DNA of 64,000 bases from a virus. The stretch is from the IMG/VR virus record IMGVR_UViG_3300032323_000939, positions 31,506 to 95,505 of that record; one strand, 5' to 3'. The notes beneath the pieces are model-generated. The model had not been told where the DNA came from, did not search any database, and saw only the letters and a list, made by a program, of their open reading frames with translations. Each line of letters starts with the position of its first letter. Position 1 is the stretch's first letter. Positions 1 through 64,000 of the stretch are shown here, in pieces. The position numbers and the translations under genes are program-made.

Positions 1-74
1 AACGGGTCAGCAACCGCAACTGCTAAATCTACCCATTCTGAGCCAGTGTAAACTTGTGCTGACTTGTAGGTCAT
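1..74 (-). CDS. Partial tail/fibre-type protein, N-terminal 24 codons
   Basis: An ATG at 74 opens a frame that runs off the left edge of the window. The visible residues start MTYKSAQVYTGSEWVDLAVA. The short segment with YTGSEW resembles the 'Y-x-G-x-x-W' motif seen at the start of phage fibre and virion proteins, but too little is visible to name it. The start codon overlaps the stop of the upstream gene (ATGA), so it belongs to the same late operon. Confidence 0.6.
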   Translation of the reverse strand, partial: MTYKSAQVYTGSEWVDLAVAVADP

Positions 75-724
75 ACTGCGCCTCCCATAAGAATTAATAT
101 TGGGTCTACCTCTGGAACGTAAGGACTTACCCAAGCAGTATCATAATCACTGCTAGAACTCTTTGCTAGTAATTGACCAGATTCTCCACCTGATGGAAGA
201 CCTGATGAAGTTGTTAGTTGTGCGACATTTGATGTTGAATCAACCCAGATAGTTCCTGCTGGAACAGACGATGGTTGAGATGATGCGTAAACAATTGGAA
301 CTAATTTCTTATCACTTGTGTAGATTTCGCCAGCAGCATCTACCTTGGATATTACAGTTCCTGCTGAAGTTTGAAATTCAACTAGGTTTGCTGTTTGACT
401 AGATGCGCCCTTTACAATTAATCCCTTTATTGCGGCGCCAGAGGCCACAATACTTGAGCCACCACTGCGTGACACATAGTCATCATAGACATCTTTAATG
501 CCATACTCCATATTTGCAAGACGATCTTTTAAGGTGTTCCAGTTTGTAGTGACTACATCAAAAACACCAACCCAACCAGAGCCAGTCTTGATAAATGTTC
601 CTAGGTTTGCCTGTAAGGAGTTAACCTCTTCTTGAAGGCTATTTACGTGTTCGGCAAGTACAGTGTCAGTAAAGTCGACCTTTGTAGTAAAGGACTTTAC
701 CGATGCGGGATATGATGCTGTCAC
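71..724 (-). CDS. Fibre/tail-associated structural protein
   Basis: This 217-residue protein has a GTG start behind an AGAGGA ribosome site six bases upstream. Residues 1-50 (YPASVKSFTT, then DTVLAEHVNSLQEEVNSLQ) form a helical start of a kind I recall in actinophage and freshwater-phage virion proteins. The middle (residues 90-140) looks like a beta-rich 'IKGLIVKGASSQTANLVE' fibre repeat of the type that holds a trimer together. The C-terminus is Ser/Gly-rich. It is the last complete gene of the tail operon, downstream of the baseplate spike, which fits a fibre or spike attachment. The exact role is inferred from position. Confidence 0.6.
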   Translation of the reverse strand: MTASYPASVKSFTTKVDFTDTVLAEHVNSLQEEVNSLQANLGTFIKTGSGWVGVFDVVTTNWNTLKDRLANMEYGIKDVYDDYVSRSGGSSIVASGAAIKGLIVKGASSQTANLVEFQTSAGTVISKVDAAGEIYTSDKKLVPIVYASSQPSSVPAGTIWVDSTSNVAQLTTSSGLPSGGESGQLLAKSSSSDYDTAWVSPYVPEVDPILILMGGAV

Positions 725-789
725 TTAACTTCCTCTCAGACCTATCGGTCTATTTTCTCTTGTTTGCCCCTTATTTACTTCCTGAACTC

Positions 790-1491
790 CTATGCGATCT
801 GATTAACCGTCAAAATAATAGATGGGATTCCTGGTCTAGTTGGGCTAGTTTGAGCGCCCTCTGCGTAAAGTCTCATGTCTGTATCTGCGGAGGACCAGTT
901 TATTTGAAAATAATCTTTAGCCTTTGCCTTAACGAACCAGTTCCAAGCAGCAACCATTTTCATATTGTTTTTATCAAGTTCAATTCTAGTATTTGAATTT
1001 GGAACATTTGTTCCATTTTTAGAGATCCAAACATCAGCATTGTCATTTCCAGAGTCGGTCTTATCAAATTGAGCAGAAAATTGAATGTTATAGGTTCCAG
1101 AAAATTCAAGAGTTATTCTTGAAGAACTAACTATAGAGACACCCTGGGTTATATCAGTGTTGTTAAATGTCATTATATTTCTAGAGGTAGCACCAGCGTT
1201 AGTCTGTATCTGTGTGCTGTAAAAAGAACCATGAGAAAACATTCCTTGAGGAGTGCCACCAAATTCCCCAATCCATACTGGATAATCTGGGTCCCCACCA
1301 ATATAAAATACGTAGACTCCAGAACCTACTTTTGGCGGTCTTTTTGTAGAGAGTACAGGCCAAATCCAATCAGTTGTTTCTGTATCAGTAATTTGATTTA
1401 TAGAAACTTTAATTCTACGTAAATTTTGTGGGTCTTTTATGTTTTTTACAACAGCCCTATAAATTCCGTAATAACGTTTTACGGGGTCCAT
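790..1491 (-). CDS. Baseplate hub/spike protein, OB-fold (gp5/gpV-like)
   Basis: This 233-residue protein starts MDPVKRYYGIYRAVVKN, then RRIKVSINQI and a VGSGVYVFYIGGDPDYPVWIG segment. That pattern is typical of the OB-fold of phage baseplate assembly protein V/T4 gp5: a short beta barrel carrying 'G-x-W-V-x-F-x-x-G-D-x-x-x-P-V'. From about residue 90 on, the sequence changes to a beta-sandwich-like region (ITLEFSGTYNIQFSAQFDK) reminiscent of C1q/TNF-like jelly rolls at fibre tips. It overlaps the start of the baseplate J-like gene's stop by one base, so translation is coupled. The OB assignment is fairly firm; the C-terminal domain is inferred. Confidence 0.7.
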   Translation of the reverse strand: MDPVKRYYGIYRAVVKNIKDPQNLRRIKVSINQITDTETTDWIWPVLSTKRPPKVGSGVYVFYIGGDPDYPVWIGEFGGTPQGMFSHGSFYSTQIQTNAGATSRNIMTFNNTDITQGVSIVSSSRITLEFSGTYNIQFSAQFDKTDSGNDNADVWISKNGTNVPNSNTRIELDKNNMKMVAAWNWFVKAKAKDYFQINWSSADTDMRLYAEGAQTSPTRPGIPSIILTVNQIA

Positions 1492-3047
1492 TACGCCTCA
1501 CTAAGGTTTATGTTCTCTTCTTTAATGCGGAAAATTTCTCCAGCACTTCCAGTTAGAGTTGTAAGCCCACTGTCACCCTCTTCATGCAAGGCAGTAACAT
1601 TAACGGTTTTTACTCCTGGTGCCTGTTGAAGAACAAACTCAATATCTACTGGATAGATTGTGTCTTGAAATTGCATTCCGTTATATCCAAATCCAGTAAG
1701 CAATGCTATTTTTAAGTTTTCCTCAACTTCAGCAACTGTGTACTGATCTAATTTTACGTATGAAAAAGTAATTACAACATCTACATAGGTAGGTGGTTGA
1801 ATGGTAACTGTTGTTCCAATTAAAACCTTATCAGACAGTGTTTCCTCTACTTCTTCTTTTATTCTTTCATATTCAGCGGTAGGGTCTCCATTATCATCTA
1901 ACCCAGGAGCCAGGTCGGTATCTAACGCAGTCCTACTTGGGGCAATATAGACAGTAACTGATGTCCAGACAGCCGCTGTCGCATTTGCTTTCCCTACCCC
2001 ACTTGCTGATAGAGATAGATCTGAAAAATCTTTTAATGTTACCGCTCTATTTCCAGAGCGCAAAGAGGCAGGAGCAGCAATTCTAATTTGTTGATCGCTC
2101 TCTGGATCAGATCCTCCAACACCAGTTGTAGCATTTGTAACTGTTACAGAACCTTGTAATGCTGTAAGTTGTGCCTCTGATAGCCCGTCAACATAGGTAA
2201 TAGTATCTATGACACTTGCTACAATATTTCCAACAGTTCCTCCACCAATAATATATTTTGCTCTTATCTCTGAGAATGAAGTTGGAATAACTCCAGATAC
2301 TCCATCACCAAAATTTATTGTGACGACGTTGTTTTCATCAACAAAGACCGTGTACACAAGATCAGTTGAACTGTAATCAATTAGATGCTGTACCTCAGTC
2401 CACTTAGAGTATATGTCGCCATCTTGAATGTAGATCTCAATTGATCCGTCTACCACTGGGGTTTCCCCTAATTCAAAAGACATATTAGGAGAACCATTAG
2501 ATGTGCCAATTAACTCTCCGTATGCATTTGTTCCCTCAGCAATTAGTGTCACTGATTGTCCATGAGAAGCACTGACCGTGTCTTCTCCAGGAACCTCATC
2601 TACAGCAGCAGGAATAGTTGCTTCTACGTTAGTTGTAAAGTAAAGGGTTTCAACAGTGTCGGCAGTCCTGACATCTCCAGCCACAACACTGCCTGCAGGT
2701 ATTGTTACGGTTGCGTCAGATGCGTTAAAGAAAGTTACATCAACTGTTGCTTGTCTATAGCCAGCAGGAACATATCCATATGTCTGGGCAATATTTAAAA
2801 GGCTGTCTCTTTGCGTAGCGGTTTCAATAAACGCTTCATTTGCTGTTCTATCAATATAGAAAGAAACCATGTCTCCTAGATATGCAAACGCTTCAACTAG
2901 AGCAACACCAAAGTCTGCTGGATCTGCTGCTGTCCAGTTTGGTACTCTCTCTTGGATACGAGTAATTAAGACCTCACGTAAAGAGTAATAATCTCTTCCT
3001 GTGTAATCAATAGAGATAGGGATATTTGATACAGGCGTTACTGTCAT
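1491..3047 (-). CDS. Baseplate J-like protein (baseplate wedge)
   Basis: This 518-residue protein belongs to the phage P2 gpJ/T4 gp6 wedge family. Supporting segments are YTGRDYYSLREVLITRI near residue 15, then VPNWTAADPADFGVALVEAFAYLGDMVSFYIDR (residues 35-65), which is the hallmark of J-like proteins. A central beta domain ends in INFGDGVSGVIP (about 248-260), and the C-terminal part contains the LRSGNRAVTLKDFSDLSL segment. The length is usual for the family. It sits between the gp25-like and spike genes in the canonical baseplate order and overlaps the gp25-like stop by four bases. Confidence 0.93.
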   Translation of the reverse strand: MTVTPVSNIPISIDYTGRDYYSLREVLITRIQERVPNWTAADPADFGVALVEAFAYLGDMVSFYIDRTANEAFIETATQRDSLLNIAQTYGYVPAGYRQATVDVTFFNASDATVTIPAGSVVAGDVRTADTVETLYFTTNVEATIPAAVDEVPGEDTVSASHGQSVTLIAEGTNAYGELIGTSNGSPNMSFELGETPVVDGSIEIYIQDGDIYSKWTEVQHLIDYSSTDLVYTVFVDENNVVTINFGDGVSGVIPTSFSEIRAKYIIGGGTVGNIVASVIDTITYVDGLSEAQLTALQGSVTVTNATTGVGGSDPESDQQIRIAAPASLRSGNRAVTLKDFSDLSLSASGVGKANATAAVWTSVTVYIAPSRTALDTDLAPGLDDNGDPTAEYERIKEEVEETLSDKVLIGTTVTIQPPTYVDVVITFSYVKLDQYTVAEVEENLKIALLTGFGYNGMQFQDTIYPVDIEFVLQQAPGVKTVNVTALHEEGDSGLTTLTGSAGEIFRIKEENINLSEA

Positions 3048-3445
3048 AACAACTCCTCATAAATTGGTTTAGCACCGTCAATAAGAACCAAACCAACTAT
3101 GGTGCTAACTACTTCGTTGTTTGGCAATCCGTATACGACCTCTATGTTCAAAACATTAGTGTACTCATCTGACGTTACATTAACTTTTTCTAGAGTAAGG
3201 AGTTGAAGTTGCTCTCCAAATGCCTTGTTAACTTCAGCCCTAATTTCTGCAACCGCAGACTCCTCAGAGTTAAATAGTGAGAATGGAATAATTGTGCCTA
3301 GAGTTGGGCGCATTACTCTCTCTCTTAAAGTTGTGCCTAAAACAGAACGAACTCTGTCAGCCCACAACTTAGATTGCTCTGTAGTAACTCCAACAGATCC
3401 ATATGGATCAATAGAGAAAGGTAATGAGATAGAGGCTTCAGCCAT
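3044..3445 (-). CDS. Baseplate wedge protein, gp25/gpW-like
   Basis: This 133-residue protein matches the gp25-like family: LPFSIDPYGSVGVTTEQSKLWADRVRSVLGTTLRERVMRP near the start, followed by GTIIPFSLFNSEESAVAEIRAEVNKAF. This small protein binds the gpJ/gp6 wedge and nucleates sheath assembly in contractile-tailed phages. It overlaps both neighbours by one to four bases, as expected for a translationally coupled baseplate operon. The family is usually 110-140 residues, so it is full length. Confidence 0.88.
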   Translation of the reverse strand: MAEASISLPFSIDPYGSVGVTTEQSKLWADRVRSVLGTTLRERVMRPTLGTIIPFSLFNSEESAVAEIRAEVNKAFGEQLQLLTLEKVNVTSDEYTNVLNIEVVYGLPNNEVVSTIVGLVLIDGAKPIYEELL

Positions 3446-4701
3446 TATTTACCCTTCCATGTTCTTGGTGTTACTTTATACCCAACAATATTTTGACTAA
3501 CAATAGTTGTAGGAGCACTTAGTTTAGTCGAGGTTGGCTTCCTTTTGTTGGCGGTAACTAACTCTTTCTTTACATTCCTAACAGGAATTGAGCCAGCGGT
3601 TGAGGGCCTGTACGCACTCGGCTTATTTTTTCCAACGCCATCTGTTGCACAGGTAAATTCCACCTGATATCTACCATCAATATGGAGGAAGTGTTCAACT
3701 TGCTTTATAATCCAAAAGCCATCACTTGTATCTCCAGTGCCTCTAACCTCAATAGTTCTCCAAGGAGCAATTCTTGGGTCTCCTTGTCCAATTCCCTTTG
3801 CTGGTATAGATAGCCTTGCCATCTGTGCTCTCGCTTCAGATAGATACTTAGACATATCCTTACTTGCAATAACTGTAGATGTTTCAATACTAGAAAATAA
3901 TGGTGCCTTTGTATTTTCTCTGAAGTTCTTTCCCACCGTATTAGGAGAAGAACTAGATTTATAGACTTTTCCAGAGATTGGGTCTACACCTCCAACAGTA
4001 TTACCTGTTCTAGAGTAGTCATTGGTCTCAATATAGTCTCCAATTTTAGGCTCAAACATATCTAGGGTTGGTGCATTGTAGACGCTCATAGGACTCTGTA
4101 GTGGGTTCTTAAAAGACATTACTGGGATAGTTGTCATAAATAAATTTACCATTTCATCTATTGGATGAAAGTGAAGTTCAGTTCCTATTACTTGAACACC
4201 GTATCCGATGCGATTGGCTAACTCATTTAACTTTTCCCAATATGAATGACCAGCCAATGATTGTTGAGTAAACCGTATTGGACTAGGTGTTACGAACGGC
4301 TTTAGTTTTACTCTTTTAGCAATGTCTAATGCAATATCAGATGCGGTTTTATTTATCCAGATCTTAGAGGTTCTTTCTTTTAAGGGATATGAAGCACCAA
4401 TAACCGTAACCTTGATTCCCCGCTCAATCTTTTGAACTGTTGGATAAGAAACATCAACAGCATACCCATAAAACTTCTCAGACATTTTGTCATTACTCCA
4501 AAGAATTTCTACAGGAACTCCTGTTTTCAAACCTCTAATGATGGCTGAACTAATTCTTGAATAGTATAATTCAACTATATCGTGTTTCCCTATTTCTTGA
4601 TTTATAGTAATACTACGGACAGGTAGGTTTACTCCAGGAAAATCTGGATAAGTTACTTTAAAAGAACTTCCAAATCTATTTTGACGTAAAGGATCACGCA
4701 T
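3445..4701 (-). CDS. Baseplate hub protein, late-control-D/gp44-like
   Basis: This 418-residue protein has a beta-rich N-terminal half (FKVTYPDFPGVNLPVRSI) and the segment VEILWSNDKMSEKFYGYAVDVS. It then carries KTASDIALDIAKRVKLKP, SYWEKLNELANRIGYGVQVIGTELHF, the classic phage late control D/gp27-type hub pattern in which a LysM-like 'I-A-x-x-I-A' helix precedes the second barrel. The C-terminal ~60 residues are Lys/Thr/Pro-rich and probably flexible. It sits between the LysM tail protein and the gp25-like gene and overlaps the former by eight bases. It should form the threefold hub carrying the spike encoded downstream. Confidence 0.85.
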   Translation of the reverse strand: MRDPLRQNRFGSSFKVTYPDFPGVNLPVRSITINQEIGKHDIVELYYSRISSAIIRGLKTGVPVEILWSNDKMSEKFYGYAVDVSYPTVQKIERGIKVTVIGASYPLKERTSKIWINKTASDIALDIAKRVKLKPFVTPSPIRFTQQSLAGHSYWEKLNELANRIGYGVQVIGTELHFHPIDEMVNLFMTTIPVMSFKNPLQSPMSVYNAPTLDMFEPKIGDYIETNDYSRTGNTVGGVDPISGKVYKSSSSPNTVGKNFRENTKAPLFSSIETSTVIASKDMSKYLSEARAQMARLSIPAKGIGQGDPRIAPWRTIEVRGTGDTSDGFWIIKQVEHFLHIDGRYQVEFTCATDGVGKNKPSAYRPSTAGSIPVRNVKKELVTANKRKPTSTKLSAPTTIVSQNIVGYKVTPRTWKGK

Positions 4702-4969
4702 CTGGAATTCTTAACTGTGTGCCAGCAGGAATACTGGTTGGATCTAGTATCTCTGGATTAATGTCTAATATTTCCCACCACATCGACGGATCACCCAGGT
4801 ATCTTGATGCTAGGTTATCTAGCCGATCTGTTTCTGTAAATTCATATATAAAGAAAGACTGGACATAAGTTGGTTGCTCTCTAAATACGGATAAGTCATA
4901 CTGTCTTTTACGAGCATTCCACGCCTTAAAGATACGGCCATCTGCATAACGACTGTCTAAAAATATCAT
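4694..4969 (-). CDS. LysM-like baseplate protein (gpX/gp53-type)
   Basis: This 91-residue protein ends in a compact LysM-like unit: ETDRLDNLASRYLGDPSMWW, then EILDINPEILDPTSIPAGTQLRIP. Small proteins of this kind (P2 gpX, T4 gp53 C-terminus) glue wedge or hub parts together and do not bind peptidoglycan. The N-terminal YADGRIFKAWNARKRQYDLSVF is typical of the phage version. It lies between the tube-initiator-like gene and the hub gene, with an eight-base overlap with the hub. Confidence 0.85.
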   Translation of the reverse strand: MIFLDSRYADGRIFKAWNARKRQYDLSVFREQPTYVQSFFIYEFTETDRLDNLASRYLGDPSMWWEILDINPEILDPTSIPAGTQLRIPDA

Positions 4970-4976
4970 TGTCTAG

Positions 4977-6332
4977 TTACTCCTCTGTCGCTGAATCGTA
5001 GAATCGGTGGCACGTTATATCCACAGAAGAAATAATTGGAACCATTCTGTCGTTGAATATTAAGTGCTTAACTTCTAAAGAACCAATTCTTACTAAGTAT
5101 CTAAGGCCATCTCCTAAATGAAGTTCTATAGGCAATCCGTTTAACCAACCCTTATCTGCTGTCCTACCATTTAATCCAGAATCATATGTAGAGTTTAATC
5201 CCATAAGTGTTTTGAACAGGTACTCCATGTCGTACATGGTTCCTCTTCTATAGATTTCCTGTAAGTCACTAGTAGCAACAGTAAACGGATATGGGTCTTT
5301 AACTCCCGCTATTAACCCATTTGAGTTTAAGTAAGACATATCATTTGTTCTATTTAAAAGCACAGTAAAAGAGATAGTGCTGTTTAATAAACCTAAACTT
5401 ACTGGAGTAGATTTGTCTAGTCCGCTTTGCACAACTTCCCAGTTAACACCAGTTGCAATACCCCAAGTCATACCAACTTCTTTAGGGTTGTATAAAAATT
5501 TAAAGCCGTATAACTGGTCATCGTAATCTGCTTGTCTTCCAGTAGTAGATCCGTACAAACTTGTTAAAAATGCTCTACTCATTTGAATAGTGCCTTTTGC
5601 GCCAGTAACTCCCTTCCAAGCATTTTCTGCTCTCTCGTAATTACCTGGATCAGAAATTGTTCTTAAAGTATTTTGTTGTTGTGGGCTTGCATTAACTACA
5701 GATGTACCATCTGCATTGGTTACTGTAATGCCAGGAGTTAGATACGAAGTTCTAGTCATTGGAGCGTTGTACTTATATACAACTGGTGCAGGCGCAGCGT
5801 TCTTTACTACAGGTGAACCAGACGGCTTCTTTGTTGTTTTTTTAGTGGTTTTAGTTTCTTTACTAACCTTTACTTGATCTTTAGCATCTTTTGTAGCGCC
5901 CTCAATAATTGTTTTTTGAATTGATAGTCTTGTATTGTAAGCATTTGTGTATGCGGTAGTTAATGAGTTTACTTGAGCCTGTAATGGAGATACGTTTAAT
6001 CCAAAATAAGCATTGATAGCGTTCTGTTCACCTACAGTAATGGTGGTGCCTCCAGGAGATCCTGGTTGTATAGCAGCAACCTTTAAATTATCAAGTTCTG
6101 TTTTTGCTGTTGCTAAAAGTTTTTCTGCAGAAAGTTTCTGTGCTTTAAAAGAGTTCTCAACTTGTACAATATACTGAAGTCGTTGCTGAGTTTTTGCTCG
6201 TGCCGCTGCGGCAGCCTTTACTTCTTTTTCTTTTGCTCTTGCATTTGCTTGAGCCTCAAGTTGAGCCGCATAGGCTGCGCCAATGTTTGCTGGTCTAGAA
6301 AATGCATTAGGATTTCCGTGTTCGCCAGCCAT
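4977..6332 (-). CDS. Tube-initiator/baseplate-like protein with coiled-coil N-terminus
   Basis: This 451-residue protein has an Ala/Lys/Gln-rich coiled coil (residues 20-130) and a Lys/Thr linker (about 155-180). The C-terminal domain (about 270-451) is beta-rich, with GFKFLYNPKEVGMTWGIATG and ISFTVLLNRTNDMSYL. The 'F-x-F-N-P' opening and the position directly after the tape measure resemble contractile-injection-system tube/initiator proteins that connect tape measure and hub. The C-terminal domain ends with the strands VRIGSLEVKHLIFNDRM. It overlaps the tape-measure stop by one base. The family call is by pattern and position only. Confidence 0.55.
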   Translation of the reverse strand: MAGEHGNPNAFSRPANIGAAYAAQLEAQANARAKEKEVKAAAAARAKTQQRLQYIVQVENSFKAQKLSAEKLLATAKTELDNLKVAAIQPGSPGGTTITVGEQNAINAYFGLNVSPLQAQVNSLTTAYTNAYNTRLSIQKTIIEGATKDAKDQVKVSKETKTTKKTTKKPSGSPVVKNAAPAPVVYKYNAPMTRTSYLTPGITVTNADGTSVVNASPQQQNTLRTISDPGNYERAENAWKGVTGAKGTIQMSRAFLTSLYGSTTGRQADYDDQLYGFKFLYNPKEVGMTWGIATGVNWEVVQSGLDKSTPVSLGLLNSTISFTVLLNRTNDMSYLNSNGLIAGVKDPYPFTVATSDLQEIYRRGTMYDMEYLFKTLMGLNSTYDSGLNGRTADKGWLNGLPIELHLGDGLRYLVRIGSLEVKHLIFNDRMVPIISSVDITCHRFYDSATEE

Positions 6333-8410
6333 TATTTACTCCCAACTGTATTAAGTGCTCTATCTTTTAACAGGATGTCTCTTACTCTCTTTGCAAAGGC
6401 AATTGCTTCTGCATCAGATGCCTTATCAATTGTTAAAGTAATGTTCACTGTTTGTCCGCTACCCATTGGTGCATTACTACCAGTGTTATTAGCACTATAA
6501 CCTGGGATAGTTGTTCCCCAAGGAGAAGCGTTTACTGCGCCAAGGACTGCGGCAGTACTTGTTCCTTGTTTTAATGCTGCAAGGATATTACTGTATCTTC
6601 CATTTTGCAGCGTTTGAACAGTTGCAGATAATCCAGCATCATAACTTGCGTATTTTTGTACGCCAACAGAGTTCATACTTCCAGTTGAACCGCTTGTCCT
6701 TAACGTAGTGTTTAATGGATTAAACATCGCACTGTTTATACCAAGACCAGTTGACTTACCGCCACCGCCACCTTCAAACTTCATCCAAGTAGTCATAGCA
6801 GCAATATTGCTATCGGTTATTGGCGCATTAATTCTAGATAATAAATCAGTTGCAAATTGTGTCTCTGTTGCATTTCCACTTATTACTGGTGCATTCTTTG
6901 TTGAGGTCATTGATTGAACTGCTTTTGTTCCAAGATAACCTAGACCTGTAAGAACTCCACCAGCAATTGCACCTGGTACAGCACCAACACCACCAGCAAA
7001 TGAACCAGCAATACCACCAGCAGCAGCGCCAATACCAACACTACTTAAGAATCCCTGACCACTAGCAGCACCTACAACGCCTCCAACAATAGGTACGGCT
7101 CTTCCAAGAGCCATTGCACCACCTCTAACAGCAACACCTCCCGCTGTTTGTGCAGCAGTCTGTGCAACTGTTGTAGCAGCCACTTGTCCAGCACCTCTAG
7201 CCGCCATTGCGATCCCTGCTTTAGCCAACGCTGCACGAGCACCAGCAGCAACGGCAATTGTGCCTGCTGCTCCAGCAATACCGCCAAGCACTCCGCTTAC
7301 ACCAGCGCCAGGACCTGAACTTGAGAATGCTTGTAACGCACCTTTTAATTCAAAAAATTTATCAGGCAATCCCTCTAATGATTTATTTAATTTTGTTATT
7401 AAATCTGCTGCGCCACCAAGACCACGCAGTTGTGCCTCTGTTCCACGTTCCATTAAAGATGTTGCCGAAGTATTCATCTGGTAAATACCCATACTTGGGT
7501 TATCAGCACCAGACATGTTTGCTAAATCAAAGCCCTGTCCTTGACTAAAGGCGGTGAATGCCCTAACCATTAATTCTTTTTGATTTGTATCAAATCCTAG
7601 GTTTGTAAGTTCAGCACCAGCAAAGCCCTCTCGAACTGAGACCGCAATATCTCTCGCAGTTAATCCTTGTTGATTTCTAAATAAACGTCTGTAAAGTTGT
7701 CTAGCAATATCTTCAGTACTTCTAATTTCTCCAGTCTTTGTATTGATTGTACTTATACCTAATTGATAAAGATTCCCACCCATTGCTCCAGTGTGTAATC
7801 CACCAATTGCTGCAGCCGCAGTTGCATTAGGCATATTAAATCCACGAGCAGCGCCACCAACTTCTCCCATAGCCTGAGTGAATGACGCTGTTCCAGGAAG
7901 TATGTTGTAACCCTGAGCAAGCATTGCAGCGGCTGCTGCATCTTCTCCCATGCCAGTAATGCCACCCCTAAGAGCACCAAATGTTGCTGCTGCTAAGCCA
8001 GCACGAGTCATTCCTGGTGCACGAGTGGCTGCTCCATAGAAACCAGAAGCACGAGATACAGTCATTCCTAAATCTGGAAGTGCGGCATAAGCACCGCCTG
8101 CAAGACCTAAGCCAAGTTGAATACCACCAATAGTCGCTGCGCCAGTTTTAGAGTATGCCCAAGGCATAGCATTTTGAGCACCACCAGTAGTTGAGGAGAA
8201 GGTGGCATTACTTGTTCCCAAGTTCATGCCAGGGCTTTGTCCCATGTTCATACCTAGGACCTGTTTTACACTGCCAAGAGTTGTACCAGCAAGGCCAGTT
8301 ACTTTTTTTAAACCTTCGACAAGTTTATCTACTTGAGAGTTTAAACCCTTTAAACCTTTTTCAACATTGGAAATAGAACTAACGGGATCGTTATTGCCAA
8401 TACTAACCAT
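6332..8410 (-). CDS. Tail tape measure protein with lysozyme-like domain
   Basis: This 692-residue protein follows the tail chaperones, as tape measures do. It has an N-terminal coiled-coil-like region (VEKGLKGLNSQVDKLVEGLKK), a long Ala/Gly-rich helical and transmembrane-prone centre (about 95-510) and a C-terminal globular domain. That domain (about 535-650) has WMKFEGGGGG, then FNPLNTTL, NSVGVQKYASYDAGLSATVQ and LQNGRYSNIL. I recognise this as the tail-tip lysozyme/glucosaminidase-like unit that opens the wall during entry. The start at 8410 is chosen over an in-frame ATG at 8425 because AGGAG at 8416-8420 lies five bases upstream of 8410 and inside the longer reading. Confidence 0.85.
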   Translation of the reverse strand: MVSIGNNDPVSSISNVEKGLKGLNSQVDKLVEGLKKVTGLAGTTLGSVKQVLGMNMGQSPGMNLGTSNATFSSTTGGAQNAMPWAYSKTGAATIGGIQLGLGLAGGAYAALPDLGMTVSRASGFYGAATRAPGMTRAGLAAATFGALRGGITGMGEDAAAAAMLAQGYNILPGTASFTQAMGEVGGAARGFNMPNATAAAAIGGLHTGAMGGNLYQLGISTINTKTGEIRSTEDIARQLYRRLFRNQQGLTARDIAVSVREGFAGAELTNLGFDTNQKELMVRAFTAFSQGQGFDLANMSGADNPSMGIYQMNTSATSLMERGTEAQLRGLGGAADLITKLNKSLEGLPDKFFELKGALQAFSSSGPGAGVSGVLGGIAGAAGTIAVAAGARAALAKAGIAMAARGAGQVAATTVAQTAAQTAGGVAVRGGAMALGRAVPIVGGVVGAASGQGFLSSVGIGAAAGGIAGSFAGGVGAVPGAIAGGVLTGLGYLGTKAVQSMTSTKNAPVISGNATETQFATDLLSRINAPITDSNIAAMTTWMKFEGGGGGKSTGLGINSAMFNPLNTTLRTSGSTGSMNSVGVQKYASYDAGLSATVQTLQNGRYSNILAALKQGTSTAAVLGAVNASPWGTTIPGYSANNTGSNAPMGSGQTVNITLTIDKASDAEAIAFAKRVRDILLKDRALNTVGSK

Positions 8411-8571
8411 CAGTACTCCTTCCATATCTATTCTTGGCTATCTCTAACCAGTTATTTCTTTCTCTTTTAGACAAAATCTTTATGTCTTCTAGAGTCCAAC
8501 CTTCGTACAAGTGCGTTAATGCTGCCCACTCAGAGAATAGGCGCATGTAGTGCGTTACGCTAGAACCGAAA
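8403..8571 (-). CDS. Tail assembly chaperone downstream frame (T-like), +1 frameshift extension
   Basis: An overlapping frame follows the chaperone gene. From the shift point it reads GSSVTHY and then a 47-codon segment starting MRLFSEWAALTHLYEGWTLE at 8546. It is rich in aromatic residues and helix formers, unlike random sequence. Its stop (8403-8405) overlaps the tape-measure ATG. No ribosome site precedes the ATG at 8546. The +1 frame is closed by TAG immediately upstream of GAT CAT TAT TTC, so the window for a shift is under 20 bases. This is the classic position for a frameshifted G/GT-type tail chaperone, giving a fusion of about 321 residues. Independent initiation at 8546 remains possible. 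Confidence 0.6.
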
Positions 8572-8577
8572 TAATGA
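8560..8577 (-). promoter_or_regulatory. Candidate +1 programmed frameshift site
   Basis: On the minus strand the zero frame reads TTA TTT CGG TTC TAG. When TTT (8569-8571) is in the P site, a slip of one base forward re-pairs tRNA-Phe on TTC, leaving GGT in the A site. The slow-looking CGG codon and a stop two codons later favour slippage, as in other UUU-C type +1 sites. This is inferred from sequence only. Confidence 0.5.
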
Positions 8578-9369
8578 TCCTAAATTAATAGGAACCAGTA
8601 CCTCACTTTCACAATTTGGACATGTAACAGTGACGTCGTCAAATTGTGGACCTGGCGCTCTGTGGTTTATTTCATCGATAATTGCTCTGCGATCTGAAAC
8701 ACTAAGTGTTTGAACCTGTGCCTTGCTAAACACTGGAGACTCGCCAATTCTAACAACGGTATTTTCTAAAATAATTGTGCTTAATTCGGCAGATGTCTTT
8801 TCCATATTATTAATCATTTCTTTTTGAACAACTCCATTTGGCAGTTTTACAACGTACTCAACAGACTTGCCCTTTACAGTAAAGACACGATCATTAACTG
8901 GATCAGTTAATACCTTAAACTTTATATCTGTATCAATATCTACCTGAACAATCTTTTGATCAGAGCAGCCATTACAGTAAGCAGGTACTTCAACCTTTTG
9001 ACCAAATGTATTCTTTAAAATCCCAAGTAAAATTGCATCTCTATCACCAATTAATAACTGGTCTAGTAGGCGTTCATCCGCTTGTTCATCTCCAACCTTG
9101 ACCGTTCCACGGTTAAGAATTGTCATGATTGCTTTTCCTAAATTTGTTGCTTTTGATATTGCCTCTTCATCTCTACCGTTAAGTTCACGAACTTCAACAG
9201 TTTTGATAACCTCCCCAGCGGCGTTTATATAGCCACCAGGAAGGTTTACAGTTGTGTCCGAAGGAAGGACAATATCTGGAGCAAGTTCCTTTGGCTCTTC
9301 TTTTAGAGCCTTTGTTAAGAGTTCGTTTGCCAATGCGGGATTAGCCGCTGCATTAATTGTGTTCGACAT
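8560..9369 (-). CDS. Tail assembly chaperone / T4 gp26-like zinc-binding protein
   Basis: This 269-residue protein lies between the tube and tape-measure genes. The pattern is that of the T4-type baseplate/chaperone family: VEVRELNGRDEEAIS (about 60-75), LLDQLLIGDRDAILLGILKNTFG (about 105-127), a first Cys pair in YCNGCSD (about 133-139), and a C-terminal PGPQFDDVTVTCPNCESEV pair that together could bind zinc. The C-terminus, PINLGSLFRF, ends at a stop that sits inside the overlapping downstream frame. The product probably holds the tape measure and supports tube polymerisation. The link to gp26 is by motif memory. Confidence 0.72.
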   Translation of the reverse strand: MSNTINAAANPALANELLTKALKEEPKELAPDIVLPSDTTVNLPGGYINAAGEVIKTVEVRELNGRDEEAISKATNLGKAIMTILNRGTVKVGDEQADERLLDQLLIGDRDAILLGILKNTFGQKVEVPAYCNGCSDQKIVQVDIDTDIKFKVLTDPVNDRVFTVKGKSVEYVVKLPNGVVQKEMINNMEKTSAELSTIILENTVVRIGESPVFSKAQVQTLSVSDRRAIIDEINHRAPGPQFDDVTVTCPNCESEVLVPINLGSLFRF

Positions 9370-9386
9370 TATTTTCCTTTGTTAGA

Positions 9387-10016
9387 TTATGCTGGGAATG
9401 CTGCTGCTGAAGTAGTTAAGTTTGTTGCCCAGTTAACATCAAAGCCCTCATGGACTAGTGTCATTTGTTCAACAAACAGAGCGTTGTCTCCAGCATTTAG
9501 ATCAGAGTATGCCACAGAAGTTGGCCAGCAGTTATACACGTTAAAGCGCATCGCTACGTGGTCTGTGTCTGCTGGAGTATTACTGTCTGGAGTAGAACCT
9601 GGAATTGGGTGAGACAAAACTGCAATCTCTAGTTCGCAACGGAAATTCTCACCACGAGCACGGGTTGAACCTCCACCTTGAACTGTTGCAAACAAGTTTC
9701 TCATCCACTCCCAGTTTTGATTTGTTCCAAGAATTACACCACGTTGCAGTGTGATAGGAGCAAATGTAGTTTGTCCTGGAATCTGGTGAACGGTTGTGTT
9801 GTATCCACCTTCACGGTAAGGAATAGAGTCTGTTGTAACAGCCATTCCTGATATAGATGTAAAGCCTAGAGTTGCAGTTCCCAAGTTCTTTGTTGCAGTA
9901 CTTGTAGCCGCAGCACCAGTTGCTGTACTTGTTAATGGTTTAAACGTAACTAAAAATCTAAAGTTACGTAATGGATCGGTAATTAATGATGACCGATTGT
10001 TAATGATTGTAGGCAT
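9387..10016 (-). CDS. Tail tube protein (T4 gp19-like)
   Basis: This 209-residue protein carries the tail-tube pattern: DPLRNFRFLVTF at the start, then GFTSISGMAVTTDSIPYREGG, the 'G-[FL]-x-x-v-S-G-[LM]' and 'Y-R-E-G-x' motifs of gp19 tubes. QTTFAPITLQRGV and NWEWMRNLF follow. These residues form the hexameric ring beta barrel that stacks inside the sheath. The gene directly follows the sheath gene and precedes the chaperone pair, the standard myovirus order. Confidence 0.93.
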   Translation of the reverse strand: MPTIINNRSSLITDPLRNFRFLVTFKPLTSTATGAAATSTATKNLGTATLGFTSISGMAVTTDSIPYREGGYNTTVHQIPGQTTFAPITLQRGVILGTNQNWEWMRNLFATVQGGGSTRARGENFRCELEIAVLSHPIPGSTPDSNTPADTDHVAMRFNVYNCWPTSVAYSDLNAGDNALFVEQMTLVHEGFDVNWATNLTTSAAAFPA

Positions 10017-10036
10017 TTATTTATTTCTCCTTCGGA

Positions 10037-11539
10037 TTAGTTCAAAGTCTTTTGACTTAGATCGATGACAATGAACTCTGCTGGGTATTGAAGAGCAACA
10101 CCAACCTCTATGTGTACTTCTCCATTTGCAATTTGTTGTGCGTTATTGTTTTCATTATCGCACTTTACAAAGTAAGCCTGTGAAGCAGTTGCTCCACGAA
10201 GACCGCCTTGATTACGGTATTCATTTAAGAATGAACCAAGACTTGTACGAATCTGTGCCCATAGACGCTCATCGTTATTTTCAAAGATTGCGAATTCAGT
10301 AAGATTCTGTAGTTGCTTACGGATGTAGATTAATGAACGACGCATGTTTACATACTTGTTAGCAGTTCCATCTTGCTTCAAAGTACGAGCACCCATCACT
10401 GAAAGACCAGCACCAGGAATCTGGCGAATTGGGTTTACTGGTGATGTGCTTGCGTTCATTGTGTCTAACTCAGTAGATGTGAATGACTTCTCAACTGCAA
10501 CAACTCCTAGTAATGAGGTTGTAATACCAGCAGGGGCTTTGAATACGCCTCTGTTAGCATCAGTTGTTAAGTACAAGCCAGTTACTGCACCTGCTGGGCC
10601 AATCTTACGAAGAGCGCCAGTTCCACGGCCAATTGGATCAGCAATGAAAACAGGTGGGTAGTAGACAGCGGCATGACTTGAGTCAGTTAAACTTCCCGCA
10701 AATGAAACAGCGTTAGCCACTGTTAAATCTGGATCAGTGTCAATAACTACAAATCCTTCATTGCTTTCAGCCCAAGATGTAGCAGCGTCAAATACTGAAA
10801 CTGTTCCAGAGGCTAGTGCGTTTGCTGCTGGTATAAACAGAACTAGTGCACGGTTTAAAGAGGATAGTCTTTCAAATACAGAAGAAGCAGTTCCCTTGTA
10901 AGCAGTGTAGTCAGTAGATGCTGTTGCAGTTCCATTAGATCCACCAGTTAGTGGATAGGTTGCTGAAACAATTGTTCCTGAAGTAGACGCACTGATAGAG
11001 ATGTTTGGTGAAACTAAGTTAATAACAGTCTCAGCAAAATCACTTGATGTTGGATCGTTAAATACAACATTCTCATAACGCTCCAGAAGAACGTCATCAG
11101 TAATATCATTAGCAACACCTGACTCTTTGTAAAGAGTGAGTGTGTATGTGCTTGCAACACTACCTGCAGACACAACAACACGAAGGGTGTTGCCATCTGT
11201 TCCTGCATTCTTTGAGGTTACAGTTGCAACTACTGCGCTTCCAGAAGTTAATAGATCTACTGAAGCAGCATCTGCATCACTTGCTAGTAGGCGTTGAACA
11301 TATAGTTCACGTCCGCCATTAGCAAAGAAAGAGCCAACTTGGAAGGTGGCTGGATAGGAAGCGTTGTAGCCTCCAAAATTCTTAGTAAATTCATACCAAG
11401 ATGTAACAAGCGTTACTGATTCTGGGCCTTGTGCAAAAGGTGCAACAACTGCGCCAGCAGCATTTGCAGTAACTCCTGTTGGGAGTACTGCGGGTAGAAG
11501 GCGTTCACTGATGTAAACACCTGGACGGCTGTAAGCCAT
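10037..11539 (-). CDS. Tail sheath protein
   Basis: This 500-residue protein begins MAYSRPGVYISERLLP, the 'PGVYI-E' start that defines contractile tail sheath proteins. It contains FAQGPESVTLVTSWYEFTKNFG and the C-terminal domain LKQDGTANKYVNMRRSLIYI, IRKQLQNLTEFAIFENND and LRGATASQAYFVKCD, all typical of the conserved sheath core and C-terminal handshake. The length is usual for compact sheaths. The protein contracts to drive the tube through the envelope and proves that the phage is of myovirus type. Confidence 0.96.
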   Translation of the reverse strand: MAYSRPGVYISERLLPAVLPTGVTANAAGAVVAPFAQGPESVTLVTSWYEFTKNFGGYNASYPATFQVGSFFANGGRELYVQRLLASDADAASVDLLTSGSAVVATVTSKNAGTDGNTLRVVVSAGSVASTYTLTLYKESGVANDITDDVLLERYENVVFNDPTSSDFAETVINLVSPNISISASTSGTIVSATYPLTGGSNGTATASTDYTAYKGTASSVFERLSSLNRALVLFIPAANALASGTVSVFDAATSWAESNEGFVVIDTDPDLTVANAVSFAGSLTDSSHAAVYYPPVFIADPIGRGTGALRKIGPAGAVTGLYLTTDANRGVFKAPAGITTSLLGVVAVEKSFTSTELDTMNASTSPVNPIRQIPGAGLSVMGARTLKQDGTANKYVNMRRSLIYIRKQLQNLTEFAIFENNDERLWAQIRTSLGSFLNEYRNQGGLRGATASQAYFVKCDNENNNAQQIANGEVHIEVGVALQYPAEFIVIDLSQKTLN

Positions 11540-11570
11540 GATTTCTCCTAACTAGATTGGTATGGGTTCC

Positions 11571-12230
11571 TTATTGTTCTACGATGAATGATTCGATAGC
11601 GGTAAAATCTGAACGACCAATTACTTGGCTTCCAGTTGTACCAGTGACGTTAATTTGTAGCGCTTTGTATACTTGGTTGTAGGTTTCTGGTGCAATCTCA
11701 CTTGAGACACGCACCGTTATTGCGTTTACGAATAAACGCTTTCCTTGCTCCGTGATATCTCTCTTAGAAATATCAAGGACATCTAGACGCCGAGTTGTAC
11801 CGTACACGGTATTCGGACCTGTTTCTAATACAGCAAATCGTAATGGAATTTTTGTGTAAAGAAGTTGTGACAGCAATTGACGATCATGCCTTGGTTGACG
11901 AGCATAGGTTGTAATTTGATAATCGATGTTTACTGGAATTGGCCAGTTAATATCCCAGTTTTCTGTTTCTGAATTATACCCACTAGTTGGATCTTGAAGA
12001 TATGCAGGCTTTACTCTTCCACGCATAGCACGAGGAATATCCTCAGAGATATCGATCATATCAATTGTTATGTATGGGTATGACTGATTACGAATTTCTT
12101 GATCAGGTTGACCAAACCATACGCCAACTGATCTGTTGGATACGTTATCAGTTACTGACTTTTGATCAGTCACATACATGTTTTTTAATAGATTTCTAAG
12201 TGCTTCATCTTCATCTAATAGGAATGACAT
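11571..12230 (-). CDS. Tail terminator / tail completion protein
   Basis: This 219-residue protein precedes the sheath gene. It has ALRNLLKNMYVTD, SYPYITIDMIDISEDIPRAM and a VNIDYQITTYARQPRHDRQLL segment followed by LLYTKIPLRF. The arrangement 'P-Y-I-T-I-x-L' plus 'Y-x-v-T-x-x-A-R-x-x-r-h-D-R' is characteristic of myovirus tail terminators that cap tube and sheath. It overlaps the upstream gp10-like gene by one base. Sequence identity to a named family cannot be checked here. Confidence 0.7.
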   Translation of the reverse strand: MSFLLDEDEALRNLLKNMYVTDQKSVTDNVSNRSVGVWFGQPDQEIRNQSYPYITIDMIDISEDIPRAMRGRVKPAYLQDPTSGYNSETENWDINWPIPVNIDYQITTYARQPRHDRQLLSQLLYTKIPLRFAVLETGPNTVYGTTRRLDVLDISKRDITEQGKRLFVNAITVRVSSEIAPETYNQVYKALQINVTGTTGSQVIGRSDFTAIESFIVEQ

Positions 12231-12547
12231 TATCGGTTACCTAAATGTTTGGATGTTCGGCCAATTAAAAACTTTTCAGTTTCTTGTTGACGATTTTTAA
12301 ACCGTCTAATGGCAGCGGTAGGTTGGGTGCTTGGAGTTCCGTACTCAAGGTCCATAGCCTCAGCACGATGACTCTTGTGCACGTTAACTGAGAAGGAGCC
12401 CTTGTTATGAGTCACATTTAATCCTCTTACAATATGAGATGGCCATCCAGAAGCCTGTGCTTCAGAACGAAGGTGGGCAGACATCATCCGTGTTGTTTCA
12501 ACACTGGCTTTGTTTAGAGACTCTTTAAAGTTGTTTAGGTAGTTCAC
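12230..12547 (-). CDS. HK97 gp10-like neck/head-tail joining protein
   Basis: This 105-residue protein has an N-terminal helical segment (ASVETTRMMSAHLRSEAQAS) and SHIVRGLNVTHNKGSFSVNV. It then shows SHRAEAMDLEYGTPSTQPTAAIRRF, the 'E-x-G-t-x-x-x-x-P-x-p-f-l-r' signature of gp10-like tail completion proteins. It usually adapts the neck to the terminator encoded next to it, and overlaps neighbours by one to four bases. It is complete for its family. Confidence 0.75.
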   Translation of the reverse strand: MNYLNNFKESLNKASVETTRMMSAHLRSEAQASGWPSHIVRGLNVTHNKGSFSVNVHKSHRAEAMDLEYGTPSTQPTAAIRRFKNRQQETEKFLIGRTSKHLGNR

Positions 12548-12738
12548 TTCTTTTTCTTCGCCTTCGACACAACCCTTGCTGCACCTAACGCATAGGCGGC
12601 AGTAGTACCAAGTATTAAGGCTGCGACGGCAGGACGCTTTTCTTTAGGGCGGAAACCAAACACACCCTTTATAAACTCTTCACGTTCATTCTGGTTGTTC
12701 ATTTCAGCAACTTGCTGATACCAAGGCTTATAAGCCAT
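12544..12738 (-). CDS. Small membrane-spanning or core protein
   Basis: This 64-residue product starts MAYKPWYQQVAEMNNQNERE and then has FGFRPKEKRP. It contains one hydrophobic helix (AVAALILGTTAAYALGAARV, about 38-57) and ends in a run of lysines. It is the first gene of the tail operon after a strong terminator. The single helix and basic tail suggest a membrane or capsid-internal protein, but no family is recognised. Confidence 0.65.
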   Translation of the reverse strand: MAYKPWYQQVAEMNNQNEREEFIKGVFGFRPKEKRPAVAALILGTTAAYALGAARVVSKAKKKK

Positions 12739-12781
12739 AATAAATAACCCCTTTTTCGCAACCTGTGGGACAGTAGTCAGG

Positions 12782-12794
12782 CACCGCAGCGGTG
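12782..12794. promoter_or_regulatory. Hyphenated palindrome CACCGC-A-GCGGTG
   Basis: A perfect 6+1+6 inverted repeat sits in the 77-base gap between the terminator at 12815-12842 and the start of the tail operon at 12738. This is where a promoter or operator for the tail genes would be expected. No clear -10/-35 pair was found, so its role is open. Confidence 0.35.
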
Positions 12795-12814
12795 TTCTGA
12801 TACAGCAATGATAA

Positions 12815-12842
12815 ATGAAAAAGCCCCCTAGTTGGGGGCTTA
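12815..12842 (-). terminator. Rho-independent terminator
   Basis: On the minus strand AAGCCCCC, a five-base loop and GGGGGCTT form a perfect eight-pair stem followed by TTTTTC. It lies eight bases beyond the stop of the last gene of the small basic gene run. It separates that run from the tail operon. Confidence 0.85.
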
Positions 12843-12849
12843 GTCATTA

Positions 12850-13098
12850 CTACTTTTTAAACTTCTTTTCTCTTTTGTCTTCAGCCTTCTCGCCCTTCTT
12901 ACCTTCTTTGGCTTCGTGCTTCTTAGACATAGATTTAATCTTTTTTACGTTAGCAACATCCATCTTGCGGTCATCCTCTTGGGACTTAGGCTTGCGATGC
13001 TTCTTATCCATCTTTTCAAACTTAGCCTTTTCCTCTTTGTCAAGACCTTTAGTGGTCTTGGCATCCTGCTTCTTGTCGGAGGCCTTGGTGTACTTCAT
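12850..13098 (-). CDS. Very basic small protein, Lys-rich
   Basis: This 82-residue protein is roughly one-third lysine, with alternating acidic residues (KEEKAKFEKMDKKHRKPK, KKHEAKEGKKGEKAEDK) and a predicted long charged helix. It has no cysteines or hydrophobic core. The start overlaps the stop of the upstream gene (TAATG). It is the last member of a chain of tiny genes and ends just before a strong terminator. A DNA-binding or capsid-internal role is plausible from charge only; no family is recognised. Confidence 0.7.
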   Translation of the reverse strand: MKYTKASDKKQDAKTTKGLDKEEKAKFEKMDKKHRKPKSQEDDRKMDVANVKKIKSMSKKHEAKEGKKGEKAEDKREKKFKK

Positions 13099-13235
13099 TA
13101 CATGCCCTTCTTACGAGGAAGCATGTTTTTGGTTTTACCCTTTTTTAAGGCTTTAAAATCAGCGCCAGTAATTTTATTTGTTGGCTTTGCAGCACTAGCA
13201 ATCTTCATCTGCTTAGGTGTAAGGTCTTTCTTCAT
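13098..13235 (-). CDS. Small basic protein, 45 residues
   Basis: This frame reads MKKDLTPKQMKIASAAKPTN, then KITGADFKALKKGKTKNMLP and RKKGM. The motif 'LT-P-K-Q-x-K-I-A' followed by 'K-I-T-x-A-D-F-x-x-L' is one I recall from small phage proteins that accompany DUF5872/DUF6496 genes. It overlaps both neighbours through TAATG. The function is unknown. Codon-level continuity and both overlaps support that it is real. Confidence 0.7.
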   Translation of the reverse strand: MKKDLTPKQMKIASAAKPTNKITGADFKALKKGKTKNMLPRKKGM

Positions 13236-13300
13236 TATTTACCTTTCTGGCAAGTAGGGCACTTGCACTTGCAGTTCTTCATAGTGCATTTAAGGGCCAT
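13235..13300 (-). CDS. 21-residue Cys-rich peptide
   Basis: The frame reads MALKCTMKNCKCKCPTCQKG then K. Its five cysteines, arranged C-x4-C-x-C-x-C-x2-C, would suit a metal or structural zinc site. Both ends overlap neighbours by TAATG, the linkage used throughout this gene chain. That context, not length, is the argument for it being a gene. Confidence 0.5.
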   Translation of the reverse strand: MALKCTMKNCKCKCPTCQKGK

Positions 13301-13416
13301 TATTTTTTGTCCTTTTTCTTATCTGTCTTCTTTTTAGCATACTTTTTGTTAGCAGCGGCTAGAGTCTTTTCTCCGTGTTTATCTTTTGGCTTCATACAGC
13401 CACAGGTAGCGCACAT
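13300..13416 (-). CDS. Small CATCGC-motif protein
   Basis: This 38-residue protein starts MCATCGCMKPKDKHGEKTL and ends in a Lys-rich tail. The 'M-C-A-T-C-G-C' opening with 'K-D-K-H-G' looks like a compact zinc knuckle. The adjacent gene at 13416-13505 has the same opening, so the two are probably diverged duplicates. It is coupled to both neighbours by TAATG overlaps. Confidence 0.65.
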   Translation of the reverse strand: MCATCGCMKPKDKHGEKTLAAANKKYAKKKTDKKKDKK

Positions 13417-13505
13417 TATTTACCCTTTGGCTTTGGTTTGGCTTTTGGACCCTTACCGAATCCTGGTTGACCTTTTTTCTTACCGCATCCACATGTTGCA
13501 CACAT
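13416..13505 (-). CDS. Small CATCGC-motif protein, second copy
   Basis: This 29-residue product begins MCATCGCGKKKGQPGFGKG and continues with a Lys/Pro tail. The first seven residues are identical to the neighbouring 38-residue protein, which suggests duplication of a zinc-knuckle start with different basic tails. It ends in a TAATG overlap with that neighbour. Confidence 0.6.
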   Translation of the reverse strand: MCATCGCGKKKGQPGFGKGPKAKPKPKGK

Positions 13506-13514
13506 TGGCTTTTC

Positions 13515-13751
13515 CTATCTATGTCTTGCCGTTTTTTTGGCAATTGATTTGGGTTGTTTTACAAACTGCTTTCCCTTGCTATTGCCTTCTGCTTTAGCAC
13601 GGTTGGTCGCAGCCTTTTCTGAAGGAGTAAGAGTATCCCACGCTTTGTCTGGTAGGTAACGCTTTTTACCTTTAGATTCTTTGCCATCTGAAGTGCGCCA
13701 TTTTTCATTGCCCCACTTCTTTAGGGATTGTTGTGATTTAGCAAGAGCCAT
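13515..13751 (-). CDS. DUF5872-like small basic protein
   Basis: This 78-residue protein has MALAKSQQSLKKWGNEKWRT, SKGKKRYLPDKAWDTLTPSE and KAATNRAKAEGNSKGKQFVK. I recognise this pattern from small proteins found in many marine and freshwater phages and some giant-virus genomes. They are usually described as DUF5872-like and of unknown function. The high Lys content and absence of hydrophobic segments suggest nucleic-acid contact. It is coupled to its upstream neighbour by a one-base overlap. Confidence 0.78.
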   Translation of the reverse strand: MALAKSQQSLKKWGNEKWRTSDGKESKGKKRYLPDKAWDTLTPSEKAATNRAKAEGNSKGKQFVKQPKSIAKKTARHR

Positions 13752-13948
13752 TACTTGTACCCTCCGCCTGCTTTCTTATATTCAGAAGCAAGAAGTTGAG
13801 CCTTACGAGCAGACCACTCTCCTGGATCTCCGCCTTTAGTTCCAGCCTTTATCTTCTTAAATAAACTCTTACGCATTCCAGGCTTGGTGTAATTACCAGC
13901 CTCATTTACTTTTGACTTTGGTTTTGCTGCTGCTTTTTTTGCTGCCAC
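13751..13948 (-). CDS. DUF5872-like small basic protein, GTG start
   Basis: This 65-residue protein contains KVNEAGNYTKPGMRKSLFKK and IKAGTKGGDPGEWSARKAQL, the second conserved unit of the DUF5872-type proteins. The GTG at 13948 is chosen because AAAGGAG lies six bases upstream. The longer in-frame ATG at 13996 would lie mostly inside another gene (13902-14042) read in a different frame. The two genes therefore overlap by 47 bases. The function is unknown; a role with DNA is inferred from charge. Confidence 0.75.
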   Translation of the reverse strand: MAAKKAAAKPKSKVNEAGNYTKPGMRKSLFKKIKAGTKGGDPGEWSARKAQLLASEYKKAGGGYK

Positions 13949-14042
13949 TTTTTGCTCCTTTCGATGCTGGTACACAGTTAGGCACTCTCTTGCCATTCTT
14001 TATCTTAAAACCTTTTTGAACGTAACCTTCCCAACATGCCAT
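13902..14042 (-). CDS. Small phage protein 'MACWEGYVQKG' type
   Basis: This 46-residue frame starts MACWEGYVQKGFKIKNGKRV then PNCVPASKG, followed by a Ser/Lys-rich tail. The conserved C-W-x-G-Y-x-Q-x-G ... V-P-N-C pattern is familiar from many environmental phage structural regions. Two conserved cysteines could form a metal or disulphide pair. Its start overlaps the upstream stop by TAATG, and its 3' end runs 47 bases into the next gene. Confidence 0.75.
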   Translation of the reverse strand: MACWEGYVQKGFKIKNGKRVPNCVPASKGAKSGSKKSSSKTKVKSK

Positions 14043-14272
14043 TACTTTTCCTTACCTTTATGGGGGTTGTTCTTGTGCCAATCCTTAACTGCTTTAACGC
14101 CCTGCTTAACTGTTTTAGATCCACCCTTTTTAGTTAGGTTTATCTTATCCCACTTACCTTGATCACCAGCGTGATCCACAATTACATCGCCTCTTTTATT
14201 CTTTTTAACAGTGTGCTTAGTGCCACCAGCCTTTAAAGTTTTTGGCTTCTCATCTTTCTTTTTGTTAACCAT
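14042..14272 (-). CDS. Basic protein, possibly toxin-like/DUF2188-like fold
   Basis: This 76-residue protein contains GDVIVDHAGDQGKWDKINLT followed by KKGGSKTVKQGVKAVKDWHK and NNPHKGKEK. Residues 25-60 give a short strand-helix pattern, and the whole is strongly basic. No family is recognised with confidence. It is chained to both neighbours by TAATG/TGATG overlaps. Confidence 0.7.
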   Translation of the reverse strand: MVNKKKDEKPKTLKAGGTKHTVKKNKRGDVIVDHAGDQGKWDKINLTKKGGSKTVKQGVKAVKDWHKNNPHKGKEK

Positions 14273-14454
14273 CAGGCTACCGACTTCTTATGTTTGTAAC
14301 GCATTGGGGCCTTTGGTCTTCTAATTACGCCACCTTTTTTTCGCTTTGGTTTAGCGCCACCAGACTCATATCTACTTTCAGCAATGTTTGTTTCAACATT
14401 CTTCTGAGGCTGTTTACCAGCCCTTGCACCAATTCCTGAACGACGTTTCTTCAT
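14272..14454 (-). CDS. Arg/Lys-rich 60-residue protein
   Basis: The product is dominated by basic and Gly residues (MKKRRSGIGARAGKQPQKN, GAKPKRKKGGVIRRPKAPMR). It lacks hydrophobic segments and has one acidic-neutral stretch (ETNIAESRYESG). It is chained to its neighbours by one-base overlaps. A nucleic-acid-binding role is possible from charge only. Confidence 0.68.
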   Translation of the reverse strand: MKKRRSGIGARAGKQPQKNVETNIAESRYESGGAKPKRKKGGVIRRPKAPMRYKHKKSVA

Positions 14455-14630
14455 TACTTACTCTTCTTTTTCTTAGACATTCCCGCTTCGCTCATTGCAA
14501 TAGCAATTGCTTGTTTCTTTGATTTAACTACTGGGCCTTTTTTAGAGCCGCTATGAAGTTTTCCTTCTTTGTACTCTTTCATAACCTTCTCTACCTTACC
14601 CTTTTTAACAGCACTTGCTTTCTTAGCCAT
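14454..14630 (-). CDS. DUF6496-like small protein
   Basis: This 58-residue frame reads MAKKASAVKKGKVEKVMKEY then KEGKLHSGSKKGPVVKSKKQ and AIAIAMSEAG. The pattern 'V-x-K-V-M-x-E-[FY]-K-x-G-x-L-x-S-G-S-K-K-G-P-V-V-x-x-x-x-Q-A-I-A-I-A-x-S-E-A-G' matches what I know as DUF6496, common in environmental phages and bacteria. The function is unknown. Both ends overlap neighbours by TAATG. Confidence 0.82.
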   Translation of the reverse strand: MAKKASAVKKGKVEKVMKEYKEGKLHSGSKKGPVVKSKKQAIAIAMSEAGMSKKKKSK

Positions 14631-14749
14631 TATTCCTCTTCCTCTTCGAACTCTTCATCAAAGGCATGATCATCATACTCTTTGTCATAGAATAGTATCT
14701 CATCTTCTTCAAAGAGATCTGGATCTAATTCAGACTCAAAATCTTCCAC
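14630..14749 (-). CDS. Small acidic protein, GTG start
   Basis: This 39-residue frame begins MEDFESELDPDLFEEDEILF and ends EEFEEEEE, so over half of it is Asp/Glu. It is the only acidic member of an otherwise very basic gene chain. It is linked to the next gene by a TAATG overlap. No ribosome site is visible before the GTG; coupling to the collagen-like gene ending seven bases upstream is likely. It could balance or chaperone its basic neighbours. Confidence 0.55.
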   Translation of the reverse strand: MEDFESELDPDLFEEDEILFYDKEYDDHAFDEEFEEEEE

Positions 14750-14755
14750 AATTTA

Positions 14756-15958
14756 TTACACTGGAAACACTAGACTAGAAAGCCAAGCAGAGGTTGAGTC
14801 AGGGGTAACATTCCCATTAGTGTAAACAGTGATGTGCGTTAACTCAGAGGTGCCAAATTTTTGAGCAGGAATTACAACATCTACAGTTGGTCTATACTCA
14901 ACTGGCAAATTAAACGCTGTAGAATTAGCAGTTCCACCAGATACATTTCCTCGTAAATAAACTACTCCATCTATTTTTTTATATGCTGGTGAGTTACCTC
15001 CTGTATAACTATTGCTAAAAGAAGAAATTGAAATCCAACCAGAATCTGTAGTTGCACCAGAAGGACCCTGTGTGCCTTGAGTGCCCTGTGCACCAGTTCC
15101 ACTAGCACCTTGTATACCGACTGTGCCTTGAATACCCTGTACTCCCTGAACGCCTTGTGCACCTTGTGCTACTGCGGAACCACTAAGTCCTTGAGCACCA
15201 TTAAATCCTTGGACTCCTTGAGAGCCATCTCTACCCTGAACTCCTTGAGCGCCTAATGTTCCTTGAGTTCCTTGTAATCCTTGTACACCAATGTTTCCTC
15301 TTGTACCTTGAACTCCTTGTGCAGCAAATGCACCGTCTAATCCTTGAGTTCCTAGGGCACCTTGCACACCTTGAGTACCACGAGTTCCTTGTGTACCTTG
15401 AATTCCATCATTACCAACGGTGCCCTGAATACCTTGTGCACCTTGTGCACCAACAGTTCCAGTTCTACCTTGAACACCCTGCGTCCCTTGGGAACCAGTT
15501 GCACCTTGAGCGCCAGTTAATCCCTGTGCACCACGGGTGCCTTGCACACCTTGAGTTCCTGTAGCACCTTGTGTACCAGTATCGCCCTTAGTTCCTTGTA
15601 CGCCTTGAGCGCCAGTAGATCCCTGCGTACCAAGTGCTCCTTGAGATCCAAGTGTGCCCTGTGCGCCAACAGTTCCTTGCGTGCCCTGTGAACCAGTCGC
15701 ACCAGTAGATCCCTGTGTTCCTAACAATCCCTGTGTACCTTGTGATCCTGCAGTACCTGCAGTGCCTTGTGTACCTGCCCCAGTTGCACCACGAGAACCT
15801 TGTACACCAGTTCTACCTTGCACACCTTGCGGTCCTTGAATGCCTTGAAGAGTTGCGTCTGTTTCAATTCCTTGAACTCTTGTATTTAAATTATCTAATG
15901 CAGCATTTAAAGTAACATCCCAATTATTTGCACCTCTAACTGGCTTAACAAATGTCAT
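14756..15958 (-). CDS. Collagen-like tail fibre protein
   Basis: This 400-residue protein has an N-terminal segment of about 35 residues (FVKPVRGANNWDVTLNAALD, then a coiled-coil NLNTRVQGIE). A collagen-like array of Gly-x-y triplets follows at about 38-305, mostly G-x-Q with few prolines. The C-terminal domain (about 306-400) is compact: TTDSGWISISSFSNSYTGGN, VVYLRGNVSGG, ending WLSSLVFPV. That domain resembles the trimeric fibre tips used for receptor binding. It lies in a block of fibre genes, and its DNA is highly repetitive on both strands. Confidence 0.82.
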   Translation of the reverse strand: MTFVKPVRGANNWDVTLNAALDNLNTRVQGIETDATLQGIQGPQGVQGRTGVQGSRGATGAGTQGTAGTAGSQGTQGLLGTQGSTGATGSQGTQGTVGAQGTLGSQGALGTQGSTGAQGVQGTKGDTGTQGATGTQGVQGTRGAQGLTGAQGATGSQGTQGVQGRTGTVGAQGAQGIQGTVGNDGIQGTQGTRGTQGVQGALGTQGLDGAFAAQGVQGTRGNIGVQGLQGTQGTLGAQGVQGRDGSQGVQGFNGAQGLSGSAVAQGAQGVQGVQGIQGTVGIQGASGTGAQGTQGTQGPSGATTDSGWISISSFSNSYTGGNSPAYKKIDGVVYLRGNVSGGTANSTAFNLPVEYRPTVDVVIPAQKFGTSELTHITVYTNGNVTPDSTSAWLSSLVFPV

Positions 15959-15970
15959 TAGATACCTTTC

Positions 15971-16564
15971 CTAAACTCCATAAGTTTCACTACCAAATTC
16001 GCCCTCACCAAATCCATCATTAACTGTAAGTGGAGAGTACTCACCGTTAAACTGTGGATCATTAACCAATTCTTCTGGGTTAACTTGATTACAGTCAATA
16101 GTTACTACCGCATAATTCTCAGCGTAATGACCACGAGGAAGGACACGAGTAGGAACAAAGACTATATCTTGATAAACAATTCTATCTTTTATATGGTCAT
16201 TTGGATTGGTAAGCATGCTAGGCACTAACCTGTTTAAATCCGCAACGCTAATAACTAAACGCAAGGTATCGACGGTGTAGAAACCTCGTTCGTTCATGAC
16301 GTTGGTACCACGAATAACCTGAGCCAGAATTACAGGCATCTTAAATGAATCGTTCCATCGGCGGCCCTTGCCATCTGTCTGATTTGATACATCGTAAATT
16401 GGGTCTACGTAGTTGTCGTAATCAGCGACTAATGCGGCATCGTCCCAAACCCACCAGTCAACCTCAGTACCAACGGGATCACGAAGTTCGTCAACGATGC
16501 CTTCATCAATTGACTTGTTCTCAAAGGGGATCTTAAATCTTCCCTGAACTTTAGTTCCACGCAT
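15971..16564 (-). CDS. Head-tail/neck-type virion protein
   Basis: This 197-residue protein starts MRGTKVQGRFKIPFENKSID and has DELRDPVGTEVDWWVWDDAA, IYDVSNQTDGKGRRWNDSF and a VPTRVLPRGHYAENYAVVTIDCNQVNPEELVND-type C-terminal half (broken here at residues 145-175). The layout resembles neck or head-completion proteins of environmental myoviruses, but I cannot assign a family securely. It sits between a glycosyltransferase and a collagen-like fibre, so a virion role is likely. Confidence 0.55.
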   Translation of the reverse strand: MRGTKVQGRFKIPFENKSIDEGIVDELRDPVGTEVDWWVWDDAALVADYDNYVDPIYDVSNQTDGKGRRWNDSFKMPVILAQVIRGTNVMNERGFYTVDTLRLVISVADLNRLVPSMLTNPNDHIKDRIVYQDIVFVPTRVLPRGHYAENYAVVTIDCNQVNPEELVNDPQFNGEYSPLTVNDGFGEGEFGSETYGV

Positions 16565-16608
16565 AGAGGGTATTGTCCCTTATGAAGGCTAGGAATAAAG
16601 GATAAAAA

Positions 16609-17304
16609 TTAAGCCTTGCTATTCCAGTATAGGTTGTAGTAATCGGCGTTTAATTGGAACCTTTTTATGTGGGTTGCAATCGCTCCAGTATGGGCATGCA
16701 AAGGAATTCCTACTTTTTTTAACTTTCTAAAAAAGGACACATCTTCACTTATAAACTCGTCCCCTACACCTACTTGTTCAGCAAACAACGATTCATTCGG
16801 GTACTTATTTTTTAGTTTTTCAATAATTGATTTATGCATTAATACCAGTCCCATTCCAGCAGAATCGCATCTAATAACTTGGTTTTGTGGTAGTGGGTGA
16901 ATAAACTCTACTTGAAAAGTATTTTCTTCAACATCGTTAAAAACAACTGGGTAAGGAACCATTAACGATCCATCTAATTCTTTTGATACAAAATAAACAC
17001 CAGTTATAACTGGATGCGTATCTTTGTCTGCAACATCCCAAAGTTTTTGTAGTACATCAATTGTTACACAGATATCCGAGTCTACCCACAGTAACCAATC
17101 ACTCTTTAAAGTATTTGACCAATAATCAAAAAGAACTTGACGTTGCCTTCCTATTTGGTTTCCTTCAACACGAACTGAAGATGAAATATGTATTCCATTT
17201 TTAGGACCAGAAACTAGAGCACCTACAATTCCATCTGTAAATCTACCATCAGTTGTCCCATTATCGCACCAACCAATAGAGACTTTTTCATTGTTTTCTA
17301 TCAT
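16609..17304 (-). CDS. Glycosyltransferase, GT-A fold
   Basis: This 231-residue protein begins MIENNEKVSIGWCDNGTTDG and contains LLWVDSDICVTIDVLQKLWD. The WVDSDI motif is the metal-binding D-x-D of GT-A enzymes. It then has VITGVYFVSKELDGS, SAGMGLVLMHKSIIEKLKNK and EDVSFFRKLKKVGIPLHAH, the acceptor-side pattern of phage GT2-like proteins. The start at 17304 is preferred over 17352: AAGGAG lies ten bases upstream, and the longer form would overlap DUF6065-like coding by 47 bases. It may modify virion proteins or host surface glycans. Confidence 0.83.
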   Translation of the reverse strand: MIENNEKVSIGWCDNGTTDGRFTDGIVGALVSGPKNGIHISSSVRVEGNQIGRQRQVLFDYWSNTLKSDWLLWVDSDICVTIDVLQKLWDVADKDTHPVITGVYFVSKELDGSLMVPYPVVFNDVEENTFQVEFIHPLPQNQVIRCDSAGMGLVLMHKSIIEKLKNKYPNESLFAEQVGVGDEFISEDVSFFRKLKKVGIPLHAHTGAIATHIKRFQLNADYYNLYWNSKA

Positions 17305-17305
17305 T

Positions 17306-17986
17306 TTAGTTGAACTCCTTACGAGTCCAAAACATTGTTTTATATTTATCAAAAAATTTTGTAACTAATATACTAGTTACTTTATTCTGTTCTTTTATTT
17401 CTTTTTCAAATCCTAGTTTTATTTGCCATTTGTCTCTTTTAAAAGGTATAACTTGTGCTATTGGAGTTCCTTTTGGAATGAGTCCTTCAAAGTTAGGATC
17501 ATTAACAATAAAAGGAAAATTAACTGGAGCAGTATAAGTATCCGTATCTACAATTCCTGGAAGAATAGTAAATACTGCTTCTCTGTGCATTGGTTGGGTA
17601 AATAAAGTTGAATATCCTTTAGGAGTTTTAACAGCCCAAGGGTTCATCCATTTAGGATAAGCGTGTTGATTACGTGCTGGATGGTTAGGCGCTTGTTCAA
17701 TTGGGTGGAAACTTATAAGCCCCAAAGAAGACCATTCAAAAAATTGAATACTTTCTTTAAGACTTACGTATACATCAGCAGGTGAAGTAATGATATACCC
17801 AGCAGTTATAGCATCAAATACTGGTATACAACGTTTTATTGTAGCATCAGTAGCGCCTGCACCAGTTGGTTTTTTAATGTTGCCAATATAAGATTTAGTG
17901 TCTTTGTACCAATCTGGTGTAAATTTGGAAGCAGGTTGTGGCTGTTCTATGTCCACACCAGATGTGTTAGTAAATGTGATCTCCAT
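17306..17986 (-). CDS. DUF6065-like phage protein
   Basis: This 226-residue protein has KFTPDWYKDTKSYIGNIKKP, RCIPVFDAITAGYIITSPAD, NPWAVKTPKGYSTLFTQPMH and LPGIVDTDTYTAPVNFPFIV, followed by LIPKGTPIAQVIPFKRDKW. I associate this order with DUF6065-type proteins that occur in phages and gene-transfer regions next to glycan or fibre genes. The fold looks like a beta sandwich; the reaction is unknown. A promoter-like pair lies upstream at 18021-18048. It ends one base before the next gene's start. Confidence 0.65.
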   Translation of the reverse strand: MEITFTNTSGVDIEQPQPASKFTPDWYKDTKSYIGNIKKPTGAGATDATIKRCIPVFDAITAGYIITSPADVYVSLKESIQFFEWSSLGLISFHPIEQAPNHPARNQHAYPKWMNPWAVKTPKGYSTLFTQPMHREAVFTILPGIVDTDTYTAPVNFPFIVNDPNFEGLIPKGTPIAQVIPFKRDKWQIKLGFEKEIKEQNKVTSILVTKFFDKYKTMFWTRKEFN

Positions 17987-18020
17987 GTTACGCCTCGTTA
18001 CTAATTGATGATTGTTGTAT

Positions 18021-18048
18021 CTTATAACATCAAAAAGAATTTTGGCAA
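18021..18048 (-). promoter_or_regulatory. Candidate sigma-70-type promoter
   Basis: On the minus strand TTGCCA (18043-18048) and TATAAG (18021-18026) are separated by 16 bases. They lie in the 90-base gap upstream of the DUF6065-like gene that starts at 17986. The predicted start of transcription is near 18014. It would drive the DUF6065-like protein and the glycosyltransferase independently of the fibre operon. Confidence 0.45.
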
Positions 18049-18076
18049 ACTTTTATATGCGTTACTTTTAAATTGG

Positions 18077-18424
18077 TTATTCTATTTCTTTCCAATTTAC
18101 GTCTTCTTCTGACCAATCATATCTTTTTCCATCAGTAGGGTAACTAATAGGTGGCACCCAATTACATGTTGTTTCATCTAATACTGATGATGGATAAGGT
18201 TTTGGTCCAATAAACGCATCTCTTTCTTCATCGTACGTAAAACCAATTCCAGCATAATTTTTACGAAACCCATTAGTTGCGGCATTGTAGGATGTTTTTA
18301 CCCACCTGCCACCAAGATTATTGACTAACCAGGAGTAACCCTCATCACCAGCAGGGTCATTGTTATCCCCAACAAGAACTCGGATAACTTTGTTATCAGC
18401 GTCTAATTCAGCCCAATGTGACAT
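18077..18424 (-). CDS. Phage fibre-accessory type protein (RKNYAGIG family)
   Basis: This 115-residue protein has MSHWAELDADNKVIRVLVGD, the central WVKTSYNAATNGFRKNYAGI then GFTYDEERDAFIGPKPYPS, and a C-terminal DETTCNWVPPISYPTDGKRY. I know this pattern from small proteins of cyanophages and many environmental phages that accompany fibre genes. They are usually annotated as hypothetical or fibre-associated. The highly conserved 'T-S-Y-N ... R-K-N-Y-A-G-I-G' core is intact. Confidence 0.75.
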   Translation of the reverse strand: MSHWAELDADNKVIRVLVGDNNDPAGDEGYSWLVNNLGGRWVKTSYNAATNGFRKNYAGIGFTYDEERDAFIGPKPYPSSVLDETTCNWVPPISYPTDGKRYDWSEEDVNWKEIE

Positions 18425-18445
18425 TTTATCTCTTTTCTCTCTGTG

Positions 18446-19162
18446 TTATTCAAACCAAGTAACAAAACATACGCCAGACCCACCAGCACCACCATTACCA
18501 CCACTACCATCACTAGAGCCACCACCGCCGCCTCCGCCACCAACGTTTACAGATCCTGACGCAGCATTTTCACCCTCTCCACCATCTCCCCCACCAGCGG
18601 CACCAGGAGTTAATCTTCTTCCAACGCTATTGGTTCCGTACCAACCCCCTACACCACCACCGCCACCAAACCCAAAACCTCCAGGTTGACCAGGAGTTGG
18701 ATCAAAAGAATAACTAAGGTTACCAGTTTGCGCAGTTGAGTCTGATACTCCACCTCTTCCAGAACCTTCAGGAACAGAAAGAGTTCCACCTTGGATTGTC
18801 CCACCTTCTGAAGTTAGCAAGTTACCAAAACTAGAAGCACCACCTGAATTTGGTGCAGATCCGCCACCTCTAACACCACCAGTACCACCAGCACCAATTG
18901 TCACAGTTACATTTCCAGATGCAATTTCAAAACTTCTATTTTTAACTGCTCCACCAGAACCGCCAGAAGCGCCTTGCGATTGACTAAAGTTTGCTTGTCT
19001 ACCACCAGCACCGCCACCTACTAATAATACTTCAACACTTCCACCGTAATTAGATACAGTTGGTACAGCGAATGTTCCACTGGCATTAAAGACCTGCTGT
19101 TTTTTTGAACGCACTCCACCACCACCACCTGCTGATGGAATTGGAAATACTGAAAGTCCCAT
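18446..19162 (-). CDS. Glycine-rich tail fibre/tip protein, copy 1
   Basis: This 238-residue protein begins MGLSVFPIPSAGGGGGVRSK and contains FNASGTFAVPTVSNYGGSVE with VLLVGGGAGGR. Glycine-rich segments (residues 55-225) include several runs of five or more Gly. It ends GGAGGSGVCFVTWFE. Such Gly-rich domains fold as polyglycine-II bundles at phage fibre tips (Salmonella phage S16-type adhesins, for example). It is a tandem paralogue of the next gene, and the two share start, middle and end motifs. Confidence 0.8.
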   Translation of the reverse strand: MGLSVFPIPSAGGGGGVRSKKQQVFNASGTFAVPTVSNYGGSVEVLLVGGGAGGRQANFSQSQGASGGSGGAVKNRSFEIASGNVTVTIGAGGTGGVRGGGSAPNSGGASSFGNLLTSEGGTIQGGTLSVPEGSGRGGVSDSTAQTGNLSYSFDPTPGQPGGFGFGGGGGVGGWYGTNSVGRRLTPGAAGGGDGGEGENAASGSVNVGGGGGGGGSSDGSGGNGGAGGSGVCFVTWFE

Positions 19163-19180
19163 AATGTGTTTTATCCTTTT

Positions 19181-19891
19181 CTATTCAAACCAAGTAACAA
19201 GACATACGCCAGACCCACCAGCACCACCAGAGCCACCGCTAGAGTTGTCTGAACTTCCGCCGCCGCCACCACCGCCAGCATTCACAGATCCTGACGCAGC
19301 AGTACCAGGTCCTTCACCACCATCTCCACCACCAGCGCCGCCAACAGATCTTCTTCTACCAAGGTTTGTATGAGCACCAGCACCGCCGCCGCCAGAGAAA
19401 CCAAAAGTTCCAGGTTGACCAGGAATTTCAGTCCATGAAACTTCAGTATTTCCATTGCTGCCAAAACTTGTTTGTATTCCACCTCTTCCAGAACCTTCAG
19501 GATTAGAAATAGTTCCACCTGAGATTGCTCCACCTTCTGAAGTTAGCAAGTTACCAAAACTAGAAGCACCACCTGCACTTGGTGCGGCTCCAAAGTTTGC
19601 AACACCACCATTACCACCAGCACCTACTGTTACAGTTACAGATGCGCCAGATGTTACTGCAAGAACTCTACGCTTTACTGCTCCGCCAGAACCACCTGCT
19701 CCAGATGCGCCAGGATGATTTGCTTGTCTACCACCAGCGCCGCCACCTACTAATAGTACTTCAACATTGCCACCGTAATTAGATACGGTTGGCGCAGTAA
19801 AAGTTCCAGTAGAATTAAATGTCTGTTGTCTCTGCTTAGTTATTGCAGCGCCACCACCGCTAGATGGAGTTGGAAATACTGATATTCCCAT
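19181..19891 (-). CDS. Glycine-rich tail fibre/tip protein, copy 2
   Basis: This 236-residue protein is parallel to the preceding paralogue: MGISVFPTPSSGGGAAITKQ, FNSTGTFTAPTVSNYGGNVE, VLLVGGGAGGR, a shared SSFGNLLTSEGG block near residue 110 and the ending GGAGGSGVCLVTWFE. Differences concentrate in loop-like stretches (residues 80-105 and 140-180), as expected when receptor-binding tips diversify after duplication. It overlaps the upstream gene by one base. Confidence 0.8.
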   Translation of the reverse strand: MGISVFPTPSSGGGAAITKQRQQTFNSTGTFTAPTVSNYGGNVEVLLVGGGAGGRQANHPGASGAGGSGGAVKRRVLAVTSGASVTVTVGAGGNGGVANFGAAPSAGGASSFGNLLTSEGGAISGGTISNPEGSGRGGIQTSFGSNGNTEVSWTEIPGQPGTFGFSGGGGAGAHTNLGRRRSVGGAGGGDGGEGPGTAASGSVNAGGGGGGGSSDNSSGGSGGAGGSGVCLVTWFE

Positions 19892-20205
19892 TAAACTATC
19901 TCCACTCCTGAAATGTGAAAATTCACTGTTGTTGCCGAGGCAGACCCTGTAATTGTTTTAGGAGTTGCATTTGCTGGGATAACTTGTTTTAAATCAAAGT
20001 AAGCAGTTGAGTTTGCAGCAAGTGATGAGCCAGACTGAATTGCAACACTGTCAATATTTATTGTAAAAGTTGCAGCAGAAGTTGCTGTATTTGTTACGGC
20101 AATATTGGTTACTACAGTTGTTGTAGAAGTGTTGGGAACTGTGTATAGAGTTGTGTTTGAGGTCGCTGCAGCAGTTCTTGCTAGGACCTTTGAGGTTACA
20201 GCCAT
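19891..20205 (-). CDS. Small beta-sandwich virion protein
   Basis: This 104-residue protein reads MAVTSKVLARTAAATSNTTL, then YTVPNTSTTTVVTNIAVTNT and SSLAANSTAYFDLKQVIPAN. The pattern of alternating Thr/Val strands and the 'Y-T-V-P-x-x-T' opening resembles small head or fibre decoration proteins of phages. An AAAGGAC ribosome site sits eight bases upstream. It is the first gene of this minus-strand fibre unit, divergent from the plus-strand glycan cassette. Confidence 0.6.
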   Translation of the reverse strand: MAVTSKVLARTAAATSNTTLYTVPNTSTTTVVTNIAVTNTATSAATFTINIDSVAIQSGSSLAANSTAYFDLKQVIPANATPKTITGSASATTVNFHISGVEIV

Positions 20206-20275
20206 GAGTTACTGTCCTTTCGGGAGGTTATGAGGTATAGATTAAAGGTTAGTTTTAGGCTGTGTGTGCTAAACA

Positions 20276-20292
20276 TATGCTAATGTTTGGGC
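20276..20292 (+). promoter_or_regulatory. -10 element for a near-leaderless transcript
   Basis: TATGCT at 20276-20281 precedes ATG at 20293 by exactly 11 bases, and no Shine-Dalgarno sequence is present. Actinobacterial promoters often need only a TAnnnT element, and leaderless mRNAs are common in that phylum. The same spacing is found before the isolated plus-strand gene at 45156. Confidence 0.4.
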
Positions 20293-21294
20293 ATGAATTT
20301 GGTACAAAAATCGGTATCTATGGGCGGAAAATTAGCACCCATAATTCTCCCTGGTAATGAGACCTCTGGCATGGGCTTAATGAACCCCTCCGTCTACATA
20401 GACAAAGATGGCGATATCCTTTTAAATTTGCGCCACGTTAACTACACCTTGTATCACTCAGAGAATGATCAGAAGTTCCCATGTCCATGGGGCCCACTCT
20501 CTTACCTTCACCCAGAAAAAGATCAGAGATTAGTAACGACTAATTTCTTATGTCTTTTAGATAAAGACTTAAATCTTGTTAAACACACCAAGGTAGATTA
20601 CTCAAAGTTTGATGTTAAGCCTCTCTGGGAGTTTGTTGGCGAAGAAGATTGCCGAGTAGTCCAATGGGATGATGAGTACTACCTAATTGGTGTACGAAGA
20701 GATACAACTCCTAATGGCCAGGGCCGAATGGAGTACAGCAAGGTTGAGATTGATAAAGAGGCTTGGACGGTTAAAGAGGTCTCTAGATTAAGAATCCCAC
20801 CCCCAATAGATCCTAACTCTTACTGTGAAAAGAACTGGATGCCTATTATTGACATGCCGTTTCACTTTGTTAAGTGGGCTATGCCTACAGAGGTTGTTTG
20901 GGCTAATCCAGAAAAGCAAGAGACTAAACAAGTTATTGTAAAAGATACTCCACGCCCAAAGATTGATCAACGAGGTGGCTCTCACGTTGTTAGGTGGGGT
21001 GAGTACTACATAACAGTTACTCATGAGGTAAGACTTTGGAAAAATTATTTAAACCAGAAGGACTCCGTATATCGTCATAGAGTAATCGTTTGGGATAAAG
21101 AGTTTAATTATTTGGGGTTAAGTAATGAGTTTTCCTTTTTAGATACTCCAATTGAATTCTGCGTAGGTGCGGCAATACAGGGTGAAGACTTGCTACTAAG
21201 TTTTGGCGTCCAAGACAATGCTGCATTTGTTCTTAGAACTCCTGCGGCAGTTGTTAACGGACTTATATCGGAGGCATTAAAGAATGCAAATTGA
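20293..21294 (+). CDS. Five-bladed beta-propeller, glycoside-hydrolase-like protein
   Basis: This protein of about 333 residues has repeated strand patterns with MNPSVYIDKDGDILLNLRHV, EEDCRVVQWDDEYYLIGVRR, DTTPNGQGRMEYSKVEID, and later GGSHVVRWGEYYITVTHEVR and GAAIQGEDLLLSFGVQDNAA. The 'E-D-x-R' turn and the GH43/GH130-like blade rhythm suggest a carbohydrate-active or carbohydrate-binding propeller. Catalytic residues are not certain. It begins the plus-strand glycan cassette and overlaps the TPR gene by 11 bases. An in-frame TTG at 20287 is an alternative start. Confidence 0.62.
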   Translation: MNLVQKSVSMGGKLAPIILPGNETSGMGLMNPSVYIDKDGDILLNLRHVNYTLYHSENDQKFPCPWGPLSYLHPEKDQRLVTTNFLCLLDKDLNLVKHTKVDYSKFDVKPLWEFVGEEDCRVVQWDDEYYLIGVRRDTTPNGQGRMEYSKVEIDKEAWTVKEVSRLRIPPPIDPNSYCEKNWMPIIDMPFHFVKWAMPTEVVWANPEKQETKQVIVKDTPRPKIDQRGGSHVVRWGEYYITVTHEVRLWKNYLNQKDSVYRHRVIVWDKEFNYLGLSNEFSFLDTPIEFCVGAAIQGEDLLLSFGVQDNAAFVLRTPAAVVNGLISEALKNAN

Positions 21295-21847
21295 ACAATT
21301 AACTATTGAGTTGTCTGCAGATTCGTTTAATGCCGAAAAGAATTTTGCATTAGCACTAGAGTATGAGCGTCTTGGGCAGTTAGCCTCAGCAGCAGGCTTC
21401 TACTTAAGGGCCGCAGAGTTTGGCTATAAAACAAATCCAATTATTGCTTATACCTCCCTCTTAAAGATGGCTTTGTGTTTTGATAAGCAACAGGATAGAG
21501 GTGGCACAGTAATAACTAATCTACTTGAGGCTATCGCATTCTTACCTGGTAGACCAGAGGCATACTTCCTACTATCTCGCATATATGAAAAGAACAAGAA
21601 GTGGCATGAGTGCTACACATTTGCAGAGTTAGGTCTTACTGCATCAGCGGCTTCAGTTAACTTTCCATTGCCAGCATCTGTTGATTATCATGGCTCATAC
21701 TGCTTAAAGTTTGAGAAGGCTGTGAGTGGCTGGTGGATAGGTCGCAAGGATGAGAGCAAGGCGTTGTTTATTTACCTACTTGATGAATATCGAATGGCTC
21801 CTGAGTATGTGAGTGGCTGTGTAAATAACTTAAGGCTGTTTGAATGA
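21284..21847 (+). CDS. TPR-like protein
   Basis: This 187-residue all-helical protein has repeat-like pairs: NFALALEYERLGQLASAAGF with YLRAAEFGY, AYTSLLKMALCFDKQQDRGG, and PEAYFLLSRIYEKNKKWHEC with YTFAELGL. Those are canonical TPR positions (A/Y/L spacing), and similar proteins accompany glycosyltransferases. It lies between the beta-propeller and methyltransferase genes, overlapping both, so the four genes form one operon. It probably organises partner enzymes and has no visible catalytic motif. Confidence 0.7.
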   Translation: MQIEQLTIELSADSFNAEKNFALALEYERLGQLASAAGFYLRAAEFGYKTNPIIAYTSLLKMALCFDKQQDRGGTVITNLLEAIAFLPGRPEAYFLLSRIYEKNKKWHECYTFAELGLTASAASVNFPLPASVDYHGSYCLKFEKAVSGWWIGRKDESKALFIYLLDEYRMAPEYVSGCVNNLRLFE

Positions 21848-22380
21848 AATTTCCAAACTGGTTTAAAAGCGTAGAAGGATACTTTCGCCACGTACCCAAT
21901 GAGCCACTACGGGCTCTACAAATTGGTACATATACAGGGGATGCTACCGCTTGGCTACTAGCCAATAGAGAAGTAGAGATGCTATACGACGTGGACACTT
22001 GGCAAGGTAGCGATGAGCAAGCACACGACTCTTTAGACTTTTCCTCAATAGAAAAATACTACGACTTTAGATTTACAGATAATAAAAATATTACAAAGTG
22101 CAAGATGACTAGTGATGAATTCTTTAGTAAGACTACGCATACCTTTAACTTTATCTACATTGATGGAGACCACACAGCATTACAAACCGCTCTTGATGGA
22201 TTAAATGCATTTAAGGTTCTTGAGCCAGGTGGAGTAATGGCCTTTGATGATTACGAATGGTATTACGGTGGTAAGAAGTTCTTAGAACCTAAACGTGGTG
22301 TTGACGCATTCCTGTCAGTGTGTGAAGGTGAATACAAGATTATTGAAACTGGTTATCAGGTGTGGATTAAGAAGTGCTAG
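21844..22380 (+). CDS. Class I SAM-dependent methyltransferase
   Basis: This 178-residue protein carries a Rossmann methyltransferase core. IGTYTGDATAWLLANREVEM is the degenerate motif I with the following helix. MLYDVDTWQGSD has the acidic end of strand 2, and FNFIYIDGDHTALQTALDGL is the D-G-D-H strand 4 motif typical of Methyltransf_24 proteins. KVLEPGGVMAFDDYEWYYGG is motif post-II. Such enzymes often O-methylate sugars. It lies in a cassette with GT25 and a propeller, so a glycan methylation role is inferred. Confidence 0.8.
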   Translation: MKFPNWFKSVEGYFRHVPNEPLRALQIGTYTGDATAWLLANREVEMLYDVDTWQGSDEQAHDSLDFSSIEKYYDFRFTDNKNITKCKMTSDEFFSKTTHTFNFIYIDGDHTALQTALDGLNAFKVLEPGGVMAFDDYEWYYGGKKFLEPKRGVDAFLSVCEGEYKIIETGYQVWIKKC

Positions 22381-23105
22381 ATAAGTGTACCTTTGAAGTA
22401 TTTCATACCGATACGGGTAACTCACTTCGTAATCAATCTTACAATAATATCCTAGAGACAATGGCTGAGGTACCTAGACTTGGATCTCCTACCTATTACT
22501 TAAACACAAAAGAAAAAGCAGAACAATACCTATCTCAAGAAGATGCAGTAAAAATAAACGTAGTTGAAGATTATGCCCAACCAGGGGAGACCTTCCCTCC
22601 TAGTTCTGGAGTAGTTGGAGTATGGGCTAGTAACTATGAGGCGTATAAAGCCTTCTTAGAGACTGATAAAGAGTACCTAATTATTTTTGAAGACGATGTA
22701 GTACTTAGCAAGAATTTCTTGACGGTATTAGAAACTTATGTAAAGGAATTGCCATATGACTGGGATTTCTTTTCTTTCTTTGTTCCTGATGATTCTTTAT
22801 TTGCATACACTCAAGAACATAATATTGGGCAATTATTTGTGTGTAGGTCATATCAGCAGTGGTCATGCGCTGGCTATATAGTCAGTAGGCAGGGTGCTGA
22901 GAATGTCTTACGTAAGGTAAGGAACCAAGGAGCCAGTGCCCCAATAGATTGGTTTATATTTAATTTTAGAATGAAGAAAGAGGATAACCAGCCAGTATTT
23001 GAGACCTACACTTTAAAGCCGCATGTGTATAAGCCAATTAAGTTTTTATTAGGCGCAGCACAGTACAGTCAAATACATAATGGCAGTACAGAAGTTATTG
23101 TTTAG
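22374..23105 (+). CDS. Glycosyltransferase family 25-like
   Basis: This 243-residue protein starts with GTG and shows the GT25 (LPS biosynthesis) pattern: [20 protein letters not shown], then [20 protein letters not shown], the 'E-D-D' metal motif. [28 protein letters not shown] and [12 protein letters not shown] follow in the usual order. It should transfer a hexose, often galactose, to a glycan acceptor. Its stop meets the collagen-like fibre gene's stop on the other strand with a four-base overlap. Confidence 0.85.
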
Positions 23106-24388
23106 TAAATACCCATAACTATTTCTTCTGCAGTTACTGTACCTGTTGGAGCAGTTCCTGCTGTTCCTTGAGCACCCAAAGTTCCTTGTGTACCTTGCGA
23201 ACCAATAGTTCCTTGAGTTCCAACACCAAGTGTTCCTTGCGTACCCTGTGCACCTGTAGCGCCTTGAGAACCTAATGCACCCTGAGAACCAACAGTTCCT
23301 TGAGCACCTGTGTTACCTAATGTTCCCTGTACTCCTTGGGTTCCTTGAGTACCCTGAACTCCTTGAGCGCCTAGTGTTCCTTGAACTCCTTGAGATCCAA
23401 CAGTTCCTTGTGAACCTTGTGCACCAGTTAATCCTTGAAGGCCTGTTGTAAAGAGAATTAATTCAATAGCATTATTGTTAGCAAATGAGTTATTTCCAGC
23501 GCCACCATCACCTGTTCTTGTTACTGGAATCTTTACATAACTATTTGTTACAACAGTTACAGCGCCAGTTACTTCATAAGTAATGTAGATATTTGAATCG
23601 GCTTTTTCTTGGATAATGATGTTGTCGTACTGCTTAACAAGTCCTAGATAGACGTCAATATCAACAGCACTGTCATTGATGTGGTCTACGTAGAGGAAGG
23701 TTGCAGATGTCTGCGTTGTGTTATTCCAACGAAGTTTTCCTGCACCTGGACGAGCATCTGCTGTTGTTGTATCAGCCTTGTAGTTAAAGTTAGAGGTAGA
23801 ACCACCATTTAAACCAGCAGTACCTTGAACACCCTGTGCACCGTCTACGCCCTGTGTACCTTGAACGCCTTGAACTCCTTGTGTTCCTTGTATACCTTGA
23901 ACGCCTTGAGTACCATCAGTTCCTTGTGTGCCCTGAGTTCCCTGAGTTCCCTGAGTACCCTGAGTACCTTGAGTTCCTTGAATAGAAAGACTCTGTACAC
24001 CTTGGGTTCCTTGGATGCCTTGAGTTCCTTGTGTACCTTGGGTGCCCTGTACTCCTTGTGCACCGTCTACACCTTGAGTGCCCTGTGTACCTTGGGTTCC
24101 TTGAGAACCAGTTTCTCCCTGTACACCTTGTAAACCCTGTACTCCTTGAACGCCCTGTAATCCTTGAACACCCTGCAAACCTTGAACGCCTTGAACTCCT
24201 TGAACTCCTTGAACTCCCTGAATACCCTGTAATCCACCATAGGCTAAACCAGCCCAGTCAGATGTTCCGTTACCAACTTTAAATTTACCAGTGTCTGTCT
24301 CTGTTCCTACTTCACCAGCAGCAAGCGTTGGATTATTAGCAGTCCATTGAGCCGCAGTACCACGACGTAGTTTGATTGTTACTGACAT
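23102..24388 (-). CDS. Collagen-like fibre with Mtd-type N-terminal domain
   Basis: This 428-residue protein starts [20 protein letters not shown] then [20 protein letters not shown], the compact domain found at the start of Bordetella phage major tropism determinant and many fibres. Two collagen-like Gly-x-y blocks (about 53-200 and 315-415) flank a beta-rich knob (about 201-312, [20 protein letters not shown] ... [10 protein letters not shown]). The triplets are mostly G-[TV]-Q. It ends bluntly with [10 protein letters not shown]. The middle knob also recurs in diverged form in the 972-residue fibre. Confidence 0.84.
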
Positions 24389-24669
24389 TAAATTACTCCT
24401 CCACCATCATAGGAACTTGTATACGTATCACTGCCGCCTGCTTCGTCTCCTCCATCGGCTACACCTGTTACAGTGTCAGAACCACCAACTTCATCTCCAC
24501 CCTCAACTATATCTGCAGAAACGTTTGTTGTAATTTCAAGCCACTGCACTCCGTCAAATACATACACATTACGTGCATCTGTATTGTAGTAGATGTCACC
24601 TACATACCTGCCAGTAGGCTCTGTGCCTACGGCAAGTACGTTGATAGGTACGAGGGCTCTTTTACTCAT
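24388..24669 (-). CDS. Small fibre-associated protein
   Basis: This 93-residue protein begins [20 protein letters not shown], then [20 protein letters not shown] and VQWLEI. This is the 'G-D-x-Y-Y-N-T ... Y-x-x-x-G-x-x-W' start used by many fibre proteins to attach. The rest is Gly/Asp/Ser-rich ([14 protein letters not shown] repeated as [14 protein letters not shown]), a direct peptide repeat. It lies between two collagen-like fibres and overlaps the next gene by one base. Confidence 0.68.
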
Positions 24670-24674
24670 AGTAG

Positions 24675-27593
24675 TTAGGCTTTAACTACTACTCTATAGG
24701 TCTCACCTGATGCAGGAGCAACTGCGAATCCAATTGCAACTCGGTTAACAGTTGATTTTGTAACATCGGTTACTACCTCTTGAGCAGTTGCGATATCCCA
24801 GACAGTTACAAGAATATCTGTGGTGTTTAAGTTGTGATCGATATTAAAGGATGTTGCAGAGTATGGACTTACTGGAGTAATGGTCTCTGCGTAAGATCCA
24901 AGTTGACCAGAGATACCTTGAGCACCCTCTGTTCCTTGGGCGCCAGTAGTTCCTTGAGTACCTTCCGTACCTTGGGCTCCAGTTGTACCTTGTACACCAG
25001 TAGCACCATCTAGGTTGATAGACCAAACAGCGTATGTTCCAGAACCTCTAACGTCATTGACGTTTACAACGAGTGTGTTAGTTCCTGATGTGTAACTGAC
25101 TACAGTTGCAGACATGTTGTTGTTTACATCGTAAGCAACTACTACATCTTGACCTACTGAGTATGAAAGATTTGGATCAGCCAGTACAAAACTTACGTTG
25201 TTTGCTACTGCAATTGAACGTGATGTTGTAGAGGTTGTCTTGTAGCGATCAGATAGTCCTTCTGTACCTTGAGCACCCTCTGTACCTTGGACGCCTTGAG
25301 TACCGTTTGTACCCTGAGTTCCTTGTGATCCTTCAGTTCCTTGTGATCCTTCAGTTCCTTGTGATCCTTCAGTTCCTTGGGCACCGACAGTACCTTGAGT
25401 ACCTTCAGTTCCTTGAGAACCTAAAGTACCTTGTACGCCTTGTGCAGCAAGTAATGTCCAGAATGTTCCTTCTGAAGGAGTATCTCCAACATTTCCACCA
25501 TTAGCATTTTTGCGGTACCAAGTCTGTCCTTGGTAAGTTGCTACATCGCCAACTGCATATGGTAGTCCTGGGTTATAAGCGCCAGTAAAGTTCCAAAGTG
25601 CCGCTGTACCTTGAGTACCTTGCGTTCCTTCAGTACCCTGAGATCCAACTGTTCCCTGGGCTCCTTCAGTACCTTGCGCTCCTTCAGAACCTTGTACGCC
25701 CTGCGTACCTTGGGTTCCTTGAACTCCCTGTGTACCTTCAACACCCTGTACTCCTTGAGTACCCTGTGTGCCTTGGGCTCCAAGTGTTCCCTGTGTACCT
25801 TGAGAACCAACGGTACCTTGTACACCCTGTGCACCAGTTGTACCTTGAGCACCAGTATCACCCTTGTCACCGACTCGTGCAAAAGTTAAGTAGGTGTTGT
25901 CATTGTTATCAAGTGCTAGTGGTCCCGATACGTATGCAACTGGAACTGTAAAGTAAGCACCAGCATTTTCATTATGAGTTCCAATAATCTGGAAGAATGC
26001 ATAGTTAAGAGGATCAGTAATATCTGTTACTTTAATTGTTCCCTTGATGCCTGATGTTGAGTCATCAATAGTTTGAAGGAATGATGTAATGTTAACTGCA
26101 TTTGCATCGATATTATCAATGTAAAGTTCAGTTACAGATGAAAATGTTGTAGAGTCAAACTTGTAGTTACCTGCAGTTGGATCTGTATCTGCGGTATTAG
26201 TTAGGTAATTGTACTCAAATGTTTCTCCACCAAATGTACCTGTAGCACCTTGTGTACCTTCAGTACCCTGGGTACCTTCTGCACCCTGAGTTCCTTGAGT
26301 ACCTTGGGCTCCTTCAGATCCTTGTAGACCTTGAGTACCTTGGGTTCCTTGAGTACCTTGAGCACCGAGAGTTCCTTGTACGCCCTGTGTTCCCTGTGTA
26401 CCTTGGACTCCTTGAGTTCCTTCGGTTCCTTGTGTTCCTTGAGCGCCTTCGGTTCCCTGGGCACCTTCAGTTCCTTGTGTACCATCAGTACCTTGCGTAC
26501 CTTCTGTACCTTGAGATCCTACTGTGCCTTGAGTACCTTGTGCTCCTTCTACGCCTTGTACACCCTGTGTTCCCTGAGTTCCCTGTGCGCCAAGAGTTCC
26601 TTGTGTTCCCTGTGAACCAACGGTTCCCTGTACGCCCTGGGCTCCTTCAGTACCTTGTGTACCTTGAGCACCAACATCACCTGTACGTGCAAATGTAAAG
26701 AGTAAATCATCTCCATCAGTAAATGTTCCATTACCAGAAACATAAGCAACTTCTACATCAAACCAATTTGGTGCTGTGTCTGTAACACCAGCAATTGTGT
26801 AAAGTGCAAAAGTAGCGGTATCAAATTTCTTAGATACCTTTACGTGACCCTTGATAGTAGAAGTTGAATCATCAATTGTCTGTAAGAAGTTAGAGACGTC
26901 ATAGTTACCATCAGCAGGATTATCATCTAATGCAATGCGTGTAACTAGAGTTAAATTGGCATTATTTAGACGAGCATTGTTGTCGCCTGGATCTGCCATT
27001 GTAGTAGTGTCATCATAAATATACGCAACTGTGATACCACCAAAGTTACCTTCAGCACCCTGAACACCTTGCGATCCTTCAAGACCTTGAGCACCAATTG
27101 TGCCTTGTGTGCCTTGCGCTCCTTCTGCTCCTTGAGTTCCTTGAGTTCCTTCGGAACCTTGTACGCCTTGCGCTCCTTCAGAACCCTGTACTCCTTGAGT
27201 ACCTTCGGTTCCCTGCGTTCCTTCGGTTCCCTGTGTACCGTTAGATCCATCAAGACCCTGAGCACCATCAAGTCCTTGTGCTCCAGCAGTTCCCTGAGTT
27301 CCTTGAGAACCAAGTGTGCCTTGAGTGCCTTGTGAACCTACAGTTCCTTGTACTCCTTGTACTCCTTGTGCACCAGTAGTACCTTGGGTACCCTGTGCTC
27401 CAGTAGTTCCTTGTGCACCAGTGCTGCTATTAATCCATGCAGAGCCGTTCCAAGTGCGTAGAAAACCTAGTACTGTGTCAAAATAGATTTGGCCAACAAC
27501 AGGAGATCCTGGGGCCTCGGCTAAATTTTGTATTCTTGCATTTAGTAATTCTAATTTAGTTAAATCAATCGGGGTTAAAAACTTACGTGCCAT
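24675..27593 (-). CDS. Giant collagen-like tail fibre, 972 residues
   Basis: The N-terminal attachment unit ([40 protein letters not shown], residues 10-55) is followed by alternating collagen-like arrays and small beta knobs. Knobs lie at about 198-310, 462-575 and 780-850, plus a small carbohydrate-binding-like module with [19 protein letters not shown] near 665-690. The C-terminus (about 900-972, [20 protein letters not shown]) is the fibre-tip fold also present in the neighbouring 105-residue protein. Triplets are G-x-Q and G-x-E, with almost no proline. Confidence 0.85.
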
Positions 27594-27606
27594 TTACGTT
27601 ATCTCC

Positions 27607-27924
27607 TTAAGATAAGTATGCTTTGCCTGAAAAGGCTTGAGAGAACGAGACCGTAAGTGAGTTCAAATTAGTGTACGTTATTTCACCCTCGTAGATTGTA
27701 CCAGCAGAGTCTACAACTGTGACGTTAGGCTTAAAGCCTAAATTATGAGTTATTACCCAGGAGTTACTGACTGCTCCTTGGGTGTGCTCGTAGGCTAGAA
27801 CCTGTGGCACAAATGTGGTTCCATCTGTTGTTCCAAAATTTTGCGTACCTGATGGGGTAGTAATAAGAATTACATCATTTACTACAACTGGAACAGTTGT
27901 CCCTGGTCTTACATACTGGCTCAT
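27607..27924 (-). CDS. Fibre-tip-like small protein
   Basis: This 105-residue protein has WVITHNLGFKPNVTVVDSAG then TIYEGEITYTNLNSLTVSFS and FSGKAYLS. This is the 'H-N-L-x-x-x-P-x-V-x-v-x-D' beta fold common at phage fibre C-termini. The same fold closes the adjacent 972-residue fibre, so the two are related modules. The N-terminal half (VVNDVILITTPSGTQNF) is a short strand-rich extension. It overlaps its upstream gene by four bases. Confidence 0.7.
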   Translation of the reverse strand: MSQYVRPGTTVPVVVNDVILITTPSGTQNFGTTDGTTFVPQVLAYEHTQGAVSNSWVITHNLGFKPNVTVVDSAGTIYEGEITYTNLNSLTVSFSQAFSGKAYLS

Positions 27925-28982
27925 TGGGTTACCTCGCTTGTCGTAAAAATACCTCCAGAAACGTATGTCTTTGTAACTCCATCTGGGCTCGTCATTTGTA
28001 CATCGTAGTAGGACGTTCCAGGAAGTAAACGTGTCTGTTCTTCAGTTAAAGATAATTTTAAGGTACGAAGCCCATCTCCGTCTGCAGAACCTACATTTGG
28101 TTTTGTAATTGTAAACTCGGTCAGTAGTTGTGCTGCTCCTGGAAGTACACGTATCTGGGCTACTGCCTCGTAATTCGTAATTTCAATATCAAGAAGAATA
28201 CTCCACTCAAAGTCATCTCCCTCGTATACATAGAGGTCTTGAACGATGGTAGTTACTGGTGGATCAGTATCCCCATAAGTTGGGATAGGAATGCGGATTC
28301 TATTAGCAACAGTCCTATCATCAATCTCTTTAGGTCTAAAGATTGGTACATAACGATTTGTTGTCTTTGAAATTCTGCGGAAACTAAATACATCAATTTT
28401 GTATAGACCAATACCAAGTTGAGAACACAACTCTTTGTATTGTTGTTTTCTACTTTCAATCATTTGCATTAGTTGTTGGTAACGCTCAGAGCGTGGGATA
28501 GTCACACCATCTGGAGCAAAGACGTTAATATCAAAAGCAGCATCATTCGCTAGAGTGTATAAAGCCAATGTTGATGCGTACAAAATAACTGGGTACTCTT
28601 CAAGCGTTGGAAGGTTTTGAATAGAGACGTCTCTACCATAGGCATCTGTGTGATATGCGGAATGTTGTAAAAAGGCCGTGCTTATATACTGTTGTGTCTC
28701 AGTAGTTGTAAAGTATCTAAAGTAGTTACCAGCAACAATTATTGAGTCACCTTCGTCTGGAACCGTATCAAATACAAGATATCCAGTTTGTTCCTCTACC
28801 TCTACATCTGAAGAGACATCATTATTATTTTGATTAATTACTAAGTTTGCACCATCTAGGGGGGAGTATGGAACTAAGAATCTATTTGTAGTTCCATCTG
28901 CTGTAAATTGATACACAAAGGATTTTGGAATATCACCAAGTTCAGACCGTAATCGATCTGCTAGAGTTGCAATTGTAGCCAC
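27921..28982 (-). CDS. Virion protein with helical N-terminal and Ig-like C-terminal domains
   Basis: This 353-residue protein starts ATIATLADRLRSELGDIPKS, like neck/adaptor proteins. It then has LEEYPVILYASTLALYTLAN, a helix pair with EYPV. The final ~110 residues form an Ig-like or BppU-type beta sandwich (YVYEGDDFEWSILLDIEITN, LPGTSYYDVQMTSPDGVTKT). A two-domain head-tail connector or baseplate-periphery protein fits, and the exact family is not recognised. It is the first gene after the capsid terminator, so it probably has its own promoter in 28983-29040, where I see no clear consensus. Confidence 0.6.
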   Translation of the reverse strand: MATIATLADRLRSELGDIPKSFVYQFTADGTTNRFLVPYSPLDGANLVINQNNNDVSSDVEVEEQTGYLVFDTVPDEGDSIIVAGNYFRYFTTTETQQYISTAFLQHSAYHTDAYGRDVSIQNLPTLEEYPVILYASTLALYTLANDAAFDINVFAPDGVTIPRSERYQQLMQMIESRKQQYKELCSQLGIGLYKIDVFSFRRISKTTNRYVPIFRPKEIDDRTVANRIRIPIPTYGDTDPPVTTIVQDLYVYEGDDFEWSILLDIEITNYEAVAQIRVLPGAAQLLTEFTITKPNVGSADGDGLRTLKLSLTEEQTRLLPGTSYYDVQMTSPDGVTKTYVSGGIFTTSEVTQ

Positions 28983-29040
28983 AAAACCTCCGTAAAAGTA
29001 CGGTGATAATCATCTCGTGTTATCACAATTTAATCAGCGC

Positions 29041-29100
29041 AAAATAAAAAGGTCCAACCCCCAACTGGGAGGAGGGCGGGAACCAGTTGAGGATCGGACT
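29041..29100 (-). terminator. Strong rho-independent terminator after the capsid operon
   Basis: On the minus strand a stem of about 17 pairs runs from GTCC (29096-29099) through CAACTGG and its partner CCAGTTG to GGAC (29052-29055). Three pairs are G-U. It is followed by TTTTTATTTT. It lies 16 bases after the stop of the last capsid-operon gene and separates head genes from fibre genes. Confidence 0.9.
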
Positions 29101-29115
29101 ATTTGCGACGGCTGT

Positions 29116-29487
29116 TTAGTTTGGCCGCCAAATGTATCCAAGTTGCTCTAGATAACTGGCAAGACCTGATGGAACACGGTACTTAACACCTTGTTTAAAT
29201 GTGTAAGTATTTCCGACCCCGTAAGTCATCTCTTCGATATCGGTAATTGTTCTAATGATTACGTAGTCATTAGCAGTAGAAACTCCGATGTTTTCAATTT
29301 CATCTAGGACTAGAGGAGCATCTGGCTTCTTAGGATCAAAAACATCCTTTTCCAAACTCTCTGCCTCAACCTGATTAGCAATAGAAATTTCTTCTTTACG
29401 CTTTTTTAATGCTTCTGCATTCTTCTTTGATGCTTGTTCCGCTGCACGCCCTGTTGCGTCTAACGGACTTGTCTGTGAATTTGCCAC
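29116..29487 (-). CDS. Capsid-adjacent protein, possible head decoration/fibre
   Basis: This 123-residue protein has an N-terminal charged helix (AAEQASKKNAEALKKRKEEI) and a C-terminal beta domain: DYVIIRTITDIEEMTYGVGN, TYTFKQGVKYRVPSGLASYL and EQLGYIWRP. The pattern 'F-x-x-G-x-x-Y-x-V-P-x-x-L-A-x-x-L-x-x-x-G-x-[VI]-W' is familiar from small proteins next to major capsid genes in actinophages. It is the last gene before the capsid terminator. Confidence 0.65.
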   Translation of the reverse strand: MANSQTSPLDATGRAAEQASKKNAEALKKRKEEISIANQVEAESLEKDVFDPKKPDAPLVLDEIENIGVSTANDYVIIRTITDIEEMTYGVGNTYTFKQGVKYRVPSGLASYLEQLGYIWRPN

Positions 29488-29523
29488 GGTGTTTATTCTC
29501 CTAAGTTAGTTTGTTGTTGATGG

Positions 29524-29554
29524 CTGTGGGCCAAAGAAGGAGTATGACCCACAG
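29524..29554 (-). promoter_or_regulatory. Perfect hairpin after the capsid gene
   Basis: CTGTGGG and CCCACAG form a seven-pair stem with a 17-base loop, 20 bases downstream of the major capsid stop. There is no U tract. It may stabilise the very abundant capsid mRNA or attenuate reading into the next gene. Confidence 0.45.
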
Positions 29555-29573
29555 ACATCGGGTAATGATTGTC

Positions 29574-30701
29574 TTAGTTTGTGTAAACCTTGACGATTGC
29601 TTGGTCTGTAATTACACCAAGACCCCAGATTGCGTACCATGCAAGAGCATGCTCACGACCGAAGTCAAGAACACCACCATCACGTAGTTCAACTGGTAGA
29701 GAGATTGCGTGACCAAAAGCGTTGTCACCAATCATGATAGATTCGTAAACTTCAGCACCGTTACCAGTTGCTGATGTTAAGTAACCTGCTTCTGCTGTGA
29801 AGTTAGCAGACTCTGGGTTACCACCGCTTCCTGGGGCTGTGTTAGCCTTAACAGGAGCATTCCAATAATCAGTTGGTACACCAACAGATGTTGAAGTTGT
29901 GTAAGAAGCGTTAATTGCTAACTTCTTAACCTGAGTTGTTTCGATGAATACTACGTCGTATAGACGACCGATTTCACCTAGCATGAAGTTACCTGGAGCA
30001 GCGTACTTCGTAACTTCGATGAACTCTGGGTTCGAACGAATATCACGAGATTGCTTTGGATGTACGAATTGTACGTATGTCTCACCTAAGCGAGGAATGT
30101 TCTTTCCTGCAAGAGTAAGAGCAGCATCCTTTACAGCACCAGTTGATAACTTGAAGTTACCATCTAGATCTGAAATTTGTGTTGCTTTTGTACCTTCGTT
30201 GTACCAGTCGTTAACACCTTGTACTGATGAACGGTCATAACCGAACACTGCAGAAGTTGCTGCAGACAGTGTGTTACGTGCTTGTAGATCTAGGTATTGC
30301 GCCATGTGGCGACCTAGAAGACGTGACGCAGATGCCATAACGTCATCAAATGATGCGTTAAGTAATAGTTCAGAAACTGCTACTGCGTAGCCGTGCTCTG
30401 CAACTGTAATTGCAATCTGCTCTGCTGTTAATGCAGAAGTTGTCATACGAACACCCTCTGTAAGAGGTGTTGGATCGACAGCGAAGTTCTTGTAGCGTAG
30501 GAAGTTAACACGGAGACCAGGTGCTACACCTAGTTCTGTCTTCTTAACTGCAAATTGTTCGAATCGAAGAATTGGCATTGCCTGGAACAAAATTTCTTTT
30601 GACCAGATTGTTTGAATCGCTTGATTCAGGCTTGAGTTCGAGCCTGAGTAAGCGGTTGGGGCGGAAGCGAGTTGCCCTGTACCTGTAATTGCACTTGCCA
30701 T
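29574..30701 (-). CDS. Major capsid protein, N4 gp56-like
   Basis: This 375-residue protein has TIWSKEILFQAMPILRFEQF, GLRVNFLRYKNFAVDPTPLT, then EGVRMTTSALTAEQIAITVA and EHGYAVAVSELLLNASFDDV, all hallmarks of the N4-gp56 type HK97-fold capsid proteins. RSNPEFIEVTKYAAPGNFML followed by GEIGRLYDVVFIETTQVKKL is the conserved second half, and GDNAFGHAISL precedes the C-terminal strands. It lies between the scaffold and the decoration-like gene, the usual order. The length is typical. It forms the icosahedral shell. Confidence 0.95.
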   Translation of the reverse strand: MASAITGTGQLASAPTAYSGSNSSLNQAIQTIWSKEILFQAMPILRFEQFAVKKTELGVAPGLRVNFLRYKNFAVDPTPLTEGVRMTTSALTAEQIAITVAEHGYAVAVSELLLNASFDDVMASASRLLGRHMAQYLDLQARNTLSAATSAVFGYDRSSVQGVNDWYNEGTKATQISDLDGNFKLSTGAVKDAALTLAGKNIPRLGETYVQFVHPKQSRDIRSNPEFIEVTKYAAPGNFMLGEIGRLYDVVFIETTQVKKLAINASYTTSTSVGVPTDYWNAPVKANTAPGSGGNPESANFTAEAGYLTSATGNGAEVYESIMIGDNAFGHAISLPVELRDGGVLDFGREHALAWYAIWGLGVITDQAIVKVYTN

Positions 30702-30735
30702 TTAGGTCAAGTCCTTTCTTAGTAGTTGTTTGGGA

Positions 30736-31503
30736 TTAACCGAACAGTCCCTGACCACGATTGCTTGCTGCAGTGCCAAGTAACTTGGCTCTTTGTTTCG
30801 CATAGTCCGCCAATGACATTTCCCTGATTGAATCAGGCGTGTACGATTTTTGTTCCGAGTCATTATCGAGGGGTCCTGCGGCAGGATTAGTAATTCTAGT
30901 TCCTGCCATTTGTTGTCTTGCGCTTTGCATCGCTTGTTGAGCGGATGACAAAATTCGAGCAGATTTTTCTTTTAACATTGCGATGCTCTGCTCAACCTCA
31001 TCAGCATTGTTTCCATCAACTAGATCAAGAAGTTCAGGAACAATATTTTCCCGTTCTTGCTCAATACGTTGTTGACGATAATTCATAACTTCTTGGAACT
31101 TACGTTCTTGATCTAGGAGCGCAAAAGCACGTTCTCTTTCAAGACGTTCAGTATCTAATAGAGCCTGAAATTCTTGCTCCTTCTTTAGGAGGAGTTCTTT
31201 AGCAGAAAGTTCAGATTCTTCTTGTTCTTTCTGCAGTGCTGTTTTACGGGCTTCTTCTTCAGCAATACGTTTTTCACGTTCTGCTTCTTTAGTTGCTTGA
31301 TCTTCACGAGCCTTCTTCAAAGATGCAAGTTCTTCTTTCATCTTTTCCATCTGTGGGTACAATTTTGCTTTCTCTTGTTCACGAGCCTTAGCAATATCGT
31401 CTGCGCTATACACAGAATTTACCTCACTTGTGTTTTCTACTGCTGGAATTGCCGCCAGAATTTCTGGAGACAATAGGTCAGCATTCTCTACGGTATTTTC
31501 CAT
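30736..31503 (-). CDS. Capsid scaffolding protein
   Basis: This protein of about 255 residues is almost entirely helical and charged, with a long Glu/Lys/Arg/Gln coiled coil (about 35-165) followed by VPELLDLVDGNNADEVEQSI and a C-terminal basic element (RAKLLGTAASNRGQGLFG). That is the composition of phage scaffolds, and it directly precedes the capsid gene. The ATG at 31503 has AGGTG six bases upstream, so it is preferred over the GTG at 31512. No protease motif is visible. Confidence 0.85.
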   Translation of the reverse strand: MENTVENADLLSPEILAAIPAVENTSEVNSVYSADDIAKAREQEKAKLYPQMEKMKEELASLKKAREDQATKEAEREKRIAEEEARKTALQKEQEESELSAKELLLKKEQEFQALLDTERLERERAFALLDQERKFQEVMNYRQQRIEQERENIVPELLDLVDGNNADEVEQSIAMLKEKSARILSSAQQAMQSARQQMAGTRITNPAAGPLDNDSEQKSYTPDSIREMSLADYAKQRAKLLGTAASNRGQGLFG

Positions 31504-31633
31504 AGTAATCACCTATTTTTCTTGGGTCGTTGTCCGTATGCCTTTCGGCGTATCACTGGGTTTAGTACAAGACAATTTCATTACAAAATGTGTGAAATGT
31601 CTCGCTATATCTGATTTTTTTATCAGAATTCTT

Positions 31634-33370
31634 TTATCCCTTGTCTACTGTTCTCCTTTGTGGAATCTTTGTTCCATAGGCATCAGTGACAAGTTTATTT
31701 CGGATCTCTGACTCTGCAGATTTTTCAATACCCATTAACTCTTGGTTTTCTGGAGTTGCTGCATTTTCAGGGGTCTCAGGACCAGACATTCCATCTCCTA
31801 AGATATCCCCATCACCCATTGGTTGAGGTTGCATTGGGATAGCACTGCTTCCATCAGGACCAGGCATCATTCCAGTCATATCCATAATTTGTTTTTGAAT
31901 TTGAATTTTAACAAGTTGTAGAGCACCATCAGCCTCAGCATCAGCCATAAGTTCTTGACGAATCTCTTGTAGTTTCTCTTCTGGAAACTCTTCTCCAAGT
32001 TGACGTAATGCGCCTTCTTTAGACTCTAATCCCATTCCAAGTTTAGTTTGAATTTCATTTAATACAATTAACTTATCTAATGGGAGAGGTTGTGGGAACT
32101 GTGCGTAGTTTATGTAGGTAATTGGATCATTAGGATCTAGTTGAGTTACTTGGCCATCTTTGATTGGACCATCTTCTTCTGGGTTGTATAAGAACGATTC
32201 AGGTTCTTTAATAGCAAGAGTCTTTATAACTAACTCATTAATCTTTTCTAAACCTTTTCCATACTGTGCAACTTTTTGTGAATAACGATTCATCAATGGC
32301 TGGTATTGAATGGACAGCGCCACACCAGATGTGTTTGAAATTGGTTGAACTTGTCCCAGTGCGGTTTCTGGAATGTTCATGATCTCATGCATTGAGCGCT
32401 TTAATAGTTCTAGGTACTTCAAGGCTCCGTCAATACCTTGTGCACCGCCTTCTAAGTTGAAGACTTGAGCATCTTTTGGAAGACCGCCCCAAACCTTCTT
32501 AGCACCTTTTTCTAAGTTAGAGGCTTTAGCACCCACGATTACCGTTACTGGTGATGCGTGGTAGTTAATGATGTCAGCGACATCAGTGCTAATTTCGTTG
32601 TATGCACGGTTTATAGTGATGATGTCGTGTGCGTCGGAGAGACCCCACGGCGATCCTGAAACAGGAACATTAGGTATGTGAACTACAGGGACTATGCCAA
32701 GAGGATTTGGACGTGAGTCAATTAGTTCATCGTTGACATATTCTTCAATCATGTCATCAGTAAGAATTTCAGTGTATGTAAATACTTGACGAGTACCTTC
32801 TAGAGATGTTCCCCAAAAACGATACTTTTGTTTAAAACGTAGTAAGCGTGTGCGGTCATGTGGGTGGAACTCAGGAAAACAAAATGAAGAGTTCATAGGA
32901 AGAATACGAACACGACCTGGATGCAGTAATCCTGCAGTATCTGTCCATGGCTCTTCGTAAGCAACCTTTACAAAACAATCTCCAGTAATACCACCTTGTT
33001 GTCCCATTTCAAGAAGTACACGCATCTTGTCATTGTCTATTTCCCAAACACGCTCCAAGCGGTCAGGAATAATGGCCTCAGTCGCTTTCGGTGAACGATA
33101 ATGAACACCACGGCCAAAAGTAAAACGAGAAAGATAATCATTAAAAGCACGGTAATAGTTAACAGCAATCTGCATTTCGCCTTGCTCACGGCGATACCCC
33201 CAGTGATGTCCTAGATACATCGCCCAGTTTAAAGAGTAACGGTTTAGGCGAGGACCGTGGACTTCAAATTCTTCATCAGCAAGTTCTACTAATCCAAGAG
33301 GAGAAATAGAGATAGTTAAGTCGGAAGACGCCGCTCTATACGATGGCGGACTAAAGTCCAAAAATGACAT
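31634..33370 (-). CDS. Portal protein
   Basis: This 578-residue protein has the portal pattern: EQGEMQIAVNYYRAFNDYLS, then NPLGIVPVVHIPNVPVSGSP with WGLSDAHDIITINRAYNEIS, a crown-like helical block with LKRSMHEIMNIPETALGQVQ, and SNTSGVALSIQYQPLMNRYS. The Met/Gly/Pro-rich C-terminal 70 residues are likely flexible. The N-terminal region is shortened relative to many portals. It forms the dodecameric channel through which DNA is packaged. It lies between the terminase and capsid genes. Confidence 0.92.
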   Translation of the reverse strand: MSFLDFSPPSYRAASSDLTISISPLGLVELADEEFEVHGPRLNRYSLNWAMYLGHHWGYRREQGEMQIAVNYYRAFNDYLSRFTFGRGVHYRSPKATEAIIPDRLERVWEIDNDKMRVLLEMGQQGGITGDCFVKVAYEEPWTDTAGLLHPGRVRILPMNSSFCFPEFHPHDRTRLLRFKQKYRFWGTSLEGTRQVFTYTEILTDDMIEEYVNDELIDSRPNPLGIVPVVHIPNVPVSGSPWGLSDAHDIITINRAYNEISTDVADIINYHASPVTVIVGAKASNLEKGAKKVWGGLPKDAQVFNLEGGAQGIDGALKYLELLKRSMHEIMNIPETALGQVQPISNTSGVALSIQYQPLMNRYSQKVAQYGKGLEKINELVIKTLAIKEPESFLYNPEEDGPIKDGQVTQLDPNDPITYINYAQFPQPLPLDKLIVLNEIQTKLGMGLESKEGALRQLGEEFPEEKLQEIRQELMADAEADGALQLVKIQIQKQIMDMTGMMPGPDGSSAIPMQPQPMGDGDILGDGMSGPETPENAATPENQELMGIEKSAESEIRNKLVTDAYGTKIPQRRTVDKG

Positions 33371-33633
33371 TACTTATTGCCTTTATCTTTTTCTTTTTTA
33401 GAGTTCTTTACTTCTTTTTTACTTTCACGTTCTTTGCTTTTAGCATTCTCTTGTTTTTTCTTTGCCATATTTGCACGACGTGTTGCTTCAGTAGTTTCAA
33501 CATACTGACCACCTGCTTGTTGATACTTCTTACTTACCCATGCACTTGCTCCAGGATTTGGATAGTTAGAATACTTTGCTCGTGCTTGTGCAACAAACAT
33601 CGCATAAAGTTTTGGGTTAGCAGGTTTACGCAT
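33370..33633 (-). CDS. Small basic portal-adjacent protein
   Basis: This 87-residue protein has MRKPANPKLYAMFVAQARAK, then YSNYPNPGASAWVSKKYQQA and GGQYV. I recognise this 'Y-P-s-x-x-A-x-A-W-x-x-K-x-Y-x-x-x-G-G-x-[WY]' pattern from small phage proteins of unknown function. The last 30 residues alternate Lys, Glu and Ser. Its stop overlaps the portal ATG by one base. Confidence 0.75.
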   Translation of the reverse strand: MRKPANPKLYAMFVAQARAKYSNYPNPGASAWVSKKYQQAGGQYVETTEATRRANMAKKKQENAKSKERESKKEVKNSKKEKDKGNK

Positions 33634-33704
33634 TTACGTCTCCTCCGTAGATGACCAATCTCCGCCCATACCCTATAGCATGGACGGAGTTAGGTGTTAA
33701 TTAC

Positions 33705-34100
33705 TTAGTCGTTTATGACTGTTGGCGACATACGTTGTGTACGTCCACCTGAACGGGCTACTGTCTCAATCTGTGCTGCTGAGTAGTCGTTCATTGTTCC
33801 GTGTGCAAATTCACCAAGGAACGTTGGTGCTTCAGCCCATGAAGCAGAGCCTACGTGAGCACGCTCTGATAATGTCTCTGCAGCAGATTTTGTATGAACT
33901 GGTGCATTACGGTTTGGGCGACCTGCTGCAACAGCAGATCCTTGTTGCATTCCTAATGAAAAATCGTTTGGCACATCAGTGTCAGTTGCGATTCCTTCTT
34001 CGAAACGAAGTGGTCCACGACGTACTGAGTTATCAGCGCCTTTACGTTCGTAAACCTGTGGGGCACGCTCTGGGAATCGAGGTGCTGGTGATATTGTCAT
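33705..34100 (-). CDS. Conserved-looking phage protein of unknown function
   Basis: This 131-residue protein is low in hydrophobics. It contains RRGPLRFEEGIATDTDVPND, AAETLSERAHVGSASWAEAP and TFLGEFAHGTMNDYSAAQIE. Similar proteins occur between terminase and portal in phages of freshwater actinobacteria and cyanobacteria, as far as I recall. The segment 'A-W-x-E-A-P-x-x-L-x-E-F-x-x-G' suggests a short amphipathic binding motif. No catalytic residues are evident. It is probably a minor virion component. Confidence 0.65.
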   Translation of the reverse strand: MTISPAPRFPERAPQVYERKGADNSVRRGPLRFEEGIATDTDVPNDFSLGMQQGSAVAAGRPNRNAPVHTKSAAETLSERAHVGSASWAEAPTFLGEFAHGTMNDYSAAQIETVARSGGRTQRMSPTVIND

Positions 34101-34178
34101 GTATGACTCCTTAAGGATATTTGTGGAAGGCCTTTCCAGGTAATAGTTTCCACCCTTTTTGCCTTGTTGTGTGGCTAA

Positions 34179-35768
34179 TTAGAAAAAAGGATTACTAGAG
34201 GCTACAACTTCTGGCATTACTAAATCTTGAGTTAAAGAACAAGCAATAGATAAACTATCAACAAAATCGTCATGTGCGTAGGATTCATCGGGCGCAGCCA
34301 CTAAAAAGTTGGGTCCTTTATACTGAACTTCGGCATCGACCATCTGTTGGTAGAAACGTTTCCAGGTACGAAGGCGCCTAGTTTTTGCGTGAGAAGGCCA
34401 AGAAATCATCTTTCGTTGAATTAGTGCCTGCAGGTGTTTCCATCTCTTTGATTGTTCAGATGGACTGGATGTTAAAGACATCACCTCTGCTCTAGGAAGA
34501 AGTAGTTTTAATCGTTGCGCTACTGCATCCCCAACACCGTTTGCATCTACCCCAACTGCAAGGACATCGTAGTTACTTAAGAAGTTTACAATTTGAAAGT
34601 ATTGTTCTTCCCAATCATCGCCCTGCATCTCTAACCAATTTAAAACTCTATGATCAAAATAACCAAACTCGTCAGGGCGATCCCAATCAACCCAAACAAT
34701 AGTAACAACTGTACTGTCAGTTTTACGAGCGGGGTCAATACCGACAACAACTGGGGTCTTGTGCCATACCTTAACAAGTTCTTGAGAAGTGTCACCCAAG
34801 TCATCCATAATCGTAGAAGTAACAAACATTCCTCTTTCTAGTAGCCATTTGCAGTTATAAGACATTTGAAATTCGTCAGAGTCCTCTCCAATACGAAGCA
34901 TCTCTTTACGAATAAACTTTTCATAGTTAGCATTAAATTTTGCTACATCTTTCCAGTCCCATTGAAAATGATTTTGTCTATTTCCTTTGGTTGTTTGACG
35001 CCTACGGTTTAATTGAATAGAACGATAAAAATTATTCTTACTTGTTGTTGGAGTACCAGTCTTAACCATTGTTCCTGCATAGTAAGCCAACATAGGGGAT
35101 ATAGACTTAGATACAACAAAGTCATCAGCCTCTTGACACTCATCAATAACAATCAAATGAAAAGACTTAGACTCAATCTTTGCACGAGGGTTAGCGGTCA
35201 TCATAGTAATCGTTGACCCAGATTTCTTTAGTTTAATCTGACGAGTAACTCCGCCTACACGAGCAGTAGCATCATCAATCTCAGGATCACCCATAATGTC
35301 TAATGCTCTTTCAGAGGTTAAACGGCTTACAGCACGACCAAACAATGTCTCAACCTGAGATTCAGTAGGAGCAAATAATCCGACCCATAATCCATCTTTA
35401 AATTTTCCTAATAAATCAGGGTATAACTTTGCAAGACGTGGAAGTAGAACCATAAGTGTTGCTACTGTGTCGGCAACAGTTTCTGATTTTCCTGACTGAC
35501 GTGAAGCCAGCGCAGTTACTTCTTCACCATCGTTAATAATTACAGATTCAATAATACGACGGGCTAAAGGTTTTTGATAAGGGTGCAGGTCATGTCCTAC
35601 TAGGACCTTTAAAAAGTCCATAATTTTATCAATTAATTTTTCAACAAATTGTTGCGACAACTCATCCAGTTGTTCATCGGCTGGACCGTCATCCGTAGGT
35701 TTTTCATCTTGTTGATAAAACTCTGGATTAATTTCTTCAAACTTGTCTTCGTCGTGTTCGGATTCCAT
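34179..35768 (-). CDS. terL: Terminase large subunit
   Basis: This 529-residue packaging motor has an ATPase domain with the Walker-A-like SRQSGKSE (residues 89-96), Walker B LIVIDE (205-210) and a coupling motif near GTP (about 238-240). An RNase-H-like nuclease domain follows, with acidic residues in VVGIDPARKTDST (D345), AVGVDANGVGD (D408) and HDDFVDSLS (D501/D504). The first ~45 residues are acidic and non-conserved. An AAGGACACT ribosome site precedes the ATG. A candidate small subunit was not found next to it. Confidence 0.95.
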   Translation of the reverse strand: MESEHDEDKFEEINPEFYQQDEKPTDDGPADEQLDELSQQFVEKLIDKIMDFLKVLVGHDLHPYQKPLARRIIESVIINDGEEVTALASRQSGKSETVADTVATLMVLLPRLAKLYPDLLGKFKDGLWVGLFAPTESQVETLFGRAVSRLTSERALDIMGDPEIDDATARVGGVTRQIKLKKSGSTITMMTANPRAKIESKSFHLIVIDECQEADDFVVSKSISPMLAYYAGTMVKTGTPTTSKNNFYRSIQLNRRRQTTKGNRQNHFQWDWKDVAKFNANYEKFIRKEMLRIGEDSDEFQMSYNCKWLLERGMFVTSTIMDDLGDTSQELVKVWHKTPVVVGIDPARKTDSTVVTIVWVDWDRPDEFGYFDHRVLNWLEMQGDDWEEQYFQIVNFLSNYDVLAVGVDANGVGDAVAQRLKLLLPRAEVMSLTSSPSEQSKRWKHLQALIQRKMISWPSHAKTRRLRTWKRFYQQMVDAEVQYKGPNFLVAAPDESYAHDDFVDSLSIACSLTQDLVMPEVVASSNPFF

Positions 35769-35789
35769 AGTGTCCTTATTAAATAGCGA

Positions 35790-35810
35790 AACCCACCACT
35801 AGGATGGGTT
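35790..35810 (-). promoter_or_regulatory. Hairpin upstream of the terminase gene
   Basis: AACCCA and TGGGTT flank a nine-base loop in the 77-base gap between the 35846 gene and terL. On the minus strand it is followed by TCGCTATTT, a weak U-rich run. It may be an attenuator limiting terminase expression. Confidence 0.4.
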
Positions 35811-35845
35811 AACGCTTGACCTGTAAGAGAGGGTAAGACAGTTAA

Positions 35846-35983
35846 TCATAGCACAGATTGTGATCGCCTCTTTAACTCCTTAGCAATTGCGTGGAAAACT
35901 TCAGCACCAGTAAGGATCTCTTCAAGATCTGCCTGACTCTGTTGCCTTTGCCAAATCGTAATATGACGACCAATTACGAACAT
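35846..35983 (-). CDS. Small helical protein before terminase
   Basis: The frame contains FVIGRHITIWQRQQSQADLE and AEVFHAIAKELKRRS, a clear amphipathic helical pattern. The ATG at 35983 is preferred: GGAG lies six bases upstream, giving a 45-residue product with a 62-base overlap with the upstream gene. An in-frame ATG at 36088 would give 80 residues, but then 167 bases would be shared with an apparently intact gene. Position next to terL would suit a DNA-packaging accessory. Confidence 0.5.
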   Translation of the reverse strand: MFVIGRHITIWQRQQSQADLEEILTGAEVFHAIAKELKRRSQSVL

Positions 35984-36332
35984 TGACTGCTCCATCCATG
36001 TAATCAAATCTGGACTCGAGATTGTCGCTACTCGCTTCTCGATCCGAGTCTGGGGCTGGTGTCCATCCTTTTTCTTCCGTAAAATCATCGTAAGTCACAT
36101 CCCGCCTTTCTAGTGCTAGATTTAATGCTTCTTCTTCAGTTTTATTTCCAGTCCATTTGCCCATAACAAATGCTTTATAGAATGGTAATCGTACTATAAG
36201 TGGGGTAGATGTCCTAAATGGCTCGTTTATTTCCTGAGTCCAACCACGGACTACAAATTTCTTTCCCCATTTAAAGGGGAAGTTAGTGAACTGCACAAAT
36301 CGTTCTGATCCGATGTCGTGTACCTTTGGCAC
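35922..36332 (-). CDS. Phage protein of unknown function (136 residues)
   Basis: This protein has RFVQFTNFPFKWGKKFVVRG, then TPLIVRLPFYKAFVMGKWTG, EEALNLALERRDVTYDDFTE and a more polar C-terminus (SRFDYMDGAVNVRNWSSYYD). The N-terminal half is strand-rich and could be an SH3- or OB-like barrel. I do not recognise a named family. It overlaps the upstream KTSC-containing gene by one base and the downstream gene's start. Confidence 0.65.
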   Translation of the reverse strand: MPKVHDIGSERFVQFTNFPFKWGKKFVVRGWTQEINEPFRTSTPLIVRLPFYKAFVMGKWTGNKTEEEALNLALERRDVTYDDFTEEKGWTPAPDSDREASSDNLESRFDYMDGAVNVRNWSSYYDLAKATESGRS

Positions 36333-37033
36333 TACTTTCTCCTTTGTTTTCCCCCGCTTTTTAATTGATTTAGTCTTGCCAAGCCATAGAGAGTCCTTCT
36401 TGCGCCTGCTGGGACAGAGTTAACATTAGCAGGTCCACGAGGTTTAAAATCTAAGTTCTCATAAATATAACGGCCTTTTGAAACACGGCGTTTAAAATCT
36501 TGCCACTCAGTTGGACGAACCTCGTAGTAGTTGTAGAAGGTTCCATCACGAAATACTACCGTTAGAACTTCTCTAACCTTGTCGTAACCAGCCGCAACTG
36601 TACGTGGGCGATCAGGATTAGAACTTGAAGTAGGAATTACAGATAAAGGAGCGGCGGCATTAGACTCGCCCTCTTGTGGTCCTTTAAGACCAGGAATAAC
36701 AAGTTCGCCATCTTCTTCATCATAAAATTTACGACCTGCAGAGCGGTCAACAAAATTTCCATTTGCATCTACATAAAAGGTAGAAAAGTCATCAGAGCCA
36801 ACTGCTTGTCCTGCTTGGTTTCTACGAGAAGCCTCTTTGTAAGATTGAGGATCGTAATACTTGTTAGTTGTTATGCTGATTGCTTCAAAAAACTCTCCAT
36901 AAGAAGCGGAGGTTGGTAGACCAGCAAAATTAGATGTGCTACTAATTACAGGTGAAAGAATATTTAATAACTCTTGACCAGATGGCAAAACCGCCCGTTG
37001 TGTACGGGCGGCTTTACCTGATATACGTGCCAT
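36332..37033 (-). CDS. KTSC-domain protein
   Basis: This 233-residue protein carries a C-terminal KTSC-like domain (about 140-205): VAAGYDKVREVLTVVFRDGT, FYNYYEVRPTEWQDFKRRVS and KGRYIYENL. That fits the 'Y-D-x-x-x-x-x-L-x-V-x-F-x-x-G-x-x-Y-x-Y-x-x-V-x-x-x-x-[WF]' pattern ending in S-x-G-x-Y. The family is thought to bind nucleic acid in some contexts. The first 100 residues are low in structure, with FGEFFEAISITTNKYYDPQS-like text near residue 45. It is probably a virion-associated protein. Confidence 0.72.
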   Translation of the reverse strand: MARISGKAARTQRAVLPSGQELLNILSPVISSTSNFAGLPTSASYGEFFEAISITTNKYYDPQSYKEASRRNQAGQAVGSDDFSTFYVDANGNFVDRSAGRKFYDEEDGELVIPGLKGPQEGESNAAAPLSVIPTSSSNPDRPRTVAAGYDKVREVLTVVFRDGTFYNYYEVRPTEWQDFKRRVSKGRYIYENLDFKPRGPANVNSVPAGARRTLYGLARLNQLKSGGKQRRK

Positions 37034-37055
37034 TAGGCTAGTCTAATCTAAAAGA

Positions 37056-37745
37056 TTAAGACGCTGCTGCCCAAGGAGTAATTGTTACTGCTGCTCCTGG
37101 TGCTACGTTGTTTGCACCTGCTGCAACTGATTGAACTCTAATTGTTCCTGGTACACCAATGATTGAGCCTGTACCTGATGTAAGCACTGTGCTTGCATTT
37201 GAGGTAAAGCGAATCTTGTTGGTGCTTGTGTTACCTGTAACAGTCCATGTACCGTCAACAGATCCTGTTGAAGCAACTGTAATCTTTGTACCTACTGGGT
37301 ACGCTGCTGTGAAACCAGTACCTGTAAGTTCAACAGTTGTTGAACCAGCAGTACGGTCAATGTCTGTAATGCTTCCTGCTGCGTTTGTTGCTGCTGTTGC
37401 AGTTGTAGGAACTAGTGATGCATCCTTCATTGCGTCAGTTGCAAGTGCTGTTGTAAGACCAAGTACTGAAGGAACAAGTACGTAGTCAGTGTCTCCTGCT
37501 ACATCTTCTCCTGCACTATTTTCTACAAATAGTGGATACCCGCCCCATCCTGAAAGAGCGATGATGTGGTTGTCTAGTGCTGGGTCTAAGCGTCCTGCAG
37601 TTCTAACATAACTATCTACGGTGTAGGTAGCGCCTGCTGAATCTGGACGGACGTCGTTTGGTTGCATAGGAAGATTTCCCCACACAAAATCAATTGCGAC
37701 TTCACCTGAAGAATCTAGAAGATTCCCGTTGTTATTCGTAGCCAT
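37056..37745 (-). CDS. Beta-rich virion protein, Ig-like repeat region
   Basis: This 229-residue protein begins with the acidic-neutral VAIDFVWGNLPMQPNDVRPD, followed by HIIALSGWGGYPLFVENSAG. The second half is Thr/Ala/Gly-rich with STTVELTGTGFTAAYPVGTK and ITVASTGSVDGTWTVTGNT, an Ig-like strand series. The 'G-x-W-T-V-T-G' pattern resembles head decoration or surface domains on phage capsids. Overlap with the upstream gene is 14 bases. A head-surface role is inferred. Confidence 0.6.
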   Translation of the reverse strand: MATNNNGNLLDSSGEVAIDFVWGNLPMQPNDVRPDSAGATYTVDSYVRTAGRLDPALDNHIIALSGWGGYPLFVENSAGEDVAGDTDYVLVPSVLGLTTALATDAMKDASLVPTTATAATNAAGSITDIDRTAGSTTVELTGTGFTAAYPVGTKITVASTGSVDGTWTVTGNTSTNKIRFTSNASTVLTSGTGSIIGVPGTIRVQSVAAGANNVAPGAAVTITPWAAAS

Positions 37746-37977
37746 TTATTTCCTCACAATCATGATTGGTTAGTTCAGTCTCTAAAAGTACTTCTTCGCA
37801 AGCCCTGCATTTGAAGAAGCGTATGTCATCTAATCCAACGTGTAAGGAATCCGAGTGTTGATCGCCAAAATCTGTCTGAGGTTGGGCTAAAACTTCAGGC
37901 GGAAATGGTCCTCTAGGACTGTGCGTCTGTAATGGTACAGCATGACCTTGTATTGCGAACTTGCGAATTAACTTCAT
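37732..37977 (-). CDS. Small zinc-finger-like protein
   Basis: This 81-residue protein has DIRFFKCRACEEVLLETELT followed by NHDCEEI. The C-x2-C ... H-x-C arrangement (about 57, 60, 72, 74) is that of a small zinc finger. The N-terminal half is Pro/His-rich and ends ...DSLHVGLDD. It lies one base from the end of another zinc-knuckle gene. Partner and target are unknown. Confidence 0.65.
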   Translation of the reverse strand: MKLIRKFAIQGHAVPLQTHSPRGPFPPEVLAQPQTDFGDQHSDSLHVGLDDIRFFKCRACEEVLLETELTNHDCEEINGYE

Positions 37978-38232
37978 TTATTTTGCCGACTTTTTAGTGG
38001 TTGCTTTCTTTTTAGGAGCGGCAGGTTCTTCAATTACCTCTGGAATAGGAGTAGCAACTAAAGCCAACGCCTCTTTTTCCGCTTCTTGATACTTCTCAGT
38101 AATAGTTAATAATCCTGCTTTTTTACGGCCTTCTAAAAATGAAGGCAAGTGCTTACCGCAATAGAGTTGAGAAATTTGCTTTGTTATTCGATACTCATAC
38201 ATTGCATCGGAAGTGCAGTTAACGCAGGTCAT
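37978..38232 (-). CDS. Zinc-ribbon protein with Lys-rich tail
   Basis: This 84-residue protein starts MTCVNCTSDAMYEYRITKQI then SQLYCGKHLPSFLEGRKKAG. It has Cys pairs C-x2-C and C-x2-H suited to one zinc. The C-terminal tail (EEPAAPKKKATTKKSAK) is basic and histone-like. The ATG at 38232 is used because it overlaps the upstream stop as TAATG; an ATG at 38244 is in frame but would need a longer overlap. A DNA- or RNA-binding virion role is possible. Confidence 0.7.
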   Translation of the reverse strand: MTCVNCTSDAMYEYRITKQISQLYCGKHLPSFLEGRKKAGLLTITEKYQEAEKEALALVATPIPEVIEEPAAPKKKATTKKSAK

Positions 38233-38492
38233 TAGCAATCCCATTTACGTAATGCTAAAGCCTTACGAGTTGGTCTACCTTTTTCATCTTTCATAGGTCC
38301 TGGCATTCCACCCATACGTGCACAGAAAGATTTACGACGTGCTGCTTTCTTTGGAGACTTCTTTGCTTCTTTAGAAGATACTGGTGGCTTTAAATTGTGA
38401 CCTTCTTTTTTTGCAGAGGCACGACCCTTAGCGTTTAATCCACCTTCTGGGTTCTTACCTTCTTTACGTTGCCATGCTGGTGACTTAGCCAC
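38232..38492 (-). CDS. DUF6321-like small protein
   Basis: This 86-residue product starts at GTG 38492 with GGAG five bases before it. It contains KSPAWQRKEGKNPEGGLNAK, GRASAKKEGHNLKPPVSSKE, then RRKSFCARMGGMPGPMKDEK and RKALALRKWDC. I recognise 'A-W-Q-R-K-E-G-x-N-x-x-G-G-L-N-x-K-G-R-x-S' with 'S-F-C-A-R-M-x-G-M' as DUF6321, a basic small protein of many environmental phages. The function is unknown. Confidence 0.82.
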   Translation of the reverse strand: MAKSPAWQRKEGKNPEGGLNAKGRASAKKEGHNLKPPVSSKEAKKSPKKAARRKSFCARMGGMPGPMKDEKGRPTRKALALRKWDC

Positions 38493-38842
38493 TACCACTC
38501 CAATCCATGAGAAAACTTTTTACTATCAGTCTTTATTGGTGCTCCACCACCCATTGGTCCTGGGCGTGATGGTTCTGGGAATACCTTAGAGAGTTGATCC
38601 TTAGTCCGTGGGTCAATCTCTGGATGACTTGAAAGATTCTGTGCTCTTGTCCAAAATTCAGGCGGGTACATACCAAAGTTACGAAGAATCTGCCCATGAG
38701 TTTTTACCGATGGATTGTTAGAAATTTTTCCAGCAAAATTTAATATCTTTTTATCTATAGCAGATAACGGATTTACACGAGAGTTGTAACCCTCATTGAA
38801 ATGAGAGTATGACTTATGTCCTCTATCTACTGAGCCAGCCAT
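38492..38842 (-). CDS. Unrecognised phage protein, 116 residues
   Basis: The sequence has a helical middle (LSAIDKKILNFAGKISNNPS, GQILRNFGMYPPEFWTRAQN) and a Pro/Gly-rich end. No catalytic or metal motif is visible. It is coupled to both neighbours by short overlaps, and its codon use matches that of the surrounding late genes. Placement among virion and small DNA-binding proteins suggests a minor capsid component. Confidence 0.6.
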   Translation of the reverse strand: MAGSVDRGHKSYSHFNEGYNSRVNPLSAIDKKILNFAGKISNNPSVKTHGQILRNFGMYPPEFWTRAQNLSSHPEIDPRTKDQLSKVFPEPSRPGPMGGGAPIKTDSKKFSHGLEW

Positions 38843-39240
38843 TATTGAACTTTCTTTCCGCCTCTAACCTTCTTAACAGGAACTCTTCCTGGCTTTGGCG
38901 CAGCGGCAGGAGTTGGCATCTTTGATGTATAACTAGCGGAGATATCACCGTGCTTCATAGATACTGGTGCTCCAGGTTGTGCGTAGTTATGCACAACGCC
39001 TAAAAATTCAGTTGCTCTTCCTGCTCTTCTTCTTTCTGATCTTTCTGCAAGGTTTGCTTGTTGGGCAGTTTGTGCTTTTGTTGCTTCGTATTGAGCAGAG
39101 TGCATTGCTAAAGTAGATTGAGTAAGATGCATTTGTTCAGTGTCTCGTGCTGCACGAGCACCTTCTCTATATTTTTGGTCGATGAAACGTCCTACTATTG
39201 TAAATGGGTTCGGACCACCAGATAGGTTTTGCATACTCAT
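38842..39240 (-). CDS. Unrecognised helical phage protein, 132 residues
   Basis: This protein has an amphipathic Gln/Ala/Glu-rich helix (about 35-80, ATKAQTAQQANLAERSERRR) and a Gly/Pro/Lys-rich C-terminus. The start is MSMQNLSGGPNPFTIVGRFI, which partly resembles the 'N-L-S' tag described for the 42-48 kb genes. It may be a structural linker. No known family. Confidence 0.58.
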   Translation of the reverse strand: MSMQNLSGGPNPFTIVGRFIDQKYREGARAARDTEQMHLTQSTLAMHSAQYEATKAQTAQQANLAERSERRRAGRATEFLGVVHNYAQPGAPVSMKHGDISASYTSKMPTPAAAPKPGRVPVKKVRGGKKVQ

Positions 39241-39254
39241 ATACTCATTATCGC

Positions 39255-39626
39255 TTAGTTTGTCTCCTCAGACTTGTTAACTGATAGGCATTCTTCAATT
39301 GCAATTAATCTTTCGCCCATCTCTACAAAGGCTTCCATAAGTACGCCTTGGTTCTCATAAAGTTTATTTACTACATCTTTAGTTGATTTTCCGCCATTAC
39401 TAGATAGTTCACCATCTAAACGGTTTAATCTCTCCATAACCCCTGGAGTACGGTCACGGCCTGGAGACTCCTCTTCTCCAGACCAGTCCCGCTTAAAGTC
39501 TTCAAACCAATCAATCATAGAGTCAAGCCTATTTTTGTAAGGCTCAAGAAGTTGACGTAGACCTAACAAGGCCGCTGTCACAACTCCAATCGTTGCAAAA
39601 ATAGTTATGATCATGTTATCGGTCAT
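39255..39626 (-). CDS. Single-pass membrane protein (DUF2746-like)
   Basis: This 123-residue protein starts with a membrane helix (MIITIFATIGVVTAALLGLR, residues 5-24). RQLLEPYKNRLDSMIDWFED and a coiled-coil tail with LNRLDGELSSNGGKSTKDVV follow. Such small type-I membrane proteins are typical of actinophage lysis regions. It precedes the first holin-like gene. It could be a holin partner or an anti-holin. Confidence 0.6.
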   Translation of the reverse strand: MTDNMIITIFATIGVVTAALLGLRQLLEPYKNRLDSMIDWFEDFKRDWSGEEESPGRDRTPGVMERLNRLDGELSSNGGKSTKDVVNKLYENQGVLMEAFVEMGERLIAIEECLSVNKSEETN

Positions 39627-39650
39627 TTGACTTATGTTTTTTTCGTAAGG

Positions 39651-39845
39651 TTACTTTTTAGCGCCGAATCCGTATGACGGATCTTTAGGGTTTAACATTT
39701 TGGCTAATGGACCAAGAAGACCTGCAATAAATGCATTTGCTAAAGTCTTTGGGTCTGTAATGCCGCTCATATACAAAGCGGCAACTGCAGCGGCGGCTGC
39801 ACGTAGGTACGTACCTGCTGCTGCTTCTAGTGCTTTCTTATCCAT
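39651..39845 (-). CDS. Holin-like small protein
   Basis: This 64-residue protein has an Ala-rich helix (EAAAGTYLRAAAAAVAALYM), then SGITDPKTLANAFIAGLLGP and LAKMLNPKDPSYGF. Short Ala/Gly hydrophobic helices with a charged C-terminus are typical of small phage holins or 'r1t-like' families. It lies close to another two-helix membrane gene. It may form the lethal hole with one of them. Confidence 0.6.
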   Translation of the reverse strand: MDKKALEAAAGTYLRAAAAAVAALYMSGITDPKTLANAFIAGLLGPLAKMLNPKDPSYGFGAKK

Positions 39846-39887
39846 ACTTCTCCTAACAGAGTGCCCAACCTCAGAGTAAATGATCTC

Positions 39888-40052
39888 TTACTCTTCTCGG
39901 TTACGCAGTGGATACGTAATTAGCCATGCAAACAAAGTACCCAAAATTGCATATCCAACTACAGTTTTTGCACTTCCGTCTAACACTACCCAAGCAATAA
40001 ACATGCCTAGTAGTGTCCAGAGTTGATCCACCATATCCTTTAGTATTTTCAC
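39888..40052 (-). CDS. Two-helix membrane protein, probable holin
   Basis: This 54-residue protein has a GTG start behind GAAGGGA. It reads MKILKDMVDQLWTLLGMFIA then WVVLDGSAKTVVGYAILGTL and FAWLITYPLR, giving two short transmembrane helices with a loop and a charged tail (NREE). This is holin-like topology. It overlaps the upstream secreted-protein gene by the GTGA linkage. It was missed by length filters. Confidence 0.65.
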   Translation of the reverse strand: MKILKDMVDQLWTLLGMFIAWVVLDGSAKTVVGYAILGTLFAWLITYPLRNREE

Positions 40053-41602
40053 AGAGTTTCCCTTCGTCTTGCTGCGTTGTTGTTTCCGCCACTACTTCCT
40101 CCAGTAGATGAACTGCTTGTGGTTGTTGCAGCAGCAACGGCTGCGGCTTGGATTGCTGCACCTCCAGCAATTACCGTTGCAATTACAGCCTTTGTTGATT
40201 CTTCACGTTCTTCTTCGCTCATGTCTGCGCCAAGGCTTCCTAATGCAAGTAAAGCCATTGCAGGATCAGTAAATATTGCGCCAATTAATTCAGCAGGATT
40301 TTCAACCAATATAAGAGCGTCAGCAACTTCTGCAGTAATAATAACTTGATTTCCATTTTCATCAGTTCTAACTTCTACTGGTGTTTCTGGAGGAAGATCT
40401 GCATATGTAAGTCCTGCATTTTCCATGTCTTCAGCAGTAACTGCTAACCCATTCTCAAGTGCATCAGCAATAAGAATTTCGGCAATTAATTCTTTTTCAG
40501 ACTCTGTTAAAGTACCATCTGCCATAGCATCATCTACTAAATCATCTACAGAAGGAGACTCAGGTGCAGGAACAGGTTCAATTTCAGGCTCAGGCTCAGG
40601 CTCTAATTCTACTTCTGGAAGAGGCTCAGGAACAGGCTCTGGTTCAGGCTCAGGCTCAGGTTCAATTTCTGGGTCTTCTGGTTGCACAGGTGCGGGCTCT
40701 TCTTCAGGCTCTAGCGAAGGAGGAATTGGAACAGGGTCCACTATCACTGGTGGAGTTGGAGCAACAGGTTGAGGTCCTGGAGCCGTCGATGTATCAGTCT
40801 GAGAAGTTTGAGTATCCACAGTTGCAGAACCACTATCGACAGTCGATGTCGAAGTATCAACAGTAGAAGTTGAAGTATCGGTTGTTGTAGTTGAGGTATC
40901 GGTTGTTGATGTTGAAGTATCAACAGTTAGGGTTGCCGTATCTACTGGCGTAGCAGTTAATACTGGAGCAACTGTAACTTGAGTTACGCCGTATTCTGCT
41001 AACGTAACTACATCACCATTTACTAATCGAACACCAGTACGTGTTTGATTTTCATAAGTAGGTCCTGTTACTAGATACGACATTGCTACAGTTCCATCCG
41101 TATTTATTGCAGCAGTAATAACAATGTTTGTTGGAGTCGTTGTTCCTTGCAACCAAATAGGACGTGCTGAAATATCTACTTGAAATCCACCATCACTTGA
41201 TTGAATAATTAAGTGTTCATCTGAACGCCATTGTGGGTATACAACCCAGTCCATACTGTATAAGGAAATAGAGGGAGTGCTTGGGTAAGTCCAATAAGTA
41301 CCATCTGGAGCACCAAAAGTAATTACCGAGTTAGTTGTAGCATAAACACGGTCGTATTGAACTCCATCAAAAGTAACAGTTGCAGTTATAGGGACTTGGT
41401 AAGAGACGTCATCTCCACCGCAAGTCTGTAGTGTAGTTACAGTAGGAGTTTCGCCAACAGCAGTAGGTTCTGCAGCAGCAGCAATGGTTGCGGCTTGAGC
41501 AGTGTTTATGCACGTTGCATAGGCTGGTGTTGCAACTATTAAAGGAAGTAGAGAAAAAGATGATGCGACAGATAGTGCTGCGAATATACGCAGTTTTTTC
41601 AA
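40049..41602 (-). CDS. Sec-exported Thr- and Pro/Glu-rich surface protein
   Basis: This 517-residue protein starts with a signal peptide (MKKLRIFAALSVASSFSLLP, then an A-Y-A cleavage site about residue 28). A beta-rich domain (about 30-205) with two cysteines follows, then Thr/Ser/Asp repeats (DTSTSTTDTSTTTTDTSTST, about 225-275) and a Pro/Glu-rich stretch (about 285-350). An acidic helical domain follows, then a hydrophobic Ala-rich helix (AVIATVIAGGAAIQAAAVAA) and a Ser/Gly/Arg tail. It resembles bacterial surface proteins more than virion proteins. It lies in the lysis region, upstream of a holin-like gene. Its role is unknown. Confidence 0.72.
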   Translation of the reverse strand: MKKLRIFAALSVASSFSLLPLIVATPAYATCINTAQAATIAAAAEPTAVGETPTVTTLQTCGGDDVSYQVPITATVTFDGVQYDRVYATTNSVITFGAPDGTYWTYPSTPSISLYSMDWVVYPQWRSDEHLIIQSSDGGFQVDISARPIWLQGTTTPTNIVITAAINTDGTVAMSYLVTGPTYENQTRTGVRLVNGDVVTLAEYGVTQVTVAPVLTATPVDTATLTVDTSTSTTDTSTTTTDTSTSTVDTSTSTVDSGSATVDTQTSQTDTSTAPGPQPVAPTPPVIVDPVPIPPSLEPEEEPAPVQPEDPEIEPEPEPEPEPVPEPLPEVELEPEPEPEIEPVPAPESPSVDDLVDDAMADGTLTESEKELIAEILIADALENGLAVTAEDMENAGLTYADLPPETPVEVRTDENGNQVIITAEVADALILVENPAELIGAIFTDPAMALLALGSLGADMSEEEREESTKAVIATVIAGGAAIQAAAVAAATTTSSSSTGGSSGGNNNAARRRETL

Positions 41603-41646
41603 GTATTCCCCTCGGAATTCTTAATGCCCTCTTCGTGACTAGTTAA

Positions 41647-41880
41647 TTATACTGGTTTCCAATTTTTATTTATAATAAACTTTGATGCGTTGTTCTGTGA
41701 GTTTACTGACTCTCCTTGCACACCCTTACCACGAGATGCCCAAGAAACTACGCTAGGTTCTGCTTTTGATTTATAACCTAAGTTAGTATTAAATACAAAC
41801 TCTTGTTTTCTTGTAGTACGGTTTGGATTAACCGCTAATCTTTTTCTATCTAATTTTTTAGAACCAAATACAGAATCCAT
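41647..41880 (-). CDS. Unrecognised basic protein, 77 residues
   Basis: The sequence starts MDSVFGSKKLDRKRLAVNPN and has RTTRKQEFVFNTNLGYKSKA then EPSVVSWASRGKGVQGESVN. It is polar and basic, with no hydrophobic segment or cysteines. It shares a one-base overlap with the next gene. No family is recognised; a minor virion or DNA-contact role is possible. Confidence 0.55.
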   Translation of the reverse strand: MDSVFGSKKLDRKRLAVNPNRTTRKQEFVFNTNLGYKSKAEPSVVSWASRGKGVQGESVNSQNNASKFIINKNWKPV

Positions 41881-42245
41881 TAACTAACACCGCCATTTGA
41901 ACCATTAAACGTAACTCCACCTATACCCATGGTGTCTCTTGTAGATGCGGTCTTACCTTTACTTATTGGTTTTTTACGTTCTTTCATGCTTCCTTCACGA
42001 GGATCTGTACCTGCTGACATAGCGCCAACCATGTTAGGATAATTAGAAAAATGATAGCCGTTACCCACAAACCCAGATTCACGTTTACGTTTAAACCTAC
42101 GTCGCTGAGTGTTCTCTACAGACTCTGACTTTTGAAATTGATTAGATAAGTTACTTGCCATTTGACTTACTCCATACCTTCCGTATGTACCACCTGGTCC
42201 GCCATACATTCCTTTTCCAGTATTGTAAAAATCACTTCCTGCCAT
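41880..42245 (-). CDS. Unrecognised Gly/Ser/Arg-rich protein, 121 residues
   Basis: This protein starts MAGSDFYNTGKGMYGGPGGT and has QRRRFKRKRESGFVGNGYHF and a Lys-rich segment (SMKERKKPISKGKTASTRDT). There is no clear fold. The mix of Gly/Tyr-rich and basic blocks suggests a disordered nucleic-acid-contacting protein. It overlaps both neighbours. Confidence 0.55.
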   Translation of the reverse strand: MAGSDFYNTGKGMYGGPGGTYGRYGVSQMASNLSNQFQKSESVENTQRRRFKRKRESGFVGNGYHFSNYPNMVGAMSAGTDPREGSMKERKKPISKGKTASTRDTMGIGGVTFNGSNGGVS

Positions 42246-42438
42246 AAGTTAAAACTCCTTCAGGATCAAATACAACTAAAGATTGAAGAACCAATTTGTT
42301 CCCCGTACCTCTAGCGTGATGTCCACAGAAGTAAAGTTCTCCACTTGCTAAAGTTGCACGAACCATTGCCTGTGCATTGCATTTGTCACATCGTTCTGTA
42401 ATTAAAATTGCTCTGTGCGTGTCTAGCGCCGTAGACAT
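42232..42438 (-). CDS. DUF7455-like zinc protein
   Basis: This 68-residue protein has ERCDKCNAQAMVRATLASGE followed by LYFCGHHARGTGNKL. The pattern 'C-D-x-C-x-A-Q-A-x-V-R' ... 'L-x-F-C-G-H-H' is that of small actinophage/actinobacterial zinc proteins annotated as DUF7455. It has two Cys plus Cys-His-His ligands. It supports an actinobacterial host. Overlaps with both neighbours indicate operonic expression. Confidence 0.78.
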   Translation of the reverse strand: MSTALDTHRAILITERCDKCNAQAMVRATLASGELYFCGHHARGTGNKLVLQSLVVFDPEGVLTYGRK

Positions 42439-42614
42439 TAGAAAAATCCTGGCTTTGCTATTTGTTGGTTGGCTCCTGGAGCATACTTGTTTTGAACTGA
42501 AGATATCTTTAAAGGCTGTGGATCATCAAACTTTAAGTTTTTTGGCATAGCACCCATCTTAGTCATACTACTGGTGTTTAGACTAAATTGACCCTTTGAC
42601 AAGTTCTGATTCAT
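42438..42614 (-). CDS. Small protein with N-L-S-x-x-Q-F start
   Basis: This 58-residue frame starts MNQNLSKGQFSLNTSSMTKM and contains GAMPKNLKFDDPQPLKISSV. Its opening 'N-L-S-K-G-Q-F' matches the N-terminal motif shared by several small proteins at 46.5-48.4 kb. The remainder is polar and Pro-containing, with no known fold. It overlaps the DUF7455-like gene start by TAATG. Confidence 0.6.
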   Translation of the reverse strand: MNQNLSKGQFSLNTSSMTKMGAMPKNLKFDDPQPLKISSVQNKYAPGANQQIAKPGFF

Positions 42615-42674
42615 GTATTAATTTTGCCCTCTTTATCGTGTACTGTACGCTTATACAAAAGGAGGATAGACCCT

Positions 42675-42815
42675 ATGAAATTATGGGAAGTAATAAAAGC
42701 ATTTTGGTGCAAACATGGAGAAGTTGTAAACTCATCATGTCCATTTACTGAGAAAACCTATGAGGTATGTGTGGATTGTGGTGTAACTGTTTCGGTGATT
42801 AGAACTCACTCGTAA
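42675..42815 (+). CDS. Small zinc-site protein, plus strand
   Basis: This 46-residue protein starts MKLWEVIKAFWCKHGEVVNS and has PFTEKTYEVCVDCGVTVSVI. Its C-x-H plus later C-V-D-C suggests a zinc site. A strong AGGAGG lies nine bases before the ATG, one of the best ribosome sites in the window. It is the first gene of a two-gene plus-strand unit embedded in the minus-strand block, so it probably has its own promoter in 42615-42660. Confidence 0.7.
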   Translation: MKLWEVIKAFWCKHGEVVNSSCPFTEKTYEVCVDCGVTVSVIRTHS

Positions 42816-42994
42816 TGCCAATTTACACATATGCGTGCATGTCTTGTGATACGGATTATGAAAAAGAGCGTAGCATAAACGATGCAGAACCAAAATACAT
42901 CTGCGAAAGTTGTGGCTACGCTCTAATTCGAACTTATACTCCAGTTACCGCCGTGTTTAAAGGCGGAGGGTTTTACAAAACGGATAACCGTTAG
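42815..42994 (+). CDS. FmdB-type zinc-ribbon protein
   Basis: This 59-residue frame reads MPIYTYACMSCDTDYEKERS then INDAEPKYICESCGYALIRT and FKGGGFYKTDNR. 'M-P-x-Y-x-Y-x-C-x-x-C' with a second C-x2-C and 'F-x-G-x-G-F-Y-x-T-D' are hallmarks of FmdB-like putative regulators found in bacteria and phages. It overlaps its upstream partner by TAATG and the holin gene on the other strand by four bases. Confidence 0.85.
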   Translation: MPIYTYACMSCDTDYEKERSINDAEPKYICESCGYALIRTYTPVTAVFKGGGFYKTDNR

Positions 42995-43314
42995 TTATAG
43001 TTAGGGTCAATTTTTGCTTGCTTGTCAGCAGCCTGACGATTTTCTACCTCTGTATCGGCAACAGTCTTTGCGCCTCTATCTACAGTTGAAAATGCAGCAT
43101 TGATTTCATCTAGAGACAGTTTGCCATCATCCATAAATGCACGGGCTAACTTTTCTACTACTGCTGCGACCGCTGTAAGACCAGCAACTGTTACTGCAGT
43201 AATTGTATCTACGCCAGCAATAGCACCAGCACCAATCACAGACAGACCAGATGCTGCAAAGACAGCAACAATACGCATTAATACATTTTTAAGTGATGCC
43301 ATAGTGTTCTTCAT
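42991..43314 (-). CDS. Holin-like protein
   Basis: This 107-residue protein has two hydrophobic helices (IVAVFAASGLSVIGAGAIAG, about 14-33, and ITAVTVAGLTAVAAVVEKLA, about 38-57), then a charged tail with FMDDGKLSLDEINAAFSTVD. This Ala/Gly/Val membrane pair with an EF-like acidic C-terminus is typical of actinophage holins. It sits about 1 kb downstream of the endolysin, in the same orientation. It is a better holin candidate than the smaller membrane proteins at 39-40 kb. Confidence 0.75.
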   Translation of the reverse strand: MKNTMASLKNVLMRIVAVFAASGLSVIGAGAIAGVDTITAVTVAGLTAVAAVVEKLARAFMDDGKLSLDEINAAFSTVDRGAKTVADTEVENRQAADKQAKIDPNYN

Positions 43315-43351
43315 ACCGTTCTCGATTCCCCCTCGGATTGAAGTACTATTA

Positions 43352-43615
43352 TCAGTCTTGTTGGATTCCCATACGTTCTAAATACTTCTCTTTTTCACTC
43401 ATAAGGTATTCTTCAATCCTTTTATACTGAATTTGAACCTGTTCTGAGGTTGCTTCTATTTGTTCTGCTGTCATTTCTTTATTTAAATCCTTAAATGTCT
43501 CTACTGCCAAATCTAGTTCAGTTTTGGCTAGTGCTGCTTTTAATTGTGCGTCTTTCCATAAAAATTCTGCGTGTTCTTCTTTTCTTTGTTTTCTTTTATC
43601 CTGTGTCTTAGACAT
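43352..43615 (-). CDS. Coiled-coil phage protein
   Basis: This 87-residue charged helical protein (HAEFLWKDAQLKAALAKTEL, VETFKDLNKEMTAEQIEATS) has no cysteine or hydrophobic segment. GGAGG lies seven bases before the ATG. It lies between the holin-like and HslV-like genes. An adaptor or regulator for either neighbour is possible. Confidence 0.6.
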   Translation of the reverse strand: MSKTQDKRKQRKEEHAEFLWKDAQLKAALAKTELDLAVETFKDLNKEMTAEQIEATSEQVQIQYKRIEEYLMSEKEKYLERMGIQQD

Positions 43616-43713
43616 ATAGATCCTCCGTATATTTAGCCTATCAGAATGTTAGGAGCAGTTTATGCGGGCTCATGCTCAGGAGCCACATATTCAGTTGTTA
43701 GCGCAGTGTAACT

Positions 43714-43727
43714 TCACATGCATGTGA
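43714..43727. promoter_or_regulatory. 14-base perfect palindrome TCACATGCATGTGA
   Basis: This perfect palindrome lies in the 127-base gap upstream of the coiled-coil gene. Nearby, GGCTC/GAGCC at 43668-43685 forms a small hairpin. A repressor or CRP-like site is suggested by symmetry, but there is no partner protein. Confidence 0.35.
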
Positions 43728-43742
43728 TGCACACCACAAATG

Positions 43743-44288
43743 TTACTTATATTGTTCAATCTCCTGATATGGTCCAGATGTAAAGGCTGTTATCTTAGAT
43801 GCCGCTTCCATGGCTTCCATAGGTGTAGCACCAACCCATAGAGCGCCCAAGGCGTAGGTTCCACCAGAACCAATGGTGTAAAAACCCTCTACAGTTCTAA
43901 TTACAGATAGATCTTGGTCAATATCAAATAGTTCCCCACCAACAGCCATAATGAACTGAAATCTTAATCCATCTTTAGATTTATCGTGGTCTTCACTAAA
44001 GTCATATCCATTATCAACTAGACACTTACGCAAAGAAGGCATGGCCTTAGAAATCATAAAGTGATAGACATCTTTTGCATCTTTAGCAGTTAACTTTGGC
44101 GGAGTCCATATGTGTTGGGCAATATCGCATGGAGACACCTCACCAGCACCAGCAATTAAGAAGTCACCACGTTCTGCAATCTTCTTCATTTGTTCGTGAC
44201 GATATACTCGTCCGTTATCATCCGTTACTTGATTGTCTGCAAGTAATACACAATGATCTTCATACTGTACCCCAATGATTGTGGTCAT
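43743..44288 (-). CDS. HslV/proteasome-beta-like Ntn-hydrolase
   Basis: The ATG at 44288 has AAAGGGG six bases upstream. It gives M-T-T-I-I-G-V, so removal of Met would expose Thr1, the catalytic residue of HslV and proteasome beta subunits. Counting from Thr1, D17 is in LLADNQVTD and the K33-equivalent is in MKKIAE. The conserved Ser loop is in YTIGSGGTYALGALWVG, and the GAGEV segment fits the oxyanion glycine region. Length (180 after Met) matches HslV. No HslU-like ATPase is next to it. Confidence 0.82.
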   Translation of the reverse strand: MTTIIGVQYEDHCVLLADNQVTDDNGRVYRHEQMKKIAERGDFLIAGAGEVSPCDIAQHIWTPPKLTAKDAKDVYHFMISKAMPSLRKCLVDNGYDFSEDHDKSKDGLRFQFIMAVGGELFDIDQDLSVIRTVEGFYTIGSGGTYALGALWVGATPMEAMEAASKITAFTSGPYQEIEQYK

Positions 44289-44305
44289 CGACATCCCCTT
44301 TCAGT

Positions 44306-44345
44306 AGAAAGCCCCCCTAGGATACCAGAAGCATCCAGGAGGGCT
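44306..44345 (-). terminator. Terminator-like hairpin after the endolysin
   Basis: On the minus strand AGCCCTCCTGGAT pairs (with G-U pairs) with ATCCTAGGGGGGCT around a short loop, followed by TTTCT. It lies between the endolysin stop and the HslV-like start. Confidence 0.5.
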
Positions 44346-44365
44346 ATAGGGTTAATATGTCCGAT

Positions 44366-45106
44366 TTATAGGAGTTTGACCAGTTCTGCCCAGGTCTTAG
44401 GTCCAATGATGCCATTAGAGTCTAAGTTCTTATGGTTGTCTTGGAAAGCAATTACCTTGGCTCTTGTCTTTGGGCCATAGTTTCCATCAGCAATTAGGCT
44501 AAGTGCTCTCTGGATTATCTTTACACCTTCGCTCTTATCTCCAGGTTTAATAGTGCCTGGGAAAGCAGGAGCCTCTGGTGCAGGAATCTTTGCTGTAACT
44601 TCGTTACCAGAATAGTTTGGACGACCAAACCCAACAATAGAAACCATAACTTTCTTTTTATTGGCAATATAGCCACGAGTCTTAACTGCGACCTCTCCAC
44701 CATTACGTTGATCTCCTTTAGGATTGCCAGCAGTATTACCTTCAATACAAGTAACTGTTCCATCTCCGTTGTTCTCAACTACGATACCTACGTGGGAGAT
44801 TCTATCTACACCATCTCCAGGAAAATCAAAATAAGCAATATCGCCAGGTTGTGGTGATGCAGACTTTGCGTCTGTCCAAGTTCCCATCTTCTTGAAGGCA
44901 GCGGCACCTGCTACGGTTGATACCGTATTAGGGACCTTTACTCCTGCTTCTTTAGCGCACCACATAACAAATGATCCGCACCAAGGTAAGAAATTTGCTT
45001 TAGTAAAGGCACCGTACTTGGTTTCATTGTCTTTTGGACCTTCAATAGTTCCTACTTCTTTTTTTGCTACCGCAATTAGAGCGGCTGCCGTGTTCTTGTC
45101 TGCCAT
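44366..45106 (-). CDS. Endolysin: CHAP domain plus PG_binding_1
   Basis: This 246-residue protein has a CHAP amidase/endopeptidase domain with catalytic Cys43 in LPWCGSFVMWC and His105 in DRISHVGIVV. Supporting segments are SPQPGDIAYFDF and TCIEGNTAGN (E122). A linker rich in Pro/Ala follows. A peptidoglycan-binding domain (about 185-246) has GDKSEGVKIIQRAL, DGNYGPKTRAKVIAFQ and GIIGPKTWAEL. No signal peptide is visible, so release through a holin is expected. Confidence 0.92.
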   Translation of the reverse strand: MADKNTAAALIAVAKKEVGTIEGPKDNETKYGAFTKANFLPWCGSFVMWCAKEAGVKVPNTVSTVAGAAAFKKMGTWTDAKSASPQPGDIAYFDFPGDGVDRISHVGIVVENNGDGTVTCIEGNTAGNPKGDQRNGGEVAVKTRGYIANKKKVMVSIVGFGRPNYSGNEVTAKIPAPEAPAFPGTIKPGDKSEGVKIIQRALSLIADGNYGPKTRAKVIAFQDNHKNLDSNGIIGPKTWAELVKLL

Positions 45107-45138
45107 AGGGCTCCCTTCGTAAAAGACTATTGTTGCAG

Positions 45139-45155
45139 TATGGTAGGTTTAGCAC
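45139..45155 (+). promoter_or_regulatory. -10 element for a near-leaderless transcript
   Basis: TATGGT at 45139-45144 lies exactly 11 bases before ATG 45156, and no Shine-Dalgarno is present. The arrangement matches the one before the 20293 gene. The -35 region is weak. Confidence 0.4.
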
Positions 45156-45683
45156 ATGGCTAAAATTGTTGAGTTATCTAAAGATGAAGTAAGAATCTGT
45201 GCCCAATTAGGTATGGAGCGATGGTTAGCAAAATTTGGATCAACTGACCGTCCCAACTACGCACTAGGAAAAGCCAACGGCACCCTAGAGCGAGAGTTAC
45301 AAGCAAATGTCCGTGCAAATGTCGCTGAGTATGCGGTGGCTAAGTTGTACAGGATGCCTTGGACTGTCCCATGGTATCCAAATGAAGAACATCCGTATCG
45401 TATGGATCATCCTGATGTTGGTACAAATATTGAAGTGCGTTGCATTAGAACTAGAGACGCAATACCTGTATGGAAGAAAGATGTAAATAAAGGCGCAATA
45501 ATTGTTGGTGCCTATGTTGAAGATCAAGAGTATTTCTCTTCAGTAAAGGTATTTGGTTACTTACCAGTAGAGGAATGCCAGAAAGATGAATGGTGGACTC
45601 CATATGAGAACTCATGGCGAGTTCCTACGTCAGAGTTTATTGACGAGATTCCATCCTACTCATCAACACCTTTGCACGTTTAG
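45156..45683 (+). CDS. Putative restriction-fold nuclease, isolated plus-strand gene
   Basis: This 175-residue protein has an N-terminal helical part (ICAQLGMERWLAKFGSTDRP, RANVAEYAVAKLYRMPWTVP). HPDVGTNIEVRCIRTRDAIP then follows with KDVNKGAIIVGAYVEDQ, a pattern like the D-x(n)-[DE]-x-[KR] core of PD-(D/E)XK nucleases. Its 3' end overlaps the downstream convergent gene by 47 bases. It is alone on the plus strand, with its own -10 element, and may be a moron. Confidence 0.5.
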   Translation: MAKIVELSKDEVRICAQLGMERWLAKFGSTDRPNYALGKANGTLERELQANVRANVAEYAVAKLYRMPWTVPWYPNEEHPYRMDHPDVGTNIEVRCIRTRDAIPVWKKDVNKGAIIVGAYVEDQEYFSSVKVFGYLPVEECQKDEWWTPYENSWRVPTSEFIDEIPSYSSTPLHV

Positions 45684-45993
45684 AAGGCTCTTTAGTTAAG
45701 AAGCCTCTTCCCTTGGCTTTTTCATAAGGAACTGGAGTTTTAAATTGGTCTGCTGTTGGATCAACCACATCTCCTGATTTATGTTTTAAAAACCAGTGAC
45801 TAGTTCCTTCATGTTTAATTTGCATTGGAGTGTAACCAGCAGCCTTACCACCTAGAGAGTGGTACACCGCTTCACTTGCTACATAGCAATGCCCAGTAGT
45901 TTTGCATTCGTGTCCACGAAACTCTGGACTACGCAAATCATCACTGAGATGCTCTCTAACATTAGTAACTATCTGGTGATCGTAGTTATTCAT
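45637..45993 (-). CDS. Papain-like/transglutaminase-like small protein
   Basis: This 118-residue protein has CKTTGHCYVASEAVYHSLGG (a conserved Cys before a helix), GYTPMQIKHEGTSHWFLKHK (His) and SGDVVDPTADQF (Asp). This Cys-His-Asp order and the HWFL-DPT segment are those of papain-like peptidase folds seen in phage polyvalent proteins. The start is MNNYDHQIVTNVREHLSDDL. It opens the minus-strand effector cluster. Activity is inferred. Confidence 0.6.
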   Translation of the reverse strand: MNNYDHQIVTNVREHLSDDLRSPEFRGHECKTTGHCYVASEAVYHSLGGKAAGYTPMQIKHEGTSHWFLKHKSGDVVDPTADQFKTPVPYEKAKGRGFLTKEPSKRAKVLMSRMESRQ

Positions 45994-46496
45994 TGAAACT
46001 GCCTAAAGTGTCCAGGATGAATATTGGTAGGAACATATTCTTTGCCCATCTTCTCATCGTAACTTCCTTTATCGGTAAAGTTAGTAGTCATTGCTAAGTG
46101 ACCGCCTAAGAAGTTTTCTTTTCTTTCACCTAATCCTGGTTGACGAAACACTGTTACTGGCACATGAGATACGCCTTCTGCCATTGCTGCTTCTAATCTG
46201 TGGTGGCCTTCTCCAACAACTCCCCACTTATTAGCATGATCATATGCAATCATAATTGGATTGTTAATGCCTTTACCTTTTTGAATATCTCCTCTAATTC
46301 CAGCAATAGTCTTTTCACTAGAAGGCTGTGCATCAGCGCCTCTGCGTCTGTGTTCCATTAAAGGAATTAAACGCTCAGTTCTAACCATGCCAGTAGCACT
46401 CTCTGTTGGATCTCCTTCAAGATGACCCTTGCCACCTGCTTTTCGTTGTTGCACATAATCAGGAACAGGAACATTAAATTGTTTTTGGTTTAACAT
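45990..46496 (-). CDS. ParB-like nuclease-domain protein
   Basis: This 168-residue protein begins MLNQKQFNVPVPDYVQQRKA and has RTERLIPLMEHRRR, NNPIMIAYDHANKWGVVGEG and HHRLEAAMAEGVSHVPVTVF. The 'G-[EN]-G-x-H-R-x-x-A-x-x-x-G' motif is the DNA-binding/CTPase-like box of the ParB/Srx superfamily. Members with isolated domains are frequent in phage accessory regions. It overlaps the upstream and downstream effector genes by one to four bases. Confidence 0.78.
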   Translation of the reverse strand: MLNQKQFNVPVPDYVQQRKAGGKGHLEGDPTESATGMVRTERLIPLMEHRRRGADAQPSSEKTIAGIRGDIQKGKGINNPIMIAYDHANKWGVVGEGHHRLEAAMAEGVSHVPVTVFRQPGLGERKENFLGGHLAMTTNFTDKGSYDEKMGKEYVPTNIHPGHFRQFQ

Positions 46497-46957
46497 TATG
46501 CTGTCATCTCTTTAGGAGTTTTATATGTGCGTCTTCTTGCTGGACGTTTACTGTCTTTACTCGCTACCCAAGAAGAAAAAGTGGGTGACTCATTTCTTCT
46601 TAGCCCATTCCAATTACCTGTAACAGGATCTGCTTCAGGTCCAGAGATACCAGTAACTTTTACTTTTGCTCCAGGTTTAACTGGAACTTCTTTTTCTGGA
46701 CTTTTAATATCTTTATCATTTAGATCAACTTGGGCACGGCTTAGTTTACGACTATTTGTCTCTACTGCACTGATAGGTACTTCTGCATGCATTACGGTGC
46801 CAAATGATCCAGCAAATCTTCTTGCTACTTTAGGGTCTGCTGACCAATGCATTCCAAGAGGTACGTCTTTTCTAAACTTACGAGTTACACCACGATGTAC
46901 TTGAAAAGTTAATTCTGGTTGATTCCACTGTCTTCCTAAGTTATTTTCAGCAGCCAT
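46496..46957 (-). CDS. ADP-ribosyltransferase-like small protein
   Basis: This 153-residue protein starts MAAENNLGRQWNQPELTFQV at TAATG with the upstream gene; an ATG at 46969 is in frame but not preferred. It has HRGVTRKF (R), GMHWSADPKVARRFAGSFG (S) and SPEKEVPVKPGAKVKVTGIS (E). That is the R-S-E order of arginine-type ADP-ribosyltransferases. The C-terminus is basic. Activity is untested, and the assignment is by motif. Confidence 0.6.
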   Translation of the reverse strand: MAAENNLGRQWNQPELTFQVHRGVTRKFRKDVPLGMHWSADPKVARRFAGSFGTVMHAEVPISAVETNSRKLSRAQVDLNDKDIKSPEKEVPVKPGAKVKVTGISGPEADPVTGNWNGLRRNESPTFSSWVASKDSKRPARRRTYKTPKEMTA

Positions 46958-47310
46958 TATGCTTTCCACTTTCTTGGTGGAGTGTATGTGCGTGTGCGGT
47001 CTCTTTTGTCACTTAATTTAGTGACAGCAGTTACGTGCACGGTGCTACCTTTCTTAACAGGAATCTCATTCTCCCAATACTCGTCATAGACTTGATTCTT
47101 CTTTAAGACGTCAGGGCGAGTCTCACGACTCTTCTTAGCCACTTGACCTTCAATAACAACACCTGGTCCTCGCCGAATAGGATTTCTTGCAAAACCTACC
47201 GCTCTCTCTGGATCTTCTGTCCAGTGCATGCCAAGAGGCTTCTTAACATCTGTAGTAGAACTTAATCCACGATACAGAGTATGAAACTGAGTAGAAGATA
47301 AATTACTCAT
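46957..47310 (-). CDS. ADP-ribosyltransferase-like small protein
   Basis: This 117-residue protein reads MSNLSSTQFHTLYRGLSSTT, then PLGMHWTEDPERAVGFARNP, VVIEGQVAK and WENEIPVKKGSTVHVTAVTK. The R, S/T and E elements align with its neighbour (46496-46957), so these are paralogues with a common ART-like scaffold. It overlaps upstream and downstream genes by one to eight bases. Confidence 0.6.
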   Translation of the reverse strand: MSNLSSTQFHTLYRGLSSTTDVKKPLGMHWTEDPERAVGFARNPIRRGPGVVIEGQVAKKSRETRPDVLKKNQVYDEYWENEIPVKKGSTVHVTAVTKLSDKRDRTRTYTPPRKWKA

Positions 47311-47554
47311 GTTCTTCCCTTGGTTCAGAGGTTTGACGCTTCTTTACGTTATAGCCAACCCTTGGACCTTGCATTAAATCTTTAATTCCCTCAGCACTAG
47401 ACATCTGTGTCTTATTTAAGTTGTTGTTTACCCATGCAGATATGTACTCAGATCCGCCTTCGTAATCTACGCTCTTAACTTTAAATCTTTCCTGGACGGA
47501 ATCCTTTCCGTAGCCAGTTTGAGAGTAACCTGTAAACTTAGACTTCTTCTTCAT
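47303..47554 (-). CDS. Unrecognised basic protein, 83 residues
   Basis: This protein starts MKKKSKFTGYSQTGYGKDSV, then QERFKVKSVDYEGGSEYISA and WVNNNLNKTQMSSAEGIKDL. It has a short strand-helix pattern but no known motif. It overlaps its neighbours by four to eight bases inside the effector cluster. No tag-like N-terminus. Confidence 0.6.
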   Translation of the reverse strand: MKKKSKFTGYSQTGYGKDSVQERFKVKSVDYEGGSEYISAWVNNNLNKTQMSSAEGIKDLMQGPRVGYNVKKRQTSEPREEHE

Positions 47555-47811
47555 AAGTAATCTTTACCGTAGTTCTCTCCATGCACCTTCTTTTGGACTG
47601 CTGGTACGAAGTGCTTGTGTGGAGTAGTTCCTGCAACTCTGTCACCTGCTTTATCGTGTTCGGCTTTATGCGCCTTCTCATCTATACCTGTGCGAGACCA
47701 TCCACCTTTTGGAGTAATGCCATGTTCTTTACGCAAATGTTCGGCAACAGACATATTAAATTTAATAGGAGTAAATTTAAACTGCTTACCTAAGTTATCG
47801 GATGCAGCCAT
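47551..47811 (-). CDS. His-rich small protein with N-L-G-x-Q-F start
   Basis: This 86-residue protein starts MAASDNLGKQFKFTPIKFNM and has VAEHLRKEHGITPKGGWSRT, then AHKAEHDKAG and TTPHKHFVPAVQKK. The His-rich pattern (H-x4-H, H-x3-H) suggests a metal site. I have seen similar 'H-L-x-x-x-H-G' small proteins in actinophages, without an assigned function. It shares the short N-terminal signature of its cluster. Confidence 0.65.
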   Translation of the reverse strand: MAASDNLGKQFKFTPIKFNMSVAEHLRKEHGITPKGGWSRTGIDEKAHKAEHDKAGDRVAGTTPHKHFVPAVQKKVHGENYGKDYL

Positions 47812-47943
47812 TTACTTACTGACCTTTGGCTTGTATGGCTCAATGCGAGATTTAATTGTTCCATCTTTACGCATAATTACAATCCAACCATCTTTAATTA
47901 CTTTCTTGTTAAATGGTTCGTTGCGTGTGTATTTAGCACTCAT
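47812..47943 (-). CDS. Small basic protein, 43 residues
   Basis: This 43-residue frame starts MSAKYTRNEPFNKKVIKDGW then IVIMRKDGTIKSRIEPYKPK. The 'G-W-x-V-I-M-R-x-D-G' strand pair resembles the start of small beta-hairpin proteins. It overlaps the Arr-like gene by four bases and ends directly before the next ATG. Confidence 0.62.
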   Translation of the reverse strand: MSAKYTRNEPFNKKVIKDGWIVIMRKDGTIKSRIEPYKPKVSK

Positions 47944-48257
47944 TTGTGTTCTCCTGTAATCATAAAGCCATGAGGTGAGGAATAGAACCTCTCACCCTCT
48001 ATGTTCCCAGATTCTTCTTTAACTTCTTTGCTAACTGGCTCTACTTTATAGACCTTCACTGGATTCTTCTCAAAACCTTTTGGCATCTTAGTCTCGCCAA
48101 AGAATCTTGCTTGCCCTGGATCACTTGTTGCCCAGGCACGAGCCATGCGGCCTTCACCCTCAGTAACAGCAGGAAATATAAAGCCACCACTTACATCTGC
48201 ACGAGTGCCGTGGTACATATCAGGAAACTGCTTAGGAGATAAGTTACGGCTACTCAT
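47940..48257 (-). CDS. Arr-like (rifampin ADP-ribosyltransferase fold) small protein
   Basis: This 105-residue protein reads MSSRNLSPKQFPDMYHGTRA, with GGFIFPAVTEG, MARAWATSDPGQARFFGETK and VKVYKVEPVSKEVKEE, ending SPHGFMITGEHK. The order 'Y-H-G-T-x-A-D-[LV] ... A-x-x-[AS] ... V-Y-x-V-E-P ... [IV]-T-G-E' matches the Arr family of small ADP-ribosyltransferases. It is shorter than typical Arr (about 140 residues). Activity and target are unknown. It carries the cluster's N-L-S-x-x-Q-F start. Confidence 0.65.
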   Translation of the reverse strand: MSSRNLSPKQFPDMYHGTRADVSGGFIFPAVTEGEGRMARAWATSDPGQARFFGETKMPKGFEKNPVKVYKVEPVSKEVKEESGNIEGERFYSSPHGFMITGEHK

Positions 48258-48385
48258 GCCTTGGTGCTACTTGCTGTATTAGATGCCTTAGATTTAGGGA
48301 CTATCTGCATAGCGACATTTACGTATTTATCTTTTGGCATGATCTTAACGCCAAATTGTTTAGGCGATATGTTCTTAGAACTCAT
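48254..48385 (-). CDS. Small protein with N-I-S-P-K-Q-F start
   Basis: This 43-residue frame begins MSSKNISPKQFGVKIMPKDK then YVNVAMQIVPKSKASNTASS. The first eleven residues are nearly the same as in the adjacent Arr-like protein (MSSRNLSPKQF), while the rest is unrelated. This is strong evidence that the start is a shared element. It overlaps both neighbours by ATGA. Confidence 0.65.
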   Translation of the reverse strand: MSSKNISPKQFGVKIMPKDKYVNVAMQIVPKSKASNTASSTKA

Positions 48386-48483
48386 TCTTTCACCTCACGA
48401 GAGTCAGTCTCACAGATGCACTTGCATGTGTCTACTGTGCAGACGCCGTAACTAATTTGATGAGTACATAATTTACAGGTCAT
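48382..48483 (-). CDS. 33-residue Cys-rich zinc-type protein
   Basis: The frame reads MTCKLCTHQISYGVCTVDTC then KCICETDSREVKE. Six cysteines and one His in C-x2-C ... C-x4-C-x-C-x-C spacing suggest a small zinc knuckle. It overlaps the next gene by ATGA and starts three bases after the GNAT stop. It was missed by length filters. Confidence 0.6.
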   Translation of the reverse strand: MTCKLCTHQISYGVCTVDTCKCICETDSREVKE

Positions 48484-48485
48484 AA

Positions 48486-49001
48486 TTAGAACAACTTATA
48501 CTTTATTGAATCTGGCTTCTCTTCTCTTAACTTCTTAGACATGTGTAGCGTCTGATCAGATGCTGCCTTGCCCACATTTAAGATAGATCCTTTAGGAGTC
48601 GTCTTGTGCATATAGTTAAACATCTGACGCCCAATGCCGCCGCCCTGGTATTTTTCGTGCACACGCATGTAACCAATATTTGTATCAGCAATTACTTTTG
48701 GCTTTGATCTTACTTCATTGCCCTTCTCATCCTTGGTAACGAATGAGATTCCACTTGACCTTGGTTCTTCACGATAGAAGTCTGAGTAACCAACTAGACC
48801 AGGCTCACCCTTTGGATTCTCTCTCACGCCGCCGCCTTTTGGGTCGACTGTTCTTGGTGTTGTGTCTTTGGTGTCATAGACAGATAGACGTCGAGGCTCA
48901 CCAAATGAACTAATGGGATGCTTGTACGCCATCTCTTCTGGCATATCGTGCTCTACGTAATGACGACCTGCTGCGTCTTGGAACTCTGCGTATCTAGGCA
49001 T
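48486..49001 (-). CDS. GNAT acetyltransferase-like protein
   Basis: This 171-residue protein has GLVGYSDFYREEPRSSGISF and a GNAT motif A region in IGYMRVHEKYQGGGIGRQMF, the 'V-x-x-x-Y-Q-G-x-G-I-G-R-x-x' acetyl-CoA loop. NYMHKTTPKGSILNVGKAAS follows. The first 90 residues are unusual. The ATG at 49001 is used; an in-frame GTG at 49007 is possible. Substrates are unknown. Confidence 0.78.
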   Translation of the reverse strand: MPRYAEFQDAAGRHYVEHDMPEEMAYKHPISSFGEPRRLSVYDTKDTTPRTVDPKGGGVRENPKGEPGLVGYSDFYREEPRSSGISFVTKDEKGNEVRSKPKVIADTNIGYMRVHEKYQGGGIGRQMFNYMHKTTPKGSILNVGKAASDQTLHMSKKLREEKPDSIKYKLF

Positions 49002-49033
49002 GAGCACATTGTCGCACTCACGGCCCGCTATTT

Positions 49034-49753
49034 TTACTCTAAAAGGTTTTCTTTTATTAACTTCAAGATTCGTTTGTGCCTATTACTTTCAATAAATCTC
49101 TCATAACGATAGGAGAGAGGCTTAACTTTTAAAAACTCACTACTTTTTACTACTTGGTTTGAGATATCAAGCAGTTCATCGGTAGCCTCAAAATGTTTTA
49201 GAACTACCTGCTTATCTGTTAAGAACTCAATGTAGAGGGCTGGCTCACCCTCTGTTACTGAGATGGAGTTGTTACCCTCCCACAGTATGTACGATAATCT
49301 TACAGGCCTGAACCAATTGCTAATATTAAAGACGCCACTTGCTACAAACCCCGTCTTACTATCTGAGGTATTGTGCAGGTACGCTGGCGTTGCCTTAATC
49401 TTTAGAGACTCTTCAGAAAAGAATAGCCAGCCAAAATCAAGGTCTATTGAATAGCATCCCTTTAACGGAGAGATTCTAGGTTGCCAAATATGCTCTTTAT
49501 CAACCTCTGCCATCGGATTATCTAACTCACCACTTAATGTAGCGGTTGAACTAAATGCATGGGTTAAGGTATAAGTGTTCTTTAATAAATCTGGCAATGC
49601 ACTGCACTGTCTGTAATTTCCAATATTTGATCCGTTGCCTGGAGGTAAGGTGGATGCCAGTGGTACTGGCTTATTAAGAAGTAGGTTTATATAGGTCTGA
49701 CGGTCTTTACCAGTATGAACTGCCCAATAGACTGTGACTGTCTCTTTACTCAT
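49034..49753 (-). CDS. Unrecognised protein, possibly distantly DUF6065-like
   Basis: This 239-residue protein has ETVTVYWAVHTGKDRQTYIN, CSALPDLLKNTYTLTHAFSS, DFGWLFFSEESLKIKATPAY and GEPALYIEFLTDKQVVLKHF. The order (Cys-x-Pro-like start, then G-x-P-[AI] before a beta strand) recalls the DUF6065-like protein at 17306-17986, but identity is low. It ends with a charged helix that includes YERFIESNRHKRILKLIKEN. It is the leftmost gene of a small minus-strand unit. Confidence 0.55.
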   Translation of the reverse strand: MSKETVTVYWAVHTGKDRQTYINLLLNKPVPLASTLPPGNGSNIGNYRQCSALPDLLKNTYTLTHAFSSTATLSGELDNPMAEVDKEHIWQPRISPLKGCYSIDLDFGWLFFSEESLKIKATPAYLHNTSDSKTGFVASGVFNISNWFRPVRLSYILWEGNNSISVTEGEPALYIEFLTDKQVVLKHFEATDELLDISNQVVKSSEFLKVKPLSYRYERFIESNRHKRILKLIKENLLE

Positions 49754-49827
49754 CTAACCACCCTAATGTATAAATTCTTTGGCACTGCTATCTTAACCCA
49801 CATTGCACGTTCGCCGCACCTAGCCAT
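49750..49827 (-). CDS. Possible 25-residue peptide
   Basis: The frame MARCGERAMWVKIAVPKNLY then IRVVR ends in an ATGA overlap with the 239-residue gene. No ribosome site is seen. Overlap alone supports it, so this is a weak call. Confidence 0.25.
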   Translation of the reverse strand: MARCGERAMWVKIAVPKNLYIRVVR

Positions 49828-49901
49828 CTGATAGGGCCGAATAATTTACTCATTAGCCATCTGGCTACTGCCTAGATTGCTGGGTGTAAAAATCTTATCT
49901 G

Positions 49902-50075
49902 CTACTTGAGACTGAGGTATAGGCCCAGTGCCATTAGCCATATCATGGCAATTACTCCCAGGAGTATCTTTACATAAATGTAAACTGGCGATTTTAGTCT
50001 TCTGGCATCCCAGGCGACGTACAGGGCTACAGCGGTGACTATGATCATGGCTAGGTAATCTGTTCTTAATAGCAT
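49902..50075 (-). CDS. Two-helix membrane protein
   Basis: This 57-residue frame reads MLLRTDYLAMIIVTAVALYV then AWDARRLKSPVYIYVKILLG and VIAMIWLMALGLYLSLK, with AGGA seven bases before the ATG. Two clear transmembrane helices joined by a basic loop give holin-like or DUF-type topology. It sits apart from the lysis genes, so a superinfection or membrane role is also possible. It was missed by length filters. Confidence 0.65.
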   Translation of the reverse strand: MLLRTDYLAMIIVTAVALYVAWDARRLKSPVYIYVKILLGVIAMIWLMALGLYLSLK

Positions 50076-50137
50076 CTGGTAATCCTACTCTCTATATATA
50101 CCGTAAAAGAGTACAAGAAAATAAATACTATGGCGAA

Positions 50138-50293
50138 TTAGATACTCCACCAGACTGCAGGGGCGCCCTCTGGATGCTCTCTGACCCATTTGGCATGCAT
50201 GATATTGACAAATGTCCAGTCGATATCGTGATTTTCTCGCTTACGCTCCTGCTCAACGAGCATATCCCACAGTTCTTCACTCATAGGGCCCAT
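50138..50293 (-). CDS. Small acidic-aromatic protein, 51 residues
   Basis: The start at 50293 has AAAGGG seven bases upstream and gives MGPMSEELWDMLVEQERKRE then NHDIDWTFVNIMHAKWVREH and PEGAPAVWWSI. A longer in-frame start at 50335 lacks such a site. The Trp-rich end is unusual. No family is recognised. Confidence 0.6.
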   Translation of the reverse strand: MGPMSEELWDMLVEQERKRENHDIDWTFVNIMHAKWVREHPEGAPAVWWSI

Positions 50294-50765
50294 TCTACGA
50301 CCCTTTCGGCTACTGCTTAAGGCCAAACCCCTCAACCATGCCTCTCACCTGGCCGTTCCTTCTGTGATTTTGACTTAAGGGTGGGGGGGTTTCCAAATAA
50401 TTATGGTGTTAACACCTTGCCCCTGACTATTAATCAGGTGCGAACTGGTTAACATGAGCGTAATTACCAAGTGTTCCACTTTGCTTGATGACGAATTGAT
50501 GACGAGATACTTTGCGAGTTCGGCTACTGCTGGAATTGCTGGCAATCTTGTGCGACCACAACCAGCCCACCAGCCAACTCTCCGAGTTGTTATCAGGTCA
50601 TTGTGTAATTACTAGCCATGTATCAAAACAATATGAACATATCAATCAGCCACAGGTATATCTATCTCTTATATCTATCTATATATAAATGATAGTAATG
50701 ATCTATTTTTAATATATCTAAGGGGTGCTACGCCCCCCTTTGAAACCCCCCAACTAATAAAGGGG
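50294..50765. other. Intergenic region without a clear gene
   Basis: About 470 bases contain no supported gene. A plus-strand frame at 50454-50615 (53 residues) has no ribosome site and no recognisable pattern, so I leave it out. Around 50640-50720 the sequence is an AT-rich TATAT/TATC repeat run. Near 50715-50765 GCCCCTTT and AAAGGGG can form a hairpin just after the HNH gene on the minus strand, a possible terminator. Confidence 0.5.
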
Positions 50766-51137
50766 CTATTCCTTTTCTAAATACTCAACCGCTTTGCGTA
50801 ATACATTCGGGTCATCTCTCAACATTCCAATCGCCCTATTACAGTTGTGGCATAACCAGCCACGCACCTTGCCAGTTCGGTGATCGTGGTCAATCGCTAA
50901 TCCCTTTGTGGTGTCGTGGTCATTCACTCCGCAGATCGCACACTTGTAATCTTGGTTCTCTTTCAATATCAATAACTCTTGGAATGGCACTCCATAAATC
51001 TTTGCCAATCTTTGTGGTCGCTTCTTTTTTTGCCGACAAGCACCGCAGGTATTTCGTAGATAGCCATAACCAGTTAATTCAAAAAGAGTTAACTCCTTTT
51101 CAAACTGGCACTCATTACAAATTTTGGTTTCGGACAT
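50766..51137 (-). CDS. HNH/recombination endonuclease VII-like
   Basis: This 123-residue protein has an N-terminal zinc-like segment (KICNECQFEKELTLFELTGY then NTCGACRQK) and a helical middle (IYGVPFQELLILKENQDYKC). AICGVNDHDTTKGLAIDHDH then RTGKVRGWLCHNCNRAIGML is the Endo-VII/HNH His-Me core with D-H-D-H. These enzymes resolve branched DNA or act as homing nucleases. It flanks the non-coding 51-52 kb region. Confidence 0.85.
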   Translation of the reverse strand: MSETKICNECQFEKELTLFELTGYGYLRNTCGACRQKKKRPQRLAKIYGVPFQELLILKENQDYKCAICGVNDHDTTKGLAIDHDHRTGKVRGWLCHNCNRAIGMLRDDPNVLRKAVEYLEKE

Positions 51138-51182
51138 AACCGCTAAATCTAATTGGCTTTTAATACTTAGGCGAATTGCTGG

Positions 51183-51327
51183 ACTAACTCGACAGCGAAC
51201 TAACTAACTTAGTTCGACAGCGACAGCGAGAGTTCCGAGTTAGTTGCGAACTAACTATCTATTCATTCCAAGAGTTAGTTCCCCACTAACTCGCATCTAC
51301 CACCGCCACCGCCACCAATAGTTAGTT
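51183..51327. repeat. GTTAGTT/AACTAAC iteron-like cluster
   Basis: At least seven copies of AACTAAC or its complement occur in about 145 bases. They include the perfect palindromes GTTAGTT-GCG-AACTAAC (51239-51255) and GAGTTAGT-TCCCC-ACTAACTC (51272-51292). Related copies lie at 60251-60290 and 62425-62458. Confidence 0.8.
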
Positions 51328-52011
51328 CCAAGCCCCCAGCCCCAGTTCGACCCCCCACGCTCAGGCTCTCACGCTCAGACCCCCCAAATCGGGCTTCTAA
51401 GCCCCCTCTCAGGCTCTTACCCCCATTCTTGGGGCAATCACCCCAGCCCAGCCCCGATCAGCCAGCCCAGCCCCAGCGTGGAACACGCTCAATCGGGCAA
51501 ATCGGACATTCTTGCCACTATAAGCAGGTGGTCATGGTCAACTGGATTTTCTGCTACGATCAGCCTTGTTCCGATCAATTCATAGGTCATCAGACCGCCT
51601 CTTGTTTTGAGAAGTTGATTAGCGAACTTGTAATTTTAAAACTACATACGGACTAAAAAAATCTCGATCAAACGATCAGTTATGGCAATTAGTTATTGCC
51701 GTTCAATTAAAAATGGTTTGCGTGTAGCAACCTTGAACTATCTGATTAGTAATTAAATCTGATGAGATCACTTGGAGTGGCGATAACCAGTTTATTTAAC
51801 TAAATAAATTGCGAGCGTTCTACAAAACATCAGACTAACAATTAAGAAATTAATTGTGTATAGAGATTAGTTTTAGGCAACTATTCTTGGAAATAAAAAA
51901 TAACTAACTATGGATTGTTCTCTACTAGTGAGATGCCGACAGTATCCAATCTGATCTAAGCACAATGAAATTAGTTATCTAGTAATTAGAGAATGGCTTA
52001 TGTGTTTTTTG

Positions 52012-52061
52012 CGATCACTAATAACTACTTGCGCCTTAGCAACGCTACTTATTAGTGATCG
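52012..52061. promoter_or_regulatory. 13-pair hairpin in the control region
   Basis: CGATCACTAATAA (52012-52024) and TTATTAGTGATCG (52049-52061) pair perfectly around a 24-base loop. It is followed 4 bases later by the inverted repeat at 52065-52088. It could be a cruciform, an origin hairpin or an operator. Confidence 0.65.
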
Positions 52062-52064
52062 TGA

Positions 52065-52088
52065 TGAATACATAAATAAATGTATTCA
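52065..52088. promoter_or_regulatory. Inverted repeat TGAATACAT-n6-ATGTATTCA
   Basis: A perfect 9-base inverted repeat with a 6-base spacer lies 23 bases upstream of the early -35 element, where an operator would sit. The binding protein is not known. Confidence 0.55.
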
Positions 52089-52110
52089 ATACAACTTAAT
52101 ACAGTTCAAC

Positions 52111-52139
52111 TTGATTATCTATTAACAATTAAATATCAA
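52111..52139 (+). promoter_or_regulatory. Candidate early promoter
   Basis: TTGATT (52111-52116) and TATCAA (52134-52139) are separated by 17 bases, about 45 bases ahead of the first early gene. This pair would drive the plus-strand arm. Confidence 0.45.
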
Positions 52140-52183
52140 TCTATCTATCAATTCCTTCCCCCCTACATAAAAGGAATACAAAA

Positions 52184-52372
52184 ATGAAAACACAAACATT
52201 CGCCAATACAAAGGGCGAAATTGTCGCAACTGGAACTATCAAACCAAATCTAATTGACTTGGTGCTATCTGACGGAACTCGTTTCTTTTCAACTCGTTCT
52301 GATAATTACTCGCTTGATGTTTTGCGAAACTTAAACATCTCCAAAATAGTTAAGGATATAAATGGAAAATAA
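52184..52372 (+). CDS. First early gene, unrecognised 62-residue protein
   Basis: This product reads MKTQTFANTKGEIVATGTIK then PNLIDLVLSDGTRFFSTRSD and LDVLRNLNISKIVKDINGK. Two short strands (FANTKGEIVATGTI, LIDLVLSDGTRF) suggest a tiny beta fold. AAGGAA is seven bases upstream. It overlaps the next gene by 11 bases. Confidence 0.7.
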   Translation: MKTQTFANTKGEIVATGTIKPNLIDLVLSDGTRFFSTRSDNYSLDVLRNLNISKIVKDINGK

Positions 52373-52649
52373 AAAACTAGTCGTTGACGATCTAACTTTT
52401 GATGAAGTTGGTTTGCTCTATACATCAATGAAAGTGATGATCGCAAAAATGAACGAACTGGAAGTTCCTGAGGAAATGATTGAAATGGCAATTCCAGTAT
52501 TTAAGAAACTAGAAATTGTGTTTGAAAACAAACATAATGAACGAGATCAATTCATTGAATTAATAAATGAACTTGATCTTGATGATCTACAAATCGCATC
52601 AGCGATTATTGCTAAAAATCCTGATGCTGAAATACCTGAATACAAATAA
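52362..52649 (+). CDS. Unrecognised early helical protein, 95 residues
   Basis: This protein is charged and helical (VDDLTFDEVGLLYTSMKVMI, ELEVPEEMIEMAIPVFKKLE) with an acidic, hydrophobic end (ELDLDDLQIASAIIAKNPDA). No known motif. It is followed by a 12-pair hairpin that separates it from the ATPase gene. Confidence 0.65.
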   Translation: MENKKLVVDDLTFDEVGLLYTSMKVMIAKMNELEVPEEMIEMAIPVFKKLEIVFENKHNERDQFIELINELDLDDLQIASAIIAKNPDAEIPEYK

Positions 52650-52655
52650 ATAAGT

Positions 52656-52692
52656 TTGTGTTAGTGGTTATTAATGGCTACCACTAACACAA
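52656..52692 (+). terminator. Perfect 12-pair hairpin between early genes
   Basis: TTGTGTTAGTGG and CCACTAACACAA pair perfectly around a 13-base loop. It lies just before the AAA+ ATPase gene. The U tract is weak, so it may be an attenuator or RNase site. Confidence 0.5.
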
Positions 52693-52745
52693 TTCAATTC
52701 CCCAGTAATACAAACCCAAACAACAAATAGAAAAGGAAAATAAAA

Positions 52746-53612
52746 ATGACTACATCAACAACTAAATCCTTGTTCGTTCCAACATTGGAACAAACAGGTC
52801 ATTACATTGAGCGCACCTTTGCTGGTGGCATTAACGAAACTCAGATGTATGACTTCGCATTAGAAAACAAAATGAATGTTTTGTTAAGTGGTGATGCTGG
52901 AACTGGTAAAACAACTTCTAGCATGGCTTACGCATCAAAGCGCAGAATGAACTTCTTTGCCGTTCCTTCTAACAACGCCATTGATTTCACACAATTAGTT
53001 GGTGGCTTGTTCCCTGATGAGAATGGAAAACTAAAGTGGATTGACGGCGCAATCACAAAGATTGTTCGTGAAGGTGGTTTGTTATTAATTAACGAATTAA
53101 ATAACGCACCTAAAAACTTATCGCAATACTTGATGAGTTTGTTAGATGATCGCCGATCAATTACTTTAATGAGCCACGATAACGAAGTTATACATGCTCA
53201 CCCTGATCTATTAGTTGTTGCTGATATGAACCCAAATTATCGTGGCACACAATTACTAAACGAAGCATGGAAAGATCGCTTCGAGATCAAACTAACTTAC
53301 TCATACGATACGAAAATTGAAAAGCAAATTATCAAATCCAGTTCATTACTGGAACTTGCGAATGGTATGCGTTCAACATCTCGTATTGATGAGGGCTCAT
53401 CATCACCTTCAACAATCTTTGAAACACCAGTATCAACTCGTATCTTAAAAACATTCGAGAAACTTGCTAAGGGTCTTTCTTATGATTTTGCTAGTGATGT
53501 TTTCGTTAACAACTTCTCTGATGACGAAAAGCCAGCAGTTCGTATGTTGCTAGAAGGCAACGACTTCAACATCAAATCCGATCTCGGATTACTTGAAACA
53601 ACAAACGCTTAG
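52746..53612 (+). CDS. MoxR-type AAA+ ATPase (CobS-like)
   Basis: This 288-residue protein has Walker A GDAGTGKT (49-56), Walker B LLLINE (112-117) with NNAPKNLSQYLMSLLDD after it, a sensor segment VVADMNPNYRGTQLLNEAWK and a DRFE arginine finger (R178). MoxR-type ATPases work with VWA proteins to remodel or load metal into a target complex. Such a partner follows 14 bases downstream. A CobS-like cobalt chelatase part is an alternative. Confidence 0.88.
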   Translation: MTTSTTKSLFVPTLEQTGHYIERTFAGGINETQMYDFALENKMNVLLSGDAGTGKTTSSMAYASKRRMNFFAVPSNNAIDFTQLVGGLFPDENGKLKWIDGAITKIVREGGLLLINELNNAPKNLSQYLMSLLDDRRSITLMSHDNEVIHAHPDLLVVADMNPNYRGTQLLNEAWKDRFEIKLTYSYDTKIEKQIIKSSSLLELANGMRSTSRIDEGSSSPSTIFETPVSTRILKTFEKLAKGLSYDFASDVFVNNFSDDEKPAVRMLLEGNDFNIKSDLGLLETTNA

Positions 53613-53626
53613 TTAGGAATAAACAA

Positions 53627-55492
53627 ATGGATTATCCATTCATAGATGTAGGTGTCGCATTAGCGCAATCTGATCTAAAGAAAAAACAAGAAACAGAAGC
53701 GGAATTAAAACGCCAGCGAATTGAACGCTTTGCTCAGTTCTTTGGTCGAGTTAATTCAGCACTAACACTTCGCAAGGTGCGTGTAAAAGTTGAGAACTCA
53801 ACTATTGGCGCACCTGCTTGGTCAGGTGCTAGTGAAGTTGTTTTCAATTCACGATTACTTGGCAATCTAAATACGGCAAAAGAAATTGCTGGACTTCGTG
53901 GTTTAGATTTACACGAAGTTAGCCACATTCTTTATACACCAAGAGAAGGTTCTGAAATCTTTGAATGGTGTCGTGATAATGATGTTCTATTTGCTTACAA
54001 CGCATTAGACGATCAACGAATTGAAACTTTATTTACAACTCGTTATCCGTCAACGATTGATTGGTTCACATCAACAATTCTTATTCACTTTGTTGATGAC
54101 CCAAAAGCGTTTGAAACTTCTTATGGTTTATTGCGTGGTCGGCAATATCTACCAACTGAATTGTTGGCACGATCACGCAACGCATATAAGTTCCAAGATC
54201 AATTAGATGAAATCTGCGACATTGTTGACCAGTATCGGTTATTAACTTTTCCTGCTGATACTGAAATCGCAAAAGATTTAATTCGCAGATTTGATGCGTT
54301 GATGCCAAAACAAAATATGCCCCAAGAAGGATTAGCGGATTGGGAAAAAGATTTAATTGGTAAAGAAGGCAACAAAGTTGTTGTCGCAATTAAATCTCCA
54401 TTCGGTCATGGTGAGCGACCACATGAAGGTATCGAGAGTTCAGCAGTATCTCGACCAGTTGCGCCAATTCAACAGAAGCGTGATCTTGAAAGAGTTAAAT
54501 CTCAACCAGTAAAAGATGATGCGAAATTAGCAGAGCAACTTAAATCAGAACCAGTTATTGAAATTGATTTAACTGGTGATGAAGGTAGCGGTGTTGGTAA
54601 TGCTTCATCAGATCAAAACACTAGGGCTCTTAACGATATGTTGAGCGACATTCTTAGCGATCAAAAAATTGCTAACGAAATCAACGACATCATCAGACAA
54701 ATTGGTGGCTTACCTTCTCTTGCTACCAATAATTCTAAAGAGCCAAGAAAATCACGATACGAATTACAAACTCCTGATGCTAAAACTTTTCAAGCATCTT
54801 TATCTTTCGGTAGAGAGTTGGAAAGATTAAAAGCAACATTCGAACCTGCTTGGGATAAATACCAATCACAAGGTCGTTTGAAAGCGGAGAGATATTTGCG
54901 TGGTGATGATCTTGATGTTGTGTTCGATCAATGGTCAGAAGGCAAAGATGATGCTACTGAAATTGAATGTGTGATCTTGTTAGATAACTCAGGTTCAATG
55001 AGTGGTCGTAAAGAAATCTCTGCTTATCGTGCCATGTATGCGATTAAAAAAGCATTAGATCGCATTAACGCTAATACAACAGTTCTTACCTTTAACACAT
55101 CTACGAATGTTTTGTATCGTGCTGATGAAAGAGCAAACAATTCAATTCGTAATGCTGGTAGCACAGGTGGAACTGACCCACAGGAAGCAATCGAATACGC
55201 CACAAAACTTCTTGCTGAAACTGAGAAGCCAGTTCGTATTTTCTTTGTAATTACTGACGGAGAATGGAGTGGTGATTTAACAATTCAACATGATGCCATT
55301 AAAAAAATGGCTAACGCTGGAGTGCTAACTTCATTCGCTTACATAGCAGATGATAATGAGAGCGTTCAGTTAACACCTGAAAAATCTCATTACTGCGAAA
55401 TTAGTGCGGTTGTAAATAACCCACTTAATTTAATTGGTATGTCTAAATCAATCGTTAAGTATGCGATTGGTCGCAGACTAGTTAATAACTAA
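53627..55492 (+). CDS. Metallopeptidase-like/VWA protein (CobT/DUF2201-like)
   Basis: This 621-residue protein has an N-terminal half with GLDLHEVSHILYTPREG (HExxH at 96-100) and YNALDDQRIETLFTTRYPS (E133), consistent with a zincin-type peptidase or metal site. The centre (about 270-400) is charged and poorly conserved. The C-terminal VWA domain has the MIDAS D453-x-S-x-S in LLDNSGSMSGRKEI, plus GGTDPQEAIE and FFVITDGEWSG. It is the partner of the preceding MoxR ATPase. The unit may mature a protein or insert a metal. Confidence 0.85.
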   Translation: MDYPFIDVGVALAQSDLKKKQETEAELKRQRIERFAQFFGRVNSALTLRKVRVKVENSTIGAPAWSGASEVVFNSRLLGNLNTAKEIAGLRGLDLHEVSHILYTPREGSEIFEWCRDNDVLFAYNALDDQRIETLFTTRYPSTIDWFTSTILIHFVDDPKAFETSYGLLRGRQYLPTELLARSRNAYKFQDQLDEICDIVDQYRLLTFPADTEIAKDLIRRFDALMPKQNMPQEGLADWEKDLIGKEGNKVVVAIKSPFGHGERPHEGIESSAVSRPVAPIQQKRDLERVKSQPVKDDAKLAEQLKSEPVIEIDLTGDEGSGVGNASSDQNTRALNDMLSDILSDQKIANEINDIIRQIGGLPSLATNNSKEPRKSRYELQTPDAKTFQASLSFGRELERLKATFEPAWDKYQSQGRLKAERYLRGDDLDVVFDQWSEGKDDATEIECVILLDNSGSMSGRKEISAYRAMYAIKKALDRINANTTVLTFNTSTNVLYRADERANNSIRNAGSTGGTDPQEAIEYATKLLAETEKPVRIFFVITDGEWSGDLTIQHDAIKKMANAGVLTSFAYIADDNESVQLTPEKSHYCEISAVVNNPLNLIGMSKSIVKYAIGRRLVNN

Positions 55493-55503
55493 CAAACAAA
55501 TGT

Positions 55504-55535
55504 GGTGGAACATGATCGGGGGGTTATGTTCCACC
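55504..55535 (+). terminator. Perfect 10-pair hairpin after the VWA gene
   Basis: GGTGGAACAT and ATGTTCCACC enclose a 12-base G-rich loop. It lies 11 bases after the VWA stop, with no U tract. Together with 52656-52692 it brackets the AAA/VWA pair. Confidence 0.5.
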
Positions 55536-55559
55536 CTTCTAACTAAGGAGAATAAATAA

Positions 55560-56180
55560 ATGAAATCAACCGACTTAAAAACTGGTGTTGAATACGCAGT
55601 AATTCCAGCATGGGATTATTCATCACAAGATAAGAAAAATCCTGATCGTGTTCAACGCAACCATGTTGCTAGAGCAAAGTTAGCATCACTTGATAAATAT
55701 GAATACAAAGTTTATCGAGCCAATAGCGCAACAGATACAAACTTCGCACCAGCAAAACAAGGTTCACGAAACATTGGTTATCTTGTTAGTTCAGATGACT
55801 TTATGAACGCTGGACAAACTCCCTCAACTTTATTTTGGTTGGCTCGACCACAAGATATTGTTGCTTCTTATTCTGATCTTGAACCCAAATGGGCGCAACG
55901 AGAACTTGATGAAAAACTCGCAAGAGAAAAACATGAGGCAGAGCAACAAGAGCGTGAACGCAAACAGAGAGAAGCAAGGGAATACACCGAAAGAGTTTCG
56001 GCTTCTTTACTGGCATCTCTTAAATCAATTCTTGGTGATCGTGCTAATAGCATTAGCGTTGATACAAGAAGTCGCAGAGTAGGTGATAACTATATTGAAA
56101 TTGCCGAAATGAATATAGATTTAAAAACAATGGGAATACTTATCGAGAAAGTTCTCGAAGCAAAGGACTTGGTGGGGTAA
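55560..56180 (+). CDS. Unrecognised early protein with coiled coil
   Basis: This 206-residue protein has a beta-rich N-terminus (MKSTDLKTGVEYAVIPAWDY, IGYLVSSDDFMNAGQTPSTL) and a long charged coiled coil (about 115-148, LAREKHEAEQQERERKQREA). Its C-terminal strand-helix reads DNYIEIAEMNIDLKTMGILI. AAGGAG lies nine bases before the ATG. It is coupled to the next gene by one base. No family is recognised. Confidence 0.65.
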   Translation: MKSTDLKTGVEYAVIPAWDYSSQDKKNPDRVQRNHVARAKLASLDKYEYKVYRANSATDTNFAPAKQGSRNIGYLVSSDDFMNAGQTPSTLFWLARPQDIVASYSDLEPKWAQRELDEKLAREKHEAEQQERERKQREAREYTERVSASLLASLKSILGDRANSISVDTRSRRVGDNYIEIAEMNIDLKTMGILIEKVLEAKDLVG

Positions 56181-56911
56181 TGACTACACAGACAAAAGAT
56201 AGTTTTTACTTGGAACGCTTAAAGCGTTTCTATGAAACCAATAATCACTACCGATCAACAGTTGGTGATAGCCATAACAGTATTTGGGGTTTGTCTAGCA
56301 GGACAAAACTTGAACACTATTGTTATTTTGAAGTTAAAGATATTGTGTTTCACGAACAAGAATATAAAGGGTTTCAATTAATAGTAAAAGAAACTCAATT
56401 CATAGTGAAAACAATTCTTGATAAGAATGGTTTGCCTTGTAAAGAGGCTTGGCTAGATGTAAAAGATATTGGTGGTTATATTGACCAGCAAGATCAATCC
56501 ACCTTTGTTGCGTTCGCATGGGAGATTGGTGGTAATTACGACACCTTTGCTAATTTAAACTGGGTTGGAATGGGCGCAATTATCAATCAATTAGGCACTA
56601 GTAATTCATTAAAGAAAACTACTAAAACTGCTCAAAAGAAACTGGACATTCTTGCCCAAGTTAACGCAGTTAAAGATACTTTAATTCAAATTGCTGATGA
56701 ACGCCTTAATTACAATGAAGCAGTAAATCCATTCAATGTAATTGTGGGCGATCAGGTGTGGATTGAGGCTCATGGGCGCAAGAGAAAAGGTGTTATTACT
56801 TCAACCACAGGTAGCAGATTTAATGTTGCCTATTTAACACCTTCTAACCATGACGATCTCAAATATAAAACACTTGGGATACCACACTTGTTTGTAAAGG
56901 AGAGCCCGTAA
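56180..56911 (+). CDS. Unrecognised early protein, possibly KOW/SH3-containing
   Basis: This 243-residue protein has FYLERLKRFYETNNHYRSTV at the start, LDVKDIGGYIDQQDQSTFVA in the middle and VIVGDQVWIEAHGRKRKGVI, TSTTGSRFNVAYL near the end. The last part resembles a KOW or SH3-like small barrel. It ends TAA, overlapping the ATA start of the HNH gene. No enzyme motif. Confidence 0.6.
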   Translation: MTTQTKDSFYLERLKRFYETNNHYRSTVGDSHNSIWGLSSRTKLEHYCYFEVKDIVFHEQEYKGFQLIVKETQFIVKTILDKNGLPCKEAWLDVKDIGGYIDQQDQSTFVAFAWEIGGNYDTFANLNWVGMGAIINQLGTSNSLKKTTKTAQKKLDILAQVNAVKDTLIQIADERLNYNEAVNPFNVIVGDQVWIEAHGRKRKGVITSTTGSRFNVAYLTPSNHDDLKYKTLGIPHLFVKESP

Positions 56912-57318
56912 TAAAAACATGTAGCACTTGTGGGATTGAAAAACCAGTAGATCAATTCCAAAAACACCCGACAGGTAAGGGCGGTATTCATCATAAATGC
57001 CACCCTTGTTTGTTGGAATACAAACGCAACCAATATAAAAACGCTAAATTAGATATTAAGAATTGGATTTACGATTACTTATTAATTAATTCATGCGTTG
57101 ATTGCGGTGAAACTAATCCTATGAAACTGGAGTTCGATCATAGAAGCGACAAATCTTTTCATATTGGAAAGTCATTCATAGGTAAATCTAAAGATATTGA
57201 AGTGATTAAATCCGAGATCGCAAAGTGTGATGTTCGGTGCGCTTCATGCCACAGGGTAAAAACTCACAAGGAACAAAACACTTGGAAATATCTAATACAT
57301 AAAGAACGGAATACATAA
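56911..57318 (+). CDS. Zinc-ribbon HNH endonuclease-like protein with ATA start
   Basis: The frame has an N-terminal zinc segment (IKTCSTCGIEKPVDQFQKHP, then HHKCHPCLLEYKRNQ) and an HNH-like core: CVDCGETNPMKLEFDHRSDK with DVRCASCHRVKTHKEQ. No ATG, GTG or TTG exists in this frame before residue 34 (57010). AAAGGAG lies eight bases before ATA at 56911, and the ATA overlaps the upstream stop as TAATA, where the genome's usual link is TAATG. I therefore place the start there. Confidence 0.7.
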   Translation: MKTCSTCGIEKPVDQFQKHPTGKGGIHHKCHPCLLEYKRNQYKNAKLDIKNWIYDYLLINSCVDCGETNPMKLEFDHRSDKSFHIGKSFIGKSKDIEVIKSEIAKCDVRCASCHRVKTHKEQNTWKYLIHKERNT

Positions 57319-57477
57319 ATGAAATCAAAAACTTATTACAAAGTTCGAACTGCGGTGCGTATTCTTTTTTGGAGTTCGTTAGCCGTTGGAATTTATTATT
57401 TAGCAACTCACATCAACTGGGTGGGCGATCACTATTGCTGGGGAACTATTGAACAATGTTTCTTAGGGGGTAAGTAA
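57319..57477 (+). CDS. Single-pass membrane protein, 52 residues
   Basis: The frame reads MKSKTYYKVRTAVRILFWSS then LAVGIYYLATHINWVGDHYC and WGTIEQCFLGGK. One transmembrane helix (ILFWSSLAVGIYYLA) follows a basic start, with two cysteines in the exported end. It begins directly after the HNH stop. Role unknown; superinfection or membrane signalling is possible. Confidence 0.65.
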   Translation: MKSKTYYKVRTAVRILFWSSLAVGIYYLATHINWVGDHYCWGTIEQCFLGGK

Positions 57478-57651
57478 ATGGGTTATGTAGAGATTGTTAG
57501 ACGAGTTCAAGATCACGAACTAGATACTTGCGATCAATGCGGTCAAAAGGGCGTTCGAGATAATGGAAAAACAATTACTGATAACTATTCGCAGGACATT
57601 CTTTGGTTCTGCTATAACTGCGTTCAATCACAAAAGAGATCGTTCGCATAA
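57478..57651 (+). CDS. Small zinc-ribbon protein, 57 residues
   Basis: The frame reads MGYVEIVRRVQDHELDTCDQ then CGQKGVRDNGKTITDNYSQD and ILWFCYNCVQSQKRSFA. Its two Cys pairs (C-x2-C twice) indicate a zinc ribbon. It begins directly after the membrane protein stop. Such ribbons in early phage regions often bind host RNA polymerase or nucleic acid, but the target is unknown here. Confidence 0.68.
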   Translation: MGYVEIVRRVQDHELDTCDQCGQKGVRDNGKTITDNYSQDILWFCYNCVQSQKRSFA

Positions 57652-57663
57652 ATAAATAAATTT

Positions 57664-57801
57664 GTTGAATAGGCGTTAACGCAGGGTTATGTGGGTTTCT
57701 TTCATTCCCCACTCCTTACCTGCGAAGGGCGGTCAAGACTTCCCTTGTTGGTTCACATTCCTTTTGAACAATGGAACGAGCCGTATCTGCGCCTATTCAA
57801 C
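57664..57801 (+). ncRNA. Candidate structured RNA, multi-branch
   Basis: A 12-pair closing stem (GTTGAATAGGCG 57664-57675 with CGCCTATTCAAC 57790-57801) encloses three arms. These are CGCAGG/CCTGCG with inner GTGGG/CCCAC (57680-57724), AAGGG/CCCTT (57725-57746) and GTTC/GAAC (57751-57769, extendable). No gene fits in the 175 bases. The 10-base palindrome GCGTTAACGC overlaps the first side. It resembles no tRNA or known riboswitch that I can name. Confidence 0.5.
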
Positions 57802-57826
57802 TTCCTAATTAGAACTGGAGTTAGTT

Positions 57827-57988
57827 ATGGAACGAGATCAAAAAATAGTTGTAATGCGCTTAATGGGTTTCAACTTAAAACAAGTTGCTCAATTTTTTGG
57901 GTTAACTAGATTAGAAGTTCGCAAAATTGAAAGTAATTGGCTACAAAATAAAGCCACTAAATCAGAAATAGGAGTAAAAGATGTATGA
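57827..57988 (+). CDS. Small helix-turn-helix protein
   Basis: This 53-residue frame reads MERDQKIVVMRLMGFNLKQV then AQFFGLTRLEVRKIESNWLQ. The region 'G-x-x-x-x-x-V-A-x-x-x-G-[LV]-x-x-x-x-V' is a helix-turn-helix. GGAG lies six bases upstream. It directly follows the structured RNA candidate and could control it or the integrase operators. Confidence 0.72.
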   Translation: MERDQKIVVMRLMGFNLKQVAQFFGLTRLEVRKIESNWLQNKATKSEIGVKDV

Positions 57989-58187
57989 CGAAGTGCTTGA
58001 TGAAAGTTTATTCGATCAAACATTCGACACCGACCCACTATGTAATTGTGAGTGCGGTTGTGAAGTTCCAGTATCAGGACAATGTGTTGATTGCTCAGAA
58101 AACAACGGACATCAAAATAACAATGGGTTTCCAAAATACGATCAACTTAACGAAGCAACTATCAAATACTTAAAGGGGAAAAAATGA
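57981..58187 (+). CDS. Small acidic Cys-rich protein, 68 residues
   Basis: This protein starts MYDEVLDESLFDQTFDTDPL then CNCECGCEVPVSGQCVDCSE. Its six cysteines in a C-x-C-x-C ... C-x2-C cluster suggest a metal site. An alternative frame at 57985 is not favoured. It overlaps its neighbours by four to eight bases. Confidence 0.65.
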   Translation: MYDEVLDESLFDQTFDTDPLCNCECGCEVPVSGQCVDCSENNGHQNNNGFPKYDQLNEATIKYLKGKK

Positions 58188-58516
58188 GCGACAACTTAAA
58201 CCAAGATCAAAAAGATTTAATTAATTCGGTTAAATTCGCAACTGAGTTTTTAAAGATTATTCGTGGATTTAAAGTAGATCAACAACGCACCGATAGCCTT
58301 CCAGTTGAGGTTAAAGAATATATAGCGAATGAGCATCTAAATACTTTAATTGCCGATCATGGATTAGAGCCTGAGATGTTAGTTTGGGGATTAGTTCACA
58401 TAATTGAAGTCTTATTACGAACAAGTGAAATAAGTCCTGATGATCTTGTAATAATTATGGAACAGTATGTAGATTTTGTTAAAGATAGACCCGATTATTT
58501 TGGAGAGGATAAATGA
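58184..58516 (+). CDS. Unrecognised early helical protein, 110 residues
   Basis: The product is helical and acidic (QDQKDLINSVKFATEFLKII, LEPEMLVWGLVHIIEVLLRT, DLVIIMEQYVDFVKDRPDYF). No catalytic motif. It lies between the Cys-rich protein and the WhiB gene with ATGA overlaps. It may be a regulator. Confidence 0.65.
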   Translation: MSDNLNQDQKDLINSVKFATEFLKIIRGFKVDQQRTDSLPVEVKEYIANEHLNTLIADHGLEPEMLVWGLVHIIEVLLRTSEISPDDLVIIMEQYVDFVKDRPDYFGEDK

Positions 58517-58806
58517 GCCAATCAGCACGATTAACAAACAAAGCAATATCTTTATCTATGCCTACACCAAGAAAAATTGATGAAGCACCATGCCAATCAA
58601 CTGACCCTGAAACATTCTTTACTGACCCAACAGAAACAGAAAAGATTGTTTTAGCAAAAACATTTTGCGATAGATGCCAACCAGTAAATAAACATGCTTG
58701 TTTATCTTTCGCATTAAATAACAAAGTTAAATACGGAATTTGGGGTGGACTAACTCCTGATGAAAGACAAACTTTAATTCGCAGACAGAGTAGGAGTAAA
58801 AAATGA
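58513..58806 (+). CDS. WhiB-like transcription factor
   Basis: This 97-residue protein has the WhiB arrangement: a first Cys in EAPCQST, then FCDRCQPVNKHACLSFALNN and the helix-turn YGIWGGLTPDERQTLIRRQS with basic C-terminus. WhiB proteins bind an iron-sulphur cluster and occur in actinobacteria and their phages. The usual C-x2-C-x5-C is here C-x2-C-x7-C, a possible change in cluster geometry. It strongly supports an actinobacterial host. Confidence 0.9.
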   Translation: MSQSARLTNKAISLSMPTPRKIDEAPCQSTDPETFFTDPTETEKIVLAKTFCDRCQPVNKHACLSFALNNKVKYGIWGGLTPDERQTLIRRQSRSKK

Positions 58807-58910
58807 GATGTAAAGAGTGCGGTGCGATTATTGACTATTCGGGAAGTAATGACGGCATCTACTGGGCTTGCCAAGATTGCGGTGCTAACACAGATAGGGA
58901 ACTTGATTAA
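58803..58910 (+). CDS. 35-residue zinc-ribbon protein
   Basis: The frame reads MRCKECGAIIDYSGSNDGIY then WACQDCGANTDRELD. Two C-x2-C pairs give a compact zinc ribbon. It overlaps the WhiB stop by ATGA and the next gene by TAATG. It was missed by length filters. Confidence 0.68.
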   Translation: MRCKECGAIIDYSGSNDGIYWACQDCGANTDRELD

Positions 58911-59038
58911 TGAACTTACCTTACGCAAAAAACCAAGTTGTAATTGAAGTTAGTGGCGGTGTAGCAGAGTTAGTGCGTTGCCCTGACGGAATTGAAGTTG
59001 TAATTATCGATCACGATAACGAAATGAATGGAGAATAA
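58910..59038 (+). CDS. Small beta-type protein, 42 residues
   Basis: The frame reads MNLPYAKNQVVIEVSGGVAE then LVRCPDGIEVVIIDHDNEMN. Repeated beta strands (QVVIEVSGGVAELV, EVVIIDHDN) recall small phage proteins of unknown function that carry 'V-x-V-x-G-G-V-A-E-V'. It overlaps upstream by TAATG. Confidence 0.65.
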   Translation: MNLPYAKNQVVIEVSGGVAELVRCPDGIEVVIIDHDNEMNGE

Positions 59039-59041
59039 TTA

Positions 59042-59524
59042 ATGGTTAATACATTCGTTCCTTATTCAGATTTTGTTAAATCTGCTAAGGCTCTTGATTA
59101 CAGGCGATTAGGTAAACAAAGAGTTGAGGCGTGGCAAATACTTCGAGCCTTGCTTGGATTAACTAAGGGCTGGGTTAATCACCCAGCATCAGTTATGTGG
59201 CGTGGGCATGAGAAGGCTCTATGTGAATATGGAATTGCGATCTGCCAAGAATGGATAGGTCGTGGCTATAAAGACACCATGTTGCCTAATTTTGTGGCTA
59301 TACATGCCACGCTACCTGATACTGGATTGCCGTTTTGGATTGGTAATTCGGAACTTCACAATTCGCATCAATCAAACTTAAAGCGCAAAGATGCTGAGTA
59401 TTACCAATTCAATGTGCCAACAGACATGCCCTATCTATGGGCAGATGCTCAAAATAAAACTACAAAGTGGGGAACTAAACCTGATGAAAATAAATCTAAA
59501 AAGAAAGTTAGGAAAAAACTATGA
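59042..59524 (+). CDS. Pyrimidine dimer DNA glycosylase-like protein
   Basis: This 160-residue protein has NTFVPYSDFVKSAKALDYRR then LGKQRVEAWQILRALLGLTK, GWVNHPASVMWRGHEKALCE and ELHNSHQSNLKRKDAEYYQF. The 'S-A-x-x-L-D-x-x-R-L-G-K-Q-R-V-E' and 'H-P-x-x-x-M-W-x-G' segments are those of the MSMEG_6728-type glycosylase family. It should remove UV lesions. The C-terminus is basic. Confidence 0.8.
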   Translation: MVNTFVPYSDFVKSAKALDYRRLGKQRVEAWQILRALLGLTKGWVNHPASVMWRGHEKALCEYGIAICQEWIGRGYKDTMLPNFVAIHATLPDTGLPFWIGNSELHNSHQSNLKRKDAEYYQFNVPTDMPYLWADAQNKTTKWGTKPDENKSKKKVRKKL

Positions 59525-59709
59525 GCGATTGGCTTACAAATACCGACATAGCAAAACTAACTGGATTAAAAATAGAAACTCTACATACCTATCGAAGTCG
59601 CAACACCCTTCCCAAACCCGACAAATACATGGGGAGAACTCCAGTTTGGAAACTGGAAACCATAAAGAGTTGGGTATCAGATCGAGAATTGGAGATAACT
59701 AATGACTAA
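59521..59709 (+). CDS. Excisionase/AlpA-type HTH protein
   Basis: This 62-residue protein has LTNTDIAKLTGLKIETLHTY, RSRNTLPKPDKYMGRTPVWK and LETIKSWVSDRELE. The 'L-x-x-x-D-I-A-x-[LM]-x-G-[LV]-x-x-x-T-[LV]' plus 'W-x-x-x-x-I-x-x-W' order is that of winged-HTH excisionases and MerR-type DNA-binding proteins. It lies 0.7 kb before the integrase, where recombination directionality factors often sit. It overlaps the glycosylase by four bases. Confidence 0.75.
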   Translation: MSDWLTNTDIAKLTGLKIETLHTYRSRNTLPKPDKYMGRTPVWKLETIKSWVSDRELEITND

Positions 59710-59724
59710 AAAGGAGATCAAGTA

Positions 59725-60249
59725 ATGGGGTTAGACATGTATCTATACGCAAATAAATACCTCAACAATGAAAATGTAGATCAGATTAAAAAACTAGCAG
59801 GAACTAATAATTTACCTAATCAAAATGGAACTGAAAGTATCTATATCCGACAATTAGTTGGTTATTGGCGCAAAGTTAATGCGGTTCATGGTTGGTTCAT
59901 TAATAAGATTGCTAGTGGCGTTGATGAGTGCCAAGAACTTTATATAAGCAGGGAACAACTAGAACAATTACGACAAGATTGTATTGTTGCGTTGGCTAAT
60001 CCTGAGCGTAATTATGAGATTGAAAATCAAAAAGTTTTTTATCAATTATGCGATTATTTAAACAAATTGGAAACTCCAGTTAATTTAGCAAATTACAATA
60101 ATCCAGTTCCACCAGTTGAAGGATTTTTCTTTGGTGGTAATGAATTAAGCGATTATTACTTTTCGCAACTGGAATACACGATTGATTTAATTACTAACTT
60201 GCTGGAATTAGATGATGATTTCAGTTTTCATTACCAAGCCAGTTGGTAG
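59725..60249 (+). CDS. Phage protein of MGLDMYL type
   Basis: This 174-residue protein starts MGLDMYLYANKYLNNENVDQ and has IYIRQLVGYWRKVNAVHGWF then INKIASGVDECQELYISREQ. AGGAG lies eight bases upstream. The conserved 'M-G-L-D-M-Y-L' start with 'V-x-Y-W-R-K-x-N-x-x-H-x-W-F' is known from many phages and plasmids, with no assigned function. It ends the early operon before a strong terminator. Confidence 0.75.
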   Translation: MGLDMYLYANKYLNNENVDQIKKLAGTNNLPNQNGTESIYIRQLVGYWRKVNAVHGWFINKIASGVDECQELYISREQLEQLRQDCIVALANPERNYEIENQKVFYQLCDYLNKLETPVNLANYNNPVPPVEGFFFGGNELSDYYFSQLEYTIDLITNLLELDDDFSFHYQASW

Positions 60250-60250
60250 G

Positions 60251-60290
60251 AACTAACTAACTAACTTTTCTGGCGAATTCCAAAGTTAGT
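60251..60290. repeat. AACTAAC repeats after the early operon
   Basis: AACTAACTAACTAAC at 60251-60265 and GTTAGT at 60285-60290 are the same motif as in the 51 kb control region and at 62425-62458. Confidence 0.65.
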
Positions 60291-60329
60291 CCAAGCGCAT
60301 AAGCCAGCAGTTGCCTAGTCCGTATGTAA

Positions 60330-60366
60330 AGCCCCTAGCCCAATTCGGGTTAGGGGTTATTTTTTG
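60330..60366 (+). terminator. Strong rho-independent terminator
   Basis: AGCCCCTAGCCC (60330-60341) pairs with GGGTTAGGGGTT (60347-60358) around a short AATTC loop, followed by ATTTTTT. It ends the early operon just upstream of the integrase promoter. Confidence 0.9.
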
Positions 60367-60392
60367 ACCTGAAACCTACTGGTGAGTATACT
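60364..60392 (+). promoter_or_regulatory. Integrase promoter, TTGACC-17-TATACT
   Basis: TTGACC (60364-60369) and TATACT (60387-60392) with a 17-base spacer make the best sigma-70-type promoter in this window. Transcription should start near 60399, 29 bases before the integrase ATG. Confidence 0.8.
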
Positions 60393-60416
60393 CGCCAGTA
60401 GATTACTCGCCAGTAG
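60376..60416. promoter_or_regulatory. Three 13-base operator half-sites over the integrase promoter
   Basis: CTACTGGTGAGTA (60376-60388) is inverted to two copies of TACTCGCCAGTAG (60389-60401 and 60404-60416). The first pair makes a near-perfect palindrome across the -10. Binding would block transcription. Confidence 0.8.
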
Positions 60417-60427
60417 GGGGGAAACTT

Positions 60428-61738
60428 ATGGCGTATGTATTGAAGCGTAATGGCAGATTTACTGGCTATTACAGGCATGGTAATAAGCGTTTATCCGTTG
60501 GCACATGGGCTAATAAGACCGAAGCCATGTATCACGCCATTCAAGCGGAGAAGCATGGCTCTATTGCCCCTTCAAAGGCTAATTTGAAGGTGGTTGATTT
60601 TGTAGATGATTGGCTGGCGGTTGCTGACCTCATGCCGATCACAAAAAAGGGCTATAAGTCGGTTTTAACTAGATTTGTAATTCCAGCCATAGGTGATCGG
60701 GAACTAACTTCGCTGAAGCCTTCAGAGTTAGTTAAGTTAATTGATGATCTGAAATTAAAGGGCGTGAAGCCAGCAACGCTTAATCAAGTTAAGGCATCTC
60801 TCGGCTCTATGTTTTCAAAGTTAGTTAGTGCTGGAAGGATTGAAGTTAATCCCACGCATGGAATTAAGATCAAGGTCAATCATGCCGACATCTCAAATGT
60901 GGTCGAACCTGATGAGTTCAAGGAGATAGTTAAGCACCTGCCGAATGAGGGGGCGCAGTTATTTGCTCAATTCCTAGTAGCAAGTGGTTGCCGATTTGGA
61001 GAAGCCACAGAAGTAAGAGCCAAAGACATAAATTTCAAAACTGGCGAAGTATTTATCCAAAGGCGAGTTAGTGAGATTGGCAGGGAATACAACAAGGGCA
61101 AGAGATTTCTAGTCGTAGATGCCACCAAATCAGGGCATAAGCGGTCAATAATGGTAAGTAAAGCCCTATTACAACAGGTAAAAGCGTATGTCCAAGCAAA
61201 AGGCATAGCAAAAGATGATTTGTTGTTTTCAAGGACATTGATAGCACCTAAGGCTATGGTTAAGGCAGATATTCGTGGCGCAAAGTCCTCTCGACCATTC
61301 GAGAAAGACGGAAAAAAGTTCCAGCATGGAACTCTCTACTCCTATACACATGGGGGTTGTCGGTGCGAAGGGTGTAGGCAAGCGGTAGGAAACCACCGCA
61401 AGGCACGAGCCCTAGCAGAAGGCATAGCAGAAGCAAAGCCATACCAAAAGGCGAAGCAGAAGCAGGTGAGTTTCATCAACCAAACGAGCCACTTGCCACG
61501 AAATGTCTGGAGAACTATCTGGAACAAAGCAATAGATAAGTCCGCAATCGGTTGGTTGCCTAGAACTCACGACTTACGACATGCCAACGCTACCCAGTTG
61601 TTAAAGAACGGGGTAGATGTCCATGAAGTAAAAGAGCGACTAGGACATCAATCGATCAAGACGACAGAGCGATACCTACATCGCCTTCGTTCACACCAGT
61701 CAAAGGCATCTGAAAGTGCCAACGACTATTTGGAGTGA
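60428..61738 (+). CDS. int: Tyrosine integrase with an inserted GCRC-x2-C motif
   Basis: This 436-residue recombinase has an AP2-like arm domain (FTGYYRHGNKRLSVGTWANK, 11-30) and a core-binding domain (about 55-150). The catalytic domain has R189 (SGCRFGEATEVR), K234 (TKSGHKRS), H381/R384 (HDLRHANAT), H407 (LGHQSI) and nucleophile Y416 (TTERYLH). A roughly 50-residue insertion (about 296-345) between K234 and H381 contains HGTLYSYTHGGCRCEGCRQA, a Cys-rich motif. An expected attP could not be recognised. Confidence 0.95.
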   Translation: MAYVLKRNGRFTGYYRHGNKRLSVGTWANKTEAMYHAIQAEKHGSIAPSKANLKVVDFVDDWLAVADLMPITKKGYKSVLTRFVIPAIGDRELTSLKPSELVKLIDDLKLKGVKPATLNQVKASLGSMFSKLVSAGRIEVNPTHGIKIKVNHADISNVVEPDEFKEIVKHLPNEGAQLFAQFLVASGCRFGEATEVRAKDINFKTGEVFIQRRVSEIGREYNKGKRFLVVDATKSGHKRSIMVSKALLQQVKAYVQAKGIAKDDLLFSRTLIAPKAMVKADIRGAKSSRPFEKDGKKFQHGTLYSYTHGGCRCEGCRQAVGNHRKARALAEGIAEAKPYQKAKQKQVSFINQTSHLPRNVWRTIWNKAIDKSAIGWLPRTHDLRHANATQLLKNGVDVHEVKERLGHQSIKTTERYLHRLRSHQSKASESANDYLE

Positions 61739-61740
61739 TA

Positions 61741-62382
61741 ATGAAAGCAAAAGCAAAGATAGAAAAAGCCGAAGCAGATGTTAAAGCACTAGCAAAAGCA
61801 TCAGCAAAGGTAATGGCAGAGCGTAAACGCTTAGCCAAAGCAAGAATAAAGGCACTAGGAATAGGTGGAGTTATTTTGGTTCTAGCAACTGGTTCATTGG
61901 CGTTTGGAACTTCCATAGCCTTTGCGCCAACTAAAGCCGAAGCAATATCCGCAGTTCACACAAAGAAAGAAGCAACTCTGTTGAAGTATCACAATGCCGA
62001 TACTTTGACTGACTTACATCTAGTTGAGTTGCTCTCTGCCGTAGGCTTCAAAGGTCAAGACCTTAAAGAAGCGTGGGCAGTTGTTATGAAAGAGTCAACT
62101 GGCAATCCTCTCAATCACAATGGAAATAGAAAGACAGGAGATAACTCCTACGGACTATTTCAAATTAATATGATTGATGGTTTAGGAGTAGCAAGACGGG
62201 AAAAATTTGGTTTAGAAAGTAATGCTGAATTGTTTAATCCTGTGGTCAATGCTCAGATTGCTTATCACATGAGTAATGGTGGTAAGAATTGGAGCGCATG
62301 GAAAGGAATGACGCCAAGAACTAAAGAGTGGTTGGCTAAGTTCCCAATAGACATGAAAGACAGAGTAGAAGCAAAATCATAA
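61741..62382 (+). CDS. Membrane-anchored lytic transglycosylase
   Basis: This 213-residue protein has a basic, Ala-rich coiled-coil start (MKAKAKIEKAEADVKALAKA), a transmembrane helix (IGGVILVLATGSLAFGTSIA, about 42-61) and an SLT-like domain with AWAVVMKESTGNPLNHNGNR (catalytic Glu). SYGLFQINMIDGLGV and NPVVNAQIAYHMSNGGKNWS follow. GGAG lies five bases before the ATG at 61741. It sits downstream of int and is probably cotranscribed with it. It may act on the host wall from the membrane. Confidence 0.85.
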   Translation: MKAKAKIEKAEADVKALAKASAKVMAERKRLAKARIKALGIGGVILVLATGSLAFGTSIAFAPTKAEAISAVHTKKEATLLKYHNADTLTDLHLVELLSAVGFKGQDLKEAWAVVMKESTGNPLNHNGNRKTGDNSYGLFQINMIDGLGVARREKFGLESNAELFNPVVNAQIAYHMSNGGKNWSAWKGMTPRTKEWLAKFPIDMKDRVEAKS

Positions 62383-62393
62383 GCATAAGGAGA

Positions 62394-62458
62394 AGCCCTA
62401 TCAGAAGTGGTAGGGCTATCTCTGAACTAACTCACCTGGCAGCCAGGAAAAGTTAGTT
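62394..62458 (+). promoter_or_regulatory. Two adjacent hairpins after the transglycosylase
   Basis: AGCCCTA/TAGGGCT (62394-62417) forms one stem. AACTAACT/AGTTAGTT (62425-62458) forms another that holds CCTGG/CCAGG inside. The second uses the GTTAGTT motif of the control region. No U tract follows either stem. Confidence 0.55.
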
Positions 62459-62473
62459 AGTTAGGGGGCAGGT

Positions 62474-62839
62474 GTGGATAATCAACAATTCACTAACTTA
62501 TACGACCCTGTTCATCAGGGCTATCTAAAACATAAACAGAAGCAATACCAAGACTGGCATGATGATAGACCATATACAGAAGAATTATTTTGGAATACCT
62601 TAATTCACTTAGGTTGGCGTCAAAACCATAAAGAACAAAGACTTAAAGATGAGGTTAATCTTATTTTACAATTAATTTTAGAATGCCCTGATTGCAGTAA
62701 AGCAATCAAGACAGTTAATACCTCTAGCGTAGGTCAGGGTTCAAATACAGTAATGAATTTGTTAAAGGGCAATGAAGAGATAGAAAGACACCAGCAGTAC
62801 TATTGCGAAAGCAAAGCCATAGCAGAAGACAAGCAATAG
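62474..62839 (+). CDS. Unrecognised protein, GTG start
   Basis: This 121-residue protein reads MDNQQFTNLYDPVHQGYLKH then QYQDWHDDRPYTEELFWNTL and LKDEVNLILQLILECPDCSK. GGGGG lies seven bases upstream. A helical fold with one C-x2-C is likely; no family. Its end overlaps a direct repeat of 21 bases. Confidence 0.6.
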   Translation: MDNQQFTNLYDPVHQGYLKHKQKQYQDWHDDRPYTEELFWNTLIHLGWRQNHKEQRLKDEVNLILQLILECPDCSKAIKTVNTSSVGQGSNTVMNLLKGNEEIERHQQYYCESKAIAEDKQ

Positions 62840-62858
62840 CAAAGCCATAGCAAAAGAC
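62810..62858. repeat. 21-base direct repeat
   Basis: AGCAAAGCCATAGCAxAAGAC occurs at 62810-62830 and 62838-62858 with one difference. The core GCCATAGCARAAG is close to GGCATAGCARAAG copies inside the integrase gene (about 61202 and 61420). Confidence 0.7.
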
Positions 62859-64000
62859 TATTGATTGTCTTTAATTAGCCTAACTTCACACGCATCAGTA
62901 GTGCAGTAAGCCTCACCAATAGCATCAGATGCCATACCAGCATACACACCAGCCAAATCAATTGGGAATAATTTCATTACTCCTTCGCTTTCATATTCTT
63001 CAGCAGTAATTTGTGTGTAAGGCATTTGAGGATAGGTAGCATTACCAGAAGGTAAGAAAGAAACCGTCTTTAGTTGACCATCGTACATATGCAAAGCCGT
63101 ACCAATAGCCGAAGCCTCTGTCTCTGGATTAAAAGAAATAGTTACAGACACAGAGTTGTCTGACCAGTATCTCTGAGCAGTAGCAGCAAGTGCCATCTTC
63201 TCATAGATGCTTACATCTTTTTCAGATCTCTTTGCTTTAGATTTAATAGGGAAGAATACAACTGAGGTAGTTTCAGGAGACTCAGATGCTGGTTCTACAC
63301 GATAGTTTGCCATCTTAAACAGTGGAAGCATTGGATCAGAGTTAGCAAAACGAATAGCACGATTAAAATACTCACCACCAACAGTCCAGTGAACTCCTGG
63401 ACTTTCACCAGCAAGGATAGAGACAGTTCCTGATGGCTTAACTGTGGTCATCTTAATTGATTCACGGATACCCAACCACTCTGAGTAGTTTGTATCGTAT
63501 TGTTTAATAGTTTGATATCCCTCATCCATCCATTGACGAAGAACTGGAAGACCCTTGTTATCAGCAAAGTTAGCCACACCCGATACTGAAGTACCAATGC
63601 GACGATTGCGTTGCATAATTGCGTTTGTCTCTTCCCAGTGAGTAGGAAGTAAAGTAACAGTTTTAGCGTATAGATAAGCAAACTTAAGTGTGCGTTTAAA
63701 ATCTTCAAGATTGTCATGACGATTTAAGTAAGTCTCTACCAAGGTGCAACACTCAAAAGACTCTAGTGATTGTTCAGCACATGGGTTGTATCCAGCAATA
63801 CGCCAATCTTTGTTATTAATTGGATCTGCAAGACGACCGTATTGTTTTGATATATCCATCCAAATAACCCCTGGCTCACCATTACGGGCAATGCCATCAA
63901 TTATGTTGTCTAAGTTATCTCCTACATTTACAGAGACAGAGTTGTTAGACATCCATGCCCAGCCTGGGTTTGATGGATCATACGAATTTCTATCAGGGAA
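62858..64000 (-). CDS. nrdJ: Adenosylcobalamin-dependent ribonucleotide reductase (class II), partial
   Basis: The frame is open to the window's right edge and lacks its N-terminus. It reads FPDRNSYDPSNPGWAWMSNN, then EPGVIWMDISKQYG, YNPCAEQSLESFECCTLVET (N-x-C-x-E active site with the thiyl Cys and Glu), MTTVKPSGTVSILAGESPGV and the C-terminal redox pair in CTTDACEVRLIKDNQ (C-x4-C). That matches monomeric class II enzymes (RTPR/NrdJ), which use B12 and reduce nucleotides for DNA synthesis. The ATG at 63952 is internal, not the real start. Confidence 0.93.
   Translation of the reverse strand, partial: FPDRNSYDPSNPGWAWMSNNSVSVNVGDNLDNIIDGIARNGEPGVIWMDISKQYGRLADPINNKDWRIAGYNPCAEQSLESFECCTLVETYLNRHDNLEDFKRTLKFAYLYAKTVTLLPTHWEETNAIMQRNRRIGTSVSGVANFADNKGLPVLRQWMDEGYQTIKQYDTNYSEWLGIRESIKMTTVKPSGTVSILAGESPGVHWTVGGEYFNRAIRFANSDPMLPLFKMANYRVEPASESPETTSVVFFPIKSKAKRSEKDVSIYEKMALAATAQRYWSDNSVSVTISFNPETEASAIGTALHMYDGQLKTVSFLPSGNATYPQMPYTQITAEEYESEGVMKLFPIDLAGVYAGMASDAIGEAYCTTDACEVRLIKDNQ

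Follow-up and report, generated by a model that had tools for sequence, protein, structure and literature searches.

Introduction

In phage lambda, gpG and gpGT are encoded between the genes for the tail tube and the tape measure protein, where a second, out-of-frame ORF without a start of its own is reached by a −1 shift at a conserved heptamer near the end of the first ORF; the product is a small C-terminal extension, and the stimulator lies downstream of the slip site. Very likely +1 frameshifting has been described for the tail chaperone gene of an archaeal virus, the haloarchaeal myovirus HSTV-2, for which the available text of PMC5009743 describes neither a hairpin nor a UUU-C site; the other described frameshifts in tail chaperones are −1 (e.g. 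PMC12846349). PMC5009743 also names phage T4 as the exception to the G–T rule. T4 carries two paralogous genes, gp26 and gp51, both of which match PF12322.

Outside the tail chaperones, +1 slippage in the P site is aided in prfB (RF2) by an SD:anti-SD duplex just 5' of the E site, with the Shine-Dalgarno (SD) about 3 nt from the P-site codon and UGA in the A site. At the PA-X site of influenza A, UCC_UUU_CGU, the eukaryotic ribosome slips with tRNA-Phe in the P site, with no stimulator known according to PMC5009743, in which UUU_Ynn is also given as +1-prone in bacteria. Hairpins immediately 5' of the E site of a +1-prone site have been studied in designed reporters by Cho, Huang and Chang, in earlier engineered work (PMC3639245, as far as its available text goes) and in a 70S system, in which a refolding hairpin adjoining the E site stimulated +1 shifting and acted like an internal SD duplex (PMC6321510).

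The locus analysed here lies in a stretch of 64,000 nucleotides from a viral record (IMG/VR IMGVR_UViG_3300032323_000939), termed the window; all coordinates refer to it and all features are on the minus strand. Comparative sequence analysis makes it very likely that one chaperone gene yields a short (TAC-N) and a long (TAC-NC) product via a +1 slip at UUU-C, probably helped by a hairpin. The likeness to gpG/gpGT extends to the position between tube and tape measure, the second ORF without its own start, a conserved slip site close to where the first ORF ends, and the small extension; in contrast to lambda, the predicted shift is +1 at UUU-C and not −1 at a heptamer, a covarying hairpin lies upstream, and the protein belongs to PF12322 and has two zinc-binding-like CxxC motifs. 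Whereas T4 has two paralogues, there is one gene here, with the long form predicted to arise by frameshifting and collinear with the C-terminal extension of gp51. The predicted mechanism has P-site slippage and a duplex just 5' of the E site in common with prfB, but the SD-like GAGGU is 29 nt away, an mRNA hairpin takes the place of the SD duplex, and a sense codon (CGN or CAR) occupies the A site. With PA-X the site shares UUU followed by C, a P-site tRNA-Phe and often a CGN codon in the A site (52/80 here); this similarity is convergence, not kinship. Unlike the designed hairpins, the one described here is natural and covaries in evolution.

Organization of the tail module

The gene order is tail sheath protein (10037..11539; PF17482, E 6e-10; phrog_23, E 1.5e-47), tail tube protein (9387..10016; PF06841, E 1e-25), ORF1 (8560..9369), ORF2 (8403..8567) and a long ORF (6332..8410). 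The phage is contractile-tailed. The long ORF is a putative tape measure gene by position and length, searches of Pfam and phrog profiles having returned no family match; its SD-served start is the ATG at 8410-8408 (SD GGAAGGAG), and the mechanically called ORF begins at 8425.

ORF1, the putative short isoform of the tail assembly chaperone (TAC-N; 269 aa), is assigned from PF12322, phrog_150, the fold match and its location. It starts at ATG 9369 and ends GGA TCA TTA TTT CGG TTC TAG, with the TTT at 8571-8569, the following C at 8568 and the stop TAG at 8562-8560; the candidate slip site UUU-C thus occupies 8568..8571, and the stop that would end the short isoform (8560..8562) comes three codons past UUU. 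ORF2 is the candidate +1-frame C-terminal extension of the long isoform (TAC-NC), 54 aa plus stop. On its 5' side the +1 frame is closed by TAG 8582-8580; it opens with GAT 8579-8577, reads TTC GGT TCT AGC GTA ACG CAC TAC ATG ... TAG from the slip site, and ends with TAG 8405-8403. The initial annotation had proposed a +1 frameshift here from two sequence features, the end of ORF1 (TTA TTT CGG TTC TAG) and a +1 frame closed upstream by TAG and open from GAT; both features were confirmed. The ORF2 stop, which had been said merely to touch the ATG of the tape measure gene, in fact overlaps that gene by 8 nt.

ORF1 belongs to the family of T4 gp26 and gp51

ORF1 matched PF12322 with 44.7 bits (cut-off 24.5; E 1.7e-11), and it also matched phrog_150. 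This family membership, together with the hairpin and the conserved AGGU described below, is an addition to the initial annotation. A structure model of ORF1 only (pLDDT 87) is similar to the predicted structures of T4-like gp26/gp51 proteins, with a best E of 9e-19. The best solved structure was the HK97 tail assembly chaperone 2ob9, with a probability of 0.93–0.94 and a poor E of 0.17–0.38, and the modelled fold thus matches that chaperone weakly. The ORF1 model (8563-9369) also looks internally duplicated, with two similar strand/helix runs that each hold a CxxC pair.

T4 gp51 reaches about 48 aa past the PF12322 region. A profile of the ORF1–ORF2 fusion was collinear with gp51 through the junction (E 4e-4, probability 34%); the ORF2 domain alone gave a weak match to the gp51 C-terminus (E 0.034). 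One PF12322 gene per record was found in 14/14 records searched, double rows in two of these being pieces in the same frame. The simplest reading is that frameshifting here yields what T4 makes with two genes.

Relatives of the locus

Single-sequence scans of viral and genome contig collections returned no relatives, whereas alignment-based queries did; a tblastn search of phage records with ORF1 matched the Streptomyces BRock group only, at about 36% identity. From the alignment-based IMG/VR scans the best 80 of the 514–575 confirmed relatives per scan were taken, and 16 BRock-like loci were added. The relatives are nearly all metagenomic contigs. With the window counted, 247 of the 249 sequences with a match have an in-frame TTT-C at most 9 codons from the stop. 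One of the remaining two was ended by the contig edge; the other, L225, keeps TTT-C and has lost the nearby stop. L225 has TAT where its close relatives have the zero-frame TAA, with TTT-C and the +1 frame both present; this would lengthen its short form by about nine codons, unless the change is a sequence error. For the counts below, a non-redundant set of 80 representatives at <90% protein identity was used.

The BRock group has the same gene order, with ORF1 between the tube gene and a long ORF. Its ORF1 ends read CTG TTT CGC GAA CTC TGA, CTG TTT CGC GAA CTC TAA or CTG TTT CAG GAA CTC TGA, and the +1 frame continues into a domain homologous to that of ORF2. In the Streptomyces phages LuckySocke, Alone3, BRock and GiJojo (L001–L004), public annotations label ORF1 as a baseplate protein or as hypothetical, and the +1 frame is given a small gene of its own, with its start within or after the beginning of the conserved domain; the small genes of BRock and LuckySocke start inside it, at TTG and ATG. 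Our results suggest that in Streptomyces phages like BRock this locus has been wrongly annotated as a 'baseplate protein' and a small gene; it looks like one frameshifted gene.

The proposed slip site

TTT-C was present in 80/80 representatives, the BRock group included; among the other Phe codons of the same genes it occurred in 11/515, and 36% of those codons are TTC. The initial annotation had asked whether TTT-C is conserved in relatives, and the site proved invariant. Phe267, the slip codon, is the most constrained of 121 codon columns. On a protein tree built with the last 20 columns left out, it underwent 0 synonymous changes, compared with 10 and 13 for two other conserved Phe columns and 4–25 for all other conserved two-fold columns. 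The codon that would occupy the A site was CGN in 52/80 and CAR in 28/80 and never AGR, which elsewhere makes up a quarter of the Arg codons. In 80/80 representatives UUU is followed 3–4 codons later by a zero-frame stop; the codon before UUU varies (TTG, TTA, CTG, TTC, CTA).

The anticodon of tRNA-Phe is GAA. UUU-C is a predicted site of P-site re-pairing because tRNA-Phe would shift from a G·U wobble on UUU to G–C on UUC. No X_XXY_YYZ heptamer for −1 slippage was found, and the downstream frame is +1.

A nucleotide-only search with the pattern of the whole element matched at least 120 IMG/VR stretches, of which 76 were examined; in 74 of these the match falls where an ORF1 homologue ends. 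Within the window the complete element has a single occurrence (expected 0.00). A stimulator on the 3' side was also considered, but in the window the sequence after the slip site folds no better than shuffled sequences (z 0.21).

Slippage at the stop codon itself was considered and rejected, since at TTC TAG the tRNA would have to re-pair with TCT, and the final codons are not shared between the groups.

The downstream frame

In 80/80 representatives no stop interrupts the +1 frame over the 44 codons past the slip site, and 0/80 have either of the other two frames open that far; this upholds the +1 direction originally proposed. ORF2 encodes a conserved domain of about 50 aa; the entropies at its three codon positions (1.19/0.92/1.48) indicate protein-level selection in the +1 frame, and among 65 aligned fusions W281, W291, R302, R304 and W307 are invariant or nearly so.

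A start codon within the first nine ORF2 codons was found in 9/80 representatives, and 48/80 had an ATG, GTG or TTG somewhere ahead of the GW motif; of 62 candidate starts, 7 follow an SD-like sequence. The sole ATG near the start of ORF2 in the window, at 8546, has no SD and is not conserved in relatives. Because starts and SD-like sites are few and the +1 frame is conserved, separate initiation of ORF2 is unlikely. The earlier claim that no ribosome site serves the downstream frame is borne out by these numbers. A product that starts at ATG 8546 or is not conserved had been named as a sign against frameshifting; the product proved to be conserved and ATG 8546 did not, an outcome in line with frameshifting.

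The upstream hairpin and the AGGU element

Immediately upstream of the slip site (8575..8597) the window can form the hairpin UGGU-U-CCUA (UUAAUU) UAGG-AUCA, a modest structure with one bulge and a predicted energy of −6.4 kcal/mol. Its 3' arm stops one base before the E-site codon TTA, about 4 nt 5' of the slip codon. Taking the first T of TTT as 0, positions −24..−18 pair with −11..−5 around a loop at −17..−12. The pair −19/−10, formed by third positions of a Pro and a Leu codon, ranks first in mutual information among 15,576 column pairs, and all four Watson-Crick types occur (TA 26, GC 21, CG 10, AT 5; n=70). Since its Watson-Crick class switched at least 9 times on the tree, this covariation does not stem from one inherited event. 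The covariation score of the stem was 0.361, versus 0.169 for shuffled and 0.03–0.14 for slid alignments, with 89% of cells pairing, and RNAalifold found the identical stem unaided. Members differ in the outer pairs, with −22/−7 unpaired in 20/70. In three exceptions with 'CC' (L137, L144 and L153) the stem forms in a register shifted by one, and in most of the BRock group it is likewise register-shifted (CCCAC-UGAAC-GUGGG). The distance from hairpin to slip site is nearly constant across the two phage groups.

Folding was also compared with that of synonymous-codon shuffles. For the 27 nt before the slip site the mean z was −1.96 in the main group and negative in 70/70 sequences; the window itself scored −1.89, and BRock-like phages −1.49. 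A window slid over the rest of the gene gave z near zero, with −0.71 as the lowest value.

Further upstream, AGGT at −32..−29 is nearly invariant (A and T in 80/80, each G in 79/80). The Glu256 codon is GAG in 69 and GAA in 1 (n=70), while elsewhere GAA is twice as common; together with Phe267 and Ile261, Glu256 is one of three columns with outstanding synonymous constraint. The resulting GAGGU (8600..8604) resembles an internal SD. It lies 29 nt 5' of UUU, and looping out the hairpin would bring it to about 6–8 nt from the P site; it could act through an anti-SD contact that bridges the hairpin, or by causing a pause. On the alignment an alternative partner for GAGGU is ACCUU just 5' of the slip site, rather than 16S rRNA; one side of this pairing hardly varies.

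The Ile261 codon (8589-8587, at the start of the hairpin loop) is ATT in 60 of 61 relatives with Ile there. Since its third base lies in the loop, the constraint goes beyond pairing, and it possibly reflects a loop contact.

Proposed mechanism and alternatives

We infer that slippage occurs in vivo, with an efficiency such that most ribosomes would halt at the zero-frame TAG and release TAC-N. Some ribosomes, holding peptidyl-tRNA-Phe on UUU in the P site, would slip +1, re-pair on UUC and read on to give TAC-NC with its 54-aa C-terminal domain. The hairpin 5' of the E-site codon would refold as it leaves the ribosome and favour forward movement, like the internal SD duplex of prfB, and GAGGU, farther 5', may contribute a contact with the anti-SD or make the ribosome pause. 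The proneness of UUU_Ynn and the effect of an E-site-adjacent hairpin would therefore be combined in the phage element. By analogy with gpG/gpGT, TAC-N may coat the tape measure protein and the tail of TAC-NC may recruit tube subunits. The comparative evidence favours such a G/GT-like role, which had been proposed from the gene's location between those for the tube and the tape measure protein.

In BRock, LuckySocke and GiJojo, ORF2 has been annotated as a separate small gene, which would be expressed by re-initiation or coupling from an internal start such as ATG 8546 and would make UUU-C incidental. That the window has this ATG, and that 48/80 relatives have some start before the GW motif, fits such a gene; the position of the start is however unconserved, few starts lie in the first nine codons (9/80) or follow an SD-like sequence (7/62), and in every relative the open +1 frame extends upstream past the ORF1 stop. 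A separate gene also leaves the conservation of UUU-C and of the hairpin at synonymous positions of ORF1 unexplained, and we regard it as very improbable. A −2 shift or transcriptional slippage would reach the same frame as a +1 ribosomal shift, and the junction peptide may differ only around the slip. Against both, there is no homopolymer past UUU and the preceding codon is variable; no heptamer allows −2 re-pairing across the relatives, and the invariant C after UUU suits +1 re-pairing to UUC. Of all readings these are the hardest to credit.

The +1 shift could also be real with the hairpin and AGGU serving another role, for instance in mRNA stability or in translation of the tape measure gene. 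Conservation alone tells no function, and UUU_Ynn is shift-prone by itself (PMC5009743). The hairpin, however, ends at the E-site codon with nearly fixed spacing to the slip site in two phage groups, an upstream duplex at that codon is known to stimulate +1 shifting (PMC6321510), and the tape measure start is some 160 nt off, so that a different role seems unlikely, if less so than the other two alternatives. On balance, the locus probably represents a natural bacterial +1 element of new build, in which AGGU, a covarying E-site hairpin and UUU-C are joined, the hairpin replaces the SD duplex of prfB, and the long chaperone, for which T4 has a second gene, is produced; the element would be widespread in contractile phages.

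In a limited literature search we found no report of PF12322 chaperones with +1 frameshifting or a natural covarying upstream hairpin, and the reports found on E-site-adjacent hairpins came from engineered constructs only. The hairpin would be a natural, phylogenetically supported E-site-adjacent structure that pushes the bacterial ribosome forward. A +1 shift appears to operate in T4-family chaperones here, linking the T4 exception with G–T frameshifting, and the compact cassette of about 40 nt lends itself to studying how upstream mRNA duplexes set the direction of a shift.

Additional features of the window

Tandem small, very lysine-rich ORFs of 45–82 aa lie at 12544-14630, with no long direct repeats between them. 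The gene at 14756-15958 encodes a probable fibre protein of 400 aa that has collagen-like GxQG repeats. Two adjacent, similar glycine-rich proteins of 238 and 236 aa (18446-19162 and 19181-19891) are probably the products of a duplicated tail or fibre gene.

Follow-up and report, generated by a model that had tools for sequence, protein, structure and literature searches.

The question raised by this locus is what a protease of the proteasome type does in a phage. The window, as the whole stretch of DNA under analysis is called here, is 64,000 nucleotides long and corresponds to bases 31506-95505 of a 95.5-kb virus record that is possibly a fragment. The open reading frame of interest lies exactly where the sequence-only reading had placed it. 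Its features follow, with residue counts covering 165 distinct homologues from all fetched loci.

43743..44288, minus strand: proteasome-like (HslV/BPH-like) N-terminal threonine protease, 181 aa, from ORF, Pfam, PHROG, alignment, AlphaFold2 and Foldseek evidence
44289..44301, minus strand: ribosome-binding region GAAAGGGGATGTC, with AAAGGGG 6 nt before the ATG at 44288, an arrangement that recurs in relatives
44283..44285, minus strand: codon of the catalytic Thr1 (residue 2, the first after Met removal); Thr 164/165, Ser 1/165
44235..44237, minus strand: codon of the Asp17 equivalent (residue 18); Asp 159/165, Glu 6/165
44181..44183, minus strand: codon of the Lys33 equivalent (residue 36 in Met numbering); Lys 165/165
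43860..43871, minus strand: GSGG loop, residues 140-143 (proteasome Ser129 region); G140 and G142 165/165, S141 Ser in 154/165

The mechanical ORF call begins at 44294, two codons before 44288. That start can be ruled out, as 44288 is the sole start common to relatives, which have ATG at this position, or GTG in L039, L044 and L050, with Thr next. A few bases ahead of this start, relatives also have a purine-rich site of the AGGGG type, and no codons before the start are conserved. The M-T-T start at 44288, proposed earlier on the strength of the AAAGGGG site, is therefore correct, and with Thr directly after Met, Thr1 would become exposed once Met is removed.

The 181-aa protein matches Pfam model Proteasome (PF00227) with E=4.3e-5, above the family cut-off, and matches the profile phrog_1040, 'peptidase HslV family', over its full length (residues 1-178, E=3.8e-29). 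An AlphaFold2 monomer prediction, made with 35 relatives as input, has a pLDDT of 91.8 and a pTM of 0.87 and contains the expected strands and two helix pairs. When this model was used as a Foldseek query, the betaproteobacterial proteasome homologue (BPH) structure 5ovs came first (E 4e-11), followed by many HslV structures (3ty6, E 6e-10) and proteasome beta subunits; a profile search of PDB sequences also ranked BPH (E 3e-8) above HslV. The match to the proteasome family and fold is not due to chance, and the structural comparison suggested by the sequence-only reading gave a confident proteasome fold with HslV among its matches.

T1, T2, D17 and one lysine do not vary among 21 aligned relatives. 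The register of Thr1, Asp and Lys was judged from alignments; a small insertion ahead of K36 makes this residue, rather than K35, the Lys33 equivalent, and K35 is ruled out as K36 alone is invariant. Asp17, the lysine and the GSGG loop, which had been described as all in place, are conserved across the homologues. The fold, Thr/Ser1, Asp17, Lys33 and a glycine in the Gly47 region place the protein in the proteasome-like superfamily (group I, Ntn hydrolases). Values of dN/dS between relatives, from 0.016 to 0.13, indicate strong purifying selection and, together with residue conservation, make the protein very probably an active threonine protease.

A phylogenetic tree that includes a single E. 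coli HslV places the window protein in a clade of phage proteins that does not include E. coli HslV, BPH, or rhizobial and streptomycete homologues. BPH is the closest solved family, yet it forms a separate branch (supports 76-88). The initial description as an HslV/proteasome-like protease holds as to the proteasome type and the intact catalytic set, but not as to HslV proper, since BPH scores higher in the profile search and the tree branch is separate.

The record encodes a portal, a phrog_1357 capsid, tail genes and two WhiB regulators, one of which is listed here.

58513..58806, plus strand: WhiB-like regulator, an actinobacterial-host marker

WhiB is the usual marker of actinophages (PMC6802176), and these genes together point to a tailed phage of actinobacteria as the source; the host is probably among freshwater actinobacteria. 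Relatives in IMG/VR number 134 by a protein-based scan and at least 566 by a profile-based scan. Two conserved motif patterns, which detect close relatives only, were run against the genomes of 84,980 species of bacteria and archaea and found one relative, in a 109,918-bp contig (L152, CAINGU010000031.1) of a metagenome-assembled genome named as a cyanobacterium. Its neighbours, judged by eye, are WhiB-like, ThyX-like and GroES-like genes, which suggests phage DNA binned with the cyanobacterium-named genome. A bacterial origin of the family was rejected, as this search for close relatives gave only one match in 84,980 species, and that match on a phage-like contig. Among 291 cyanobacterial genomes, searched with regard to CPH, three weak further matches occur besides the one misbinned phage contig.

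Several other genes of these phages were noted. A subtilase-family (S8) protein with an apparent signal sequence is encoded in the same 95.5-kb record, outside the window (L153:11170-12012, minus strand), and L119:11532-12428 (minus strand) is a second subtilase-family case with an apparent signal sequence; the Pfam S8 match is for L153. The S8 subtilase is a second, unrelated protease in these phages. At positions 46496-48257 the window has several small paralogues next to one another, whose 'LYRGLSS...GMHWTEDPERAVGFA'-like pattern recalls ADP-ribosyltransferase-like proteins, and positions 62858-63952 by eye resemble part of a class II ribonucleotide reductase.

The sequence-only reading had proposed that the protease matures virion proteins. 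The head genes of the window bear on this proposal.

31634..33370, minus strand: portal protein; the genes between it and the capsid include no protease
30736..31512, minus strand: putative scaffold between portal and capsid genes, by position, with no family match
29574..30701, minus strand: major head protein (phrog_1357), a family shared with the portal-adjacent lineage

That lineage has genomes of 38-40 kb, in which TerL is followed by portal, protease, in some cases a small acidic ORF, then virion-type proteins, a scaffold-like gene and phrog_1357 capsid; TerL, portal and capsid are confirmed there. The protease begins 5-18 bp after the portal in 71 contigs, which is the usual place of a head protease. 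Searches for Peptidase S78, ClpP and S49 found none in this lineage or in the 95.5-kb record, which extends to the whole record the earlier statement that the window has no classical prohead protease; these negatives refer to S78, ClpP and S49, as positive controls were silent in the search for S77 (T4-type). Such an arrangement is what would be expected of a prohead or virion maturation protease, an unrelated stand-in for the usual serine proteases that cuts scaffold, portal or internal virion proteins, and adjacency to the portal through the whole lineage could still signal a head-related role.

In a portal-anchored scan, 73 of 79 assessable portals were followed by an HslV-like gene, which in some cases is of a distinctly divergent subfamily (about 170 or 76-86 bits). 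No HslV-like gene lies behind the other six portals, one of which is 98% identical to the portal of L124, a phage that carries the protease, and none was found elsewhere on their contigs, which are partial genomes of 12.6-26 kb. An unrelated ORF of 86-89 aa stands in the protease's place behind these six portals, and scaffold and capsid of three protease-less contigs have nearly equal lengths and identical ends and are co-linear with those of protease-carrying phages. The gene is thus retained in most cases, can be exchanged, and does not seem to be needed for the head as judged from these gene comparisons. The replacement ORF (L336, L341, L345, L354, L355, also L356) is basic-to-acidic, shows no evident relation to proteasomes and sits between the portal and the next virion-type gene.

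Two more observations count against a maturation role. The protease gene of the window phage is far from portal and capsid, and the T5-like Pantoea phage AAS21 encodes an S78 prohead protease in addition to its HslV-like protein. Because portal relatives without the gene keep co-linear scaffold and capsid, and because the gene occurs in several unrelated contexts, maturation of virion proteins is disfavoured. Across the six portals and the three head-gene comparisons, all on partial contigs, the gene appears neither to be required by the head proteins nor to vary with them, and we consider a head protease unlikely.

If the enzyme instead degrades proteins, the source of its substrates becomes relevant. 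The model places a long charged loop at the pore.

43965..44012, minus strand: long charged pore loop after helix 74-92 (NGYDFSEDHDKSKDGL), read from the model's secondary structure; its counterpart in alignments is the acidic BPH pore loop

The pore loop is short in HslV, which is gated by HslU, and long and acidic in BPH, which is apparently unfoldase-free (Fuchs 2021, PMC8665760). By alignment and predicted structure, the window protein has the BPH-type long acidic loop after H1/H2, and this likeness fits an unfoldase-free enzyme. No AAA_2 (HslU/ClpX-type) ATPase occurs anywhere in the 95.5-kb record, possibly a fragment, and none scored above the cut-off in the other searched phages; the search covered phage records, and 14/14 control genomes were positive. 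The earlier remark that no unfoldase is adjacent to the gene therefore extends to the record as a whole, and a cognate HslU, as expected for HslV, was not found within this scope. The record does encode another type of ATPase.

52746..53612, plus strand: MoxR/CobS-like AAA_5 ATPase, a strong match, about 8.5 kb from the protease gene
53627-55492: CobT-like VWA partner of the AAA_5 ATPase

HslV and proteasomes require ATPase partners, and the protein could by the same token supply the peptidase core and work with an unfoldase of the host (ARC/Mpa, ClpX, ClpC) or with the MoxR/CobS-like ATPase of the phage, thereby redirecting ATP-dependent degradation. In Actinomycetia phage DSL-LC01, too, a strong AAA_5 ATPase is paired with a CobT-like VWA protein. 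The AAA_5 gene does not adjoin the protease gene, however, and matches in the portal-adjacent lineage are weak and sub-cut-off, so that the ATPase is not an obligate partner. With HslU-type ATPases lacking in the searched phage records and a pore loop resembling that of unfoldase-free BPH, a borrowed unfoldase seems rather unlikely, slightly more so than a head protease.

The neighbourhood of the window gene differs from that of the portal-adjacent lineage and recurs in about 60 contigs, in which an endolysin gene lies upstream of the protease, mostly at 38-132 bp, and a small helical-hairpin gene lies downstream.

44366..45106, minus strand: endolysin (CHAP + PG_binding_1), directly upstream of the protease gene, adjacency in about 60 contigs
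44310..44345, minus strand: stable RNA hairpin (z = -3.8), terminator- or attenuator-like, with a short U tail, between endolysin and protease
43352..43615, minus strand: helical-hairpin protein of 87 aa, syntenic partner gene; AlphaFold2 pLDDT 92.8, two long helices

A terminator scan made no call at the RNA hairpin. The region of its 3' arm (GGGGGGCTTTCTACTGAAGGGG) recurs in relatives and is possibly an attenuator.

The position directly behind an endolysin raises the prospect of a lysis-cassette member that acts on the cell envelope or on holin/endolysin timing. Against this, the protein has no apparent signal peptide, the stable RNA hairpin separates the two genes, and in L072, L076, L080, L115 and L116 the endolysin is elsewhere while protease and hairpin genes remain in the same region. 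Other lineages place the protease by portal, RuvC-like or RecT-like genes. A lysis role drawn from the endolysin neighbour is disfavoured by these relocations, and we regard it as highly improbable.

The helical-hairpin gene is the more constant companion. An HslV-like gene is also present in 93 of the 99 loci that carry it. For the six that remain, the HslV gene of the L276 contig lies outside the stretch (compare L027), L247 and L297 share their contig with an HslV-like gene elsewhere, the hairpin gene of L326 begins 21 bp behind an HslV-like gene of a divergent type, and L258 and L293 are truncated close to the edge. In L109 the protease is behind a RuvC-like gene and the hairpin gene is still in the same region. 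The hairpin gene thus accompanies the protease after relocation and also adjoins divergent proteases. A fold search with its product returned generic helical hairpins, best E 1, with no significant match. From this synteny, the product is likely an adaptor, activator or substrate of the protease in the window lineage, and the gene would be the best lead to a partner.

Additional contexts were found. RecT-like and methyltransferase genes are near the protease in L090, L093 and L053. Three unrelated phages, Geobacillus virus E3, Pantoea phage AAS21 and Microbacterium phage Pumpernickel, have an HslV-like gene next to or near thymidylate synthase genes, and that of phAPEC8 is near PhoH and a lysozyme. 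An endolysin-anchored scan found six loci with a divergent Thr1-Cys2 subfamily in the protease slot. This subfamily (MTCIAVVRDK...) occurs behind the endolysin at L238:3650-4171 and L241:3648-4064 and in L239, L242, L243 and L252; in some members Glu replaces Asp17.

A gene that is usually present, replaceable, mobile and sometimes lost while the head genes stay unchanged is more in keeping with an accessory protease that acts on proteins of host or phage than with a head protease. Our preferred interpretation, to which we give a probability of roughly 0.55, is an autonomous, BPH-like accessory N-terminal threonine peptidase, encoded in the late region of phages of freshwater actinobacteria and not an enzyme of capsid building. 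Host methionine aminopeptidase would remove Met1 and expose Thr1, and the subunits would self-assemble into a double ring, as in BPH and HslV. Substrates would enter without an ATP-driven unfoldase, and the O-gamma of Thr1, helped by Lys33 and Asp17, would cleave polypeptides that are unfolded or loosely folded. During infection the enzyme would more likely remove or trim particular proteins of host or phage than process capsid proteins for assembly, and in the window lineage the product of 43352-43615 would be a likely adaptor, activator or substrate. Literature searches on phage HslV function returned nothing specific, and no biochemistry was found for the subfamily of the window protein.

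An Ntn enzyme of this kind could also be non-degradative, either a site-specific ligase or transpeptidase resembling connectase, which is a specific ligase within the superfamily, or an amidase acting on a bond particular to phage or host. In connectase the first helix pair is missing and there is an S3/S4 insertion (PMC8665760), whereas the window protein has a compact core with both helix pairs predicted, and we judge such an activity improbable.

A more specific version of the accessory peptidase would be a phage-specific, unfoldase-free proteasome-like machine fed or activated by its own helical-hairpin cofactor (43352-43615). We offer this as a tentative proposal, doubtful at present. If true, phages of abundant freshwater actinobacteria would possess a minimal equivalent of the systems that activate proteasomes independently of ATP, and would use it to reshape the proteome of the infected cell.

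In 2021, Fuchs, Alva and Lupas (PMC8665760) reported the proteasome homologues PPH and AAH in phages; gene context gave them no hint of function, and they found neither an AAA+ partner nor an AAH in actinophages. New here are a subfamily in hundreds of presumed freshwater actinophage contigs, in two strictly conserved gene neighbourhoods, its exchange in place for other proteasome subfamilies, its occasional loss, and the pairing of one lineage with a helical-hairpin gene. Planktophila phage F5 (38.9 kb, OX376641), isolated on a Ca. Nanopelagicales strain (PMC10202952) and culturable, has a portal-adjacent relative of the gene, and near relatives without the gene are natural controls. Gene context, the pattern of swap and loss, and this culturable relative make the function testable.

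Among known systems, PPH and AAH resemble the window protein in being group I proteasome homologues encoded by phages, with neither a propeptide nor an AAA+ partner. PPH has about 140 residues and lacks helix H2 (PMC8665760). The window protein differs in its 181 aa and in the presence of helix 74-92, which rule out identity with PPH. Presumed AAH proteins of Rhizobium, Sinorhizobium and Streptomyces, whose AAH identity is inferred, belong to another clade, and homologues of phages E3 and D'Alembert also group away from the window protein, which is probably not an AAH. With phrog_1040 it shares a full-length match, phrog_1040 itself being a family label only.

HslV (ClpQ, the peptidase of HslVU) shares the fold, the catalytic residues and the MTTI...D...K...GSGG signature; the window protein differs in having no detected HslU, a longer pore loop and a branch separate from E. 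coli HslV. BPH (PDB 5ovs, 5ovt, 5ovu) is the best solved match by profile and by fold, and has in common Thr1/Asp17/Lys33, a long acidic pore loop and no dedicated unfoldase. Identity to BPH is about 18-20%, and the window protein, known here from sequence and a monomer model, is phage-encoded and has its own tree branch. The protein of DSL-LC01 (WJZ48484, annotated HslV) comes likewise from an actinophage and shares the catalytic set at about 32% identity, but carries a basic extension at its C-terminus, and its gene neighbours a WhiB gene. That of Planktophila phage F5 (178 aa), also an actinophage protein with the same catalytic set, is about 41% identical and differs in that its gene follows the portal.
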